Below, in pieces: positions 1 through 64,000 of a DNA stretch of 64,000 nt. The stretch is from Chrysoperla carnea (lineage: Eukaryota; Arthropoda; Insecta; Neuroptera; Chrysopidae): positions 105,146,368 through 105,210,367 of the forward strand of contig NC_058337.1 in NCBI RefSeq assembly GCF_905475395.1, in the 5' to 3' direction. Below the pieces are notes generated by a model. That model saw only the letters and a list, made by a program, of their open reading frames with translations, made no database searches and had not been told where the DNA came from. The position numbers and the translations under genes were made by a program. Each line of letters opens with the position of its first letter. Within the stretch, counting starts at the first letter, position 1.

Positions 1-2537
1 AAAAAAAACAACAACAAACTACCTCATCTCTCTACGCTCCAAATAGCTCATAAACCACCCCATCCGATCTCTCCCATTGAGACGAGGTGTACATTCATCT
101 GTATTATAATCTAAAAATTTAATCATCAAATAATTGAAGTTTTTACACACAAAAAAACTTTTAATTTTATACCTTGGCTATAAATTTAAAAAATAATGCA
201 TAAATTATTTATTTTTTTAAATTTGAGGCTTTTATTAATTGAGCTGAGTTTTTTTAAATATAGAAGCTAATGATTTTATAACCTTTGATTAAAAATACTC
301 GAATAGTGTTGCATACAAAAAGTAAGAACCATTTTTAATGATTAGTTTACCATGCCAATATTTTTTCTCTAAATTAGAAGTCTTTCATGTTTAGTGTTTT
401 TTATTCTAAAATCATATCCTCTTAGTTATATTTCAAAATAAATGCATGTAAATAACTATTGGTCACAATATGTGGAAAATATTTTGTGACACCAAAAGAG
501 AGAAAACGATATGGTATCCAACGTTCTTGAGGATATGGAGGAACCCTTCATTATCTTAATTAGATCTTTCTCTAATGGAATTTACCCCTTCTTTTATGAA
601 CGTTTGTATAGTTTTGCAATTGACCTATTTCGGGGTCGTTTCACAATTTTGTGCCTAAAGTGGCGTAATTTGTGTTACAAATTAAGTTTTGATTAATTTT
701 TAAGATTCAGAAACATATATGTTATAAACATATATTCAACAGGTTTATATTTTAAACAAGGATGAATATTTCTTAACTTTTAAGTTTCTGATTCTGGTGT
801 GATTATAACTGGAATAGCAGTAATAGGATATTCTGTCCTTGTATGTAAGAGGCTTCTATTTCGGAGTAGAAGTAGGTCTATAAATTGTAATAAACAGATA
901 TATTCATGATTTAGTTGGTAGTTAAGAATATGCTCTAAAATATGAAAGAAATTTGAACGTACAGAACCTTAAGTATTGGGGATTTCTAAACACGTATTAA
1001 TTTTTAACACTCCAATTTACTTTTCATTATTTCTTTTAATGATGAAAGAATGGAAATTATATCGATGGTTTTATTATTTGTTCAAAAAGATATTATTTTA
1101 AGATAATATTTTTATACCCCGCCATTAAATTATTATTATGAATAATTCGAAGTTAAAATATAAGTGCTCGATTTAAAAAATGTAATTTTATTTTAATAAC
1201 CATCATTAAATTATTACATTTATTTATTTCAAAAACATTTTACTAAATTTTTAACAAATTCTTAATAAAAAATCGGGAAAATCGATAATTTCTTAGAGGT
1301 CTATTATCAGCGGATTACTTAGACGGTGGCGTAATAGAAAAATCGCCTCATATCTAACAAATTATTAGATTTGAATAAAATTAGATTTTTGATTGATGAA
1401 TGATAAAAAGGTGCAAGAGCTGGAATAAGTTGAATAATTGGATTTTTTTTTACCATGAAACCACTAAAGATATGGCAGGTAGTAATTCGGTCAAAACACC
1501 CAGTTATAGTTTTCTGCGAAAGTCTCGAAATATCGACTTCGATCTACTGTTTTGTCGAATCGTTTTTGTTTTATAAAATTCTGATCTTTGTACCTTCTTG
1601 GAATATTTTGAAAATAGAAAAGTTCTTGGATTATTGGAAGAGTAAGCAATAATTTATAACATCTTACTAAGGCAAGAACTTCAGCACACCATCAAAATTT
1701 GGCTAGTGTCTGAATTTTGGTGTATTTGTTATGATATAACTCAGCGCTTTTCATCCAACTAAAAGGTGTATTATTTTTGAAGCGATATGTTTTAAAATAA
1801 AACTGAAACGTCTAAAAAATAAAGCTACGAGCACAGCTATTACGAATAATAAATTGAAACAGAGATAATTGAACAATTAAAATACGTAAATAATTGATTA
1901 GTCTCTCAATAAATAGTAATTAGTCTCTCAACAATCATAAATTATTTATTAATAAAATATTATACGCCTATAATAATAATATATTATTAAATTATTGATG
2001 ATATCCGATATGTTTCAAGTGGTAAATTAATATCCGATATATTTGTATATGTATAGTTTAATAAAATATAATATTTTTAAAACATATACAAAGAAGTGAA
2101 GTAATATATTTTATCTTACTGAGTACAAGTAGGGTACCTATTTTATCCTCAATTTGTGCTAGATGATAAAATAATATAGTTACTAGGAAAAATAAACTGA
2201 AATAAACATATGACTGCAAAATATCATGTTATATAATGATTATATTAAATATACGATGTCTGAAGTTCAAAAATTGTATTGAAAAGTTTAAGGACAGGTT
2301 GTTTCAAAACGAGACTAGCCTAAAAATGACGAGAGGGGTCTATCTGAGGCATTGTAGCTGTCTTTAGTTTGTTTTTCGTGAATGTTCTGGATTAACTGCA
2401 ACTATTTAAAATAAAAAGCTTAGCTGGAGTGGTTTTTTAGAATTGTTTGATGAAATCTGATTATTAAATTTGATTATCTGTAAATTATTTGCTCTTTTTC
2501 TTGTTGTGTACGGAAAACGTTTGTCATAAAAATTAAG
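1..2537. other. Non-genic AT-rich DNA
   Basis: I see no credible coding exon, RNA gene or recognisable mobile element here. Open frames are short and of low-complexity composition. Confidence 0.5.
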
Positions 2538-2714
2538 CACGCTTTATTACTATTACTAAAAAGTGGATAATAATTTTAATTGTAATGTAAAACGTGGGGT
2601 TTTCTCTACATTCATTCTTTAAATTGTCTGGTTTGACAGATTTCGAGCACCTCACGTTTTGAATTTTTCAATGCAATTAAAATTATTATCTACTTTTTAG
2701 TGAAATAATGCGTG
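2538..2714. mobile_element. Palindromic MITE, family copy 1
   Basis: Two arms of about 60 bp (2538-2599 and 2653-2714) are reverse complements with a few mismatches. They flank a ~50-bp spacer. The sub-terminal motif CTAAAAAGTGGATAATAA and its complement match the ends of the elements at 16627-16856 and 50245-50451, so these are copies of one foldback MITE family. There is no coding capacity. The outermost part extends further than in the other copies (CACGC...GCGTG). The superfamily cannot be told from the sequence. Confidence 0.6.
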
Positions 2715-2807
2715 TTTTTTGTTTTTGTTTTTTTAATTATTATTTCTTTTCTTATTAGCTAAGTAAAAGATTATGTACTCTTTGATTGAAAAATAAGAAT
2801 CAAAAAA

Positions 2808-2895
2808 AATCTATTAGCGTAAATGGATTTCGATCGCACAACCTTCCGCATGAGAAGCTGACAACATCGTCCCTACACTATCTGACCGACGAGAA
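2808..2895 (-). repeat. Degenerate tRNA-like segment (SINE head?)
   Basis: Read on the minus strand there is an A-box-like TAGTGTAGGGA, an anticodon-arm-like CTTCTCATGCGGAAG and a B-box-like GCGATCGAAATCC, in tRNA order and spacing. No clean acceptor stem forms. It is probably a decayed tRNA-derived SINE head or a tRNA pseudogene. Confidence 0.3.
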
Positions 2896-4000
2896 TACTA
2901 TTAATATTTCAAGTTGACATTATTAAAATAATAAAGATAAGCTTATCGATCGTTTACTCTCGTAATCCTAGTAAAGATAGTAGGACAAAGTTATTAAATT
3001 ATTGTTTTGTGATATACTCTTGATAAGAGTGCAAATTTTCAAATCAATCGGTTGCTTAAAAGTTGGGAAAAAATTAAGTTGAAAGATTTAGGGAAAGTTT
3101 GAAGATTTGAATTTAACAATATTTCTGTATCATATGTAGGAGTGCAGATATTCTCAACTTTTTTAAGGCCAGCCTTTAATAATTCTGCGAGAATGCTACT
3201 TAAAATAAAACACAGCATGCAGATAGAAAGATTGTATCGTTGATTTTTTAACGAGTTTCAACTAGTTATGTTATATTATACTCACATTGAAAAGTATATG
3301 GGTCTTATAAAAGAACTCAATAAAATTATATTCATATATCATATGAAGATGTACATTCTTGTTTAGAATGCTGTACCAAGAAAATTGTGCGAATGGGAAG
3401 CATGTTTTAATTCCAAATTTAAAAAAAAATTAAATTTAAGTCCAAAGTTCCCTCCCATTTAGAAATTTATCAAATTTTATATATGAAAATCATATATTTG
3501 ATACGGATATAAAACGCAAATCAAATTGTAGAGACCTTTTCCTTGAATCAAATGGTCTTTTCTATTGCTATAGTAACACATCAAATGTTAGACTATATTA
3601 GAGTATTTTAGAACCAATCTTGAAGTTGATTTTTTACCCCTAAAACGTGTACCCTAAGATTTTAAAAGGGCCACGGATAACAAAGTTATGTACATTTAAT
3701 ATTACCTATAAGTATAACGAAACAAAAACTATAATGTGTTTTTTCTGTTTAGTGTGTATAAGTATGGTGGAAACGCAATTAAATTATGCAACATATCGGT
3801 TATCACTAAGTAATATGTATTTATAAGCGCTTCCACCATATTTATTAAATTAACTTATTCCATTTTATAAAAATATCGAATTGAATTTTTACTTTATTAT
3901 ATTATAAATATAATAAAGTATTGCGATCGAAAACAAAATCGATATCGGGGTTTCAACGGAAATACACGTTTTGAGGGTCCCTGATTCCAAAAAAGTGGTT
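2896..4000. other. Non-genic AT-rich DNA
   Basis: No gene or recognisable element was seen. Confidence 0.45.
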
Positions 4001-4004
4001 ATTA

Positions 4005-4330
4005 AAAATGTTGCTTCCGTCGGTATGTCGGTCTGTCTGTTACCAAGCTGGAGCCTTCAATTTTCAACCGATTTTTCTCAAACTCGGTACATAGGTTCAG
4101 TTTGGTCATAATTCCAGACGAATTTTTCATTATTTCTCTAGGTCTTTTTTCAAGGGTACTTTCCTCTAGGCCAAAACAGGATATTTGGGGTTTTCTCAAA
4201 AACGGCTCTAACGATTTCGATTAAACTTGACACAAGGCTAGACCTTAAAGTGTTCCTAGAATTGGTATAAGCCACATATCCGGGAAAATTTGAGAAGGCC
4301 CACACATTAGGGAAAACCTTTCCAAATACA
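4005..4330. repeat. Interspersed-repeat relic
   Basis: The stretch combines a CGGTCTGTCTGTTACC-type run with phrases such as CTCAAAAACGGCTCTAACGATTTCGATTAAACTTG. This style of sequence is typical of insect retroelement tails and is less AT-rich than the flanks. A run of 12 C follows at 4426-4437. The minus-strand open frame inside has no family resemblance, so I do not call a gene. Confidence 0.35.
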
Positions 4331-7145
4331 GGGAAATGGGATTTTCTAGGGAGAGGCTGAGGGGACAGCAGTGAAACTTTTGCGTTTATATCAACAAGGT
4401 CTTAGGTTTAATATAACTCCCAGAGCCCCCCCCCCCCGAGCCGTGGAGCTACGTTCGAAATTGCATATAAATTTAGTTTAATTTAAATGATTTTTCGCTC
4501 CAATTATAAATATTATGCCCATTTGCCTAAATCATAAAACATTTTTTAGAACCCTATTCGATAAAGTCTCGTTTAGTGTTTAAATCTTTTAAATTCTTTT
4601 TTCATCTATATTTTTTTAACTACTTGACAATAGATTATAGTTTTCATACCGTACAGATTTTAATTTTATAATTATTATACAGAAAATCGATTCTTACACA
4701 AATGTCAACAAACTAGAATAGCTTTTAAAAGAAGAATGCTTTATCAGTGACTACTAGTATGTCTGGTATTTCTTAGTTTATTTTATGCATGTATTTTTAT
4801 ATACGTGTGCATACTTTGAATTACAAGCTATGGAAGATTTTCTAAGTTAAATATTTCTCTTCATTGTTTTTCAAGCGATAATTTATCAATAAATATCCAA
4901 ATTTCGAAGAAATGAATCGTCTGACATCAAGTCGTTAGTGAAGGTATATTAAGCTCAATTCACTAACATGAATTCGCTGCTGTAGTAAAAAGTTGTAACT
5001 TTTGCAGCAACATTCTGGGTGATGCTTTAAATCAAAAAGTAGTTAGATCATGTCATAAATTGATATAGAAAAGTGTTGTGCATAATGTTATTGAAAAATT
5101 TCTGGCAAAAAAGTTGGGAATGATTTGCTTTGACTAGAATTTATTCTCAGGCAGAATCTATGTCTATGTCAGGCAGAAAGTGTTCAAAATGGGGAAAAAA
5201 CTATAGAAGACTTTATGTAATAGAATTTTCGATTTGTCAACTCTTATCAACTTTGCATTTAATATTAACTTATCCAACTAAATTAAGCTCCAATTTCAAG
5301 TCATTAAACATTTTGTTTTATAAAATCATTTATTTGCTATGTGAATCATCAATTTCGCTGATTATTACTCATTACTCCGTAGAAAGAAAAAGAAGGAGAT
5401 AAATTTAAAAGACCAAAAGCAATTTTCTTTTAGTATAAACTTTGATTTTTCTTTTTATTTCACATAAAATACAAATTCTGATTTTTAAGAGTTATCTAAT
5501 TTTTTTGCTAAGATTTAAACTTTCAAGTGCTTCGCGGCTTCCGAATTTTCAAATCAGGGTTGGATTTAAGAAGGAGCAACAGGGGCTGAATTTCCAAGGC
5601 CTCTACAAAGGACTGGCTACTACAAGAGTTTGTAAAAGCTATCCGTACCAAACATTGAACGTGATTTTTTACTTCGGGAGCTGGATTTTACCGAAACCAT
5701 TTGTGATTTTTAGACGAAAAATTGTTGACAGGATTGTGCTTATCTTATAATAAATAATTGAAACACTTTAAATAATGAAAATTGCTTATCTTGTTTGAAA
5801 AATAATTAGAGGCCTTCGACTTTTTTGTCGCCCTAGCGCCCTCACATCGTTCAATCCGGTCCTGTATCAAATACAAGGATAGTGTGGGAAATATTTACAA
5901 AAATGTACACCAGATAATAAAGGAGGGAGTTGGCATGAACCGAGCGTCCCAAAAACTCAAATTTGAGCATAGTTACGATCCCTGATCATGAAAAATAAAT
6001 TACATTAGAAAATATAATTTAGTTTTGTATCAAACATATATTCTTTAAATAATTTATGGACCTTAGATTAAAAACTTAACAACACATTTTAAAAGTTTCA
6101 AAAAAATAATCAAAAAATAGAAATAATGTAAGAAAGAAAAGTAAATAAATACGATAAATTACCATGCAAAATAATCTCTAATAAGTTGATACTTTTTCAT
6201 TTTACAAATGAATAATAAATAATACAAAATGCTTTCATATTTAAATAAACAAAGAAAGTAATTTAGACACATTATCATTACAAATAAATTACTTCATTTT
6301 TATCCAAACAATTTAAGTCAAGTTCATTCCAATACATATAAAATACAATCAAATATTTATAAAAACAAATTGACATTAAACATTAACAATAACATCATTT
6401 CAATTTTACAAATAAAAACAAAAATCATTTATACCTAATGATTGAACTACCATACAAATAATTATATAAAAAAAACACGACTAGCCTTAATTACTGTAAA
6501 AAAAATAAACAATAGAGTGCATTAAACTAATAAAATATCGATTTGTATTTATCAACAACAATAAATAATAATTTGGTTAATAACTTTAATAACAACAGAA
6601 AAACTTCAATCATAATAATTACATACCGTTTTGAAGTAATTCATGAAATCATTATTTATTTTTTTTACAAAAACACTGTTTAATAATCACTCTTTTCTCT
6701 AATGACTTTTTTTTTAATGAAAAATATCTTATTATATAATTTATTTTGTACCTTTTAGTTAAATAATTACGTAGATTATTATTTGTATTTTTTTGCGTTA
6801 CAAATGAATAGTAGAGAGAACATTTACACAAGTGGTAACCTTAATAAAAACAAGGTGCTGAAATGTTAAACGTGTGAGTTTTATAACCAGTGGATACGCC
6901 CTCAATATGATATTGTTGTTATATTGTAAATAATACACTACTGTACCAAAAAAAAAATTGTATTGTTGAATGTTGAACAATGTTAAAGTGATATTTTATA
7001 AGTTTTATGCAATATGTATCACAGTAATGCTATGCAAGTTGCATAGCGTACGCAGATAAATACATACTAATATTTTTGAATTGAAGTACTTTATAACAAC
7101 GGTACAGCGTTGTATTAAATATATAACCATAACAAGAGTTTTCTA
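4331..7145. other. Non-genic AT-rich DNA
   Basis: There are several short open frames (for example 5442-5750), but their composition is low-complexity and no motif is recognisable. 6000-7000 is extremely A/T-rich. Confidence 0.45.
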
Positions 7146-7149
7146 TTAA

Positions 7150-7478
7150 GAGTGTCCGAACTTTGTAGGTGCTTAAATTAAACAAGTTATATATGGCATA
7201 TTTTTTATTATTATTTTTAATTGGAAAGAGTATTTCATGCCATTTTGTGTGATGAACCGCAGCTTCAGTGATTCAATCACATAGATCTGTGTCGATATCA
7301 TTCTTGACAGTTGTTCGTGCTTACTTTCGAGTACACTGTTGCATGATGATTTTTCCAATATTGATTATATCGGTCTGCCCAGCGAACTTGGTGTCGGTAT
7401 TTGATAAAATATATCGCACAAATTGGCATGAAATGCGTATTCATACACAACTTGTTTCAGTTCAAAAATCGAGCACTC
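7150..7478. mobile_element. TTAA-flanked MITE-like element
   Basis: The left end GAGTGTCCGAACTTTG and the reverse complement of the right end, GAGTGCTCGATTTTTG, agree at 12 of 16 positions. Both ends are bordered by TTAA (7146-7149 and 7479-7482). TTAA target duplication is typical of piggyBac-type elements, but the tetramer is common in AT-rich DNA. The open frames inside, on both strands, resemble no transposase I know. Confidence 0.4.
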
Positions 7479-7482
7479 TTAA

Positions 7483-8040
7483 TGGTACGGTGTTTCTATT
7501 TCTATAAATTGAATCGAAGAAAGTGAAAGTATTTGAGATCCTATGATTATTTAACATTAACGTTTTTTGTACTGAGTAGTACCACTTGTCTCGAATCCAA
7601 ACCGATTCTGGTAATTATTTTTCTTTGTTAAAATGTAATTCTATCATTATAATGTAATGAACTTTTATCATGAAGTGTAGTTAAAATATATGGATGGTTT
7701 TCTTCTAACGGTAAGAATGGTATCGTTGAAAATGAATCGATATTATTATATGGTTAGAAACTCATGAGATTATTCATATCGAAATAATTCTATCGAACAC
7801 ATGTATGCATATTAGTATATTAAATGCGACTTAGAAAATGTTATTGTTATTAAAAAGGTTTTTTTTTTCTTTTCTTTTTTTAATTATACCTTTTTACTGT
7901 GCTTTTTTTTAGCTCTTACGTTTTTCTACTAGAAGTTTCATCAAAATAGGTATATTTATATATCTTTTTTGTGTAATAGCGAACTTGAAATATTTTTTCA
8001 AATTCACTTCAAACCTTAGATAAATTTTTTGGACTATAAA
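7483..8040. other. Non-genic AT-rich DNA
   Basis: Nothing recognisable; poly-T tracts around 7860-7910. Confidence 0.45.
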
Positions 8041-8175
8041 AACGCATTTCGATTACAATGTAGTCATCATCAGTAGAATCCTAATTATTCTCTACGTGTA
8101 ACATACTAGGAGAATAATTACTATTTTTTAATTTATAATAATAATGACTAAATTGTAGTCGAAATATGTATTAAT
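8041..8175. repeat. Imperfect palindrome with hammerhead-like core
   Basis: Arms at about 8044-8070 and 8141-8169 pair imperfectly (CATTTCGATTACAATGTAGTC against GACTAAATTGTAGTCGAAATATG). On the minus strand the left arm reads CTGATGA (8067-8073), then a short stem, then CGAAA (8047-8051). That is the order of the conserved hammerhead ribozyme core. A complete three-stem ribozyme is not evident. Confidence 0.4.
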
Positions 8176-8642
8176 ATTACAAAAAATATAATCTTCATTC
8201 AAAAGATAATATCATTTTAGTATTGAGATTTTATAATAAAAGAGGCAGAGAAATAGAGGAACAATGAGACAGAAAGAAAGAGATCTAAATACCATGGCCG
8301 TACACACGGCAGTTTATTTTGTTACCAAACTTCTTTTGAATTTACTGTTTTTATTCAAGGAGTCACAAAATTTTAGAGAATAAAGAACTTATATTTCGTG
8401 TTTTAAAGACATTTATTCTTTTTTAAGTTTTTTAAATTTAAGATAAATTTAAGTAAAAATTTTACCTCGCCCGACGCGAGGCTTGTCCACATTCTACCTA
8501 GGCTGAGGTCGATTCGAGGCGAGGTCATACCAAAATACACTATGCTTGAACGACTAATATTCCAGTATATGGCACGAAAAAACATCCATGATCCCTCACT
8601 TTTTACCGCGTGGTATATATGCACCACATCGATTCATCGATT

Positions 8643-8945
8643 TATTTTCGAGATAGAAGGGAAGGTGGATATAAAATGAGTAAAAACTGTAAAAAATTTC
8701 TGAACCTTTTTCCAATAATCTCCTTAATGATCGCACAAACGTTACATACTGCAGACAGACATTTCCTCCTCTCTTTCCTCCCAAACAATAAATGGTGGGA
8801 TGCTTTGATTGATATTAGCCGGTAAGGAAAGTTCGCTAGCATTACGTAACATTTGTGTGGTCGTTAGGGAACTTATTTGGCAAGGAGTAAAAACTTTTTT
8901 AATTTTTACTTATTTTATTACTCCTTTCCCCTCGATCTCGGAAAT
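8643..8945. repeat. Imperfect ~300-bp palindrome
   Basis: The left arm (8643-8757) and the right arm (8830-8945) are imperfect reverse complements. For example, CGCACAAACGTTACATACTG pairs with the complement of CATTACGTAACATTTGTGTG, and CGAGATAGAAGGGAAGG with the complement of CCTTTCCCCTCGATCTCGG. The palindrome explains the overlapping open frames on both strands. It is likely a foldback MITE. Confidence 0.55.
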
Positions 8946-10119
8946 GACCGCTCTGCCTAAGCAAAAAAATTCTCCAAATCGTCTCAGAAGCTTATTTACC
9001 ACTGGGCAGAAAGTTAGGGTTCATGGATTTCTTACGTGCTATGTCCTAGAATATAAGTGTTTTCTTATAAAAAAAATATAACTTTTCAATTAAATTACTT
9101 TAGATTAACATTATAAAAGAATGTTATTAATATGACTCAATTATTATTATACAAGTCTGTCTCGTTATATTGGCTGGCGTCGCATCTACTCTGATTACAT
9201 AAAAGCTTTCGTTTACCATATGCGACCGCTGCGGGTTGGTATTATATTTCCTAGACGATAATAAACTATAGATATGTATTGGAATTGAATTGTAAACACA
9301 AAAAATTCAATAAAAATGTTTTTCAATTTATCTAAACAAAATTCTAGTTAGAAAATAAGAAACTAAATTTATTCTTTAAAGAGACTGTTGTATATGCAGG
9401 TTGTGTCGTAAGTCACGCTACATCTTCAGGCAATGGATTCATGGGGTCAAAATAAGCCAAAATAAATTGAAATTATTTATTTGAGCTTGTTTTAAAGAAC
9501 AAAATAAAAAAAAGCAAAAATAGTTTCAAATGTAATTTAGTTTTAATGCAAACAGTTGAAAAATTGAGAGCCGCACAGTTGCTTCAATTTTTTTTTTGTT
9601 GGTACATATTCATACATCAATGAAATAATAATTCTTAAATATATTTAGGTAATATTTTTTAAATTAATAATTTCATTTTTTTAGTAATAATTATTAATAA
9701 AAAATACTTATGTTTTTGTATAAAAAAAAGCGAGTTGTTTTTGGTTGTGTCTCCACCAATCGGAATCACGATAAAAAAAAGGTCTTGTAGAAAAACCAGA
9801 GGTTTAAGGTTCAAGGTACATGATTCGCTAGAGAATGAATGTTAGACGAAGAAAACTCTTCAAAATTTCCTACTATATGATATAAAAAACCAATCTCTTG
9901 TAAATAATGGTACTTTTATAAGTCTTTATCAAAGACAAAAAAAAAATTACATTTTAGCGAATTTCCGAAGAAAATGGAGCTATTTTTACTTTTGTACTGA
10001 TGATGGAATTTTGAAAAAATTTCTTCAAATGATATTCGATCCTACATAACCGATGTCAAAAATGACCATCGTTAAAATTTATATATTTGTATATACATAC
10101 AGTGTGTTCATTTATACAA
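8946..10119. other. Non-genic AT-rich DNA
   Basis: No gene or known element was recognised. Confidence 0.45.
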
Positions 10120-10440
10120 ACATTAATTTGAAAACACGGCGATTTAGATATCGAAGGGAAGTTAAAAAATGGTGCCCAGAGGTTTCACTCTTTCTCCCCA
10201 TAGCCACCCCACTTTTTTAATTTCAAATGACATCCCCTACCTTGTTATACATCATTTAAAAAAATGAAATCGATCGATTGGCTATTACGATAGACTACAC
10301 AGAAGATGGAAGGTATCCATCCTTTATAGCTTTTGACCTGATTATTGTTTTGAATGAAAACAGGTCGATTAAAACAACGACGGGGTTAAAAAATGGTACC
10401 TAGAAAATTTTAGGTTTCATTCCTTTCCCACCAACCCCAA
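10120..10440. repeat. Two diverged direct repeats
   Basis: Two modules about 226 bp apart (10130-10200 and 10356-10435) share GAAAACA-GG-CGATTA followed by TTAAAAAATGGTRCC and a pyrimidine-rich TTTC-CTCCC stretch. This suggests an old tandem duplication or a repetitive element with internal repeats. Confidence 0.4.
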
Positions 10441-11552
10441 GAATTCTTGAAAAATTAAAATGCAATATTCGTTTTGAAGAAAAATGTGTTATTTTTTCAA
10501 CATCTGAGGAAATTCTCTTAGCTAACACAGCTTTTGCGCTACGAATATTTTATTGAAATTGCACTGGGGGTTGATGTGAAGAGGTTTCATGTTTATTGAG
10601 AACTTAATGATATTGAGAATTCGTTTTTATGTGTACGTGTCTACAAGCATTTTGCCAGTGCATAAACATAAGGATAGCAAAAAAAAACACAAGAAAATAC
10701 CTAACAAAATGCAATAAACTTTTATTACACATACACAGTATTATTTATATTATGGCTTGTGTGTGTTTATTGAAACAAAAAAAAAAACTCATATAAAATT
10801 TAATGTGCCCAGCTCTGAATTACTTACGATTTATAGGTCTAAGACATTTCATTCACCTATTAGTTTAAGGTAGTACCTACACGAAAGTGATATTCCAAGA
10901 ATTTCTCAAAACTCAGAATATAAAATATTTAATTCATAATACACTTGCTGTTAAAATTAGAAGATGATTTACCATGCCATACATGAGATATTAGCAATTA
11001 AAAGTGACGCAATTTGTACGTGTACATGGAAGAAGTGTATAAAAATACACAAATTTACAAATATTATATTTATTTATCAATGAATGACGTTCACCATCTC
11101 TATGAAAAACTAATATAATGTAGAATACTATATTTAGAAAATATATAAATAAAAATAAAAATTATTTACCATATAGTTTCGATAAAAAACTTAAATAAAT
11201 AACTCGTTTTAGCGATGATTTTTGTGGAAAAGATATGAAGACTAATGTTAAAGGCATATGTCATAGTGTGTGTGTTTATATGTATACTAGAAACAGTAGT
11301 GAGGAACTACAGTATTGTGAAAATAATATATGGTATATGTATAATAGTCATAGCACAGTTAATGCACTGAATGATAGTATTAGTCCAAAACTTTTTGACT
11401 GGACGGTCGCGGAGGAACTACCTTAAGAGTTGTCAATAGTATTACTCACGTCATTTTCGCAACGATAAAACTTGGTGAAAAATAGCTGACATCTTCTTTA
11501 AAATGAAATAGTGAGAGCAGGGCAAAAAACACGGGTGCTATCTTAAAAAACT
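10441..11552. other. Non-genic AT-rich DNA
   Basis: The open frame at 11235-11426 lacks family resemblance. Nothing else was recognised. Confidence 0.45.
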
Positions 11553-11738
11553 ACTTGAGTTATCGTGTTGACAGGCGGACAGGCAGCCATACAACCGGAA
11601 ATGAACTAATGTGATTTTATGAACAACTATACCTAAATGTTGTTCGTACCTTCAATATTTTTAAGCGTTACAAACCTAGGATTAAACTTAGTATATCTTG
11701 ATATATTTCGTACATGGTATATTCGTATTACATGGTAT
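11553..11738 (-). repeat. Interspersed repeat R1, truncated copy
   Basis: This minus-strand copy holds one half of the family described at 22240-22664. It has the tandem GACAGGCGGACAGGCAG-type stretch, the TTTTTAAGCGTTACAAAC block and the terminal ACATGGTATA. The remainder of the element is missing. Confidence 0.6.
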
Positions 11739-14432
11739 AAAAAAAGAGATTAAAAAATATCAAAATTCTCATGAAAATATTATATTCTCTTTTCAAACAA
11801 TTTTCTGGACTTTGGAGAAATCAATCCTATCATACAATCTTCATAATCTTTACAATTTTTATAGGCAGAGTAAAACCGTGCTGTGTTTAACATCATTACA
11901 AATTAACATCGATTTACTCGTCTTTAAAGGCACAATTTAAAGTGGATTACGTAGCATAACAGTGGATTTCATTCACAAAAAAGTTTGCTAATGAAACAAA
12001 TCAGTTTTTAAATAACATGTTATGTGTATGCTTGGAGATGAAAATATTATGTTTCGCTCTAATTACGACCCTAAAAAAATATGATACTGGTTAAACAAGT
12101 AATGAACCGAAAATTAAATTCACAAATTAGAGAAAGAACATTGAACTAGAATGGCGCTGAGATTTATTTATTAGAAAATTGTATCTGTAAATCGTGATCC
12201 CTTATGGCATACCTACTTCGAAAGCGATAACAATTTATTTTGTGGTGGTCTTCTAACCACAATCACAACCTCAATTTTCGGTATAGGTATATTAGACCCG
12301 GTAAAATCCGTAATTGAGCAAGCAGAATTTAAGAGAGCACGCGAAAAACTATTCAAAAATAATGACCCCTGGAAAATTGGAAGATCGAGTTTTCTGATTG
12401 TCCGGAGGGTTGCGTTGTGGAAAATGAAATTTTTCTGTTAATTTGACTTTATTTCGAGTCGATTGGTGATATTATATTTCGAGCATGTATAGAACACAAA
12501 ATCGTTATTTTTGGGTGGTTTTTCGCGTCCTCTTTTAACAATTAACAATCAAGCACTTAAAGTGCAATTAAGCAAAAAAAAATTTGGAAATGTTGTCGAG
12601 TAAGTCTTGCAATACAAACAAAAATTGTATACATATTAAAAATCTGATTTTTTCCTATATTTTTTGAGGGATGAAAATCTTAAAAAACACGTTATTTCAA
12701 ATTTTACGAATTTTTCACTCGAAAATTGGAGGGTTTGGAGAAAAATCCCTAAGAATATTTTTTTTGTTAACTTTGACCCCAATTATTAAAAATTAGTTTA
12801 AACTCGGTAGGATATCTACCGGGCTACCCACCTACACTTTTACATTCAGGAGCATTTTTAAACGGGATTCTGCAAAAATTTTCCTTTCGAAAATTGTTGA
12901 TGCTCAATGTTTACAAGCGATCTTTCCATATTCGTAAAAAAAATTTTTGTTTATAAAATGATGCACAACTTTTAATTTCTAAATAGGATCTCTACGAAGT
13001 CCTCAACGTTGAAAGCTTACACTTTTCCTAATATTGTATTACATGAAATAATAAACTCATCCCTTAATTAAGCCACAGGTGGTGGAAAAAGTTATATGAA
13101 AATCCTTTTAATAAAATTGTTATAGATTTCATCGAAAAGCCTTGCTATATGAATACAAGAGCATATACAATAAAAACTTTTCTGGTTAATTTTTTTAATT
13201 TTTACAGAAATTTGAACTGTTTTTAGTGAAATAATGGCTGCATTAAGTCAAAGCTAGCTATATTGGGCAGAAGAATTGTACTGGTACCTCCTGCACTTTA
13301 AAGGAAAAATTAATGATCATATAGGGGGTTCCAAATTAATTGAGGGGGTTCCAAATGAACTTGAACAAATTAAATAAAATTAATCTGTAAAAAATGATAG
13401 TTCAATTTTTTATCAACGTTGGCGTTAATAATCTAAATGGAAGTTTTAATACACTTTATTACTTGGCATGAATAAAACATAAGCTGAATATCAAGAAGAA
13501 AAACAAAAATGGAATCATAAAAATTTATGAGATTCCGTAACGGCCATAATACATTTTTCACCTTCATTTACCTTATCCTTTCTCAACAATAAACATATAC
13601 CTACCTACTGTAATAATTCTGTAGAATATTCGATGTACTTTGTTCGAAGTTCAATAGCCAAAAACGATTTTTTATGATTTAATTTCATAAAATTTCGAAA
13701 CAGCGGCTTCTTGACATTTAAAAATTGCAATTTTCAAGACAAAAAGGTTTTGAATTTTTTATTCAATTATCTTTAATAGCGTACTAAATTATTATTCATT
13801 AGTTTTGGGCTAGACGCATAACTAGCAATTTTCCGAGGCTCTTGATAGAATATTTCAGGCTATGCAAAATTTCATAGAGAAAAAATTTGCTAAGGAACTT
13901 CACCTACATGTATTCCATATTATTATTGTAAAATAAAAATATCATATAAAAAAAACTATTATATTATCTATATAACTGCATTGGCGAGTTTTCAACTGGC
14001 TTCATTTAATAATACTAATGGTAATAATCTTAGAAAAAACCTACCATATATAGTAATTTTTCATAGTTCCGAAGCTCACTACTAGATGGACACGTTTTAT
14101 TATGAACATAGAGAATTCGCACGTGCTTTTACATATATTTATATAAGACATGGTCCAGAATTGTTAAAAAGTATTGATCGCATGCTGACTCTGAATAAAC
14201 GTTCCTTGTACAACCTTATAAGCTATTGTTTATTTTAATAAAAGGTATTACACGTAGTAAACTGGTAGTCGATTATTAACTATCGAAACACACGCATATA
14301 TTTTATAAAGTAAAACGTATTTTATCAAGGACAAGGGAAAATAAAAAAGGAAACATTTTGGTGTGAAAGTTTTTTTATTTTTATTTTTTATACCTTTCTG
14401 AGTGTATGTGTCTGTGAAGAGTGTTTATTAGA
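11739..14432. other. Non-genic DNA with repeat relics
   Basis: 12340-12560 reads like a transposon untranslated region (GGTGGTTTTTCGCGTCCTC), but no coding motif survives. A short tandem copy of GGGGGTTCCAAAT lies near 13324-13358. Immediately before the POPDC start the sequence is T-rich, probably promoter and 5' UTR, but no element is certain. Confidence 0.4.
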
Positions 14433-17400
14433 ATGCCATCAGAAGCTGAGGCTGAGGCCGCAAGTGGTTTATTACCAAATGAACGTGGTCCAACAATTTT
14501 ACGAGTATCACCTGGATTAAATTTATCATGGCCAGCAAGTGATGCAAATTTAACATATACCATACCTCATGGTAAATATTTAATTTTTATAAATTTTTAT
14601 AACAAATTGTAACGTATATTTTTAATATACAAAGTGGAATGGGTGATTCATTGTAATTACTGCAACTGTTTACCAAAATTAAATTAAAATCGATGTAAAT
14701 TGAAAACTAGTTAAAAAAAAAAAACAAGGAATGTAAAACTAGAAAACTAGAAAGCTTGAATCTGCCTTTGTGAAAGACCAATTGATGATTGATTTTTATC
14801 AGTGCGTTTTTAACAAAAATTGATGCAAAATCTGAAATATTTTTAAAATGAAGCTTCACATAAGTTTGATTTTAAAACCAAGGATTTTGATGAAAAACTT
14901 TTATTACTCTATGGATATTAAAATATACTAATGAAATTCCACCTAGCTTTCATCATCTTTTCGTTTTCAAGGTTAGGAGTTGTCGAATCTTATTATCCAA
15001 GTAATGTTCAGTTTAGTGCGCAACGAACCACGCTTTTGACTCTAAACATGGATCTAATTATTCTTTGAACCATTTAAATTTGTCTTGTTTATTGGTATCA
15101 ACTATAATCAGCGATCTGTAAGCATATTACTCCTGGAAGTATAATAATGCTCGTATTCGATAGGTTTGTGCCATTTCAGGCATTTTCGGAATGCAGTTTT
15201 CAAGTTTTGGAATCACTCAGAATAATAACAGGAAGTCAGCACAACTTCAAAGCAAATAGGTTTAAATATTTAAAGTTTTCCGTATACGATATCCAATATT
15301 GATGTAGTCGTTGTAAAATCATTAAGAATAAATTCATATCGCGTTGAGTAATTAACATGAATAACCCTGTACAAATTATAATAATTAATCTAGTAGAATC
15401 GAGAACATGAAAAAAATTAATTTTCGTTTCAATGGAATCAACCAACTAAAAAAAATGCACAAAGAAGTAAAAAATAATTTTAAAATACTATCTCCAATCA
15501 ATAATTTCCATGTGAGCAATTATGCTTTGAAGTCGATGCCAATGAATCGATTTTAGGCTGGGGATATGGTTTGCGTCGACTTCAAAGCGTATTCACTCAC
15601 AAGGAAATTATGGATTGGTATTTTAAAATTACATTTACTTTTTGGAGTCGGTTCTATTTTTTGCAAATTTTCTCTGAGGTATGCCAAACATAAAAAGAAC
15701 CCTCAAGGCGTAACAGTCAAAATTGATAACATCTTCCTTTTTTTGAAGTTGGTTAAAATGATTTTTTAATTTAGGTATGCTTTTATGGCCATGGTGTGAT
15801 TATTGGAAAGATCCTCAACATATCCTGTATCATTTAGCGAATGCGTGCTTTGTAATTGCATATGCATCAACCAGTTCGATGAAAGGGACATTATTTATGC
15901 ATTCCGTTTTAATATTAGGTAAGTTTAAAATTATAATTAAGATCTCGACGCCATAATCGATCCCTTAGCTATTTCTTACTATAAAATCAGCCTGAAATTA
16001 ATTTTGGAAAGAATATTATAAGTTTCTAATAAAAAAGGGAAAACCTTAAAAATTGACAGAATTAAATGATTTATTTTTTTCTTCTCCATAACATCTTTTA
16101 TTTAGCCTTTCGTTTTTTGAAATACTAGTTATACTTAGTCAGTTTTAAATTCCAGGTTTTATGTTATTTGCAACATGGTCATGGAATGTGATATGCGCTC
16201 CAGATGTATTTTCATGGAATTTTGCATTTATGATATTAAATATCGCACAAGTTGTATATATTATTTATCAAATGCGTCCCGTAAAATTTGATCCAGAACT
16301 AGAAGAAGTTTATCAAAATTTATTTTATCCTTTTAAAGTAAAGAAAAATACAAATAAAATGTGGAAAATGTTGAAAAAATTTTGTAAAAATTGTATGTTA
16401 ATTTGTAGGTATCCAGGTTACAGTTTAAACGAATGGTTGGTACAGATTTTGCTACAGTAATGTCCTTGCATGCTGGTGAAGCTTATGCCATGCAAAATCT
16501 AACAAAGACTGATAGATTAGGATTGTTGTTATCGGGAAAAGTAAGTCATATTTTTTTTCATACAGTTTCTAGATAATTGCTGCTGCATAGAAGTAGTATG
16601 AATGAATAATAGTAAACTAAAAAAACATGCGTTTGTAACAAGTTCAACTAAAAGGTAGAAAATAATTTCTTTAAATTAAAAAAAAACCATTTTATCGTAA
16701 AAAAGTGTGGGAAGCTAAATTTCAATTATTGTAAATGTAAAGTCATTTTAAAATATCTTAAAAATCACCCCACGCTTTTTCACGATAAAATGACTTGTTT
16801 GGATTTAAAGAAATATATTTTTTATCCTTTTAGTTCAGCTTTTTACAAAAGAGTGTATTTTAGTTTTTTTCTAAAATTATCTTCATTCAAAAATAAAAAA
16901 TAATCATTAACGTTTAACTTTGTTTATTTCTCGTTTAACAAATTTTCAAACTTTTAAGATTATCTAAGTTTTTTTGTTTTTTTCAATATTTTTAATTCAG
17001 AAAATCACAAGAAAAAACGTGTTAACTAATAATTATTTCATTTTATTTTTTAGGTCAATGTACTATCTGATCATCAATTTCTACATCCAATATTGCCTTG
17101 TGAATTTTTAGACTCTCCAGAATTCGAATCGAGTCGTTCTGGTGTTGATGATAAGTTTAAAGTAAGTATGAAATATCTCAACATCAACGAAATTCTACAC
17201 TAATAAAAAATAAATTATTTTAAAAGTTTTTTTCGGTTCATTATAATTTACGATTTTTTTTTTATCGCAATAAAAAATTTTTGGAATAATATTAGCAGCT
17301 AATTGAAATAAATAAAAGTGGGATTTTTATGTGCAAGGATTTACATCTGAAACGATTGTAGCTGAAAGAAAAACCTCTCGGCGCGATTTAGAGTGGAAAT

Positions 17401-19497
17401 ATTTAAAAATTGTGAAATGTATGAATTTCGACCAATTGCAATCCCTTAGGTGATGTCAAATACTCTAGTGGAATAGTTGTGGTTGCTGCATGTAAATGGG
17501 TTTTTTTTCTTTCTTTGATATTACAATTACATATTAATTTTGTTTTCCTGTACAAATGCGATAAGCATTCAGTTATTATGAACGGCTAGAATTATATCTG
17601 CCCATCTGTCCGCTAATTTGATAACTTAAAAACGAATAGAAGAACTAAAATTTTGCATCCAAATGCATCCTTTAGAGCTATCCAAGTCGATTAGGAAAAA
17701 CATAGACCTCAAAAAAGTATTAAAAGTATCCATACATTTGGTTCAAAATGAATTTTAAATCGTCAGAGATAGTTAGTTCCATTTTATATTAGTATATACA
17801 AGGTATTTAGGTGCAAAACTGATCTCTTTAATTGCCATATTTTTTGTTAATTTCAGGTGTCAATTGTAGCAGCTAGTACATGCCGTTATTTATATTGGCA
17901 ACGAAGTGCCCTTGAATATTTATTCGTTAAAGAAACATATATTGCAACCGTATTAACAACATTAATTGCACGTGATATTACAACCAAATTATATGCAATG
18001 AATAATAAAATTGTTACAGAAAAAGGTTCACATTTAGATATTCGATTACCAAGTATTACATCATCGTTAACATCTGCCGGTGAATATAAATCACCAGCGA
18101 AACGACGTAAAAATAATATTATCGGTAAGTTACCGAAGTAGGAAATGACATGCTTGATGTAATCCAAATTCGGACAGTATTGGGTCAGTATTCGACCAGC
18201 ATTACAGTCTTTACTCAAGCCTCAACCAAATCGAATGAACCATGCTTTAGTTTGCATGCCCTGACCAAAGCAGGATAATAGTAATAATGACATCTCAAAA
18301 ATGATCAAATGGGCCAAATTTTTGTATTATTTGGGCAAAGTAACTGAAGAAAATACAGTACAATTTCACTAATTCGGTCCTTCATTAGACCGATACATCC
18401 AATAATCCGACACCCTACGACAATCAAATTTTGTAAAAAGTTATTCAAAAAGATGATTTTCGTGTCAGTGATGATATTTATTACAAATTTTTCTATACAA
18501 TCCAGGAATCCGAACATTTTAATAATCCGACACCCTCTAGTTTTTAATAGTGTCGGATTAGTGGGATTCCACTGTAATTGATTTTTTGTAATTTTCTTTT
18601 ATCCTCTTTTGAAAAAAATATGCAAAAAGTATCTTTGTATTTTTTGGCCCCGAAAAAATGGGTTTCATTTATCGATGATGCTAGTAGTTTTTGAGAAAAT
18701 GCTTATAGCCCTAAACAAAAGAGAAGATTTGCAACGATTCTGGAAATCAAAAATACTCAAGATATGAAATCGGATCGATTTTACGATTGAAAACAAATTT
18801 TTGAGAGAAACTATTCGTCCAATTGCCAAAACAACCTGATTTTTACAATTATTTACTACTTTGACTTCCAAACTTTTTGTAGAGGACCATTTCATTCTCT
18901 GGAGCCTCGCTAAGAGAATACTTGCGATTATAGTTTTCTTATATTATTATACTATCACTCGATTTGTAAAATTTAAATAAAAACTTGAAATTGAAGCGTG
19001 TGGTAAGCAAAGTCATTTTAAAAATTTTTTAAAAATAAGCCAGTTATTTTTCCAGTTTAAAACTTTTCATAGTTTTTAAATAAGCCATTTTTTTCCAAAA
19101 ATTTAAATCTACTATACAAGCGAAAGCTGTACATATGGCAAAACTCATATGGCCAACGAAATTTCCCAAATAACCGCGCCTCTAGCCGGCGAATATGCTT
19201 ACAGATTTTTTTCAAAAAGATATCTCATTTATACACTTTTATACTGTAGGAAAATGTATGCTATCACCAGAATCTGCATACACTGCTTCCAGTCGTGAAC
19301 CACTTTGTGAACGGATGAATATGAAAGATAATGTTGGATACATGTCAAATGGGCGATTAAGTGAAATGGAACCGTTAACAGAGTTACCATCAAATGATGA
19401 TCTTACATCGAATGGTGTTGAAAGTTGGTTAGAAACAAGTTCGAAATATCATAGTTGTGAGCTAGTTGACGATGAAGATGATTTAAATGACGAATAA
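14433..19497 (+). CDS. bves: Popeye domain-containing protein (POPDC/bves-like), 7 exons
   Basis: Coding exons are 14433-14571, 15775-15918, 16156-16337, 16409-16540, 17054-17161, 17857-18124 and 19250-19497. They total 1,221 nt (406 aa) and join in frame at GT-AG sites. The start is the first ATG after an in-frame TGA. Popeye proteins are membrane cAMP-binding proteins of muscle, heart and epithelia. Visible features are an Asn-glycosylation-prone N terminus (N30LS, N39LT) and three hydrophobic segments near residues 62-82, 86-104 and 115-133. The conserved W-S-W-N and C-A-P-D stretch follows, then QFKRMVG, which opens the Popeye domain, LLLSGKV and the cAMP-site signature DSPEFE (219-224). 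The site's second half reads FKVSI (234-238), where vertebrates have FQVTI. The acidic C terminus (about 80 residues) is not conserved. Family assignment is firm; the symbol follows the single Drosophila orthologue. Confidence 0.93.
16627..16856. mobile_element. Palindromic MITE, family copy 2 (in POPDC intron 4)
   Basis: This element lies inside intron 4. Its left end has CAACTAAAAGGTAGAAAATAA and its right end reads TTATCCTTTTAGTT. Further in, CCATTTTATCGTAAAAAAGTG pairs with CACGCTTTTTCACGATAAAATG. The arms are about 90 bp. Terminal motifs match the elements at 2538-2714 and 50245-50451. Confidence 0.65.
18356..18574. mobile_element. Pogo/Tc1-like MITE (in POPDC intron 6)
   Basis: TA-flanked ends read CAGTACAATTTCACTAATTCGG on the left. 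The reverse complement of the right end is CAGTGGAATCCCACTAATCCG. CAGTGG...CCACTG ends with TA target duplication are the hallmark of pogo/Tigger-type elements, and a similar element lies at 36689-36962. Internal TAATCCGACACCC repeats are present. At 219 bp it has no transposase, so it is non-autonomous. Confidence 0.7.
18600..18900. repeat. Diverged repeat shared with 24440-24730
   Basis: TTTCATTTATCGATGATGCTAGTAGTTTTTGAGA here corresponds loosely to TTCATTTATTGATAAGTTAAGTAGTTTTTGAGA near 24618-24650, and similar phrases follow in both. It looks like an old transposon relic within POPDC intron 6. Confidence 0.35.
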
Positions 19498-19538
19498 AAA
19501 TAGTAAATTGTTTATATTTTTATGTTATGAAATTTGTT

Positions 19539-19544
19539 AATAAA
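19539..19544 (+). promoter_or_regulatory. Polyadenylation signal of the POPDC gene
   Basis: A canonical AATAAA lies 42 bp after the stop codon, followed by a T-rich stretch, as expected for a short 3' UTR. Confidence 0.6.
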
Positions 19545-22239
19545 TAATTATTTTTATTCCAAAAAATGTGTATTATCTGCGAATTTTACGTATTTACCAA
19601 GCGCTTACAACAAATTTTGAATGTGTATTAGTATTGCAGTGCTCAATTTTTAGAAATACACCTACCGGAACCTTCCCTAGGGTTCAAATTATTGGATTGC
19701 TCAAAAGAAATACAAAAAAATTTAGTAAAGTCATTAAAAAAAAATTTTTAGGATTGTTTAAGTTGTATGATCATCCTTACAGATTGTCCAAAACATAAGT
19801 TTTATTTACCTAAACATAGATACCGATAAGGTAAGCGGTATATACTTAGGCTACACGAAATACAGATAGCCAAAGGTTGGGCTTTACGAATTATGTTATC
19901 TTTTCGTATTAAGAAATTCGCTTGATTTAATAATTTTAGGTGCTTTCGAGATGTTATTAAATAGCGCTTAACGATAATTAATATTTTCCAGGGGTTGATT
20001 TATGTTTTATGGAAGAAAAGTAATTCGCTAAAAAATCGATCGAAATTAAGACAGAAAAATAAATTTCTTAGTAAATTTATATAAATGGGTATCTAAACTA
20101 GGTTAATGTGACCAACAATATTTAAAACACAAGTTTTTTCAAATCAGTTAAATTTCCTAAAACGATAGAATAGCGTAGTAAATTCGTAAAGCCACCTTTT
20201 CCATTTGTAATTTCATGTAGAGTTAGTTTATATTGCTTGTGCAAGAATTCCAGCATGCAATCTTAATTTTTCTGGTGTATTTCTTGTTAAAGTTCACTCG
20301 GAGGATTTACTAAATCATTCATATTTGATAGACATGACTCTACTAACATAAAATAATTCCGGTTTAATGGTAATCTTCTTATAGACAGTCGCTCATCGAT
20401 TTTAACACTTTTATATTTTTCGCAGAAATGAATACATAATGTCAAAAAAATGAATTTTAAAACTAATTATAATCTCGTTTGATTAATCTTTGAATATTTG
20501 AATTAAAAATCAAGGATCTCAGGTTTTTTTTTAGAACGTTTATTTGGAAAATTAAAATGAAGAAAGACTTTTAAGTGGATGATCTGAATCTTTTTTGAAA
20601 AGTACTCTTCATTTTAGCCACGGGTTTTATATTCATAAGGGATTAAAAGAAGAAAAATCGAATTTTTATTCAAAAATTTTGAAAATCGCTTTTATTGTTT
20701 GGAATATTGATAACCAATTGATAACTGTTCCTAAATAAAAATTTGCTTTATTAATTTATTACTTTGTATGTATTGATTTATACTTAAATGATAACTGTCA
20801 TGTACGCATATATAAGAAAAATAATCTATATTTGAAAAAAATTGATCACAAATTATCTTGAGTGTAAAATTTATCATAATGACTGACATAAATGTAGTTA
20901 ATACCCGCGGTAAGAAAATGAGTCAAGGTGTAGGGTTTAACAATGGATGTATAAGATAATAATGAATTGACAATGATCTAAAGGAATCATTGCACTCCTC
21001 AATAAATCGGTTAAGGTGACATTACATCTCAATTGGAATGATGAGATAATTATCGCATTTCTTTTTAACTAAGTACGCCAACAATAACTCAACGAGATCG
21101 ATAGACAAGTCTCTGTACAAATTAAAAAACCCAGCTTTTTATCGGAAGCTGTCATCATCTATACCATCTTGCATCGCCCTTGATAGGAGATTCTAAGTCT
21201 TCATCGAACCACAAAATAGCGATTCTATCAAGTTTTAAAGATTTTCTTTCCTACTTATTTATGTAAGTACCTTTAATTAAATTTTTATTTCTGGGTTGAA
21301 TTTTTGATAAATTTTTCTAATGTTACGTCCTCATTCCGATGTTGAGTTATATGGTTTTTAGGACAGAAAAAATTGGTTTTAAGGATATAGTAAAGATCTC
21401 CACTGTCTCTATCTAAAATAAATTTTAAGATGGATGATTTTCACTGGAAAGAAGGGGATTTTAGGGACAAAGAGTGAGAATTTCGAAAAAGCCCAAGATG
21501 TCTCCAATAAGTCTTTGTTCACGAAAATATTAACTTGCTATACTTTAATTTGAATGCAGTCCAATATTTATTTTTTTTGAATTAAGTATTGAGATCATCA
21601 GATATTTACCAAATAACTCGATATTTCAGTAATGGAAATTCACAATTACATTTAGAAACGGCATTGCTGTCAATAGTTTTTGCACGTAGCAAATTCAGAG
21701 ATCATCAATGATACATAATTTATATATAATTTGTATTTTTATTGACACTATTGGATAATAAGTAATTGCTATTAAAAAAATTTTTATCACAGACAATAAA
21801 TTAACTTAATATTTAGATATAATTAATAATTATTATTTATTATATTAGATGTCCTTTGCAGAGTATTAAATTTATGAGATAAGAAATTCTAAGTACTTTG
21901 ATGTAAAATTATACATTTGTAATTTTTATAATTTATAATTAATTATTATCAAATTAGTGTTATGAAATGATTTATTTAATACAAACAAAAAAATATGTAA
22001 TGAAATATATGCAGTTATCAATTTTAATTTTAAACTTGGGTATGTAAAATTTTTTAAATTCTTATTTATAAACTTTTTAAAGGAAAAAAAAATCGCGCTT
22101 AAAAATCAAACAGTTAACCTTTTCAAATAAACGTTAATTCTACCATAAGAAAGAAAGTATCTTATAAGCGTAAGTTATCGTCGAATCCTTCAAAAATTAT
22201 TATTGATAAAAGTTTTTGTTGTTTTACTTTGTCGTTTTT
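19545..22239. other. Non-genic AT-rich DNA
   Basis: I recognise no exon, RNA gene or element. Short open frames here look random. Confidence 0.45.
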
Positions 22240-22664
22240 ATACCATGTATATATGAAATACATAGTACCTATATTAAGTTTAGCCCCAAGTTTGTAACGC
22301 TTAAAAATATTGATGCTACGCTCAAAATGTTAGTATAGGTGTTCATAGAATCACCTAATTTGTCCATTTCCGATTGCCTGTCTGCCTGTCTGTGGTAGCT
22401 ATCTGTCCATTTGTCATCACGATTACTCAAAAACGAAAAGAGATATCAAGCGTAGGACGTAAAAAGTTAGGTCAAGTTTGTAAATGAGCAACATAGGCCA
22501 ATTGGGTCTTGGACCAGTAGGACCCAACTTGTAAACCGTTAGAGATAGAAAAAAAGTTTAAAAAATGTTCTAAAAAAAAAAATAAACATCTTTTGTTTGA
22601 AACATTTTTACGTAAACATCACTGTTTACCCGTGAGAGCGCAAATTATGTGCAAATTATATAGT
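22240..22664 (+). repeat. Interspersed repeat R1, near-full copy
   Basis: The element starts ATACCATGTATATATGAAAT. It continues with AGTTT(G)TAACGCTTAAAAAT, a CTGTCTGCCTGTCTG-type stretch, CTCAAAAACGAAAA, a GTCAATTGGGTCTTGG-like block and TGTAAACCGTTAGAGATAGA. It ends CATCACTGTTTACCCGTGAG. The same order is found at 55156-55590 and 59001-59420 (plus strand) and at 26850-27237 (minus strand). Truncated copies lie at 11553-11738 and about 56385-56490. There is no coding capacity, and the family class is unknown to me. Confidence 0.8.
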
Positions 22665-23189
22665 TTAAATCGTTTTTTTAATAAAATGATATTATTTTTG
22701 GGTCTAAACTTATTTTTTAAAGAAAATTCATCTATGCGTGGATCTCTAAAACTCTTAATGGTTGATCGGATATAAAACTGAAAAGAATTGGATATTTTTT
22801 TTAGACTATTCACTCTGTCAATATATTTTCGTTATTTTAATGAAAATATGTAAATTGTAGTTTTACAAACTAGAATTATTGTAAAACGTTGAAACAAGTT
22901 CATGTTATATTAACTTGTTAAAAAATAAATCAGAAACGGTTCTATATATGTTAATGTAAATTACTGTTCATGTTGTGCTCATAGAATAATTTATGATCAA
23001 TAGCTGTAGCTCAATGCAAGACGGACATTTCATCGGAGACTATTCGGCAGAAATTTTGAAAGCTTTAGAAGAATATTGCACTGATGAATAATGTATTTAC
23101 TTTTTTAAAAGTACATTTTAATAAGATGTAAATATAAGTAAATCTAAAAGGATTATAAAATTAGGATTCCATGGGTAATTGATTCCATG

Positions 23190-23320
23190 ATTTTCGGAAA
23201 CTTAGCTATAAAATGTTCTCACGCAAGTCGGTTCGACCGTTTAGGGGCTACGATGCCACTGAAAAACACACAGACGCACAGATAAACACTTTAAACTTAT
23301 AACACTCCTTCTTAAATCAA
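23190..23320 (+). repeat. RTE-like tail repeat, partial copy
   Basis: GGTTCGACCGTTTAGGGGCTACGATGCCACTG is followed by an ACACAGACGCACAGA run and AACTTATAACACTCC. It is a partial, diverged relative of the copies at 23561-23764 and 45032-45253. Confidence 0.55.
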
Positions 23321-23560
23321 TATCAAAGTGATGGTCAAGGACATCAGATGAGATGAAAATGATATTTAGGAAGCTATCATTTATTGGGACAAATTTTTTG
23401 AAATATTTTAATTGAAATTGAAATATTTGAGTTGATTATGTTCTTTTGAATTATTGTTTTGAATTACCTAATTATTTTACCATTTCACTTTTCGAAATGA
23501 ATTGAGCCAGGTTTATTTGACCATTCATTTCCATAGTAATTATTTATATGTTATTTTGAA

Positions 23561-23764
23561 GATCATCGCCAATTTTTAGTTTTTTTGGATACGGAAACCT
23601 AAGCTCGCACACAGCTAAGAACACTCTCCGTTAAATTACCATCAAATGAAACCGAAAAAATTAAAATCGGTTCACTCGTTCAGGCGCTACGATGCCACAG
23701 ACAGACAGACACACACATAGCGGCACAACTTATAACACCTCTTTTTTTAGTTCGGGGGCTCAAA
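23561..23764 (+). repeat. RTE-like tail repeat
   Basis: It begins GATCATCGCCAATTTTTAG and then GGATACGGAAACC. The core AGGCGCTACGATGCCACAG comes next, then a CAGACAGACACACACA run, ATAGCGGCACAACTTATAACACC and TTAGTTCGGGGGCT. From memory this tail is shared by 3' ends of insect non-LTR retroelements. No ORF is attached. Confidence 0.65.
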
Positions 23765-25080
23765 ATATATTTTCAACTATTCTTCGTTTTAGTTGAATTT
23801 GTTAGATAAAAGTTAACGATGTAAAAGTATTTTTCTCACTTATATTTTTATACATAGGTCATGTGACAGTTTTCGATATGTTCGCGTCGTTTCCAACTAA
23901 ACTATTAAGTGTGTCGTTTAAACTTTAAACAGATGGGCTTAATAGATTTATGGAACTTTTGTTTATTTAATCTTAAGATAGGTACATGATAAATACATTT
24001 CTAAACTAATTTTTATTACATCCTATAACAAACATTTTCGATTTATTATTATGTAATTTATGTTGTTATCGATTTGAAATTAGAATAATGTACAATATGT
24101 ATAAATATACAGGGTGTTTGTTTTATAGTCAGAAATCTCTGGGTATGTTTCATGAGTATTTTTTGAACTATTAATTTTATATTTTTCATGCTCTTAATTT
24201 TGAAAAAAAAACATTATTTTGGAATTAGAAATTGTGTATATATAGGGCTAATTGGGCCCAAAAAAATTGGGTTTATGTATATGAAAATTTGTTTTGGTTT
24301 TTTCGATTGATCTTAGGTTTCTGAAGTATGGAGTGACGAAATAGTTCTGTTCATATCACCCCTCGTATTCGATTTTAGCCGACATTTCAAAATTTACCCG
24401 TCCTATTGCCGAATTAACAAGATTTTTGTATTTTCTGGGTTAAAATTACTCTAGAAAATGATTTTAATCAAAATTAGCGTTAAAATAGTTCTATCGATTT
24501 TGTGGAAAAACTTTTCTCTTTGAAAAAATCGAGTAAAATAGAAAAAAAACATTGTTCTGGATTTTGATAAAACTGGGTAGCTGGGGTAATTTTGACCCAA
24601 AAAATACAAAAATCTGATTCATTTATTGATAAGTTAAGTAGTTTTTGAGATATCGCAAAAAATATTATTCGAAAAGTTTTGTTTTGGAACGATTTTCGAG
24701 ATATATAAAAAAATTCACATCTAATCAGCAAATGAGCTGATTTAGCGGTCTAATTAGATTCGCCGAAGGTGTCTTATCAGTACCGAATTAAGCCATTGCG
24801 GGACCTCTAGTAAATTCTGTCAACGGATGTGAGTTGTTTTCTTTTTTTGGGTCTTTGTTAAGCTACCTGCGGCTTCACACTAGGAGGTCGTTTGGATTTG
24901 TCTGCTTCGTTCCACTTTGATTTTACTTGGCCACGTTTTATTTTTAAGTTTTCATAAATCTATCTGAATCCTACTTTCGCGACATTGAATAAAAAATCAT
25001 ATATTTCTCATTAAAATATAAGAAGATTTTACAATTTATATCATAATCTTGTAAGTTATTTTACAAAATATTTCAATGTT
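23765..25080. other. Non-genic DNA with repeat relics
   Basis: 24110-24420 (beginning ACAGGGTGTTTG) and 24440-24730 have the phrasing of decayed transposon sequence. The latter resembles 18600-18900. No gene was recognised. Confidence 0.4.
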
Positions 25081-25089
25081 TTTTTAGGA

Positions 25090-25346
25090 TTATTACCTTT
25101 AATCTTATTTTGCTTATTGATTATGCAAATAGTACAGATAGAAAAACAAACTACTTACTTCAGCTACAGGATCAATGGGGTAGAAAGTTGTACCTTGATG
25201 ATAGAGTTTCTTGGATCACCATTAAATTTCTTTACATATGCTATTATCTTAATTTTGATTGAACGTTTATTGCATGTTTTAAATCACATTATACCAAGGA
25301 AGTTTCTGTTTATTGGTAATCCGCTATGCCATATAATTCCGTTTTG
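25090..25346 (+). other. Possible orphan exon or relic encoding membrane segments
   Basis: An open frame runs from a splice-acceptor-like TTTTTTTAG (to 25087) to a TGA. It encodes a hydrophobic segment (GLLPLILFCLLIMQIV), a polar linker (TYFSYRINGVESC) and a second hydrophobic segment (NFFTYAIILILIERLLHVL). I do not recognise the family. No companion exon was found on either side, so this may be a gene fragment, an isolated exon or chance. Confidence 0.25.
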
Positions 25347-25962
25347 AATTTTAACATATAACGAACAATGTTGGGTTTTTCTCGCATGATTCTGTTGTCT
25401 AGTGTCAAATGTTCGAATAACGTATTGAAGAACAGTCAATATTTCACGTACAATCGGTGGAAGTGATCTGAAATACCCTAGGTTAGGATCCATGGTACAA
25501 TTGCTATAGTAAATATTAATAAAATATAAAAATGGTTTTTATCAAAAGTTGTGTAACAATTAAATTATCAAAAAAAAAAAATTTGTGTATACTAAGAATG
25601 GTGAAAGAACGAGAGAATATTTCCATCGTTAATGAAATCCAGGGTACAACAGCGTCCCATCCATAATCTTAAAATGATTTTATGATTTATAAATGATTAT
25701 ATGATTAACATTCATAGTTTTACGATTTACGATTTATATGCATCAGCATTTATAATTTACTTATTTCCTGGATAAGTACCACCTATATAGTTGTATATTT
25801 GTTACATAGAGTTCATAAAATTTCAAAAGATTTTTTAGACCAATAAAAACACAATGTAATAAAAACACAAATCTTTCCACTAATTCCACAGAAAAACTTA
25901 ATCTTTCTAAAGTGTAGCTAAAAATAGCTGATTTAGGTTAAGCTGCCTTAGTATAAAATTTA
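25347..25962. other. Non-genic AT-rich DNA
   Basis: A minus-strand open frame overlaps 25284-25493 but resembles no family. 25670-25750 has repeated ATGATTT-like units. Confidence 0.4.
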
Positions 25963-26166
25963 TTGGTAAACTTCAAAATTTATGTTAAATACATTTTTGA
26001 TGAATTTGGTCATTGTGAAGCCGACGAGCTTACCAGAAATGGTACAACGCTGCCGGACACAAGCATCAATAAATACCGGGGAGTTTGCGAACTGCAAGTT
26101 ACTCCTGAAAGAGGATATCCTGAAAAAGGCCAAATTTATTATTTCGACTTACGAAAAAATGTTTAG
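25963..26166 (+). pseudogene. Non-LTR retrotransposon RNase H fragment
   Basis: The frame contains EFGHCEADELTRNGTTLP. It corresponds to the C-terminal RNase H motif of Jockey/R1/I-type LINEs, where G-N-x-x-A-D-x-L-A-R-x-G carries the last catalytic Asp. The expected Asn is His-Cys here. No reverse transcriptase remains upstream, so this is a 5'-truncated, dead fragment. It is short, so assignment rests on this motif only. Confidence 0.5.
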
Positions 26167-26849
26167 GTATAGAAAGAAAATCGACTCCCCGATAATGTCA
26201 ATATTTGCAGCTCGGTGCAGAAAAAATAGGAAAAAATAAGATTAAAAAACAAATGTTCATAAATTTAACGACGACGCTAAAGGGCTGGCTCTGTCAATAT
26301 CGCCCGTGCTTAGTATTGTTGGATCATCTAAGGAAGACAAATTATTGACTTGTTGCAAGATCTAAAAAATGTACGTAAGATATTTGGTTATTGAAAAGTA
26401 TATGCTTCAGTTAACAATAACTTTAGATGTCTATAATTTTCGTTGCACTCTATATACATATTTTACTTTTATTATTTTATTAATATCAATATTTCTCTGA
26501 TTATGCTTTTTTTCTAACAACTCACAATATCTGATTGTATTGAATCGATTCAAAGTGAAATGCATTATAAAATATAATGCTTAGATATTCATAAAGAAAT
26601 ATAAATATATGTATGCACTTAGCTTTAAATGTTCATTTCTTAAGGACGTTCATACTTCAACGATATATAAATAGTGAAAGATAAAAAAATTATGAAAAAT
26701 ATAAGCTAAAATGATTTAATTTCGTTTAAGTGGACAAGTATTTTACGTTTTGTAAGCAAAGAAATATAGCCACGCTTACACACAAAGTATTAAAAGGATT
26801 ATTCTTCTCACTTTCTCAGCGGATATAGCATATGCTAGTTTCTAACCTA
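26167..26849. other. Non-genic AT-rich DNA
   Basis: Possibly the remainder of the LINE fragment to about 26340; nothing else was recognised. Confidence 0.4.
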
Positions 26850-27237
26850 ATTTCGTGCCCTCACTGGTAAACAGTGATGCTTACCAAAAAATATTTCAAA
26901 CAAAAGTTGTCTATTTTTTTATTATTAACATTTTATACATTTCAACTTTTGTTTTTTATCTAACGGCTTACAAGATGGCTCCTACGGACAAGACCCAATT
27001 GGCCTATGTTTCTCATATACGAACTAGAACTCCCTTTTATGTCCCCCAGAACACAAAATTTCAGCTTGATATCTTTTGTCGTTTTTGACTTATCGTGTTG
27101 ACAGCCGGACAGACGGACAACCAGAAGTGAATTAATTACAATATCAAAATTTTGTTCGTAGTATCAATATTTTTAAGCGTTACATACTTGGGACTAAGCT
27201 CAAGTATATCTTGATATATTTCATATATACATGGTAT
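26850..27237 (-). repeat. Interspersed repeat R1, minus-strand copy
   Basis: Reverse-complement order of the copy at 22240: CACTGGTAAACAGTGATG, ACGGCTTACAAGATGG, AAGACCCAATTGGCC, the GACAGCCGGACAGACGGAC stretch, TTTTTAAGCGTTACATAC and terminal ATACATGGTAT. It is close to full length. Confidence 0.75.
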
Positions 27238-27540
27238 AAAAAGTTACGAATGCAAGGTTATTGGTACTAAACGGGAAATATAAATCGATATTTCGTAAAT
27301 CATTACTTTTACAAGTTCAATTTAATATATATAAATATAAATTTATGTACTGTTTTCTTTTTCGTATTCATGAACATCCTTAAAGTCTCTTTAATGATTA
27401 TTTTATATACAGAAATATTAGAGAAGGTATAAGTCTTGTAAATGCTTCAGCCATAAATGTTTATTAGAAGAAATCCATATAAATATGAGAGTATATAATT
27501 TTGTTCACTTTTTTTGAATGCCATAATTATACCTCGTATA
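27238..27540. other. Non-genic AT-rich DNA
   Basis: Nothing recognised. Confidence 0.45.
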
Positions 27541-27852
27541 TATTAAGTATATACTTTCGCTAGTTTGAAAGTGTGCCCACGAAGGGCACACTTAGGCTAA
27601 AGAGTCCATTGTGATACCATATACGTGTTTTTACCACCTTTCCGCTGAAAATTTCATTTATCAGCTCCTCAATTTCAGAGACTGAGTGAGTGCACCTCCT
27701 TCATGCATATACCATGCACTACACCAGCCCATCACAACTATTAATTAAATTAATTATATTGCGACGGCGATTATATTTATCGAACCCGCTACCCGAAGCA
27801 TACCGCGGACGGAATTGGTTACGCCATATCCAACTGAGCTAATAGGCGACGT
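27541..27852 (-). mobile_element. tRNA-derived SINE
   Basis: On the minus strand the element starts GTCGCCTATTAGCTCAGTTGG, with a perfect RNA polymerase III A-box (TAGCTCAGTTGG, 27831-27842). A B-box-like GGGTTCGATAA follows (27777-27787), then about 230 bp of unrelated body. The tRNA part is too altered to be a working tRNA. Near the distal end, a perfect 10-bp stem with a 5-nt loop lies at 27569-27593 (AAGTGTGCCC / GGGCACACTT). The exact 3' end is uncertain. Confidence 0.6.
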
Positions 27853-30800
27853 GTTAGATAAATATTACAATTTTTAATAAAAATGTTTAATTTCTAAAAT
27901 CATCAATCTTAATTTTTAAACAACTTTTATAACAGTTTTTCAAATGGTTTAGAGTTTACTAGAGTTTATTAGAGCCAAAACGCTAAAATTCCGAATTCAA
28001 CTGAGTATGAGACTTGATATCTTTTGAAATTCCTTTATGTTGATACGCACACAAGCATCTTGGTTTCTATACTACGCGTTGATTATATTTTGTTTTTCTC
28101 AGTAAAAATGAGGCTTCTACTATTCACTAGCTGACATTTTACCGAAGATGTAGTCGAGTCATTATATCCAAGCATAAGCCTTTGATGAAAGCCTTTGACT
28201 GTATGGCAAATTTCAGGGTCTACATATGCACATATATTATCTTTGACCATTTCCGTTCATATTTATTTGATATTTTCTGTTCTTTACCGTATATATCTTT
28301 AACAAATAAAGCAAGATCCACACCCACAATTGATACCTTAAAATAAATGATGTATATAAAATACAATGCAGAGGTGTGTTTAGTCGATTACATATTATTT
28401 TATAACAACATTGGACGAAGGAAGCTATAAGTTAAGTCATGGTTTTTTTTTTTTAAATATTCTTAACGCTAGTCAACTTGAGATGAATATAAGAAGTTAA
28501 GTAAAATAAAACGTAAGATTATTAGTTCATCGACTGTGGTGGCTCGATACTTGAATACTTCTTTCAGAACGCACAGTCGTTTCAGAGATCACGATTAAGT
28601 GTTTGTTTTAAGTATTTATATGTGATTCATTTTTTTATTTGATCTCTATACCACCACAATATTGATTGTTCCATACCGCGATGACAGACGATTTTTTTAG
28701 TTTATTTTAAAAAGTGAATTAATACATTTTACGTTCTCCGTCTACTAAAGTCAGTGTCATATTCAAAGTGTCTAAGACAGTTTATTTAATCTCCAGTGTT
28801 TGTTTTTTAAAGATGTGACTCATAAAATATTATATCATATTTTTATTTAAAATTTCTATATTAGGTCAGCTAAAAATATGATTTTACTTTCGATTTTATG
28901 TTAAAATAAGGTAAATTAACTTTTATTGTCTTTAACTTTAACGCTAGGTATTTTAAAATAATAAAAATAATTATAGTGTAGTAATAAGTAGTCGGTTTTG
29001 AACGGTAAGGTAAGCAAAATTTTGTGGGTGATTTTTTAACGAAATGATTGAAAATAAATATTTAATAAAATTCTTAAAATTCTAAGAAAAATTGCTTTAT
29101 TAATACGTGAACAATGAACATGTACAAAATAATTTCGATGATAATGTAAAATTTAATGTAACAAAGCGAGGAGTTTTCACTCCCACGAAATATGTGGCTT
29201 CCTGCGACCTCCACTATTTCCATTCTGCAGTTTTTAATAAAACAACAAAATATATATAAAAATATAGTATATATAACAAAATTTTACGAAAATGAGAGAG
29301 AAAACGACCTATACCCGCCCTTTTTTCAAACCATGAAAAAGTGATGTAGAAAACTATGAAAAAAAAATATCTCAACGAATTTTGTAAACTCAAAACGACT
29401 AGTTGCTCGCCTATTAACTGTAATATTAGGATTAAAAAAAATTAGCACAATAAATGACAGTAATTAGAATAATTTTTAATAATTTACTTCGGTTATATTA
29501 TAATATTTCAACTGTAGTTACTCTACGCATTTACTCTAATTAAAAGTCTATTTACCTGTTTTATTTTATTTGTAATTAATAATTTAATTCAGACTGTTCA
29601 ATTAATTTTGAATAATGAAAAAAAGTAATTAAAATTTGTATTAGATAATAATGAGGCGAATAATTATCCCATAGGCCAACATTTTTTTTGAATTTTGATA
29701 TTCTGAACACATATTTCGGGTTTATATTTTTGTTGTAAAGTGAAAAATATTACTTCGTAATTTCTTCAAATTTAAATAAAAAATAAATTCATAGTAAAAA
29801 CTTGGAAAAATACATTCCGAATAAAAAGCAAAATAATAATATAGGATATGGCTAGTACTTGCTCTATTCGCGCTTGTACTTTCGAAAATTAGATTTAAGT
29901 CTTTTTTTCTTTTTTCGTTTATTTGATATATTTTACAACATTAGAAGAAATGTGTTTTGGTAATTTCTAGTATAAACTTGTTCTTATTTCTGTGCAAAAA
30001 TCCCTTATTAAAAGTTTTTGCAATAAAAGAAATACGCTTATACATGTACTATCGTTATTAATAAATATATAGTGTTAATAATATCTAAAATAATTTAATT
30101 TCGTTTGATTTGTCATTTCTAATAATATAACAACACAAATTAATTATTAGTTCAATTTAATAGTATCATAAAATATCGTTTAACAAAATATAATTCTGGC
30201 TTATTTCCAGGCACGGTCTCCACAATTTAATAACAATAAAATAATTTTTATTAGTTATGTATTGTTGTTAAAAATTTATTTATAAAAAATTAATTCGACC
30301 TTCTTTATAATTTTGGAACACAATAAAATAACATAAAATTTACATTACACATTTTTCAATAAATTAATCATTTAGATTTAAATAAATATTGGGTTGGTTG
30401 TTGAAAAAATACTTGTACAATGTTGGGGACTTTAATGACACCAGAGTGGATCAAATATATTACCGAATAAAATTAAAAGGACTTATTCTTTGGCTAGTTG
30501 TTCAGAAAGCTGTATACAACATTATTAATTTCCAAGATAATGATTTTGAATTTTAAAAACTGTACCATTTAAATCAATAAATGGAAATAATTAATTTTGG
30601 AGCAATCCAATTAAAATGAAAATCAGTCTAAAAAAATTGGTATAAACTTTCATTTTTCTGAATTTTAACTGCCTATAGAATTTTTATCTAGCTTCAAACC
30701 AGAATTTTCTCTTAGAAGTCGTGCTCATAGTTCAAACTTATTCTGAGGGCTTATGCTGCACTGCAGCAGTATTTTAGGAAAAGTGGCATCCAACGATTCA

Positions 30801-31639
30801 ATTATGTTAAATGCCACGTTCAGAGTTAAAACTTATTATTCTGAAGACCTACAATTAACTTATTTTGGCTTATTGTCAAAATAATCTTAAAAAGGATGTC
30901 TACCTTTTCCTTAATTGAGTTTGATTTTAATTTTTATGATGAATTACGCTGAAATCGTTCATTAAATAATGCAAAAACTTCAAACGATTAAATCTTAAAC
31001 TACCTTAAATATGGACTTTAATTACCACAAAAATACATCCTTTAATCTCAAAATAAGGAAGTACAAAGAAATCTGTTTTTGTTAAAAATCTGTTTTGGAT
31101 AATATTTAAGCTGCTACTCGGTTTTTTAGTTTTCATGAATAAGAAGTAATTAATAATTTTGTCGAAATAATAATAGAAAGAAAGGATTATGCAATATTGG
31201 CTGAATCTGATCTTCAAATAAATTCGCCGGTGTATGGAAGGTCTTTAAATGTATCATAATAGTTCAATTAAAAGTTAAAACAAAAATTAAAAATTTATTT
31301 TTTCAAAAATACAGAGATAAGAAGAATTATAAAATATGAGTAGCCAAATGTCATCGAATATATAAATATTTTTACTTTTTCCTAAATTTAGTTTTTGTTT
31401 TTTCTAAAAATTTTCTTCATAATTTATTTACATTCCATAAATAATTTATTGTTCAAAGAAATTCATTCAATATTTTCTTTATCATTAAAATTAATTAATT
31501 TTCTAAGAATGATAAATTAGTTAAAAAAAAATCTTTAGTTCAAAAATTTTTTTTGCAGACAGAATGTTACGATCAAAATGGATAAAATCAAAGACACTTG
31601 TGTTTAGTAGATCATTGTCTATAGGACACTATATTCAAA
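27853..31639. other. Non-genic AT-rich DNA upstream of the NOX4-like gene
   Basis: No exon or repeat family was recognised in about 3.8 kb. The stretch just before 31640 should contain the promoter and 5' UTR of the oxidase, but I see no certain element. Confidence 0.45.
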
Positions 31640-34600
31640 ATGGGATGGTGTTTTAAGTTAAAACTTTTTATACGCGAATATTGGTTTCAAGTAAGATTGC
31701 TTGTATTTTATTAAAAACTAATACTTAAATTTTAATTAATTGTTTAATTTATTTTATATAAATAATTAAATTTTAGTTTTTAAAGTTTTTTATTATAATT
31801 TTTAATTTTATAGATATTTTGGACGTTATTAAATATTGGAATATTTTATAAAAATTTTAAAACTTTAAATAATGGACCGGAACATTTTTATTTGAGAAAA
31901 ATTTTAGGGGTATATAATTATGGTTTATTTATTTTTTATTTTTACAATCATAGATTCTAGAACAGATTCGGCACACGTAATAAAACATTATTTAATTTAA
32001 GTAAATAAACTTCCACAGAAAATAAATAAGGTTTTAGAATGAAGCAAAAATTTTAGGGAATTTTATAAAAAATAATTATTTTCTTTTTTTTTTTGACAAA
32101 AATGGAAAGATCGCATAAGTTTTATTGCAAAACTGTTTTTATTTTGTATCTTTTCATGATAATTTAAGTTTCAGGCAGTTTTAAAAGAACCTTTCAAAAA
32201 AGAAACGAAAACGCCCGACAAATGAACATGTTCGTAAAAGATCGTGTAACGTCATAATGTTAATTAATAATTGTTTACAGTGTATACTATTCAATTAACA
32301 TTCTTACGTCATAACGATGATTTACGAACATTTTTTTGTCAGGAGTTTTCGGCCTTTTAAAACTGTCTGTAACTTTAAAATTATCACGAAAAAATAAAAA
32401 CAGTTATGTTTTGGAACTTATATATATGATCTTTCCAATTTTGTAAAAAAAAAATTTGGTTCAAATTCCCAATTTCTTTTCTACTATCGGAAAAGTGAAA
32501 ATAATAATAGTTATAAATGTAAGAGAAAACTTATCATGTATTCGTTATACAAAATGTATGATCAGGCTGTTAACCTTTTTTGTAAACGCTGTTTCCCAGC
32601 GATTCCGCCATATTTTTTGTAATTAGTTTTTTTAAATATTTTAGAAAATTTTATTTTAATATACATTGAATAACATTCATTGTATACTAATAAATATAAT
32701 GGTATAATTATTTTTTGAAGTTGTGCCAAAAAACACTGATACGTTTGGACATTCGTACAATTATATTCGATACATAAAACAAGGGGGTGTAGCTCAGATG
32801 GTAGAGCGCTCGCTTAGCATGCGAGAGGTACCGGGATCGATACCCGGCACCTCCAATTAATATTTTATAAGTTTTATTCAAATATTCTGTATTTTGTCTC
32901 ACATGATACGTTTAGACAGCCTATAATGAAGCGAAAATTTTATGATTTGTGATTCGACTGACAAATTTATGAAAAACAATTTGGTCAACTTTCATGTTTT
33001 TCGATTTTTTTTTTCGTCTGCTATGTAAGGTAGAAGAAAGCCAAAGATAATCGTGAAAACAAATTTTCAACGGTCGAAAATATTAAGAAATGGATTTAAA
33101 ATTATTACTTTAATATTTTGTGACTTTTCTAATTATTTTTGTAAATCTGTCCTTCAAATTTTGCTTCGTAACTCTTTTCGTACGTTGTTTGGGGGGGAAT
33201 AATCGGTTTATAGACTATTTAACCTGCCATTATCCCTTCTTCGGCTGTTCTAGATTCTGTGTTAAATCCAAATTATTTAGCTCTCTCAAAAATTAACAAT
33301 TCAAATTAATTTTTTTAGGTAGGACTATGCATTTCTCGTGGTATAGCTCCGGTGCTAAATCTATCATGTTGTCTTGTATTATTACCAATGTGCCGCTCTA
33401 TTAATACATTAACACATACTACATTAAGTCTAATCTCAAAGAAAATTTTAATTGTATATTTATCAAAAATTAAATCGTTTCATATAACATTCGCAACGAC
33501 TATTTTAATTGCTTCAGGTAAATTTAAATAGATAAATTATTTTGTGTTTTGACATATAGTTAATGTTTTAGACATGTTTTTAATTAAATTTCAATCATTT
33601 TTTTAAAAAATATTTTATTATTATTAATTTGCAGTTATTCATACTTTGGGTCATATTGTAAATGCATGTAATTTTTCAAAATATTACGATGAATTGTATG
33701 AAGATATTAATTGGGCTGAATATAAAAACCAGGTAAGCGATTTCTAGTAATCTAGTTTTAAAATATAGATTTATGCTTTTTAACCCTCGAGCCAAATGTT
33801 TTCTGTTTAAGCATTTTAGTCTTTAAGCTAGTATTTATTAATATGAACTTGGTCGACTCTCATATGAATCGTTAGAATTAATACAAAACATTGCTAGACT
33901 TTACCTACGGACGACGTCAAGGAGGGACATTGATAGAACTTAATAGGGCTTATACTATTTAATCCCAAAGTTTCATCAAATGACCGTTTAAAACACGAGA
34001 TAATTATGCCTATGTTCCCAATTTTGACCAATTTCCGCCAAAGTTAATATCTCGAAACGAAAATTAATATTAAATTATTTTTTTTTAAATTTCATTCTAA
34101 AAACATTCGAGAATAAATTAATATCGTAAAAAATAACGGGGAGGACAATGAGTTTTACATACTTTGAATAGGGAAATCCTGAACTTTGTAGATGATTATC
34201 TCGCCATCTAAGCGACCAAAAATCCTGAAACCTCCTTACACCCGATCCATTTTTCTGTCTAGCGACATGTCTTATAGGAATTCGTATACTTAAAATTAAC
34301 TTACTCTAATTATTTCCAGAACCCAATGGTTTTGGTATTTAAGACAATTCCTGGATCCACTGGCGTGTTAATGTGTATAATATTAATATTATTAACTATG
34401 ACGTCTCTACGATGTTTTCGACAATTCCATTATAACGTTTTTTGGTACACCCATAATTTATCCATCATATTTTTACTTCTCTTGTTTTTACATCCATTAA
34501 GGTAGGTAAGTATGTCCAAAAAAATTAAATTATTCAAATAAATAGCAGATCTTGAGACCTCGTTGCAAAAAATGTTGGATCAAGATGATTTGCTAAATAT

Positions 34601-37600
34601 TTACTCGTACATTCAGCGAAGAACGTTAATGTTACTTTACTTGTTCTGGAAAATTACAGAAAAACCCTTACTTACCACAAAAAATATTGACTGTGACATA
34701 TTGAATGCCTGTAGAATATATTCTAAACGGTTTAAAAATCGATATGATAATACAGTTTCCTCTTTCCGTTTCCTTAAGTCTTCTACATACAAGATTAGGT
34801 AAAAAAAATGTCAAAAAAAAAAAGATCAGACAAAAAAATGATCAGGCAAACGATTTTTTCACATTTTTGCAGTGATGTGAATATCCGTATTAATTAAAAG
34901 AAATATTGCGAAAATTTAATATTTATTTTTTAGTGGAGTTATCAAACAGCAAATTAATTTAACGGAACATATTCCTGGATGTCTACCATATGGAACAATT
35001 TTTGTTAACACATCCACAACAGTGGTTTTATGCAAAGAGAAACCGAAATTTCAGAATGTCAAATCCAAGGTACTAATCAAATTTTCATCTGTGCCAAGCT
35101 GTTTTTCATAGTCAATTAGACTTTTAAAATTATTCAATTTATTACAGGGTTGGATTTGGATCATAATACCGGTAATAATTTATTGGATGGAATTATGTTT
35201 TCGATTTTATAATCGATACAAATACGATCCGAAAATATTACGAATGTATCGTTTACCAGGACAAACAATCTATTTAACATTATTGTTTCGTGGAAATTAT
35301 TCTAATTTTCGCCCAGGACAATTTATTTTGTTAAAATGTGATCAATTATCGAAATTGGAATGGCATCCATTTAGTATTATTTCGGTAAAGTAAACAATTT
35401 TTTTTTGGAGGAATTCTTTTTACCCTCGAAGATCGATTCTGCCGACATATTCCTTCTCAGCGATCCCAAAAGCCTCCAAGTAACGAGTAAGGATAAACGT
35501 ATTTGACAAAAACTCCAGAGAGGAACTAAGACGACGGGGATACCGTTTACTCTGGGAACCAGGTACCTTGGAGACCAATTTTAACATATTATATGTGATA
35601 TTCGTGTTCAGCGATCCCCAAAAACCCCCGAGTAACAAGTTTGGAATCATTTTCATCACTATTAATCGTTTTGTGAATTTAATATATTTTCGGTTAATTT
35701 AAAAATCAATTTAAATATCGACTTACTATTCAAACTTTTCGAACTTTCACCATTTTTAGTGTTTCGTTTCTGCGACTTAAAAAAGATAACAGTAGGGAAG
35801 AAAATTTCGGCCATTGGGGGAGGGGGAGGTGAGAAAAATAAAACTTTTCATTTAAGAAAACGAAAATATTGATAATTAGTAAAATCGTAAAAAATCAAAT
35901 CAATAATGTTTGCACTCACATAAATAGCTTGTTATTTTTTACCAAGATCAATGTCAATGTCTTTCAATAAATTTTTTAAATAAATTAATATTAACCAATA
36001 TTTTTTAATATTTCAGTGTGAACATTCTAGTCAAAATAATAATAGTAATAAGTCACAATCATCAATAATCATATCGATATTAATAAGATCAAATGGTGAT
36101 TGGACATCACATTTATATAAATTAATAAAACAACCATTAATTATACAAACAAATATATCAACATTATCAAAATTAAATAATCATAATTTGAATATGAATA
36201 AAAATATTATAAATGAATTAGAAAATATTAAATTTCATTTGGACGGACCATATACAAGTTGTATGACAAAAATTATACATTCTCAATATGTAATATGTAT
36301 AGCGGGTGGTATTGGAATTACGGCGTTTATTGGATCATTAAAATATTTATTGTAAGTACCAATATTGGAGTTCTGCCACTAAACTACTGGGTGTTTGTGT
36401 AAATTATATTTTATATACTTATAGTATAACATGTATATTGTTATGTTACTGAAATGTAACACTCTGCCTTTCTATTTTCACTAACTTATATCTCCCTCTA
36501 AACCTGATTACACTTTTCGTAACAAGATGGAATCTCTTTCTATCTTAACTAACTTATATCACCTCTCAACCTCACATTTTTCGTAAAAAGCTTTATCGCA
36601 CATTTTCGTAACATTCTGATCATACATTCTCCAGTTTACTCTCTCAAATCAAGCATGCCTAAAGAAGTTTTACTTCTAAATAAGAATACAGTGGAACCTT
36701 GACAACCCGGAAAACGTTTTGCGTGGTAGTGTTAGACTAACGAGTTTTTCGGGTTAAAGAGTAGTACCTGAGACCTCCTATAGTCCGGAATTTGTTATAA
36801 AAGAGTACCTTGTAAAGCGACAAATGACAAATTTAATGATACGATTCTATATGTTGTACTATGAAGTACAAATCATACTTCAATAATATTCAATAATAAT
36901 AGACATGTCGGTTTACAGGGGCCACCGTATTAGCCAGGGACCCGATTATCGGGGTTCCACTGTACATCAATTTTGATTTCGAAAAAAAATTCCTAACACA
37001 CGTTGACGACTTTTTGTTAGGAATAACTTTATTATTATTTTAATTTTTATCTGAATCTCTGATAAGTAACCTGTTCTAATTGATATGAACTTAAAAGTTA
37101 AGAAATCTTTTCCATTATATATTGTTGTTGGTTTCGATATAATATTTTCGAATACGGTAGTTGTCTGATGCCGAATTTGCAATATTACGCATAAAAATGT
37201 AAAACTAGACTTGGTCACCATTACAAAATTTGAAAGTGAAACTAAAATTGATTAATAATTGAAGAAGTTATAAGCATTCAAAGATTGTTGCCTGTCTCTC
37301 TTTAGCTATATGGATCTCTATGGTGATATGGATGGGCCAATGACGTCACCATTATATATCTTCCTTTTTGTTTAATTATAAATTTTAAAAGTTCATATTT
37401 TGCGTACTTCTAAAAATTTTCAAAAATCAACTTCACTTTTCTGCCCGTGCAATGAGAATTTTTCACCTAAAGTGGAGATTTCGAATAAAAAATTATGTTT
37501 CATGAGCTTTAATTTACTAAATGTCTACATCATTGTAAAATACATTAATCAACTGTGTAAAATCATGATTCGATACACACACTAAATAGATGAATTTTTA

Positions 37601-38730
37601 GAATATTTTGGATCAATGCCAGAGTTTCTTGACCTTTTTCGAAGAATATTTAATGTGTGTATGTGATGATTAATGGGTGTGAATAGCATAAAGATCATAA
37701 TTTTAAAATAAATATAATTTCTTTATTTTTATTTACAGAGAATGTCCATCAAGTGTAATTGTTACAAAACGTATTCATTTAATATGGATCGTCAAAAATG
37801 GAGATGAATTAACGTGGTTTGCACAAATTATCTGTGATTTATATCATAAGGTAACGTATTAAGAATCAATTGTGACGTTTAGTTTGCGAGTTTAAAATGA
37901 TCAAAAATGAATTCTTAAGAATGTACGAACACCAAGGCAATTTTAAATAGAGTAGAATCTATTCAAAATAAGAACTCTCAAAAACCTAATCGCTAAATGA
38001 ATATTATTTACGAAATAAATTTTTTACTCTTTAATTTGGATAAAAAGAAGGTCTTTGACGTTCGGTTGAGAAATTTCTGTGATATAAGAAAGTTGTTCAG
38101 TCTCAAAGTCAAACAGATTTTCTCAAAGTCAAACAGATTTTCATAATTTTTTAATAAACTTAGCAACGGCGGAGTAAACCTAACTTATTTTTGTTCCAGT
38201 TTTGGTTTTATGATGAAATGGATAGATTTCATGTAGAATTATATATTACAAATAAAAAATCATTAAATAATTTTAATTTTTGTGATAATTTTCAAATATT
38301 ACAACATCGTATTCAATATGGTCGGCCAAAATTTCAACATTTATTCAATTTTTGGAAACAGTTATATGAACAGTACGTAATTATTTCTAAATACAACTAA
38401 ATCAAATTGCGAGTAAAAATCCTTTGGGACTTTCTTTATAATTGATTACTTTTATAATTTTATTAATTTAAACTTATAAAACTATGGATAGTCAATCAAA
38501 AACAATTGACTTCATTCATTCTTGAAATTAAAGTGGTCATATTACCCTTTATTTTTGAAACTATACTACACATTAATAGAATATTGATTTTTTACTTTTT
38601 TCCTAGGAAAACTGTGAACGTATTCTGCTGTGGACCAAAAATGTTATTAAAAGATATCAAAAAGTTATGTATTCGCATAAATTTATCCGAAAAAATTAAA
38701 TTTAATTATTTACATGATTCTTATTCTTGA
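31640..38730 (+). CDS. NOX4-like NADPH oxidase, 11 exons
   Basis: Exons are 31640-31690, 31814-31909, 33319-33517, 33635-33732, 34320-34501, 34934-35069, 35148-35384, 36017-36351, 37739-37850, 38200-38372 and 38607-38730. They total 1,743 nt (580 aa; vertebrate NOX4 is about 578) and join in frame at GT-AG sites. The enzyme passes electrons from NADPH through FAD and two haems to oxygen. Seen here: haem His pairs H104/H118 (SFHIT...VIHTLGH) and H193/H206 (FWYTHN...FLHP), the expected 14- and 13-residue spacings. Also seen are FAD motif HPFS (327-330), NADPH motif GGIGIT (430-435), YGRPKF and C-terminal VFCCGP (545-550). NOX4 traits are [13 protein letters not shown], an E-loop with two Cys (C225, C242) and no EF-hands. 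That excludes Nox5 and Duox. The gene probably corresponds to the arthropod NOX4 branch. No stop or frameshift was found. Confidence 0.95.
32083..32452. mobile_element. Long imperfect palindrome in NOX4 intron 2
   Basis: Left arm 32095-32275 and right arm 32285-32448 pair along most of their length. Outermost, GATCTTTCCA is mirrored by TGGAAAGATC. Next, ATAAAAACAGTT is mirrored by AACTGTTTTTAT and CTTTTAAAACTGTCTG by CAGGCAGTTTTAAAAG. At the centre TACGTCATAACG pairs with the region of AACGTCATAATG. It has no coding capacity and is probably a foldback MITE. Transcribed with the intron, it would fold into a long hairpin. Confidence 0.65.
32783..32855 (+). tRNA. tRNA-Ala(AGC)
   Basis: The 73-nt gene folds as a full cloverleaf. 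The acceptor stem is GGGGGTG/CACCTCC and includes the G3:U70 wobble pair that identifies alanine tRNAs. The D-arm is AGCTCAGATGGTAGAGC. The anticodon stem CTCGC/GCGAG encloses TTAGCAT (anticodon AGC). The T-arm is CCGGGATCGATACCCGG, with A as discriminator. A T-run (ATTTTAT) follows about 8 bp downstream as terminator. It lies within intron 2 of the NOX4-like gene, on the same strand, with its own internal promoter. Confidence 0.95.
36689..36962. mobile_element. Pogo/Tigger-like MITE (in NOX4 intron 8)
   Basis: TA-flanked ends read CAGTGGAACCTTGACAACCCGG at the left and, as reverse complement, CAGTGGAACCCCGATAATCGGG at the right. These are classic pogo/Tigger termini with TA target duplication (36687-36688 and 36963-36964). 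At 274 bp it has no transposase, so it is non-autonomous. It is related to 18356-18574. Confidence 0.85.
37151..37378 (+). repeat. Repeat R2, copy 1 (in NOX4 intron 8)
   Basis: It shares several blocks in the same order with 63385-63634. These are AATACGG-AGTT-TCTGATG, CGAATTTGC, AAAATTTGAAAGTGAAA, AAAATTGATTAA, GAAGAAGTTATAAGCATTC, AAAGATTGTTGCC and ATCTCTATGGT. No coding frame is shared. Confidence 0.65.
38101..38140. repeat. Perfect 20-bp tandem duplication
   Basis: TCTCAAAGTCAAACAGATTT occurs twice back to back in intron 9 of the NOX4-like gene. This is a recent replication slip. Confidence 0.85.
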
Positions 38731-41700
38731 CAGAAAGTTTTATATTGAAAGTAATTTGTTTAAATAGAGTTTACTAAATAATAGAATGTGTTTGTTTAAT
38801 TTTGAACGCCCAAAATTATTCTATTTTATGCACAAAAAGCATTTTTATAAAATTTTCAAAATTTCTAAAATATTTATTGGACTAAGGAATGCATGGAAAA
38901 ATGACATTATTAACACTTACTCCTATCAAAACAGGCGAAATTGTTATTGTAGAGTAAAAATTTTCATATGGGCAGAAAAAAGGGGATTTTGGAAAAATCA
39001 ACAACTTTTCACGATTTTACACAACTTTTTGAAATTTAATCGAAAACCATGCACTATAGAACAAAAAAAAGTTCACAAATTTGGGTCGTAATATTTCCGA
39101 TCGATTTGTATATATACAAAGAATAAGTATGAACTGAAACTTATTCGTCATATTTTCTGAAAAATCTACATTAATATGCAAATTTTCCGTGTTCTTGGTG
39201 ATTTTTTAAATTTTTCTTAAAAACTGTGCATTTTAGACAAAAATTACTTCCGATACAAGTTGTTAAGCATAAAACTTCCTACCGATCTTTATATTTTGAT
39301 TGTGCTCAATCTTTCAAAATTATAAAACCGGTAGGGAATTTTAAGCTTAAAAGCTTTTATAAGTATTTTTTCCCTAATATGGAGAATGTTTTTAAGAAAA
39401 ATTTAGAAAACCACCGAAAAAACGGAAAATTATACATTAATATAGATTTTCAGAAAATGGGAAAGTTACGAAAAATGCATAGTTTTCGAATAACTCGCAA
39501 AAAGCTGTAGAAAAACATGGGAAATAGTTGATTTTTTCGAAATCACTATTTTTTTGTACGAATATGAAAATTTTGATTCTTCAGTAAAATGTCCAAACTT
39601 GGCATAGGTGTCATTTCTGGCTACCTCCAAAATTTCAGTAAATCATATGAAATTTCATCTAATTTTATAGGACCTGGTAGTTTAACTTTAAAAGATATGT
39701 AGTCAAACACATTGGAGTGGATTATGCTTCTTTTCTATTTGTTGATCACAAAATAGCTTCATTTTCAACGTTCAACGTAAGCCGTAAATAATTGTCATTG
39801 AACTATTTAAACAAATATTCTTATACTGAATCGAATTTCTATTAATTTATTGCATATATTCCACATATGTTTTGCAAAAAAAGGTATTTCAAAAAAAATG
39901 GGCGTTATGAAATAAAAATTTTCAAAGCATATAATTTTTGCAATTTTTATTTTCGTGTAAAAAATCGAATTTACACTAAACGATTAATTTTTTAATACGG
40001 AACAAATCGTAGTGAATAGGTACAGTGCAAGTTGTTTATAATGACTATGGGTAATGTTTACAATAAACCCATTAAATTTTATTGAAGGATTGTTTACAAA
40101 ATTTACAATGCCAAAAACAATTTTATAACTGAAATATTAAGCATATAAATATCTAGTTTCAGCTGAAATTAGCACTAATAAAATTTTTTTCGATGCCTTT
40201 CGAGAACCACTGGCGAAAAATACCTTTTTTATGTAGAAAAGATATAATACACAATTCTTTTATTGACGATTTTGGACAAAGAGGTTAGCTTTTTCTCACC
40301 GATGAGTTACAAACACTCGTTTAAAATAAACTAATTTCTATTTTGTGCAGAGTTAAAAATCTAGTATTACACAATCTTTCAGTCAAAACTTCAATCAATT
40401 TTCAAATTTTAATTTATTCATTGTAAGTTAACATATCTTCTTATCAGAATAAATTTCTCTGATGTATTCTATGCCATTACAAACAAGTTTCACTGTATAC
40501 CAGCCAACCTGTTAAGAATTTCTTTACTTTTTATTTATTTACCAAAAAATGTTGTTGATTTATAGGTATTTGAACCCTTTTATTTTTAGTGCAAGAATAT
40601 TTATTGATAAATCATCATAACCAATTGATATTTATTGATTTTTCTGGAATAATGGTTTTGACTTTTATTTTTATTAACCCTTTTTAGTAGAAAAATAACC
40701 ATGAATATTTTTTATTTATATTTTTGCAAGGTCCATTAATATTTATTAGTTTTTTGATTTCTACCGTAAGGTTGTATATTATAATCAGCCATTATTTTTA
40801 TTAACTGAACTGTTTAAAATTTCTATGTTCCTCGTAGCAAATAAAAAAACCGTCAAATTTGGAAGAAAACACAAAAAATACTTTTTTTATTTTTTGTACG
40901 ACACGAGAGTTTTTGGAGAACAAAATTAGCTTTAGTACAATTTGTGGAAAGCATTAAAGAAATAGAAGAAAATGACTATACGGTTAGAGAGATCATTTAG
41001 AGAGTTCCGAATCGTCTAAAGAACTTCGCGAGATCGTATATGAGAAAATATTTTTTTATCATATTCTAAACGCATGTAAGAATTGGTAATAGATATAATT
41101 AACTATAATCGAAAAAAAACGACTTGAAAATCGAGATAAATACTTTATAAAAAAAGAATTTTAAATAAAATTATATTTCATACTTTTCAAATATTTTTCG
41201 CTATCTGACGTAATATTAATATGGTCTGTTTCTTGATCAGCAAAAAATTTTTTCGTATAACTATTAGTTGAGTCTGCCAAATGATAAGTCAAACCAGGAT
41301 AGAAGACATGGTTAATTTATGTACCAATTTTAAGCTACAAGCGATAAATATTCATTTTGAAAATCGAAAAAATACTTCATGGGCAAGATTTGAGAATAAA
41401 AGTATATTTTAATTTGGGAAGAGATGAGATTTGCGTGTTATCCAATTAAAACAGATCTTCTGATTTCTGAATGACACAAAAAAAAATGAAACGAAATGAA
41501 ATAAGATACGTTAGGGACGCTATCATTATATAGGACGTTATTATAATGCCATAGCGGGAAAATGTAACTAAGCCGTTAAAGATTTCAGGAGTGAAAAAGT
41601 GAAATTTTGATCAGAATTAATAGGTTCAAAGCATGTTCAAGGTTTGACTAATTCCAATCTTTCAAGAGTACTATTTATTTTTTCACTTATATTAAAATAT

Positions 41701-44700
41701 AAATGATATTTGAGATAATCTTATGAAAGAAAATACCTTCTTAGACTAACACAAGAAATATGAGACATTTCATTATTCTTTTCTATCTAAAAACATTTCC
41801 AATAATTTAATTTTGGTTTTAAATATATTAAAAAATATTTTTAATAAATAATATTTTAAATCACATTTAAACATGTAATTTCTATTTCGATTCAATATAA
41901 CTACTATAAAAACTAATAATAATACATTGGTCTCAAATTAATATTTCAAAAAAAATTATATTAATTTTTTTTGATTAGTAATATTATTTATTAAATATAA
42001 TTTCGATATCTTATCACCCCTTTAATAATTTTCTTGAATATATTATTATTTTAACAAGAGCAATACAAATAATGTTTTAAAACAAAATAAATATTGAAAA
42101 TTTGCTATTTTATTATTAATAATAAATAAGTTTAAAATGACTGCTGATTTGGACAAATATCAATTTAAAATTATGATAAAATGACAATTATTATTATTTG
42201 GGAAAAATATTTTTTATTAATTTTATTTATTAAAAAAACCATAAGTGACACAACACAGGTGTACAGAAAATTTATTAAAATGAAATTTTCTTGATTGTAA
42301 ATAGAAACCAATTTTGGTATTAGAGTTAATAAAATAAATGAGTACCATTTGGATAGATGATGTAGCACGTAGACATATTAAATATTTTGTCTCTAGTACC
42401 TTACAAACTTTCATTCATCTTTTTCTATACTACGAATCGTAGTACTTACGCCATAGTTTTAAGCTGAATAATATGGAAATCTCAAAGTTTTTGACTTACA
42501 ATGAAATTAAATATTGAAGAACTCAGGAGAGAGTTATAATTGGCTGGTTAATATCAAAATTTGAGACCGGGGTTTTATTTATAAATAATTACATTTAGAA
42601 AATAGCAAAAATTATTTAATTTTTATAAAATTTTTGAGCTTTGAAAATAGGTCCATTAATCTAATAAAATTTAAAAATCATATGTTAAATATTTTGACGA
42701 AATAATTATTGGTATTTTTTCCTGTTATGAATTAAACATATTTTATAAATTTTGGTTTCTACTTTATGGAAAATGGTACATGCAAATAATAAAAACTTCT
42801 CATTTCTGTCCATAATCTTTAAAAACATAATTGGCATTCATGATTATCGAAAAAAAAATCATAAATATGCGAGATTTGTAGAACTTATATGTTATAGTGT
42901 GTAGGCACAGGGTAGGAAAAAGAAACTACTCAAATTTTGTATAGACCTTTCCTATTTTAACAATTGCATATTTACAAAGTCGGCATGTTCCGAAGTTTCT
43001 GCTTTACTAACTACCGCACAGGAGAGTTTGTGTCATAAAAGTATGGTATAATATATAAATTACATCAGCGCTGTCAAATGTTTCGTTTACCTGTCTGCAA
43101 TTTAGTGTCTCACGCACTTTTTGGTGAACGTCAATTTTGTTTGTAATAACATTATTGACTTAAGAAGTTGACAGATACTTGACAACTTGAAGATAAAAAA
43201 AATTAGAAACTGTTTTCGACTATTTTTTAATAATATTATAGACAGTTTCTATTTTCGGTCAGTTTTTTAAGTTTTAATTCAAATGAGAATCAGACTAATT
43301 AGGGAATTTCAATATGTCAGAAGTTGAATGATGTTAATCAAATAAATTCGTGACTCAATCTAATTAAAATAATTCATATATCGTAATATTTCAATTCTAA
43401 ATTATTGCATAATAATTGTTTTATTCCGTATTGAATTCAAGTCTACGTTGAAGCAGATACAATAGTGTCTAGGGCCAATCATTTCAGAACGACTGAAAAT
43501 TTGAAAGGTTGTTGTCAATGTTGTGCCTAACAACTTTTTATTTGGCAGGCTTGGATTATTTTTAATTCTAAATACTTAAAATTACCAACAATTCATTGGG
43601 GATACCATATTTAATTAACAAAATGTAAAAATCGTTTCGAAATAACGAGATGTCTGATGCCCGACATCTTAAGGTTATCGTCTCACTTTGGGCATAAAGT
43701 CAGAAAATTCTAAATTTTTTTATAATTTTGGCCAATATTATAATACAATTACCATAAAAATTTGAAATCGATTGATTGTCTCTAACTCGAGATAAACTGA
43801 ATTAAAGTATGAATCATTTCGGATCAAGTTTTCTAAGTCTAGATGAACGAATTTTTGTATTTTGAACACTTCTTGACAAATTTTTGGAGGTTTAACCGTT
43901 CTCAAATAATGGTCAAATACTTCGCCCGGCTCCAGACCTAATGAGTCAGTAACTACTCATCAATAGTCAGTTTTCCCTTGTGTATAATTTTAATAATTTT
44001 TTTTTTGAAGTTAATGCAAATAATTATGATTTCTTTTCTCTACATATATGTATAATTTATACATGGATATCAGATTAATATAATATAATGATAATTACAT
44101 TTCAGAAAAGTAAATGATGCTAACAATAAAAAGTTTATGTTCATTAAATATTATCAAAAATAATTCTTTTTTTTATTTCATTCATCTATCTCCCTAAGGA
44201 ATGACGGGTGAAGGTACATCATAAAATTCAATTTATTGTCTTTTTTCATTCTCCTAAACACAATATCTATTGTATTTAATAAACGTTTTTCAAAAATATT
44301 TTTTTTTTTGTAGTGTATTTATGGTTGGTAACAAGATTTTATGTAAGCTCGTTATGAAAACAAAACCAGTGTTCCGTATTATAAATTTTTTTTTCATTTA
44401 TTTTCATAAATAGGAATTTTTTACTTGTAATGCATGCTAGTTGAATATAATTTTCATGTTGACATGCCTCTTCAAAGTTTCGAGAAATCGGGAGAAAAAC
44501 CAGAAAGAAGACGGTGATAAACCAGAAGGATACGCTATTTTTGACGTTTTTTACACCTAGCCTTTTCTTATATAAAAATTTAAATAAGTATCGTTCAAAT
44601 AAATGTAAAATACCTAACTGCTCAGAACTATTGAATTTGCTCGAATATGAAACAGATAATTATAAAGTTCTTTATTTCTGGACTCTGGAGAATTTATGTT

Positions 44701-45031
44701 GATATCGGGAGTCGGGATTAACAACACGATTTCTGGACTCTACCAATTAAGATGACCATCCTATATATTGACGGCAAGTACATAGGGTTGCCAGTTCATT
44801 GATTCATTGATTGAATTCATTTAATTCTAAAAATTTTAGTTCAATTTACACGTAACTGTGATGTTCGTTTCTCTGAAGTTCATGTTTAAGATGCAAATTT
44901 GAGAAAATCCCTCGTTGACTTGCACTGATGTTTACATAGATACTTCGGAATGATAGATTTTATTAAATATAATTTTCTCGTTTTAATAATTGGGGCCTAA
45001 GGAGTAATTCATCGCCAATTTTTAAGAATGA
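38731..45031. other. Non-genic AT-rich DNA with repeat-like stretches
   Basis: 38860-39700 has phrases such as AAAATTTCAGTAAATCATATG, as seen in transposon-derived DNA. Its two open frames (38786-39091 and 39226-39510) are Lys/Phe-rich and resemble no family. The rest to 45 kb is AT-rich without recognisable genes. A small hairpin (GAAACTGTTTTCGAC / GACAGTTTC) lies near 43206-43252. Confidence 0.4.
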
Positions 45032-45253
45032 GATCATCGCCAATTTTTAGTTTTTTTTTGATACGGAACCCTAAATTCTTAAATAACTAAGAACATCCTC
45101 CATTAAATTACGTTTCAAAGAAAACCAACAAAATCGTAATGGGTTCATCAGTTTAGGCGCTACGATTCCATGGACAGACGCACAGACACAGAGACACACA
45201 CACATAGCGGTCAAACTTATAACACCTTTTTTTTTTAGTTCAGGGGTTAAAAA
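45032..45253 (+). repeat. RTE-like tail repeat
   Basis: It has the same blocks and order as 23561-23764: GATCATCGCCAATTTTTAG, GATACGGAACCC, GGCGCTACGATTCCATGG, an ACAGAC...ACACACACA run, ATAGCGGTCAAACTTATAAC and TTAGTTCAGGGGTTAAAA. The first part of the head (ATCGCCAATTTTTA) is also duplicated at 45011-45024. Confidence 0.7.
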
Positions 45254-46367
45254 TAATTTGATTGTATAATCTCTCTGGGGTTTTGTTTAAGGCTGGTTTA
45301 ATTGGGATAGTTCATACTCAGAATTATCTCTAAAATTGAAAAATTTTAGATTTATGTGAAAAATTACGTAAACCGAAGCCTTCTTGTTATTATGAAATAC
45401 CTTATTCAATAAAAAGAAGTAAAAATTTGAATTTGGTACAGTTCTGGAGAAAATCGCACATGGTAGGTATTTTACTCTAGAGCAACCACTTGGTTAGATG
45501 CGAGCTTATTTATAACGTAACTCCATCGAATACTTTAAATTTAATAAATAATATTTATATACGTTAATTTTACATATTTTATAACAATACTAGAGACCTA
45601 ACAATAATCATTGAAAAATATTTTTAGGGGTGAGTTTTAGTTGATGTAGTCTATACATATATGGTCCAGTACCCTGTAAAATAGTTTTCGAAAGAGCTGT
45701 GTATAACACATAAAAATATAGGGGTTGAACTAAACATTTACCCGTGAATTGTTTTGAATAATAGAATGTTCATGCAACTTATACACCTGCAGTTTGTATA
45801 TATTGGCTTGTACTATATAAACTTTGTAGTTTATACGTTCTTTTTGTACCAAGTTTACACTGAATGTAAGTAAAAAAGAATAATCTTATAGCCCTGTAAT
45901 AGCATTATCCTTTTCTACTTAAACTGAATATATAGACACTAAGATAAAAAGAATACACTTGGGTATATGTTTAATAAAATATCCCTAAATTTTTCATCTC
46001 GTTTAGAATATTTAAAATTGCAATATTCTCTAGTACTTATTATTATAATCATTATTATATACATACACAAACCAATCAGTCAAAATCAACGTAGTTTTTT
46101 TTTTAATATATCAATTTTTTTTCTAATAACAAAGCGAAATTTTGAGTAATTTTTTGAAACATGTAAGTGGTTTTTAATGAGAAGAATGTAAACAAAAATT
46201 AAAAAAAGTTGTAAACATCTGCCACGGCACGATAAACGTATCTCCTGTATATACTTGATTTCTTCGCTGCATGTGTTATTAGAGCTTTTTTAAAGTCTTA
46301 GAAATTTGTACTCACAAGATAAAGCACTCGTCGCAAAGGGAAATGGAGTTTGAGTCTTCATAGATTT
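45254..46367. other. Non-genic AT-rich DNA
   Basis: Nothing recognised. Confidence 0.45.
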
Positions 46368-47184
46368 TTAATAATTTAAAATACATGACATGTTTCGTCT
46401 AATATGGACATATTCAAATTGTTTTAGTCGGAAACTAGAATGATTATTTTCGATCTTTATAGATTTAATTTCCTTAAAAAAATAAATAACTTAATAAACC
46501 AAAAATGATTATTTAAATTATGATGACTTTTCACGCCAAAAACTACTGAATAGATTTGAATGAAACTTGACAACAATATAGCTCATTTATCTGAATAAAA
46601 CATGGGCTAAAATTTATGAAAATCTGATTTAAAAAAAAAAAAAAAAATAGAAAAAATTAAATTTATTATTTTGACATTTTATATGGCTGGATGAAGCAGA
46701 TATAATTTATGGACATTTGTTCAACCTAGGTTATCAGACATATTTTTTACATAAAAAAAACAACACGATTGGGATAGAATACTTTAGATTGCAATAAAGC
46801 TCAATTTGGCAGTTACCATAAACAAAGCGCTAGGATAAACATTGCAGGTAGCGGGGGTGCATTTGGAAAAGCCTTGATTTCGCATGACCATCTATATGTA
46901 GCCTGTTCGCGTGTATCTAATCACCGAACGAAAGAACATATAAAACAGTTTACAGAAACATCCTAGAATAATATTCTGTTTTAGGCTATTCTAAAGAGGA
47001 ATTAATTCATTAAACGTTGTATATATATTAAGCAATAAAAATATTATCATATTATTTTATTTACTTCTTATTGATCTTTGCCAATTATTTAAGGACAAAA
47101 ACGCGGCCGAATTTGCGGATAAACGCTAGTACTTATTAAAATGTCTATATTAGACGAAATATGTCATGTTTTTTAAATTATTAA
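46368..47184 (+). mobile_element. Helitron relic between 44-bp inverted arms
   Basis: The arms at 46368-46411 and 47141-47184 are reverse complements at 41 of 44 positions. Between them, 46530-46620 holds a block typical of insect Helitron ends (AAAACTACTGAATAGATTTG). A decayed Pif1-type helicase follows. 46806-46838 encodes LAVTINKALG then a stop, where Pif1 motif V reads TINKSQGQT. After a frame change, 46865-46966 encodes GKALISHDHLYVACSRVSN, the motif VI region. The 3' end ACGCGGCCGAATTTGCGG then CTAG-T (47126-47130) resembles a Helitron terminus. The replicase and most of the helicase are missing, so the element is dead. Helentron-type elements can carry inverted repeats, so arms plus core may be one element. 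Nesting is the alternative. Confidence 0.65.
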
Positions 47185-48825
47185 AATATTAAAAATATAG
47201 TGGACTCAGCAAAGTAAGTGAATTAGAAGTTTTGTTTCTTCAAATCTTCTTTCTTACATTTTTTCTTATTATCCGAATCTCAATATTCTAAATCTTAAGT
47301 CCATAAAAAGATGAAATGGTGCAGAATGTATAGGTGAGAGAGGCCTTAGTAAGTAAATGGACTGATATTTCGGATATTATTGTGATTACTATTTTGTAAT
47401 AGTTTTTAAAAAAACTTTACAATCAACCTCAATTTATCTTGACAATAATTATAATCTAATGGATACGAAAATTTGAATAAATTGAATTAGTGCTCGAGCA
47501 TAAAGTTTAACGATAACGATTCTGAAGGTAGAGTCTATATCTCTCTCCTGGTCGGTCTTAATAAAAAAATAAAAATAATTCATTAAATATGCATCAGGGC
47601 GAAACAAAAATCGAAGATACTATCAATTATTACCTCATTTCTCTATAAAAATAAAATCATTTGTGCAAAATATATCATAAATTTTATCAGCTAATATAAT
47701 ATTAATTTTAATTTTGGTACTTCAATATTATAGATACATTATATACATTTATATTGATTAAGAATCCATTATCCTGTATTTATTTAACGGTTCACTAACG
47801 GTATATACAGATTTTAAGGGAGATAATTCTTATTAACGTTGCTTATTATTATTACAGTATTACATGTTGGTTACATAACAATTTCAATATACTGACAAAG
47901 TGGTTAAAATAAATGATTTACCTACCCTTTAAGTTCATAAAATAGACTTAAAATCCGATACATAAAGATAAAAATCCAGCGTAAATGAAAAAGCTCCGAA
48001 ATTATTTCAATAAATAACTTCTTAAGCAAATTCAAAAAAAAATCGGTAATAATATTTTGATTCGTATTTCGATAAAATTCCTTTTATAAAGCTACTTTTA
48101 CTATAAAAAATTACAGAGTTTTTTATGATTAGTCGATTAATTTCCAAGATACCTCTTGAAATTGTTTAGAAGTGAGGCACAGTGATGAACAAAATATGTC
48201 CCAGTTTTGCAATCCTGATCTTGATCTTGCAAACTTTTCAAGACCAAGATCCAAGAAGGGGAATTATGTTACTTGACAATATAAGGCGAAAAGTAAGAAT
48301 AAGAATTTTTCGATATCTGGCCTAATTTTCAAAATACTGAAAATTGAAAATTTTTATTCATTATTCAGCATTCGATATTTCGAAAACCAAGGTAGATATC
48401 GAAAATTTTTATTCTCATTGTTCGTCTACATTCATGGAGTTATAATATTTTCAATCCCTAATATATCCTGCTCGAACATGAATGTGCTTGCTTAAGATTC
48501 TTCATAAGAGCAATTTACTTTATATCGATTTTCAATAATTTTTTTCTTACAAATTTGTATGGATACCTTTCCTGAAATTTTAACCACATTTTTTTTAGTG
48601 AGATTCTATCCATAAGAAAATTTTGAGTCTTTAAATGAAACATTGTTGTCATGTTCAGACACCGTTAAATAAAAATCAAAATCAAAAATAGCAGATTAAA
48701 AAGGAGTAGGAGTATCAGACCATAAACAATATCACAATTCAAAGAGTTTGAATCTCATAGGAGACTGGAATACATGATTCTATTAAAATTGTTTATATCA
48801 ATATAAAATAATTAAAAAATATTGT
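47185..48825. other. Non-genic AT-rich DNA
   Basis: No exon or element recognised. 48200-48450 contains short self-similar stretches (GATCTTGATCTTGC; TCGATATTTCG). Confidence 0.45.
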
Positions 48826-48899
48826 AGGCCCCGGCGAGATTCGAACTCACGATCTCCTGTTTACTAGACAGGCGCTTTAACCAAGTAAGCCACGGCGCC
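48826..48899 (-). tRNA. tRNA-Thr(AGT)
   Basis: The 74-nt gene starts GGCGCCGTGGCTTACTTGG. The anticodon arm is CCTGTCTAGTAAACAGG (anticodon AGT), the T-arm GTGAGTTCGAATCTCGC, and a T6 run follows about 8 bp later. There are two departures from the insect consensus I remember. Position 15 is C where a purine is usual. One acceptor pair is G4 opposite G69. It may be working, or beginning to decay. Confidence 0.8.
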
Positions 48900-50244
48900 G
48901 TTGAAAAACTTGCCAAAGATTATCATTTTCGTCGTGATTTCAGTCAATACCATTGAAAAAGTATATCTTTTGATATTGGCATGAGAGCTGGCAACGATTT
49001 TGAGCGTTAATTTTGCGACGGGTGACTGTGTGCATTGTAACTCAGCTATCATCAATTTTCCAGCTTTTTTCGGGCACGGTAGTAAATGCAGTTAAGAAAA
49101 TAGCTCTCAGTGAGAAACGTACATCATGCCTATTTAATTTCAATAAAAAAAATAAAGAAATACTTCAAATCCAACTCATAATATTAATGAGACTTTTATG
49201 TGAACCTAATTGTATCATATCAAATATAATACGCGTAAATAATCAAATGTATATTATATTATATACATTTTGTATTATAGTTGTTAAAATATTTTTACTT
49301 CTAAATAATAGTAATAATGGGCCCTTTTAAATAATAACTTGTTTATCTGATTGTGAAACAAAGTATCCCTTCAATACTTACACAAAAACATCCATCAATT
49401 CGATCTTAACAAGACATTTGAGAATACATCAAATGAACAGAGAATTCATGAACAGAACAGAATTGTTTAAAAAAAAAAAAATATCATATATAGCGAAAAA
49501 TTTGTATTGGGGATTAAAATTAATATTTTATTTTGAAAAAAAATTATTATTTATTTTTATAACAGTTTATTTTTTTCATTTTAAATCAAGTGTTATTTTT
49601 AAATTATAAAAATAAATTTTAACTAAACACTTGCTGAAAATTTCTGTGCTTCAAAAGAAAGGGGAATTTATTTTAAAGGGCGATTATACCAACAGAAGGT
49701 CAAGGAAGAGTTTTTCTTTTAAAAGTCCGCTAGGGTTCAATTTGATTTGGAACAACTCGAAGCTTTGAACTTTGTAAATGATTTTGGTGAATATTTTTTG
49801 AATAATACTAGTTTAATGTGTTGGTGTTGGCGCATGGAAATTATGGTTTTCGGATTTTAGCAAAAATTTCCTTTTAGACCCACCTCGAATGAATAATGGT
49901 ACCTTTAGTTCAGCCTAATACACAATTTAGATTGATCTAAAGGCTGATGTTGAAATTTTAGACTAATTCATTACGTCATCATGTACGTTTTTCCTTGTCC
50001 TGATTGCAATGTCATGTTGTTCACCTGCCAGTTGTTTGTAATCAAATCTTGTAAGTTAAATTTGATCCAATTGAGAAGAAATTTTGCATGCATATGTAAA
50101 TCGGATGGCAATGCCTTGACAATGCGGATGACAATACATAGTAAGTATGACTTGATTTTTCCGTCGCTTCTACCATATTTGATGAATATGTTTTTTAGTT
50201 TTAAATTAAAAATTTAAAAAATATATAATTTTTAGCGGCAAGCT
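48900..50244. other. Non-genic AT-rich DNA
   Basis: Open frames at 49013-49330 and 49981-50217 show no family motif. Confidence 0.4.
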
Positions 50245-50451
50245 TTCATTGTACTAAAATGTATAAAATAGTTTTTCTTTTGAATCATTTTTCACGAGTC
50301 ACTCATGACTATCAGTTAAAGCTAGAGGCGCTTTGAATCATCCTTGAAATTGAAAAGCGCGTTCAGCTTTAAAAAAAAAAAGTTATGAGTGACATATATG
50401 AAAAATTATTTTCTACTTTTTAGTGCAATTAAAGATGGTTCTCAAATAAAA
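50245..50451. mobile_element. Palindromic MITE, family copy 3
   Basis: The left end TGTACTAAAATGTATAAAATAG and the right end TTTTCTACTTTTTAGTGCA are mirrored. Further in, GAGTCACTCATGAC pairs with TTATGAGTGAC, and AGGCGCTTT with AAAGCGC. Terminal motifs are shared with 2538-2714 and 16627-16856. Confidence 0.6.
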
Positions 50452-52685
50452 AAGTATTTTCTGTTAAATTTTTTTACTTCTTCACTTTGATTTCAACGCA
50501 TGTGTATAGTGAGACACAAATATGTATACCGTCATCGTACTAACTAAAGCATGGCTTCAATTTTAAAACATTTGGATTTTTCAATAAAATAATTTTAATT
50601 CATCGAACGAGTTTAATTCATCAATTGCACGAGGAAAAAACTTCGTTGATGCTACTTTATTTTTTATCCTTTATATCTTCTCTAGGAAGAATAAGGTCTA
50701 TTTATTTAGATTTTTCGCAAATGATATTCGAATACTAATTACTTTGAGAAAGAAGGTGTTAAACCCCATATTCACCATTTGCTTTTAGAAATAGAAATGA
50801 AAATAAAAGCTCATTTTTCTAGGAATTAGATTAGATTTTTTTTCCAAAATTGTATTTAATCCATTAAGTAGAATTCTTAGTATTCGGATATACATTTATG
50901 ATAAAGAAATATTATTATGAAATCAGAGTGTCAAAATATTATGAAAAACTACTAATTTTCATATCAAACAAATGAAAAGAAAGTCACGTGCTACATATTA
51001 GACCATATCCGTGTTAAACACATATCTCAATTCATAAATCTCCTCAATACAAAATAATATGCACATAACTCAATTATTTCAAATGGTAAAACTATATCAA
51101 TGTATGCTTAAGTTAGAATGTCCATGAAATCATTTTTCCAATCCCTTTAAAAATGACTCCAAAGAAGAAATCCAAATATTAGCTGGTCAATTAAAAAAGA
51201 TACACTATTAGAAAGTTGGAACTTTAAGAATTGGTTAAAGGTACCAATGTACTTTTAACCAATGTTGTATTCAAAAACAATTTACTTATACCTTATTTTA
51301 TGATGAATTTTTTGGTACCAAGAAAACGGTTCTTGCTCGGTTAAAAATGGTAAAAAATTTATGAATTATATGCATCTGTGTGTATAATATGCATATGTAT
51401 ATACATATGATGTATAAGTGATATGTACTCTTGCCACATTCTACATAAAGAACGTCCCCAAAAAAACTGAGCGTTTGAAAATATTTGAGATTGACGTTTT
51501 AAATTTTCCAAGTTCTAATTTCTAACAGAATATTAGAACTTGAGAAAATTGGATTATAATTATGGCTCAAAAAGTGCAAAAATCGGGTTTGTTTAAAGAT
51601 TGGGTGGACAATTTTTCAGATACCGTAAGAAAAGTTTTTTTTTTAGTGATTCAAGAGATTTTTTGTAAAATACTCATCTAATCGTTAGAGGAATTGGAAT
51701 TTTATGGCTTTTAAGTCCAAATTATTTTAAATAATCTAAAAAGATAAAAATCTGTTTGATTTTATGCCGGTTTTCCACTTATCAGACAAACAAAATGAAA
51801 CACAAACTCAAATAATAATTTAACTTTTTGCAAACCTTTGCGACTTTCGAATAATAATACTAATAATCAAATAATGTTTGTATTTATTATTATTTTTTAT
51901 GGTTAGTTTTAATTATTATTTAGTTGTTTCAGTTTTATTTTGTTTTTCAGGCTCTAGAAAACACAAAACACAGCATAAGCTCAACTGTTCGTTTAGTGGA
52001 AAACCGCCTTGTTAATTGAACAAGTCTCATAGGTAAAGACTTAAGAAATTTTCCGGCTATTTTAGTCAAAATCTCAAAAATTACTCGTCTAATCGTCCAA
52101 TCGTTAAAAAGACACGATTTTTTACGTCAAAATTTCTTTAGAAAATGATTTCTAATAAAAAAGTCTCATTTTACTCACATTAAAAATTATCAAAAAATTA
52201 GGTTATATAATTAGATCGCATCACAGTCTTAGAATATTCAGTTTCAAAAGAAGAGTTAGCACTTGCAATTTCAAGAAAAAACCAAAGCAATTGATGTGTC
52301 TTATTTTCGAAATCGTTTCAGCTTTACACTTGCTATTCAAATGTTTCTATACCAACAAATATCAACATCGTTTAGCATACCTAAATCAAATGTTACCATT
52401 AACAATAAAACACCCTTATAGCACACATTTGAAAAATAATATATTGAGGGGTTTGATTAAAATCATATAATCATGGAGTGGGGGATTCGAGGTAGAAATC
52501 AGCAAATCAGAATCAATGTTTGAATCACACACAATATATAATTTTAATATAATACAAATACCCAACGCACTTTTAAATTTAGTTTAGTCTTTGAAAAAAG
52601 CTCAAAACCAAAAAGTTAGAGCAACCAAAAATTAGTGAGAGTGATTTTTTTGTAAAGTGTAAAGTGCAATAGTGAGTAAAAAAAC
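50452..52685. other. Upstream region of the neurogenin gene
   Basis: About 2.2 kb without a recognised gene or repeat. Regulatory sequence for the bHLH gene is expected here. A TATA-like ATATATAATTTTAA lies about 150 bp before the ATG, but its use is a guess. The 5' leader just before the ATG is A-rich (TAAAAAAACATG). Confidence 0.4.
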
Positions 52686-53804
52686 ATGTCGCAATATAGT
52701 ACAACAAGTAGCTATGAATATTCATACGATGATAGTAATTCAGATTCAGGATTTGAAATGTCTTTTAAATCTGAAACTACTGAATATTCCGATATCTTAG
52801 ATTATGATTACGATTTAAGACCAACGCCAAAGAAACAACTCAAATTTAATAGTTCACAACAAAAATTATATAATCATTTTAATTCAACGTTTCATAAAGC
52901 GTTAAATACATTTGATGATCAAACAGATGGACCGATTTTGACAACAATTGATGATGAAATACCATTAGTTGATTATAGTGAATTTGAAACGAGTTATAAT
53001 AATAATAATGAAAAAACTACTGATTTTATACAAAGTACACCGAAAAAATCATCACAAAAATCACAAGAGAAAAAACCACGTAAAAAATATTCAACTGGAA
53101 AAAATCGTATATCACGAACAAAAAGTCCGACGCAAATTTTGAAAATAAAGAAAACACGACGATTAAAAGCGAACGATCGTGAACGAAATCGTATGCATAT
53201 GTTAAACGAGGCTTTAGATCGTTTACGATGTGTTTTACCCGCATTTCCGGAGGATACAAAGTTAACCAAAATTGAAACACTCCGTTTCGCGTATAATTAT
53301 ATTTATGCACTTAGTCAAACTTTAGATGGAATTGATAATCCATTATCCAATTTTGGTGTGACAAATTTTCAACAAACTAGCGATAGTGTTATTATAAATG
53401 TGGGCAATGTAACAGTGGAAATATCGAATTCGGGAACGAATTCGATAACATCTACAACTTGTGGATATTTTTCACCACACCAAAAATTATCAACAGCGGT
53501 TGTAACGAATGGAAGTATAACGAATGCAAGTTTTATGCAAGATTTAATTCAACCGAGTATGGAACAATTGAACACGACAATGGCTTTGGATACATACAGG
53601 AGCTATGGGCCACAACCATTATCCGCTACAAATGGAATGCAATTGCAACAATATACGTCATCGTTAGCGAATGATATTGAAACACAGTATAATTATACTA
53701 AAATGAATTGGAATAATTATAAAAATTGGAATGAATCAAGGAATATGGAATATGGTATGACGACGTATAGCGGGGGTACAACGTCTCAGTTTAATTGTTT
53801 GTAG
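52686..53804 (+). CDS. tap: Neurogenin/tap-type proneural bHLH transcription factor
   Basis: A single uninterrupted frame encodes 372 aa. The bHLH domain is at residues 158-212. Its basic region [14 protein letters not shown] is the neurogenin form, with the E-R that contacts the E-box CANNTG. Helix 1 is [14 protein letters not shown], the loop [10 protein letters not shown], and helix 2 [32 protein letters not shown] separates neurogenins from achaete-scute, atonal and Olig proteins. A basic stretch rich in K, S and T precedes the domain. The N terminus is acidic and Ser/Tyr-rich, and the C terminus is Asn/Thr/Gln-rich, as expected of activation regions. The factor pairs with Daughterless/E proteins and drives neuronal fate. 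The gene is intronless, as most neurogenins are. A candidate poly(A) signal (AATAAA) is at 54038-54043. Drosophila has one member, tap (biparous), so I use that symbol. Confidence 0.95.
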
Positions 53805-55155
53805 AAAAAGCAAAGGATTTTATTGTGAACATTTGTAAAAAAAATATCAAAACGAAGTGCTTTTTTAAAATGCCTTAAATTTAATTTTTTATTCATTTTT
53901 TGTATAAAAAAGATGGTTAACTTGAGTTGGAAAAGAAATTACACGGTATTTTTCGCTGAAACATTTTCTTACCTAGTCAATAGCTCAAAGGTGGAAGGTA
54001 TTTGAATTCTTCGAAGTGCATATTTAGAACTTATTTCAATAAAATTCTTTCAAAGAAATAGTCACTTTAATGCTCGATATTTTAAAACTTTTTCAAATGT
54101 ATTTAAAAAATTAGAGAAAATTATATAAAAATACTGTATTCTCTAAACGATGCAATTAAACCTATTTTCTATAATAGTTTTAATGAATTTTAATGATATT
54201 AACAAAATTTAAGCAATTTCAATAGAATCTTTCGAATGTTCTTCTATAAAGTCGTCGAAACCTCTTCAATAATTTGAAGTAATAGTCAATATTTTTTTGA
54301 AGAATTTTCACTTAAAACTTTGAAATATTTCTCAACAGAACAGTTAAGTAAAATCTAGTCAATAATAAGCAACATTTATTAAACTTAGTTCAATGCTTTT
54401 AATATATCGATTATATTTCAATAAAATAAATAATCAATATTTTTTATTCGCTTTCATGCAATTTTTCGATATACCTGAACAAAATAGTCAATTTTGTGTA
54501 TTTTTCAAATACATATACTTTCATTTTATTTCGAAAATACGTTTCAAATGTAAACATCTTCACTTGTCAATTAAGTTTTAATGAGAGCATGCCACTAATT
54601 TTCCGGCTTTTTTTTTGTTATCAAATTTTTGAATATCGAATTTTTTCAACTCGAGTTAAGGCTCTTTTAAAGGCTGTATGTACAACGATTGTAACTTTTT
54701 CTAGTCACTTATTTTGTGAGAATAATTGCTTCTAGTCAATTCAAATGTAAAAATTATATATTTTTTGATAAATTATATATAAAAAGAAATCAATATATAA
54801 ATTATATTTTGTAAATTTTTTATAATTTTAATAAATGTTTTTAAATAGTATTTGATTTAATTATTTATTTTAATGTTTTTAATTCCGACGGCATCAATAT
54901 CCTTATATTGATGCCGCATATTGGATTGATTTGACTGCACCACCGTAAGTATTTTGTTACAACTTCTTAAAGTGCAGAAGCGAAAACCTTCTAAAAGTAT
55001 TATTTTGGCCAAACCGATGTTGACAGACCGATTTTTCTGCAATAATTTAAAAATTAACTTACAATATCCATAGCTTAATTGGCAAAATATTAGCCCTTTA
55101 ACTAAACGACCAATAATCAAGAGTTTTTAGGAATATAGGTTCAGTCGAGTTCATT
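53805..55155. other. 3' flank of the neurogenin gene
   Basis: AT-rich DNA, probably including the 3' UTR up to about 54060. Open frames such as 54393-54581 look random. A short palindrome-like duplication GCATCAATAT / ATATTGATGC is at 54891-54914. Confidence 0.45.
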
Positions 55156-55590
55156 ATACCATGTATATATGAAATATACATAATATATTAAGTTTAGTCC
55201 CAAGTTTGTAACGCTTAAAAATAATGATGCTAGGAAAAAAATTTTGTCATAGGTGTTCATAAAATGATCTAATTAGTCTATTTCCGGTTGGCCGTCCGTC
55301 CATCCGTCTGTGGACACGATAACTCAAAAACGAAAAAAGATATCGAGCTGAAATTTTTACAGCGAACTCAGGACGTAAAAAGTGAGGTCAAGTTCGTAAA
55401 TGACCATCATAGGTCAATTGGGTCTTGGGTCCGTAGAACCCATCTTGTAAACCGTTAGAGATAGAACTAAAGTTTAAATGTAAAAAATGTTCCTTATCAA
55501 AAATTAAACAACTTTTGTTTGTAACATTTTTTCGTAAACATCACTGTTTACCCGTGAGGGCGCCAATTATGCGGAAATTTTATAATATGT
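55156..55590 (+). repeat. Interspersed repeat R1, near-full copy
   Basis: It runs from ATACCATGTATATATGAAAT to CACTGTTTACCCGTGAGGGCG, with all blocks of the 22240 copy in order. It is closer in sequence to the 59001 copy than to the 22240 copy (both read GATGCTAGGAAAAAAATTTTG). Confidence 0.8.
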
Positions 55591-56165
55591 ACTATACTTG
55601 ATTATCAGTTATGTATGTGTTACATGTTTGTATGTGTAATGTGATATAGAAATCAACACTGACTATGCATGGTATTTCAACAATTAACTCAGTCAATTGC
55701 TTGTTTTCACTTGCTTCTGTTTAATAATCATCTTTTAAATACATACGCATTTATTTTGATTATGTTTAAATTATAAAAGTAATGCAAGATATTATTATTC
55801 TTAAACATCATGCCTTCATTCACCTTCTAAATCTTAAAAGAGGAAGAAATGACGTTTATTCACGAATAATTTCTACTTCGATACCATCAATAACAGTTTC
55901 TGGCTTTGTATATGAATGAACGTTATAATTTTTGATTCTCTACTATATGTGTCAATTCATTTTAATTAAGTTTATTGAGTATTTTGTTTTTATAATGTAC
56001 GCCATTGAATTATAAGTGTTGATGATAGTCAAAAGACTCTGATGATTAAATTTGTATACAAAAGTATAGAACACAAAGAAAAATAATATAACTAAGTTAA
56101 TGTTGATAAAGAAAATAAAAATTCGTTTAGTATAAAAATTTGCACATTAAGTATGAACGCTTGAG
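55591..56165. other. Non-genic AT-rich DNA
   Basis: Nothing recognised. Confidence 0.45.
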
Positions 56166-56237
56166 CACTTATGGTCCAGTTGGTGAAGACGCTCGGTATG
56201 AATCCAAGAGACCCTGGTATGATTCTTGGTATCAGTG
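56166..56237 (+). pseudogene. tRNA-like cloverleaf, degenerate
   Basis: Acceptor-like CACTTAT/ATCAGTG pairs at 6 of 7 positions. The A-box-like TGGTCCAGTTGG and an anticodon arm CTCGG/CCAAG around TATGAAT (UGA in anticodon position) follow. A weak T-arm CCTGG-TATGATT-CTTGG replaces the usual TTCGATT loop. It could be a tRNA pseudogene or a SINE head. A working tRNA is unlikely because the B-box is broken. Confidence 0.4.
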
Positions 56238-56384
56238 TATTTCATCATTAGAGTATGATTTCATCAGTTTATCAGTATTTTTCAATTCACTATAATAAGA
56301 ACAATTACGTTGTTTCCTGGCGAAAAAAGCCAACGATGATCTAATTTTATTAAAGTGTGTTCCGTCGGGTTTTAATTGTTATAA

Positions 56385-56490
56385 TCTATATATGGTATGT
56401 ATCATAAGTTTAGTCTAAAGTTTGTGATGATATGAAATATTGATCGAAATATTCCATAAATAGTTCACGTAACTCAAAAACAGAAAAAAC
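56385..56490 (+). repeat. Interspersed repeat R1, decayed fragment
   Basis: TATATATGGTATGTATCATAAGTTTAGTCTAAAGTTTG and AACTCAAAAACAGAAAAAAC recall the first half of R1. The middle is lost. Confidence 0.4.
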
Positions 56491-58397
56491 CGCAATATAA
56501 AATAATTGTGTGTATTTTAAATATGATCTGACGATTCGAAGACGTAGTATTGTACCCTTATCTTTACTTCGTTAGTTAAATATGGTGAATATTTTGGTAA
56601 AAACAATACATTCAAAGGTATTTGATTATATTTTGAGCTTTCAAAAGAAATAAAGGACTGCACAAGATAAGAAAGGAAAATGGCTTTCTGTGAATTTTTT
56701 TTTCACCCACCCTAAAATGTTCTTTGAATCATTCTGATCAAAAGGTCTCACGGCCACAAAAGTTTTTGTATTGTAGTTTTTTACAGACGGTCAAATTTGC
56801 GAATATACTTTTAGCATATGACATAGAAAATGGCATTATGTGAAATTTTTTCAAACCGCCTGCAAAATTTTCTTTGGATCGTTCTGATCAAAAACTCTCT
56901 CGGAAACATAATTTTCAATGGGTAGTTTTCGACTTTCATTTGAAAAAATGAAATTGTCCACCATTTAATCCAGTATTATTGAAAAAGGATAGATTACGGG
57001 GATTTAAACAGTAAAAAAAGTGAATTATTGCCAATGGGCGCCACCTTTGATAACTAAGACTAAACAATTAACAATACTTATAAACTTAGGCATGTGCAAG
57101 ATTTCACAGAAATTTGCATGGGTCAGTGTGATTTTTTTGATTTATTTACGGAGGCAAGTAAAACAAACTGAAATTTTTACCAATAAAAGTAATGAGTAAG
57201 TGAATTTGGGCTAAAGCTGGTGTTTGCTAGTATGGCACTAAATTGGGAGTGCTTATTTACCACTGATGATCGCTTCTAATATTTTTTACAATCTCTAACG
57301 GGCCTTCGCAATTATCTAACGCAAAACCTTGCAATAAGTACGAAAGGGTCATTGTATAAACTGGCAATCAGAAAAGAACAATATCAAAACCTTTCTATAA
57401 TGACGGTAAACTGTGTTAGATTGATATTATCGTGTTTTGACTTAAATTGTCAAAGTAACGATACAATAAAATTGATTAAAAAACTGAAAAAAACGCCAAC
57501 TAATATCGATAATTGGTTTTTAAATATTTGATTCACTTAAAAATATTATTTTTTTACAAGTACTAGGTGCGTGTAAAACTAAATATTAATATTTGACTTA
57601 GTTGTTGAATATAATAGTGGTTGATTTGGGAGTGTCGTCATGCATTGCTACCTTTTTCTTGGTAGGTGCATGTCATTCAGGAGTATATAGTAGCAGATGT
57701 GTAGCACTGGTTTTACGTTTAGCAACCCCATAAAATCAAATGCACTAAATAAATGCGTTCATATAATATGAACTACTAACTAATTCAGCCACCATTCTAC
57801 CCTTTTGTAGTATAAAAATAATGTGTCACACTGAATGGGGATATTTCATTTGATTTATATCACTTTTTTTTTCGTTATGTGTTCGAAATCGGTCGTTTGA
57901 TATTTACAATATATACCGTTTGTTAACTCATTATTTAAGAAACAAATACACGGTTTTTAAAAAGCTACTACTCGTTAGTATTTGATGAAATAATTTGATT
58001 TATCCGAATAAGTTTACCAGAAATTGTTTGCAACTTTCTGCCTATAATAATTTTGTTATTTGTTGAAAATAATCATTTTTTATGTTTTCAGCCAAGGTCA
58101 AAAAGTAAGTTTTGTTGGCCTTAAAAATCATTCCTGCATAATTGAGTGCCAAATTCTATGTTGTGAAGGAAACGCAAAGCTTTAGATTTGATTGAAAAAT
58201 TTTCTTGGTAAAATATCGTTTCTACATTGCCTTGTCTCGAAACCCTATCTTTGACCGTTCAATCTTTTATTATTCGTATTTGAGGATTTAATTGAAAATT
58301 TTCCACATTTTTGGTTTCGATACCGAGAATTGATTCTGACTCTCTTGAGTTCAATAAATATACCATTTAAAAATAAAAGCTTGTTAACTGCTTATAT
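56491..58397. other. Non-genic AT-rich DNA
   Basis: 56690-56960 contains two similar modules (GAAAATGGCTTTCTGTGAA / GAAAATGGCATTATGTGAA, each followed by TTCTGATCAAAA), an old duplication about 130 bp apart. No gene was seen. Confidence 0.45.
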
Positions 58398-59000
58398 GCT
58401 AAGAGCCCGCCGCTGAAAAAGGCACCTCATCGGTTAAAGGACATACATTATTGGAAAAGGTAGTACTCAAATCAATGAAAATAATGATATAGGAGTTTTA
58501 GTCCCCAGTCAGTCGCTTAACTAGGCAACCATTTTTTGATTTTTTTAATTTTGGTGTAGTTGCTTACCCTATTAGTTAAAGCATAATTTTGGTATCAAAT
58601 GAAAGCTTGAACTTTCTAGTTTTCGAAAAAAAATGGTTGCCTAGCCTCTGACTGTTAGAAATTTTGGCAGCCCACTTTAAAGACCGGCAACTCGAGTGTA
58701 TACTATGAGATACTACATAAGCAACTCTGTGAGAACATTATACTTCAATTTATTTATTTCCCATCACATTTTATCAACTTTTTTTTTATATTTTAAATAT
58801 TTATGAAATAAATAATAAAATTGTTTTCACAATTAAATTTTTTTTTTAATTATTAAATACATAATGGAAACGTAGTTAAAACATAGAAAATATAATTAAA
58901 ACATAGGAAATGAATTAGAGAAAAGAATATATTTTAAAACAAACTATTTTTAAAAATATATTTTTAAATTTTAATATTCGTTAATTTTTTAAATATTTTT

Positions 59001-59420
59001 ATACCATGCATATATGAAATATACATAGTATATTAAGTTTAGTCCCAAGTTTGTAACGCTTAAAAATAATGATGCTAGGAAAAAAATTTTGTCATAGCTG
59101 TTCATAAAATCACCTAATTAGTCCATTTCCAGTTGTCCGTCTGTGGACACGATAACTCAAAAACGAAAAAAAAAGATATCGAGCTGAAATTTTTACAGCG
59201 TACTCACGTAAAAAGTGAGGTCAAGTTCGTAAATGAGCATCATAGGTCAATTGGGTCTTGGGTCCGTAGGACCCATCTTGTAAACCGTTAGAGATAGAAC
59301 AACAGTTTAAATGTAAAAAATGTTCCTTATAAAAAAATAAAAACTTTTGTTTGAAACATTTTTTTGTAAACATTACTGTTTACCCACGAGGGTGTTAATT
59401 AGGTACAAATTTTATAGTAT
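59001..59420 (+). repeat. Interspersed repeat R1, copy inside the foldback element
   Basis: It starts ATACCATGCATATATGAAAT and ends near CATTACTGTTTACCCACGAG, with the same blocks as 55156-55590 in between. It sits in the spacer of the long inverted repeat, so either it inserted there or it travels with that element. Confidence 0.8.
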
Positions 59421-59607
59421 GTATTAATTAATATAGGAATATCAGTTGTGTGTGTGTCTATTTAAAAGTGAACATCTTTTGTTATTTACGTGACGTCAAA
59501 AAAAAACAAACGATATACTTTGATTTTTGGAGTGTAAGTTTTTATTTTATTTTTTTATTTTATTAAAACTGGTGGAGTGTAAGTTGTGTTGTGGAAATAA
59601 TATCACT

Positions 59608-59739
59608 ATGAAGTTGTGTTTTGTGTGCGGTAAATCTGAAGGTTTTGTTAATATTTTCGATGCAGAAACTTTAGAAAAATGCACTCGTATGAGTCGTTTT
59701 CGAAAAATTAAGAAGCACAAACATTGGGAAGTTGTTTAA
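59608..59739 (+). CDS. Truncated N-terminal fragment of a TE-type Cys protein
   Basis: The frame from the ATG encodes 43 residues. It has a C-x2-C pair (LCFVCGK), then IFDAETLEKC and RFRKIKKHKHWEVV. From memory, C-x2-C followed by F-x-E-T-x-x-K-C and an R-rich segment opens a group of uncharacterised insect proteins, many linked to transposons. Those proteins are far longer. Here the stop codon lies only 5 bp before the right inverted arm, as if the arm cut the gene off. The frame could be a first exon, but no donor site is obvious. Confidence 0.35.
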   Translation: MKLCFVCGKSEGFVNIFDAETLEKCTRMSRFRKIKKHKHWEVV

Positions 59740-60243
59740 TTGAATATTTTCTATGTTTTAACTACGTTTCCATTATGTATTTAATAATTTAAAAAAAAAA
59801 TTAATTGTGAAAACAATTAATTTTATTATTTATTTCATAAATATTTAAAATATAAAAAAAAAGTTGATAAAATGTGATGGGAAATAAATAAATTGAAGTA
59901 TAATGTTCTCACAGAGTTGCTTATGTAGTATCTCATAGTATACACTCGAGTTGCCGGTCTTTAAAGTGGGCTGCCAAAATTTCTAACAGTCAGAGGCTAG
60001 GCAACCATTTTTTTTCGAAAACTAGAAAGTTCAAGCTTTCATTTGATACCAAAATTATGCTTTAACTAATAGGGTAAGCAACTACACCAAAATTAAAAAA
60101 ATCAAAAAATGGTTGCCTAGTTAAGCGACTGACTGGGGACTAAAACTCCTATATCATTATTTTCATTGATTTGAGTACTACCTTTTCCAATAATGTATGT
60201 CCTTTAACCGATGAGGTGCCTTTTTCAGCGGCGGGCTCTTAGC

Positions 60244-62793
60244 CTATTAGTATAGAAAGTTATTGTAATGGGCCCGATTTCCGAAATCGAAGTTTTCAAC
60301 ATAAGCTTTAACACCAATTTGAATAAGAAAATTTGGAGATCATACACCAATTTGTATGTGTAGGTGTGTTGTGGGTGCACTTACGTACGTTCGTGGTAAT
60401 TTTTTTCGTCGTTGATATCGCGCGAAGAAACAGTAACATTGACTTTGTTAAGTTGTCGATCGAAGCGTATTAACAGATATAAGATCCGAAAGGAATCTTA
60501 TTTCTAAATAGGAACTATATTTTATGCTGGTAAGTTATTTGTGCGAACCTCAAAGGTCGCACCAGACCCTAACCACGGCTTGTTATTTATTAACTTCTAT
60601 CAAATTAACAAAATTTGAAAAGGAGGCAAATTGTGAATTGTGATTGCTGTTACCAACTGTGTTCGTGAAATATCCAGTAAAATGAAGGTTGATAATCGAT
60701 TATCCTTTGCAAGTATGTTTATATCTAAAACATGCCAAATATCACGTTTATATTCAATAAAAAATTTTCACCGGACCAACCTGTGATAGTTTTCGGCGGT
60801 TCAAACAATTAAGTTCACATGAGGCCACTGTGATAACGACAGCAATCTCATTTCATTTTCAATTTATTCTTCAATTGTCAATTTACTCAGCTAGAGCTGC
60901 AATCATGATTTTAAGACTCCTTGTAATTACATGAATACATTATATAAAATGTCACTTATGGCCATAGTTAATTTTTGAATATTCAATGTTATTGTCGTAA
61001 TAATTTACTAACTTAGTGTGGTTATTTAACAATTGCTAGTTAATTTTCGAATTACTTTATAACAGCATGCACACTTTTTCGTTTAAAATAAGGCGAAAGC
61101 TATTTACCTTATTTCCTTTCAAAGAAAAGAAAGATAGAAGAATAGAAAAAAATGAATGGAGAAACAAATAAAACGTTGTTCACTTGAGGCTCAAGTCTTG
61201 AGCCCTGAAAGGACATAAAATTCGTCACCTAGATAATCTTATTTCTTTTTATTTCCTTTGGGATAGTAATATTTTTTTGTTATGTCTAACAATTTGATAA
61301 TATAATAAGATATTACCGGAACTAACAACCATAAAAATGTATAGAAAAGTCCTTATTTGTTCTGTTGTTGAATAACGAGAAAAATTACCCGTTGAAAAAT
61401 CAACGATACAATTAAAACAGGTATACCATACGGAAGAAAACCCAATTTTGGCTTTTTGTTTTGTGTATTCGAGCGAAATAAAATGACAATTATTCTTGAA
61501 ATTTATTCAATAATCAAAATTAAGTAGACTTAGACTTGTCTTTTGTTCTAATATATACTTTTATTCTTTAATAAAGTCTCGATTATTTTTCGAGCTCGAA
61601 TAATGCGTATTTATAAACGTGCCAAAAATCATAGCGGGAAAAACAAGTGGTATTGCGACATCTGCATATAGTATGAGGCTTAAGTCCATAACGTCGAGTT
61701 GAATGAACTATTTACTAATGTAAGTTGCACCAAAGTTTTTATACCATACAGTATTGTAAATAACGCCATAGTTTTGGATCTTACGGCAATATTATATAGA
61801 GTATTATCAGATACTTTTTGAGTGCCTGTCTCTATACTATACCAGCATTTTAATAAACATCATGCATTTCTTAACGCGTTCTTCCAATAAGAAAATATCA
61901 AATATTCAGTCGTCAAAAATAAACTTCTTCGTAACGTTGTTAGTAGCTCCACTATATTTTCCATGGTCTCTTACATGAAAAATGATTCAAACTTTTAGGT
62001 AGTGCCATTTGAATTTTTACATTTATACATAAAATTGTTTCTTATTCAGGAGGGTTACCTATAGTTACTACCATGTTTCATGTCAACAATAGCAGGCTAC
62101 ATACAGACACTTGTTTATTGATAACATTTAGTATTATTTAATAACAATTCAAATTATTATTATACAATAATGATTGCGTGACCGTTATGCTATTAAAAAT
62201 ACAAGACTACACCATATTAAAAATATAATATTCTAATAATATGCACATATTAAATATGTACCAATGTAATATGTACACATGGTAATTAACTTCGATTTAA
62301 TACACACTTGAACTTACAATATTACATCAGTTATGTAATTTTGTAATAAAAACATGTGCAGTGTTTGTTTTAACTTTTTGTTTCGTCTAGCTGTCTCGTC
62401 GGGTGTATTTTTTAACCGCACCGAAGAACTGATTATAAAGATCAAAGTGTAAGGACTACATTCGGAAAATATATAGTGCATACAATTTTAAATAGAAATA
62501 ATGTTTGTTTAGTCTGTGTACCATAAACGAGATAAGTATAAATTTCGATACGAACGCCGCGCTGGCATGGTTCTCGTTTGAATTTCAGATATTTCTTTCC
62601 TAATTGAACTTATGGATGAAATATATGTGTCGCTACAGAGAGCCTAAACGTTAACCAACGCTATATACCCTAATAAAGTAAATGAATTTAAGTCGAAAGA
62701 ATTAAAATTGTATTATTTTATTATCAAACTAAACCATATTAATATTAGAGCCACATTATGGATATTTATATTTCTCGAAAATGATTGCCCTGC
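60244..62793. other. Non-genic DNA
   Basis: 60290-60720 is less AT-rich than its surroundings (for example GATATCGCGCGAAG, AACCTCAAAGGTCGCACC) and may be old retroelement DNA, but it has no open frame. The rest is AT-rich with nothing recognised. Confidence 0.4.
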
Positions 62794-62814
62794 TATATAT
62801 ATATATATATATAT
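62794..62814. repeat. (TA)n microsatellite
   Basis: A simple TA dinucleotide run of about ten units, followed by two GCTTAT units. Confidence 0.85.
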
Positions 62815-63384
62815 GCTTATTCATATATATGCTTATTTACCACGTAGTAGAAAGAAAATTTTCCCGAATTTGAGTACTTTGAAAATCAATCCTAAATATG
62901 TCTGTGAATACTAAAAAGGAACTCATTTATTATTCTCATGAGTAATTTAAAAAATTAAACTGGAAAGCGGTGCATGCATATCACCATCTGTTTGACTAGA
63001 AATCCTGGTGTAAATTGTCATATTGTATAATATAATTAGTTTAATTTTAGGACATTTTTATGTGTTTTTATTTTTTATGAAAAATAATATTATTTGAATA
63101 GATTTAATTTGATTTTTTTGAGAGGGGTCACAAGTGTATAATTTTATGTTAATCAATCAAAAATTGTCTTAATGTAATTTTTGGTGTTATTAATTCTATT
63201 CCTGATATTAATTTGAATTATTTCAAAAATAATTTTTTTGTACCCATATGTATTATGTGTTGTAGAAATTAATTTTATAGCTAATTGACAGCGCCGGATT
63301 GAAGAACTTACGGGTAGTAGACACTTTTGACATTATCTCAATTTACGCGCTTGAGTAAAATTACGACAAATTTTATGAATAACG
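62815..63384. other. Non-genic AT-rich DNA
   Basis: Nothing recognised. Confidence 0.45.
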
Positions 63385-63634
63385 CAATACGGGAGTTTTC
63401 TGATGTCGAATTTGCCATATTACGTATAAAAATATGACTAGACTTTATATAATGATAAAATTTGAAAGTGAAATTAAAATTGATTAAAAACGAAGAAGTT
63501 ATAAGCATTCAAAGATTGTTGCCCACCTCCTTTTAGCAAAACAAAGTTTTATACGTATTTTTTTTGTATCTCTATGGTAATATCGGACATTAAGACGTCA
63601 CTAACCTATATCTAGTTCCTCTTTGTTTAAATAG
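63385..63634 (+). repeat. Repeat R2, copy 2
   Basis: Matches 37151-37378 in block order, including GAAGAAGTTATAAGCATTC and AAAGATTGTTGCC, and ends near CTCTTTGTTTAAATAG. A 76-codon ATG frame starts 5 bp later (63639-63869, beginning MYCENPSPEVIRK). It resembles no family I know. Confidence 0.65.
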
Positions 63635-63638
63635 TAGA

Positions 63639-63869
63639 ATGTACTGTGAGAATCCTTCGCCTGAAGTGATAAGAAAATTTTGTCAACATGCCTATTGGTA
63701 TAAGTTATTTTTTGGGCAGATAACTTTGAAATTGACTAATTCAAGAGGCGTCAAAATTGGATTGTGTTTGGGATCGAACGAGGATATTTTATGGTTATTA
63801 AATTTGATATTTACATTAATCAACAGTCAATTCATACTCATAAATGCCAAAAATAAAGTTGCAATTTAA
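63639..63869 (+). CDS. Hypothetical 76-aa ORF after repeat R2
   Basis: An ATG frame of 76 residues begins MYCENPSPEVIRKFCQHAYW. Its composition is less biased than that of most random frames here, and its C-terminal half is hydrophobic (LNLIFTLINSQFILINAK). I cannot name a family. Its position right after a repeated element suggests transposon origin, or chance. Confidence 0.15.
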   Translation: MYCENPSPEVIRKFCQHAYWYKLFFGQITLKLTNSRGVKIGLCLGSNEDILWLLNLIFTLINSQFILINAKNKVAI

Positions 63870-63877
63870 ATGCATAA

Positions 63878-64000
63878 ATGCAAAAATCATTCAATTCCTT
63901 CTCAGCTATGAACAAAAGTCTATCTTTGGCTCTGAATGCCAAGGCCAAATTCAATACTCTCAGTTATACCTCCGAGAATTCAGCAGATCTGAAAATATAT
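63878..64000 (+). CDS. Partial ORF running off the window end
   Basis: From an ATG preceded by TAA, 41 codons stay open to the last base. The frame begins MQKSFNSFSAMNKSLSLAL and continues Ala/Lys/Ser-rich. It is locally less AT-rich than the upstream DNA. It may be the start of a gene or of a transposon ORF; the window ends before it can be judged. Confidence 0.25.
   Translation, partial: MQKSFNSFSAMNKSLSLALNAKAKFNTLSYTSENSADLKIY

Follow-up and report, generated by a model that had tools for sequence, protein, structure and literature searches.

A non-autonomous DNA transposon copy with long inverted arms in Chrysoperla carnea, most likely of the AcademX lineage

The window, a stretch of 64,000 nucleotides from Chrysoperla carnea contig NC_058337.1, contains a 1852-bp element (58395-60246) with the trinucleotide TTA at either side (Table 1). 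Local self-alignment pairs its two ends, about 506 and 512 nt long, in inverted orientation; the best local alignment is 98.2% identical over 512 columns, gaps counted. Over 504 aligned sites the arms show 3 substitutions; in addition there are two indels, one of them of 4 nt. Counting from the tips, the arms mismatch at position 3 and then first at position 429, and the 425 identical bases between these sites form a run far beyond chance. A sequence-only reading of the locus had recognised two inverted, near-identical arms of about 500 bp and proposed their self-alignment; the alignment, once run, bore the observation out. The arms are indeed set apart, by 834 nt rather than by the 850 bp then given, and the element had been placed correctly, its true limits lying 3 bases further out at each end.

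Each arm harbors an inner inverted repeat (CTAGGCAACCATTTTTT), located at 58521-58537 and 58627-58644 in the left arm and likewise in the right arm. The left 10-base core of this repeat is present in 28 of the 31 arms examined and the right core in 21 of the 31, some arms being too short to contain the core. Outside the element, the first 350 nt or so of the right flank correspond to an old repeat that matches many genomic sites at 66-88% identity, as expected from the earlier description of the surrounding repeats as decayed. That description does not extend to the left flank, whose sole genome match is its own locus.

Table 1. Coordinates of the features making up the element and its borders (positions in the window).
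Feature	Position	Strand	Basis
Left target site duplication, TTA	58392..58394	.	same as 60247-60249
Left terminal inverted repeat, starts TATGCTAAGAGCCCGCCGCTG	58395..58900	+	self-alignment; dispersed in genome
Subterminal stretch, 94 nt, part of longer arms elsewhere	58901..58994	+	copy comparison
Nested 520-bp repeat, abundant in the genome	58995..59514	+	genome search
Piece of transposase gene 5' exon	59573..59734	+	98.8% over 162 nt to L013/L029, L019
Right terminal inverted repeat, tip TAGGCTAAGAGCCCGCCGCTG on - strand	59735..60246	-	self-alignment
Right target site duplication, TTA	60247..60249	.	flank comparison across copies

The interior is composite. In other copies (L010, L012, L016 and others), the two sides both match the element as far as positions 593-603. 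The nested 520-bp repeat gave 5884 first-look candidates, 40 of which were scored, the best scored copies being 89-95% identical along its length; a 9.4-kb copy (L019) carries fragments of the repeat at this same junction. The exon piece opens with an ATG at 59608 and reads MKLCFVCGKSEGFVNIF... for 43 codons up to a stop at 59737-59739, whereas in L029 and L019 the same frame continues beyond this point. A Pfam search with the exon piece returned weak rows only (best E 0.013, all below the cut-offs), which were taken as chance.

One of these larger relatives is a copy of 9435 bp at C5:66304014-66313448 (L019 plus L020), flanked by an ATA duplication, with arms that pair across about 563 nt and a right arm that is interrupted. 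It contains a frame of 1398 codons, P0001, that is itself open from stop to stop. A genome search with P0001 matched 61 stretches, several of them in stop-free frames. Because the exon piece is 98.8% identical to the larger, coding copies, the window copy is, on sequence grounds, an internally deleted, non-autonomous relative of them.

Other members of the family have been interrupted in turn. In L029 (C6:438200-448100), the segment from about 3396 to 9900 is a Maverick/Polinton-like insertion inside a family copy; its frames, as recognised by eye, presumably correspond to a DNA polymerase B and an integrase. In L030 (also on C6), an open frame of 485 codons at positions 2475-3929 matches DUF7869 (E 1e-13) and lies within another interrupted copy. 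Positions 1-1685 of L029 and 34-1715 of L030 have about 500 nt of flank plus the element in common (98.9%); probably, one is a segmental duplicate of the other or both lie in the same repeat. Paralogous transposase loci were found at C3:8844704 (L041), C3:16662268 (L042), C6:10693549 (L043) and C6:10894912 (L044). The paralogue is 52% identical to P0001 across residues 617-1389 in a stop-free frame, and the four loci are 100% identical to L041 across about 5.0 kb, which would reflect either a sister family that moved very recently or a recent copying event.

A search of the 559-Mb genome with the left arm, one of the checks suggested at the outset, identified at least 44 matches at E ≤ 0.001, the number being a minimum because 40 of the 42 candidates were scored. 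The 20 regions taken represent 19 separate places; both ends could be read at 11 of these and a single end at 8 (L013, L014, L015, L017, L023, L025, L026 and L028). The latter were left out of the counts; the 11 two-ended copies and the window copy form the set of 12 complete copies used below. Copy ends start with TAGG(C/T)TAAGAG or a sequence near it, those of L027 being more diverged. With the element boundary placed by eye before the flanks were counted, identical 3-bp flanks were found in 12/12 copies and 4-bp agreement in 0/12. The duplications are TTA in six copies, TAA in three, and TTT, TAT and ATA in one each. When right flanks were shuffled among copies (10,000 shuffles), 3-bp agreement averaged 4.0 copies and never exceeded 10. 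The family thus shows what is expected of DNA transposons: terminal inverted repeats, a duplication of constant length, and dispersed copies with a coding relative. We regard it as nearly certain that the window element is a copy of a DNA transposon; a transposon had been one of three options in the initial reading, and it is the one sustained by the dispersed copies, their duplications and the piece of transposase gene common to the larger copies. The family is a small, low-copy one with long arms, and the window copy is ordinary in kind.

Assignment to a superfamily relied on the duplications and on the coding frame. In the available part of PMC10045372, AcademX is characterised by duplications of 3 or 4 bp and a nuclease and AcademH by duplications of 9 or 10 bp and a helicase; iMITEdb, in the accessible portion of PMC5199201, gives 3 bp for Academ. 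The AcademX lineage of Academ is credited to Kapitonov and Jurka 2010 and Kojima 2020 in papers that cite them. The 3-bp duplication of all 12 copies fits the length given for AcademX. Three C-terminal motifs, HEEADT, DTD and TG.D, are conserved in P0001 and four paralogues; from their nuclease-like look, we take them to be of the XPG/FEN-like type. Duplication and motifs together suggest that the family probably belongs to the AcademX lineage. Comparison of P0001 with Pfam returned no family at E up to 10. Within the P0001 protein family, DUF6589 in one of five paralogues (E 0.0078) was the sole Pfam hint, with no nuclease match, and searches of solved structures found no nuclease either. Two solved-structure matches, to phosphatase regulatory subunits (best E 0.029), were judged to be chance.

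Another superfamily with 3-bp duplications, be it PIF/Harbinger, Zator or an unnamed one, is a distinctly less probable source of the family. Harbinger elements also produce 3-bp duplications, with a preference for TWA, and 9 of the 12 duplications described here are TTA or TAA; moreover, the P0001 protein family is without a confirmed domain in Pfam or among solved structures. Against this, none of the Pfam transposase models, Harbinger's included, matches P0001 at E up to 10, and the C-terminal motifs look nuclease-like. Harbinger was therefore set aside as fitting the duplication in part and not the protein, in which the Pfam search detected no DDE domain of the Harbinger type.

Likeness to AcademX thus consists in the 3-bp duplication, the terminal inverted repeats and the long coding copies with nuclease-like C-terminal motifs. 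The window copy differs in lacking nearly all of the gene, and the family in that searches confirmed no nuclease domain; moreover, arms of about 506 nt and palindromic relatives (see below) are absent from Academ descriptions as far as these were accessible. The Academ MITEs of iMITEdb are likewise non-autonomous with 3-bp duplications, but average about 470 bp in the accessible portion of PMC5199201, compared to 1852 bp and a gene piece in the window copy. In overall architecture, the family resembles Galileo and other Foldback-like elements of the P superfamily, which have long arms, arm extension and numerous defective copies consisting of two arms with a spacer between them. Galileo arms extend by recruiting internal sequence, and defective copies of this form are known as well (PMC4168063, in part); the long arms contain several transposase binding sites (PMC3688188, in part). 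Galileo makes 7-bp duplications against 3 bp in the present family, where agreement at 4, 5, 6 or 8 bp was seen in 0/12 copies, unlike the 7 to 8 bp of Galileo and P-type elements; no tandem-repeat structure was noticed in the arms, and as the main frame of the coding copy is without any Pfam match, there is no sign of a P-type protein.

One complete copy, L009 (C1:83161365-83162884), is the same deletion derivative as the window copy, deleted further and flanked by its own TTA duplication. The two share the same interior and differ by 12 substitutions in 1511 aligned sites. Since L009 occupies another site with a duplication of its own, the deleted form appears to have moved at least once after it arose. 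Arm comparison gave a suggestive pattern: the window left arm matches the L009 right arm (no difference in 298 sites) and the window right arm the L009 left arm (none in 508 sites, with two indels), whereas the interiors share the same orientation. The arms thus look swapped left to right, a pattern that a flip of the interior or conversion between the arms would produce. Most of the signal comes from a single base, position 3, where 3 of the 31 examined arms have T (window left, L009 right and L011 left). A comparison of arms with interior gave p 0.0023 with the exchanged pairing and 0.25 otherwise; being post hoc, it is not relied on.

Neither the window copy nor L009 is a palindrome. Among the 11 complete copies other than the 9.4-kb C5 copy, six (L010, L011, L016, L018, L022 and L024) are palindromic from end to end, each in a single local self-alignment, at 86.5-98.4% identity with gaps counted and 95.9-99.7% with gaps excluded, and with no base between the innermost pairs. 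L027 is palindromic except for 8 nt at each end (80% identity), and L012 and L021 pair with themselves in several pieces that together cover most of each copy. The count was taken from local alignments because global self-alignment forces AT-rich interiors together and thereby inflates identity, reaching 0.78 in the window copy and 0.71 in L009. In L010 and L022, the paired part takes in sequence whose counterpart in L029 separates the arm from the coding exon. Our literature search found no paper joining Academ with XPG or with foldback elements, although such copies may nevertheless have been described.

The two arms of a copy tend to resemble each other more than they resemble the arms of other copies. 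Mean left-right divergence in 11 copies is 0.0088 within copies versus 0.0203 between copies, and none of 20,000 random pairings of arms gave a value as low as observed, a result obtained equally with 12 and with 9 copies. Constraining the tree to group all left arms against all right arms costs 93 log-likelihood units (AU p 1.6e-5, on 5000 resamplings, below the number advised by the program); the old copy L027 was excluded from this topology test only. The arms of one copy are sisters in 9 of 12 copies in a first tree and in 8 of 11 in a second, with branch support of 56 to 97. A signal in the opposite direction comes from raw distances, by which the closest right arm belongs to the same copy for only 3 of 12 left arms, and the window copy and L009 are exceptions to the likeness within copies. 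Terms on arm conversion or palindromes found no match in the available portion of PMC3573991. These data also qualify the initial description of the element as very young. Its arm divergence of 0.6% is low, as claimed, yet ranks fifth lowest among the 12 complete copies, and arm identity may date the last homogenisation of one arm by the other rather than insertion; the claim of youth therefore holds in part.

The near-perfect complementarity of the arms over about 500 nt would also suit a hairpin siRNA locus, whose arms are kept because the transcript yields a long dsRNA cut by Dicer-2, and some relatives, as complete palindromes, would fold more readily still. We consider this very improbable: the sequence is fully explained as that of a transposon whose sister copy lies at another site, a dedicated hairpin siRNA gene is not needed, and a foldable transcript is equally possible for other two-armed copies. 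An assembly error, or a unique chromosomal segment recently duplicated in inverted orientation (the latter another option of the sequence-only reading), would fit the near identity of the arms, but can be dismissed because the inverted copy stops exactly at the 3-bp target duplication, ends of the same kind, each with its own flanks, recur at 11 other complete copies, and the arms carry several differences, the 4-nt indel included.

We therefore give a probability of about 0.85 to the reading of 58395-60246 as a non-autonomous, internally deleted, long-armed DNA transposon, most likely AcademX. Under this model, transposase from a longer copy would have acted in trans, recognising both arms and cutting the element out. 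Insertion at a TTA site through staggered cuts would have generated the 3-bp duplication, and incomplete gap repair after excision could account for the internal deletion. Arm-to-arm gene conversion or fold-back repair might keep the arms of one copy alike. Hairpin RNA could in principle form from any transcript crossing both arms, as a by-product. It is conceivable, if doubtful, that transposition of this AcademX-like family regularly entails copying from arm to arm as a by-product, with a hairpin or flap intermediate that the element's own XPG/FEN-like nuclease would process, so that one end is rewritten from the other. If true, such copying would homogenise arms within copies and repeatedly make whole-element palindromes that move on.

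In conclusion, a striking hairpin-like locus is settled as a defective transposon copy with a sister elsewhere. Likeness of arms within copies and palindromic derivatives are a trait known above all in other superfamilies, from Foldback and Galileo elements; the matching arms and mirror-image copies are unusual features that might merit specialist follow-up. As they could give rise to dsRNA or to rearrangement, copies of this type are worth flagging in the annotation of this genome.
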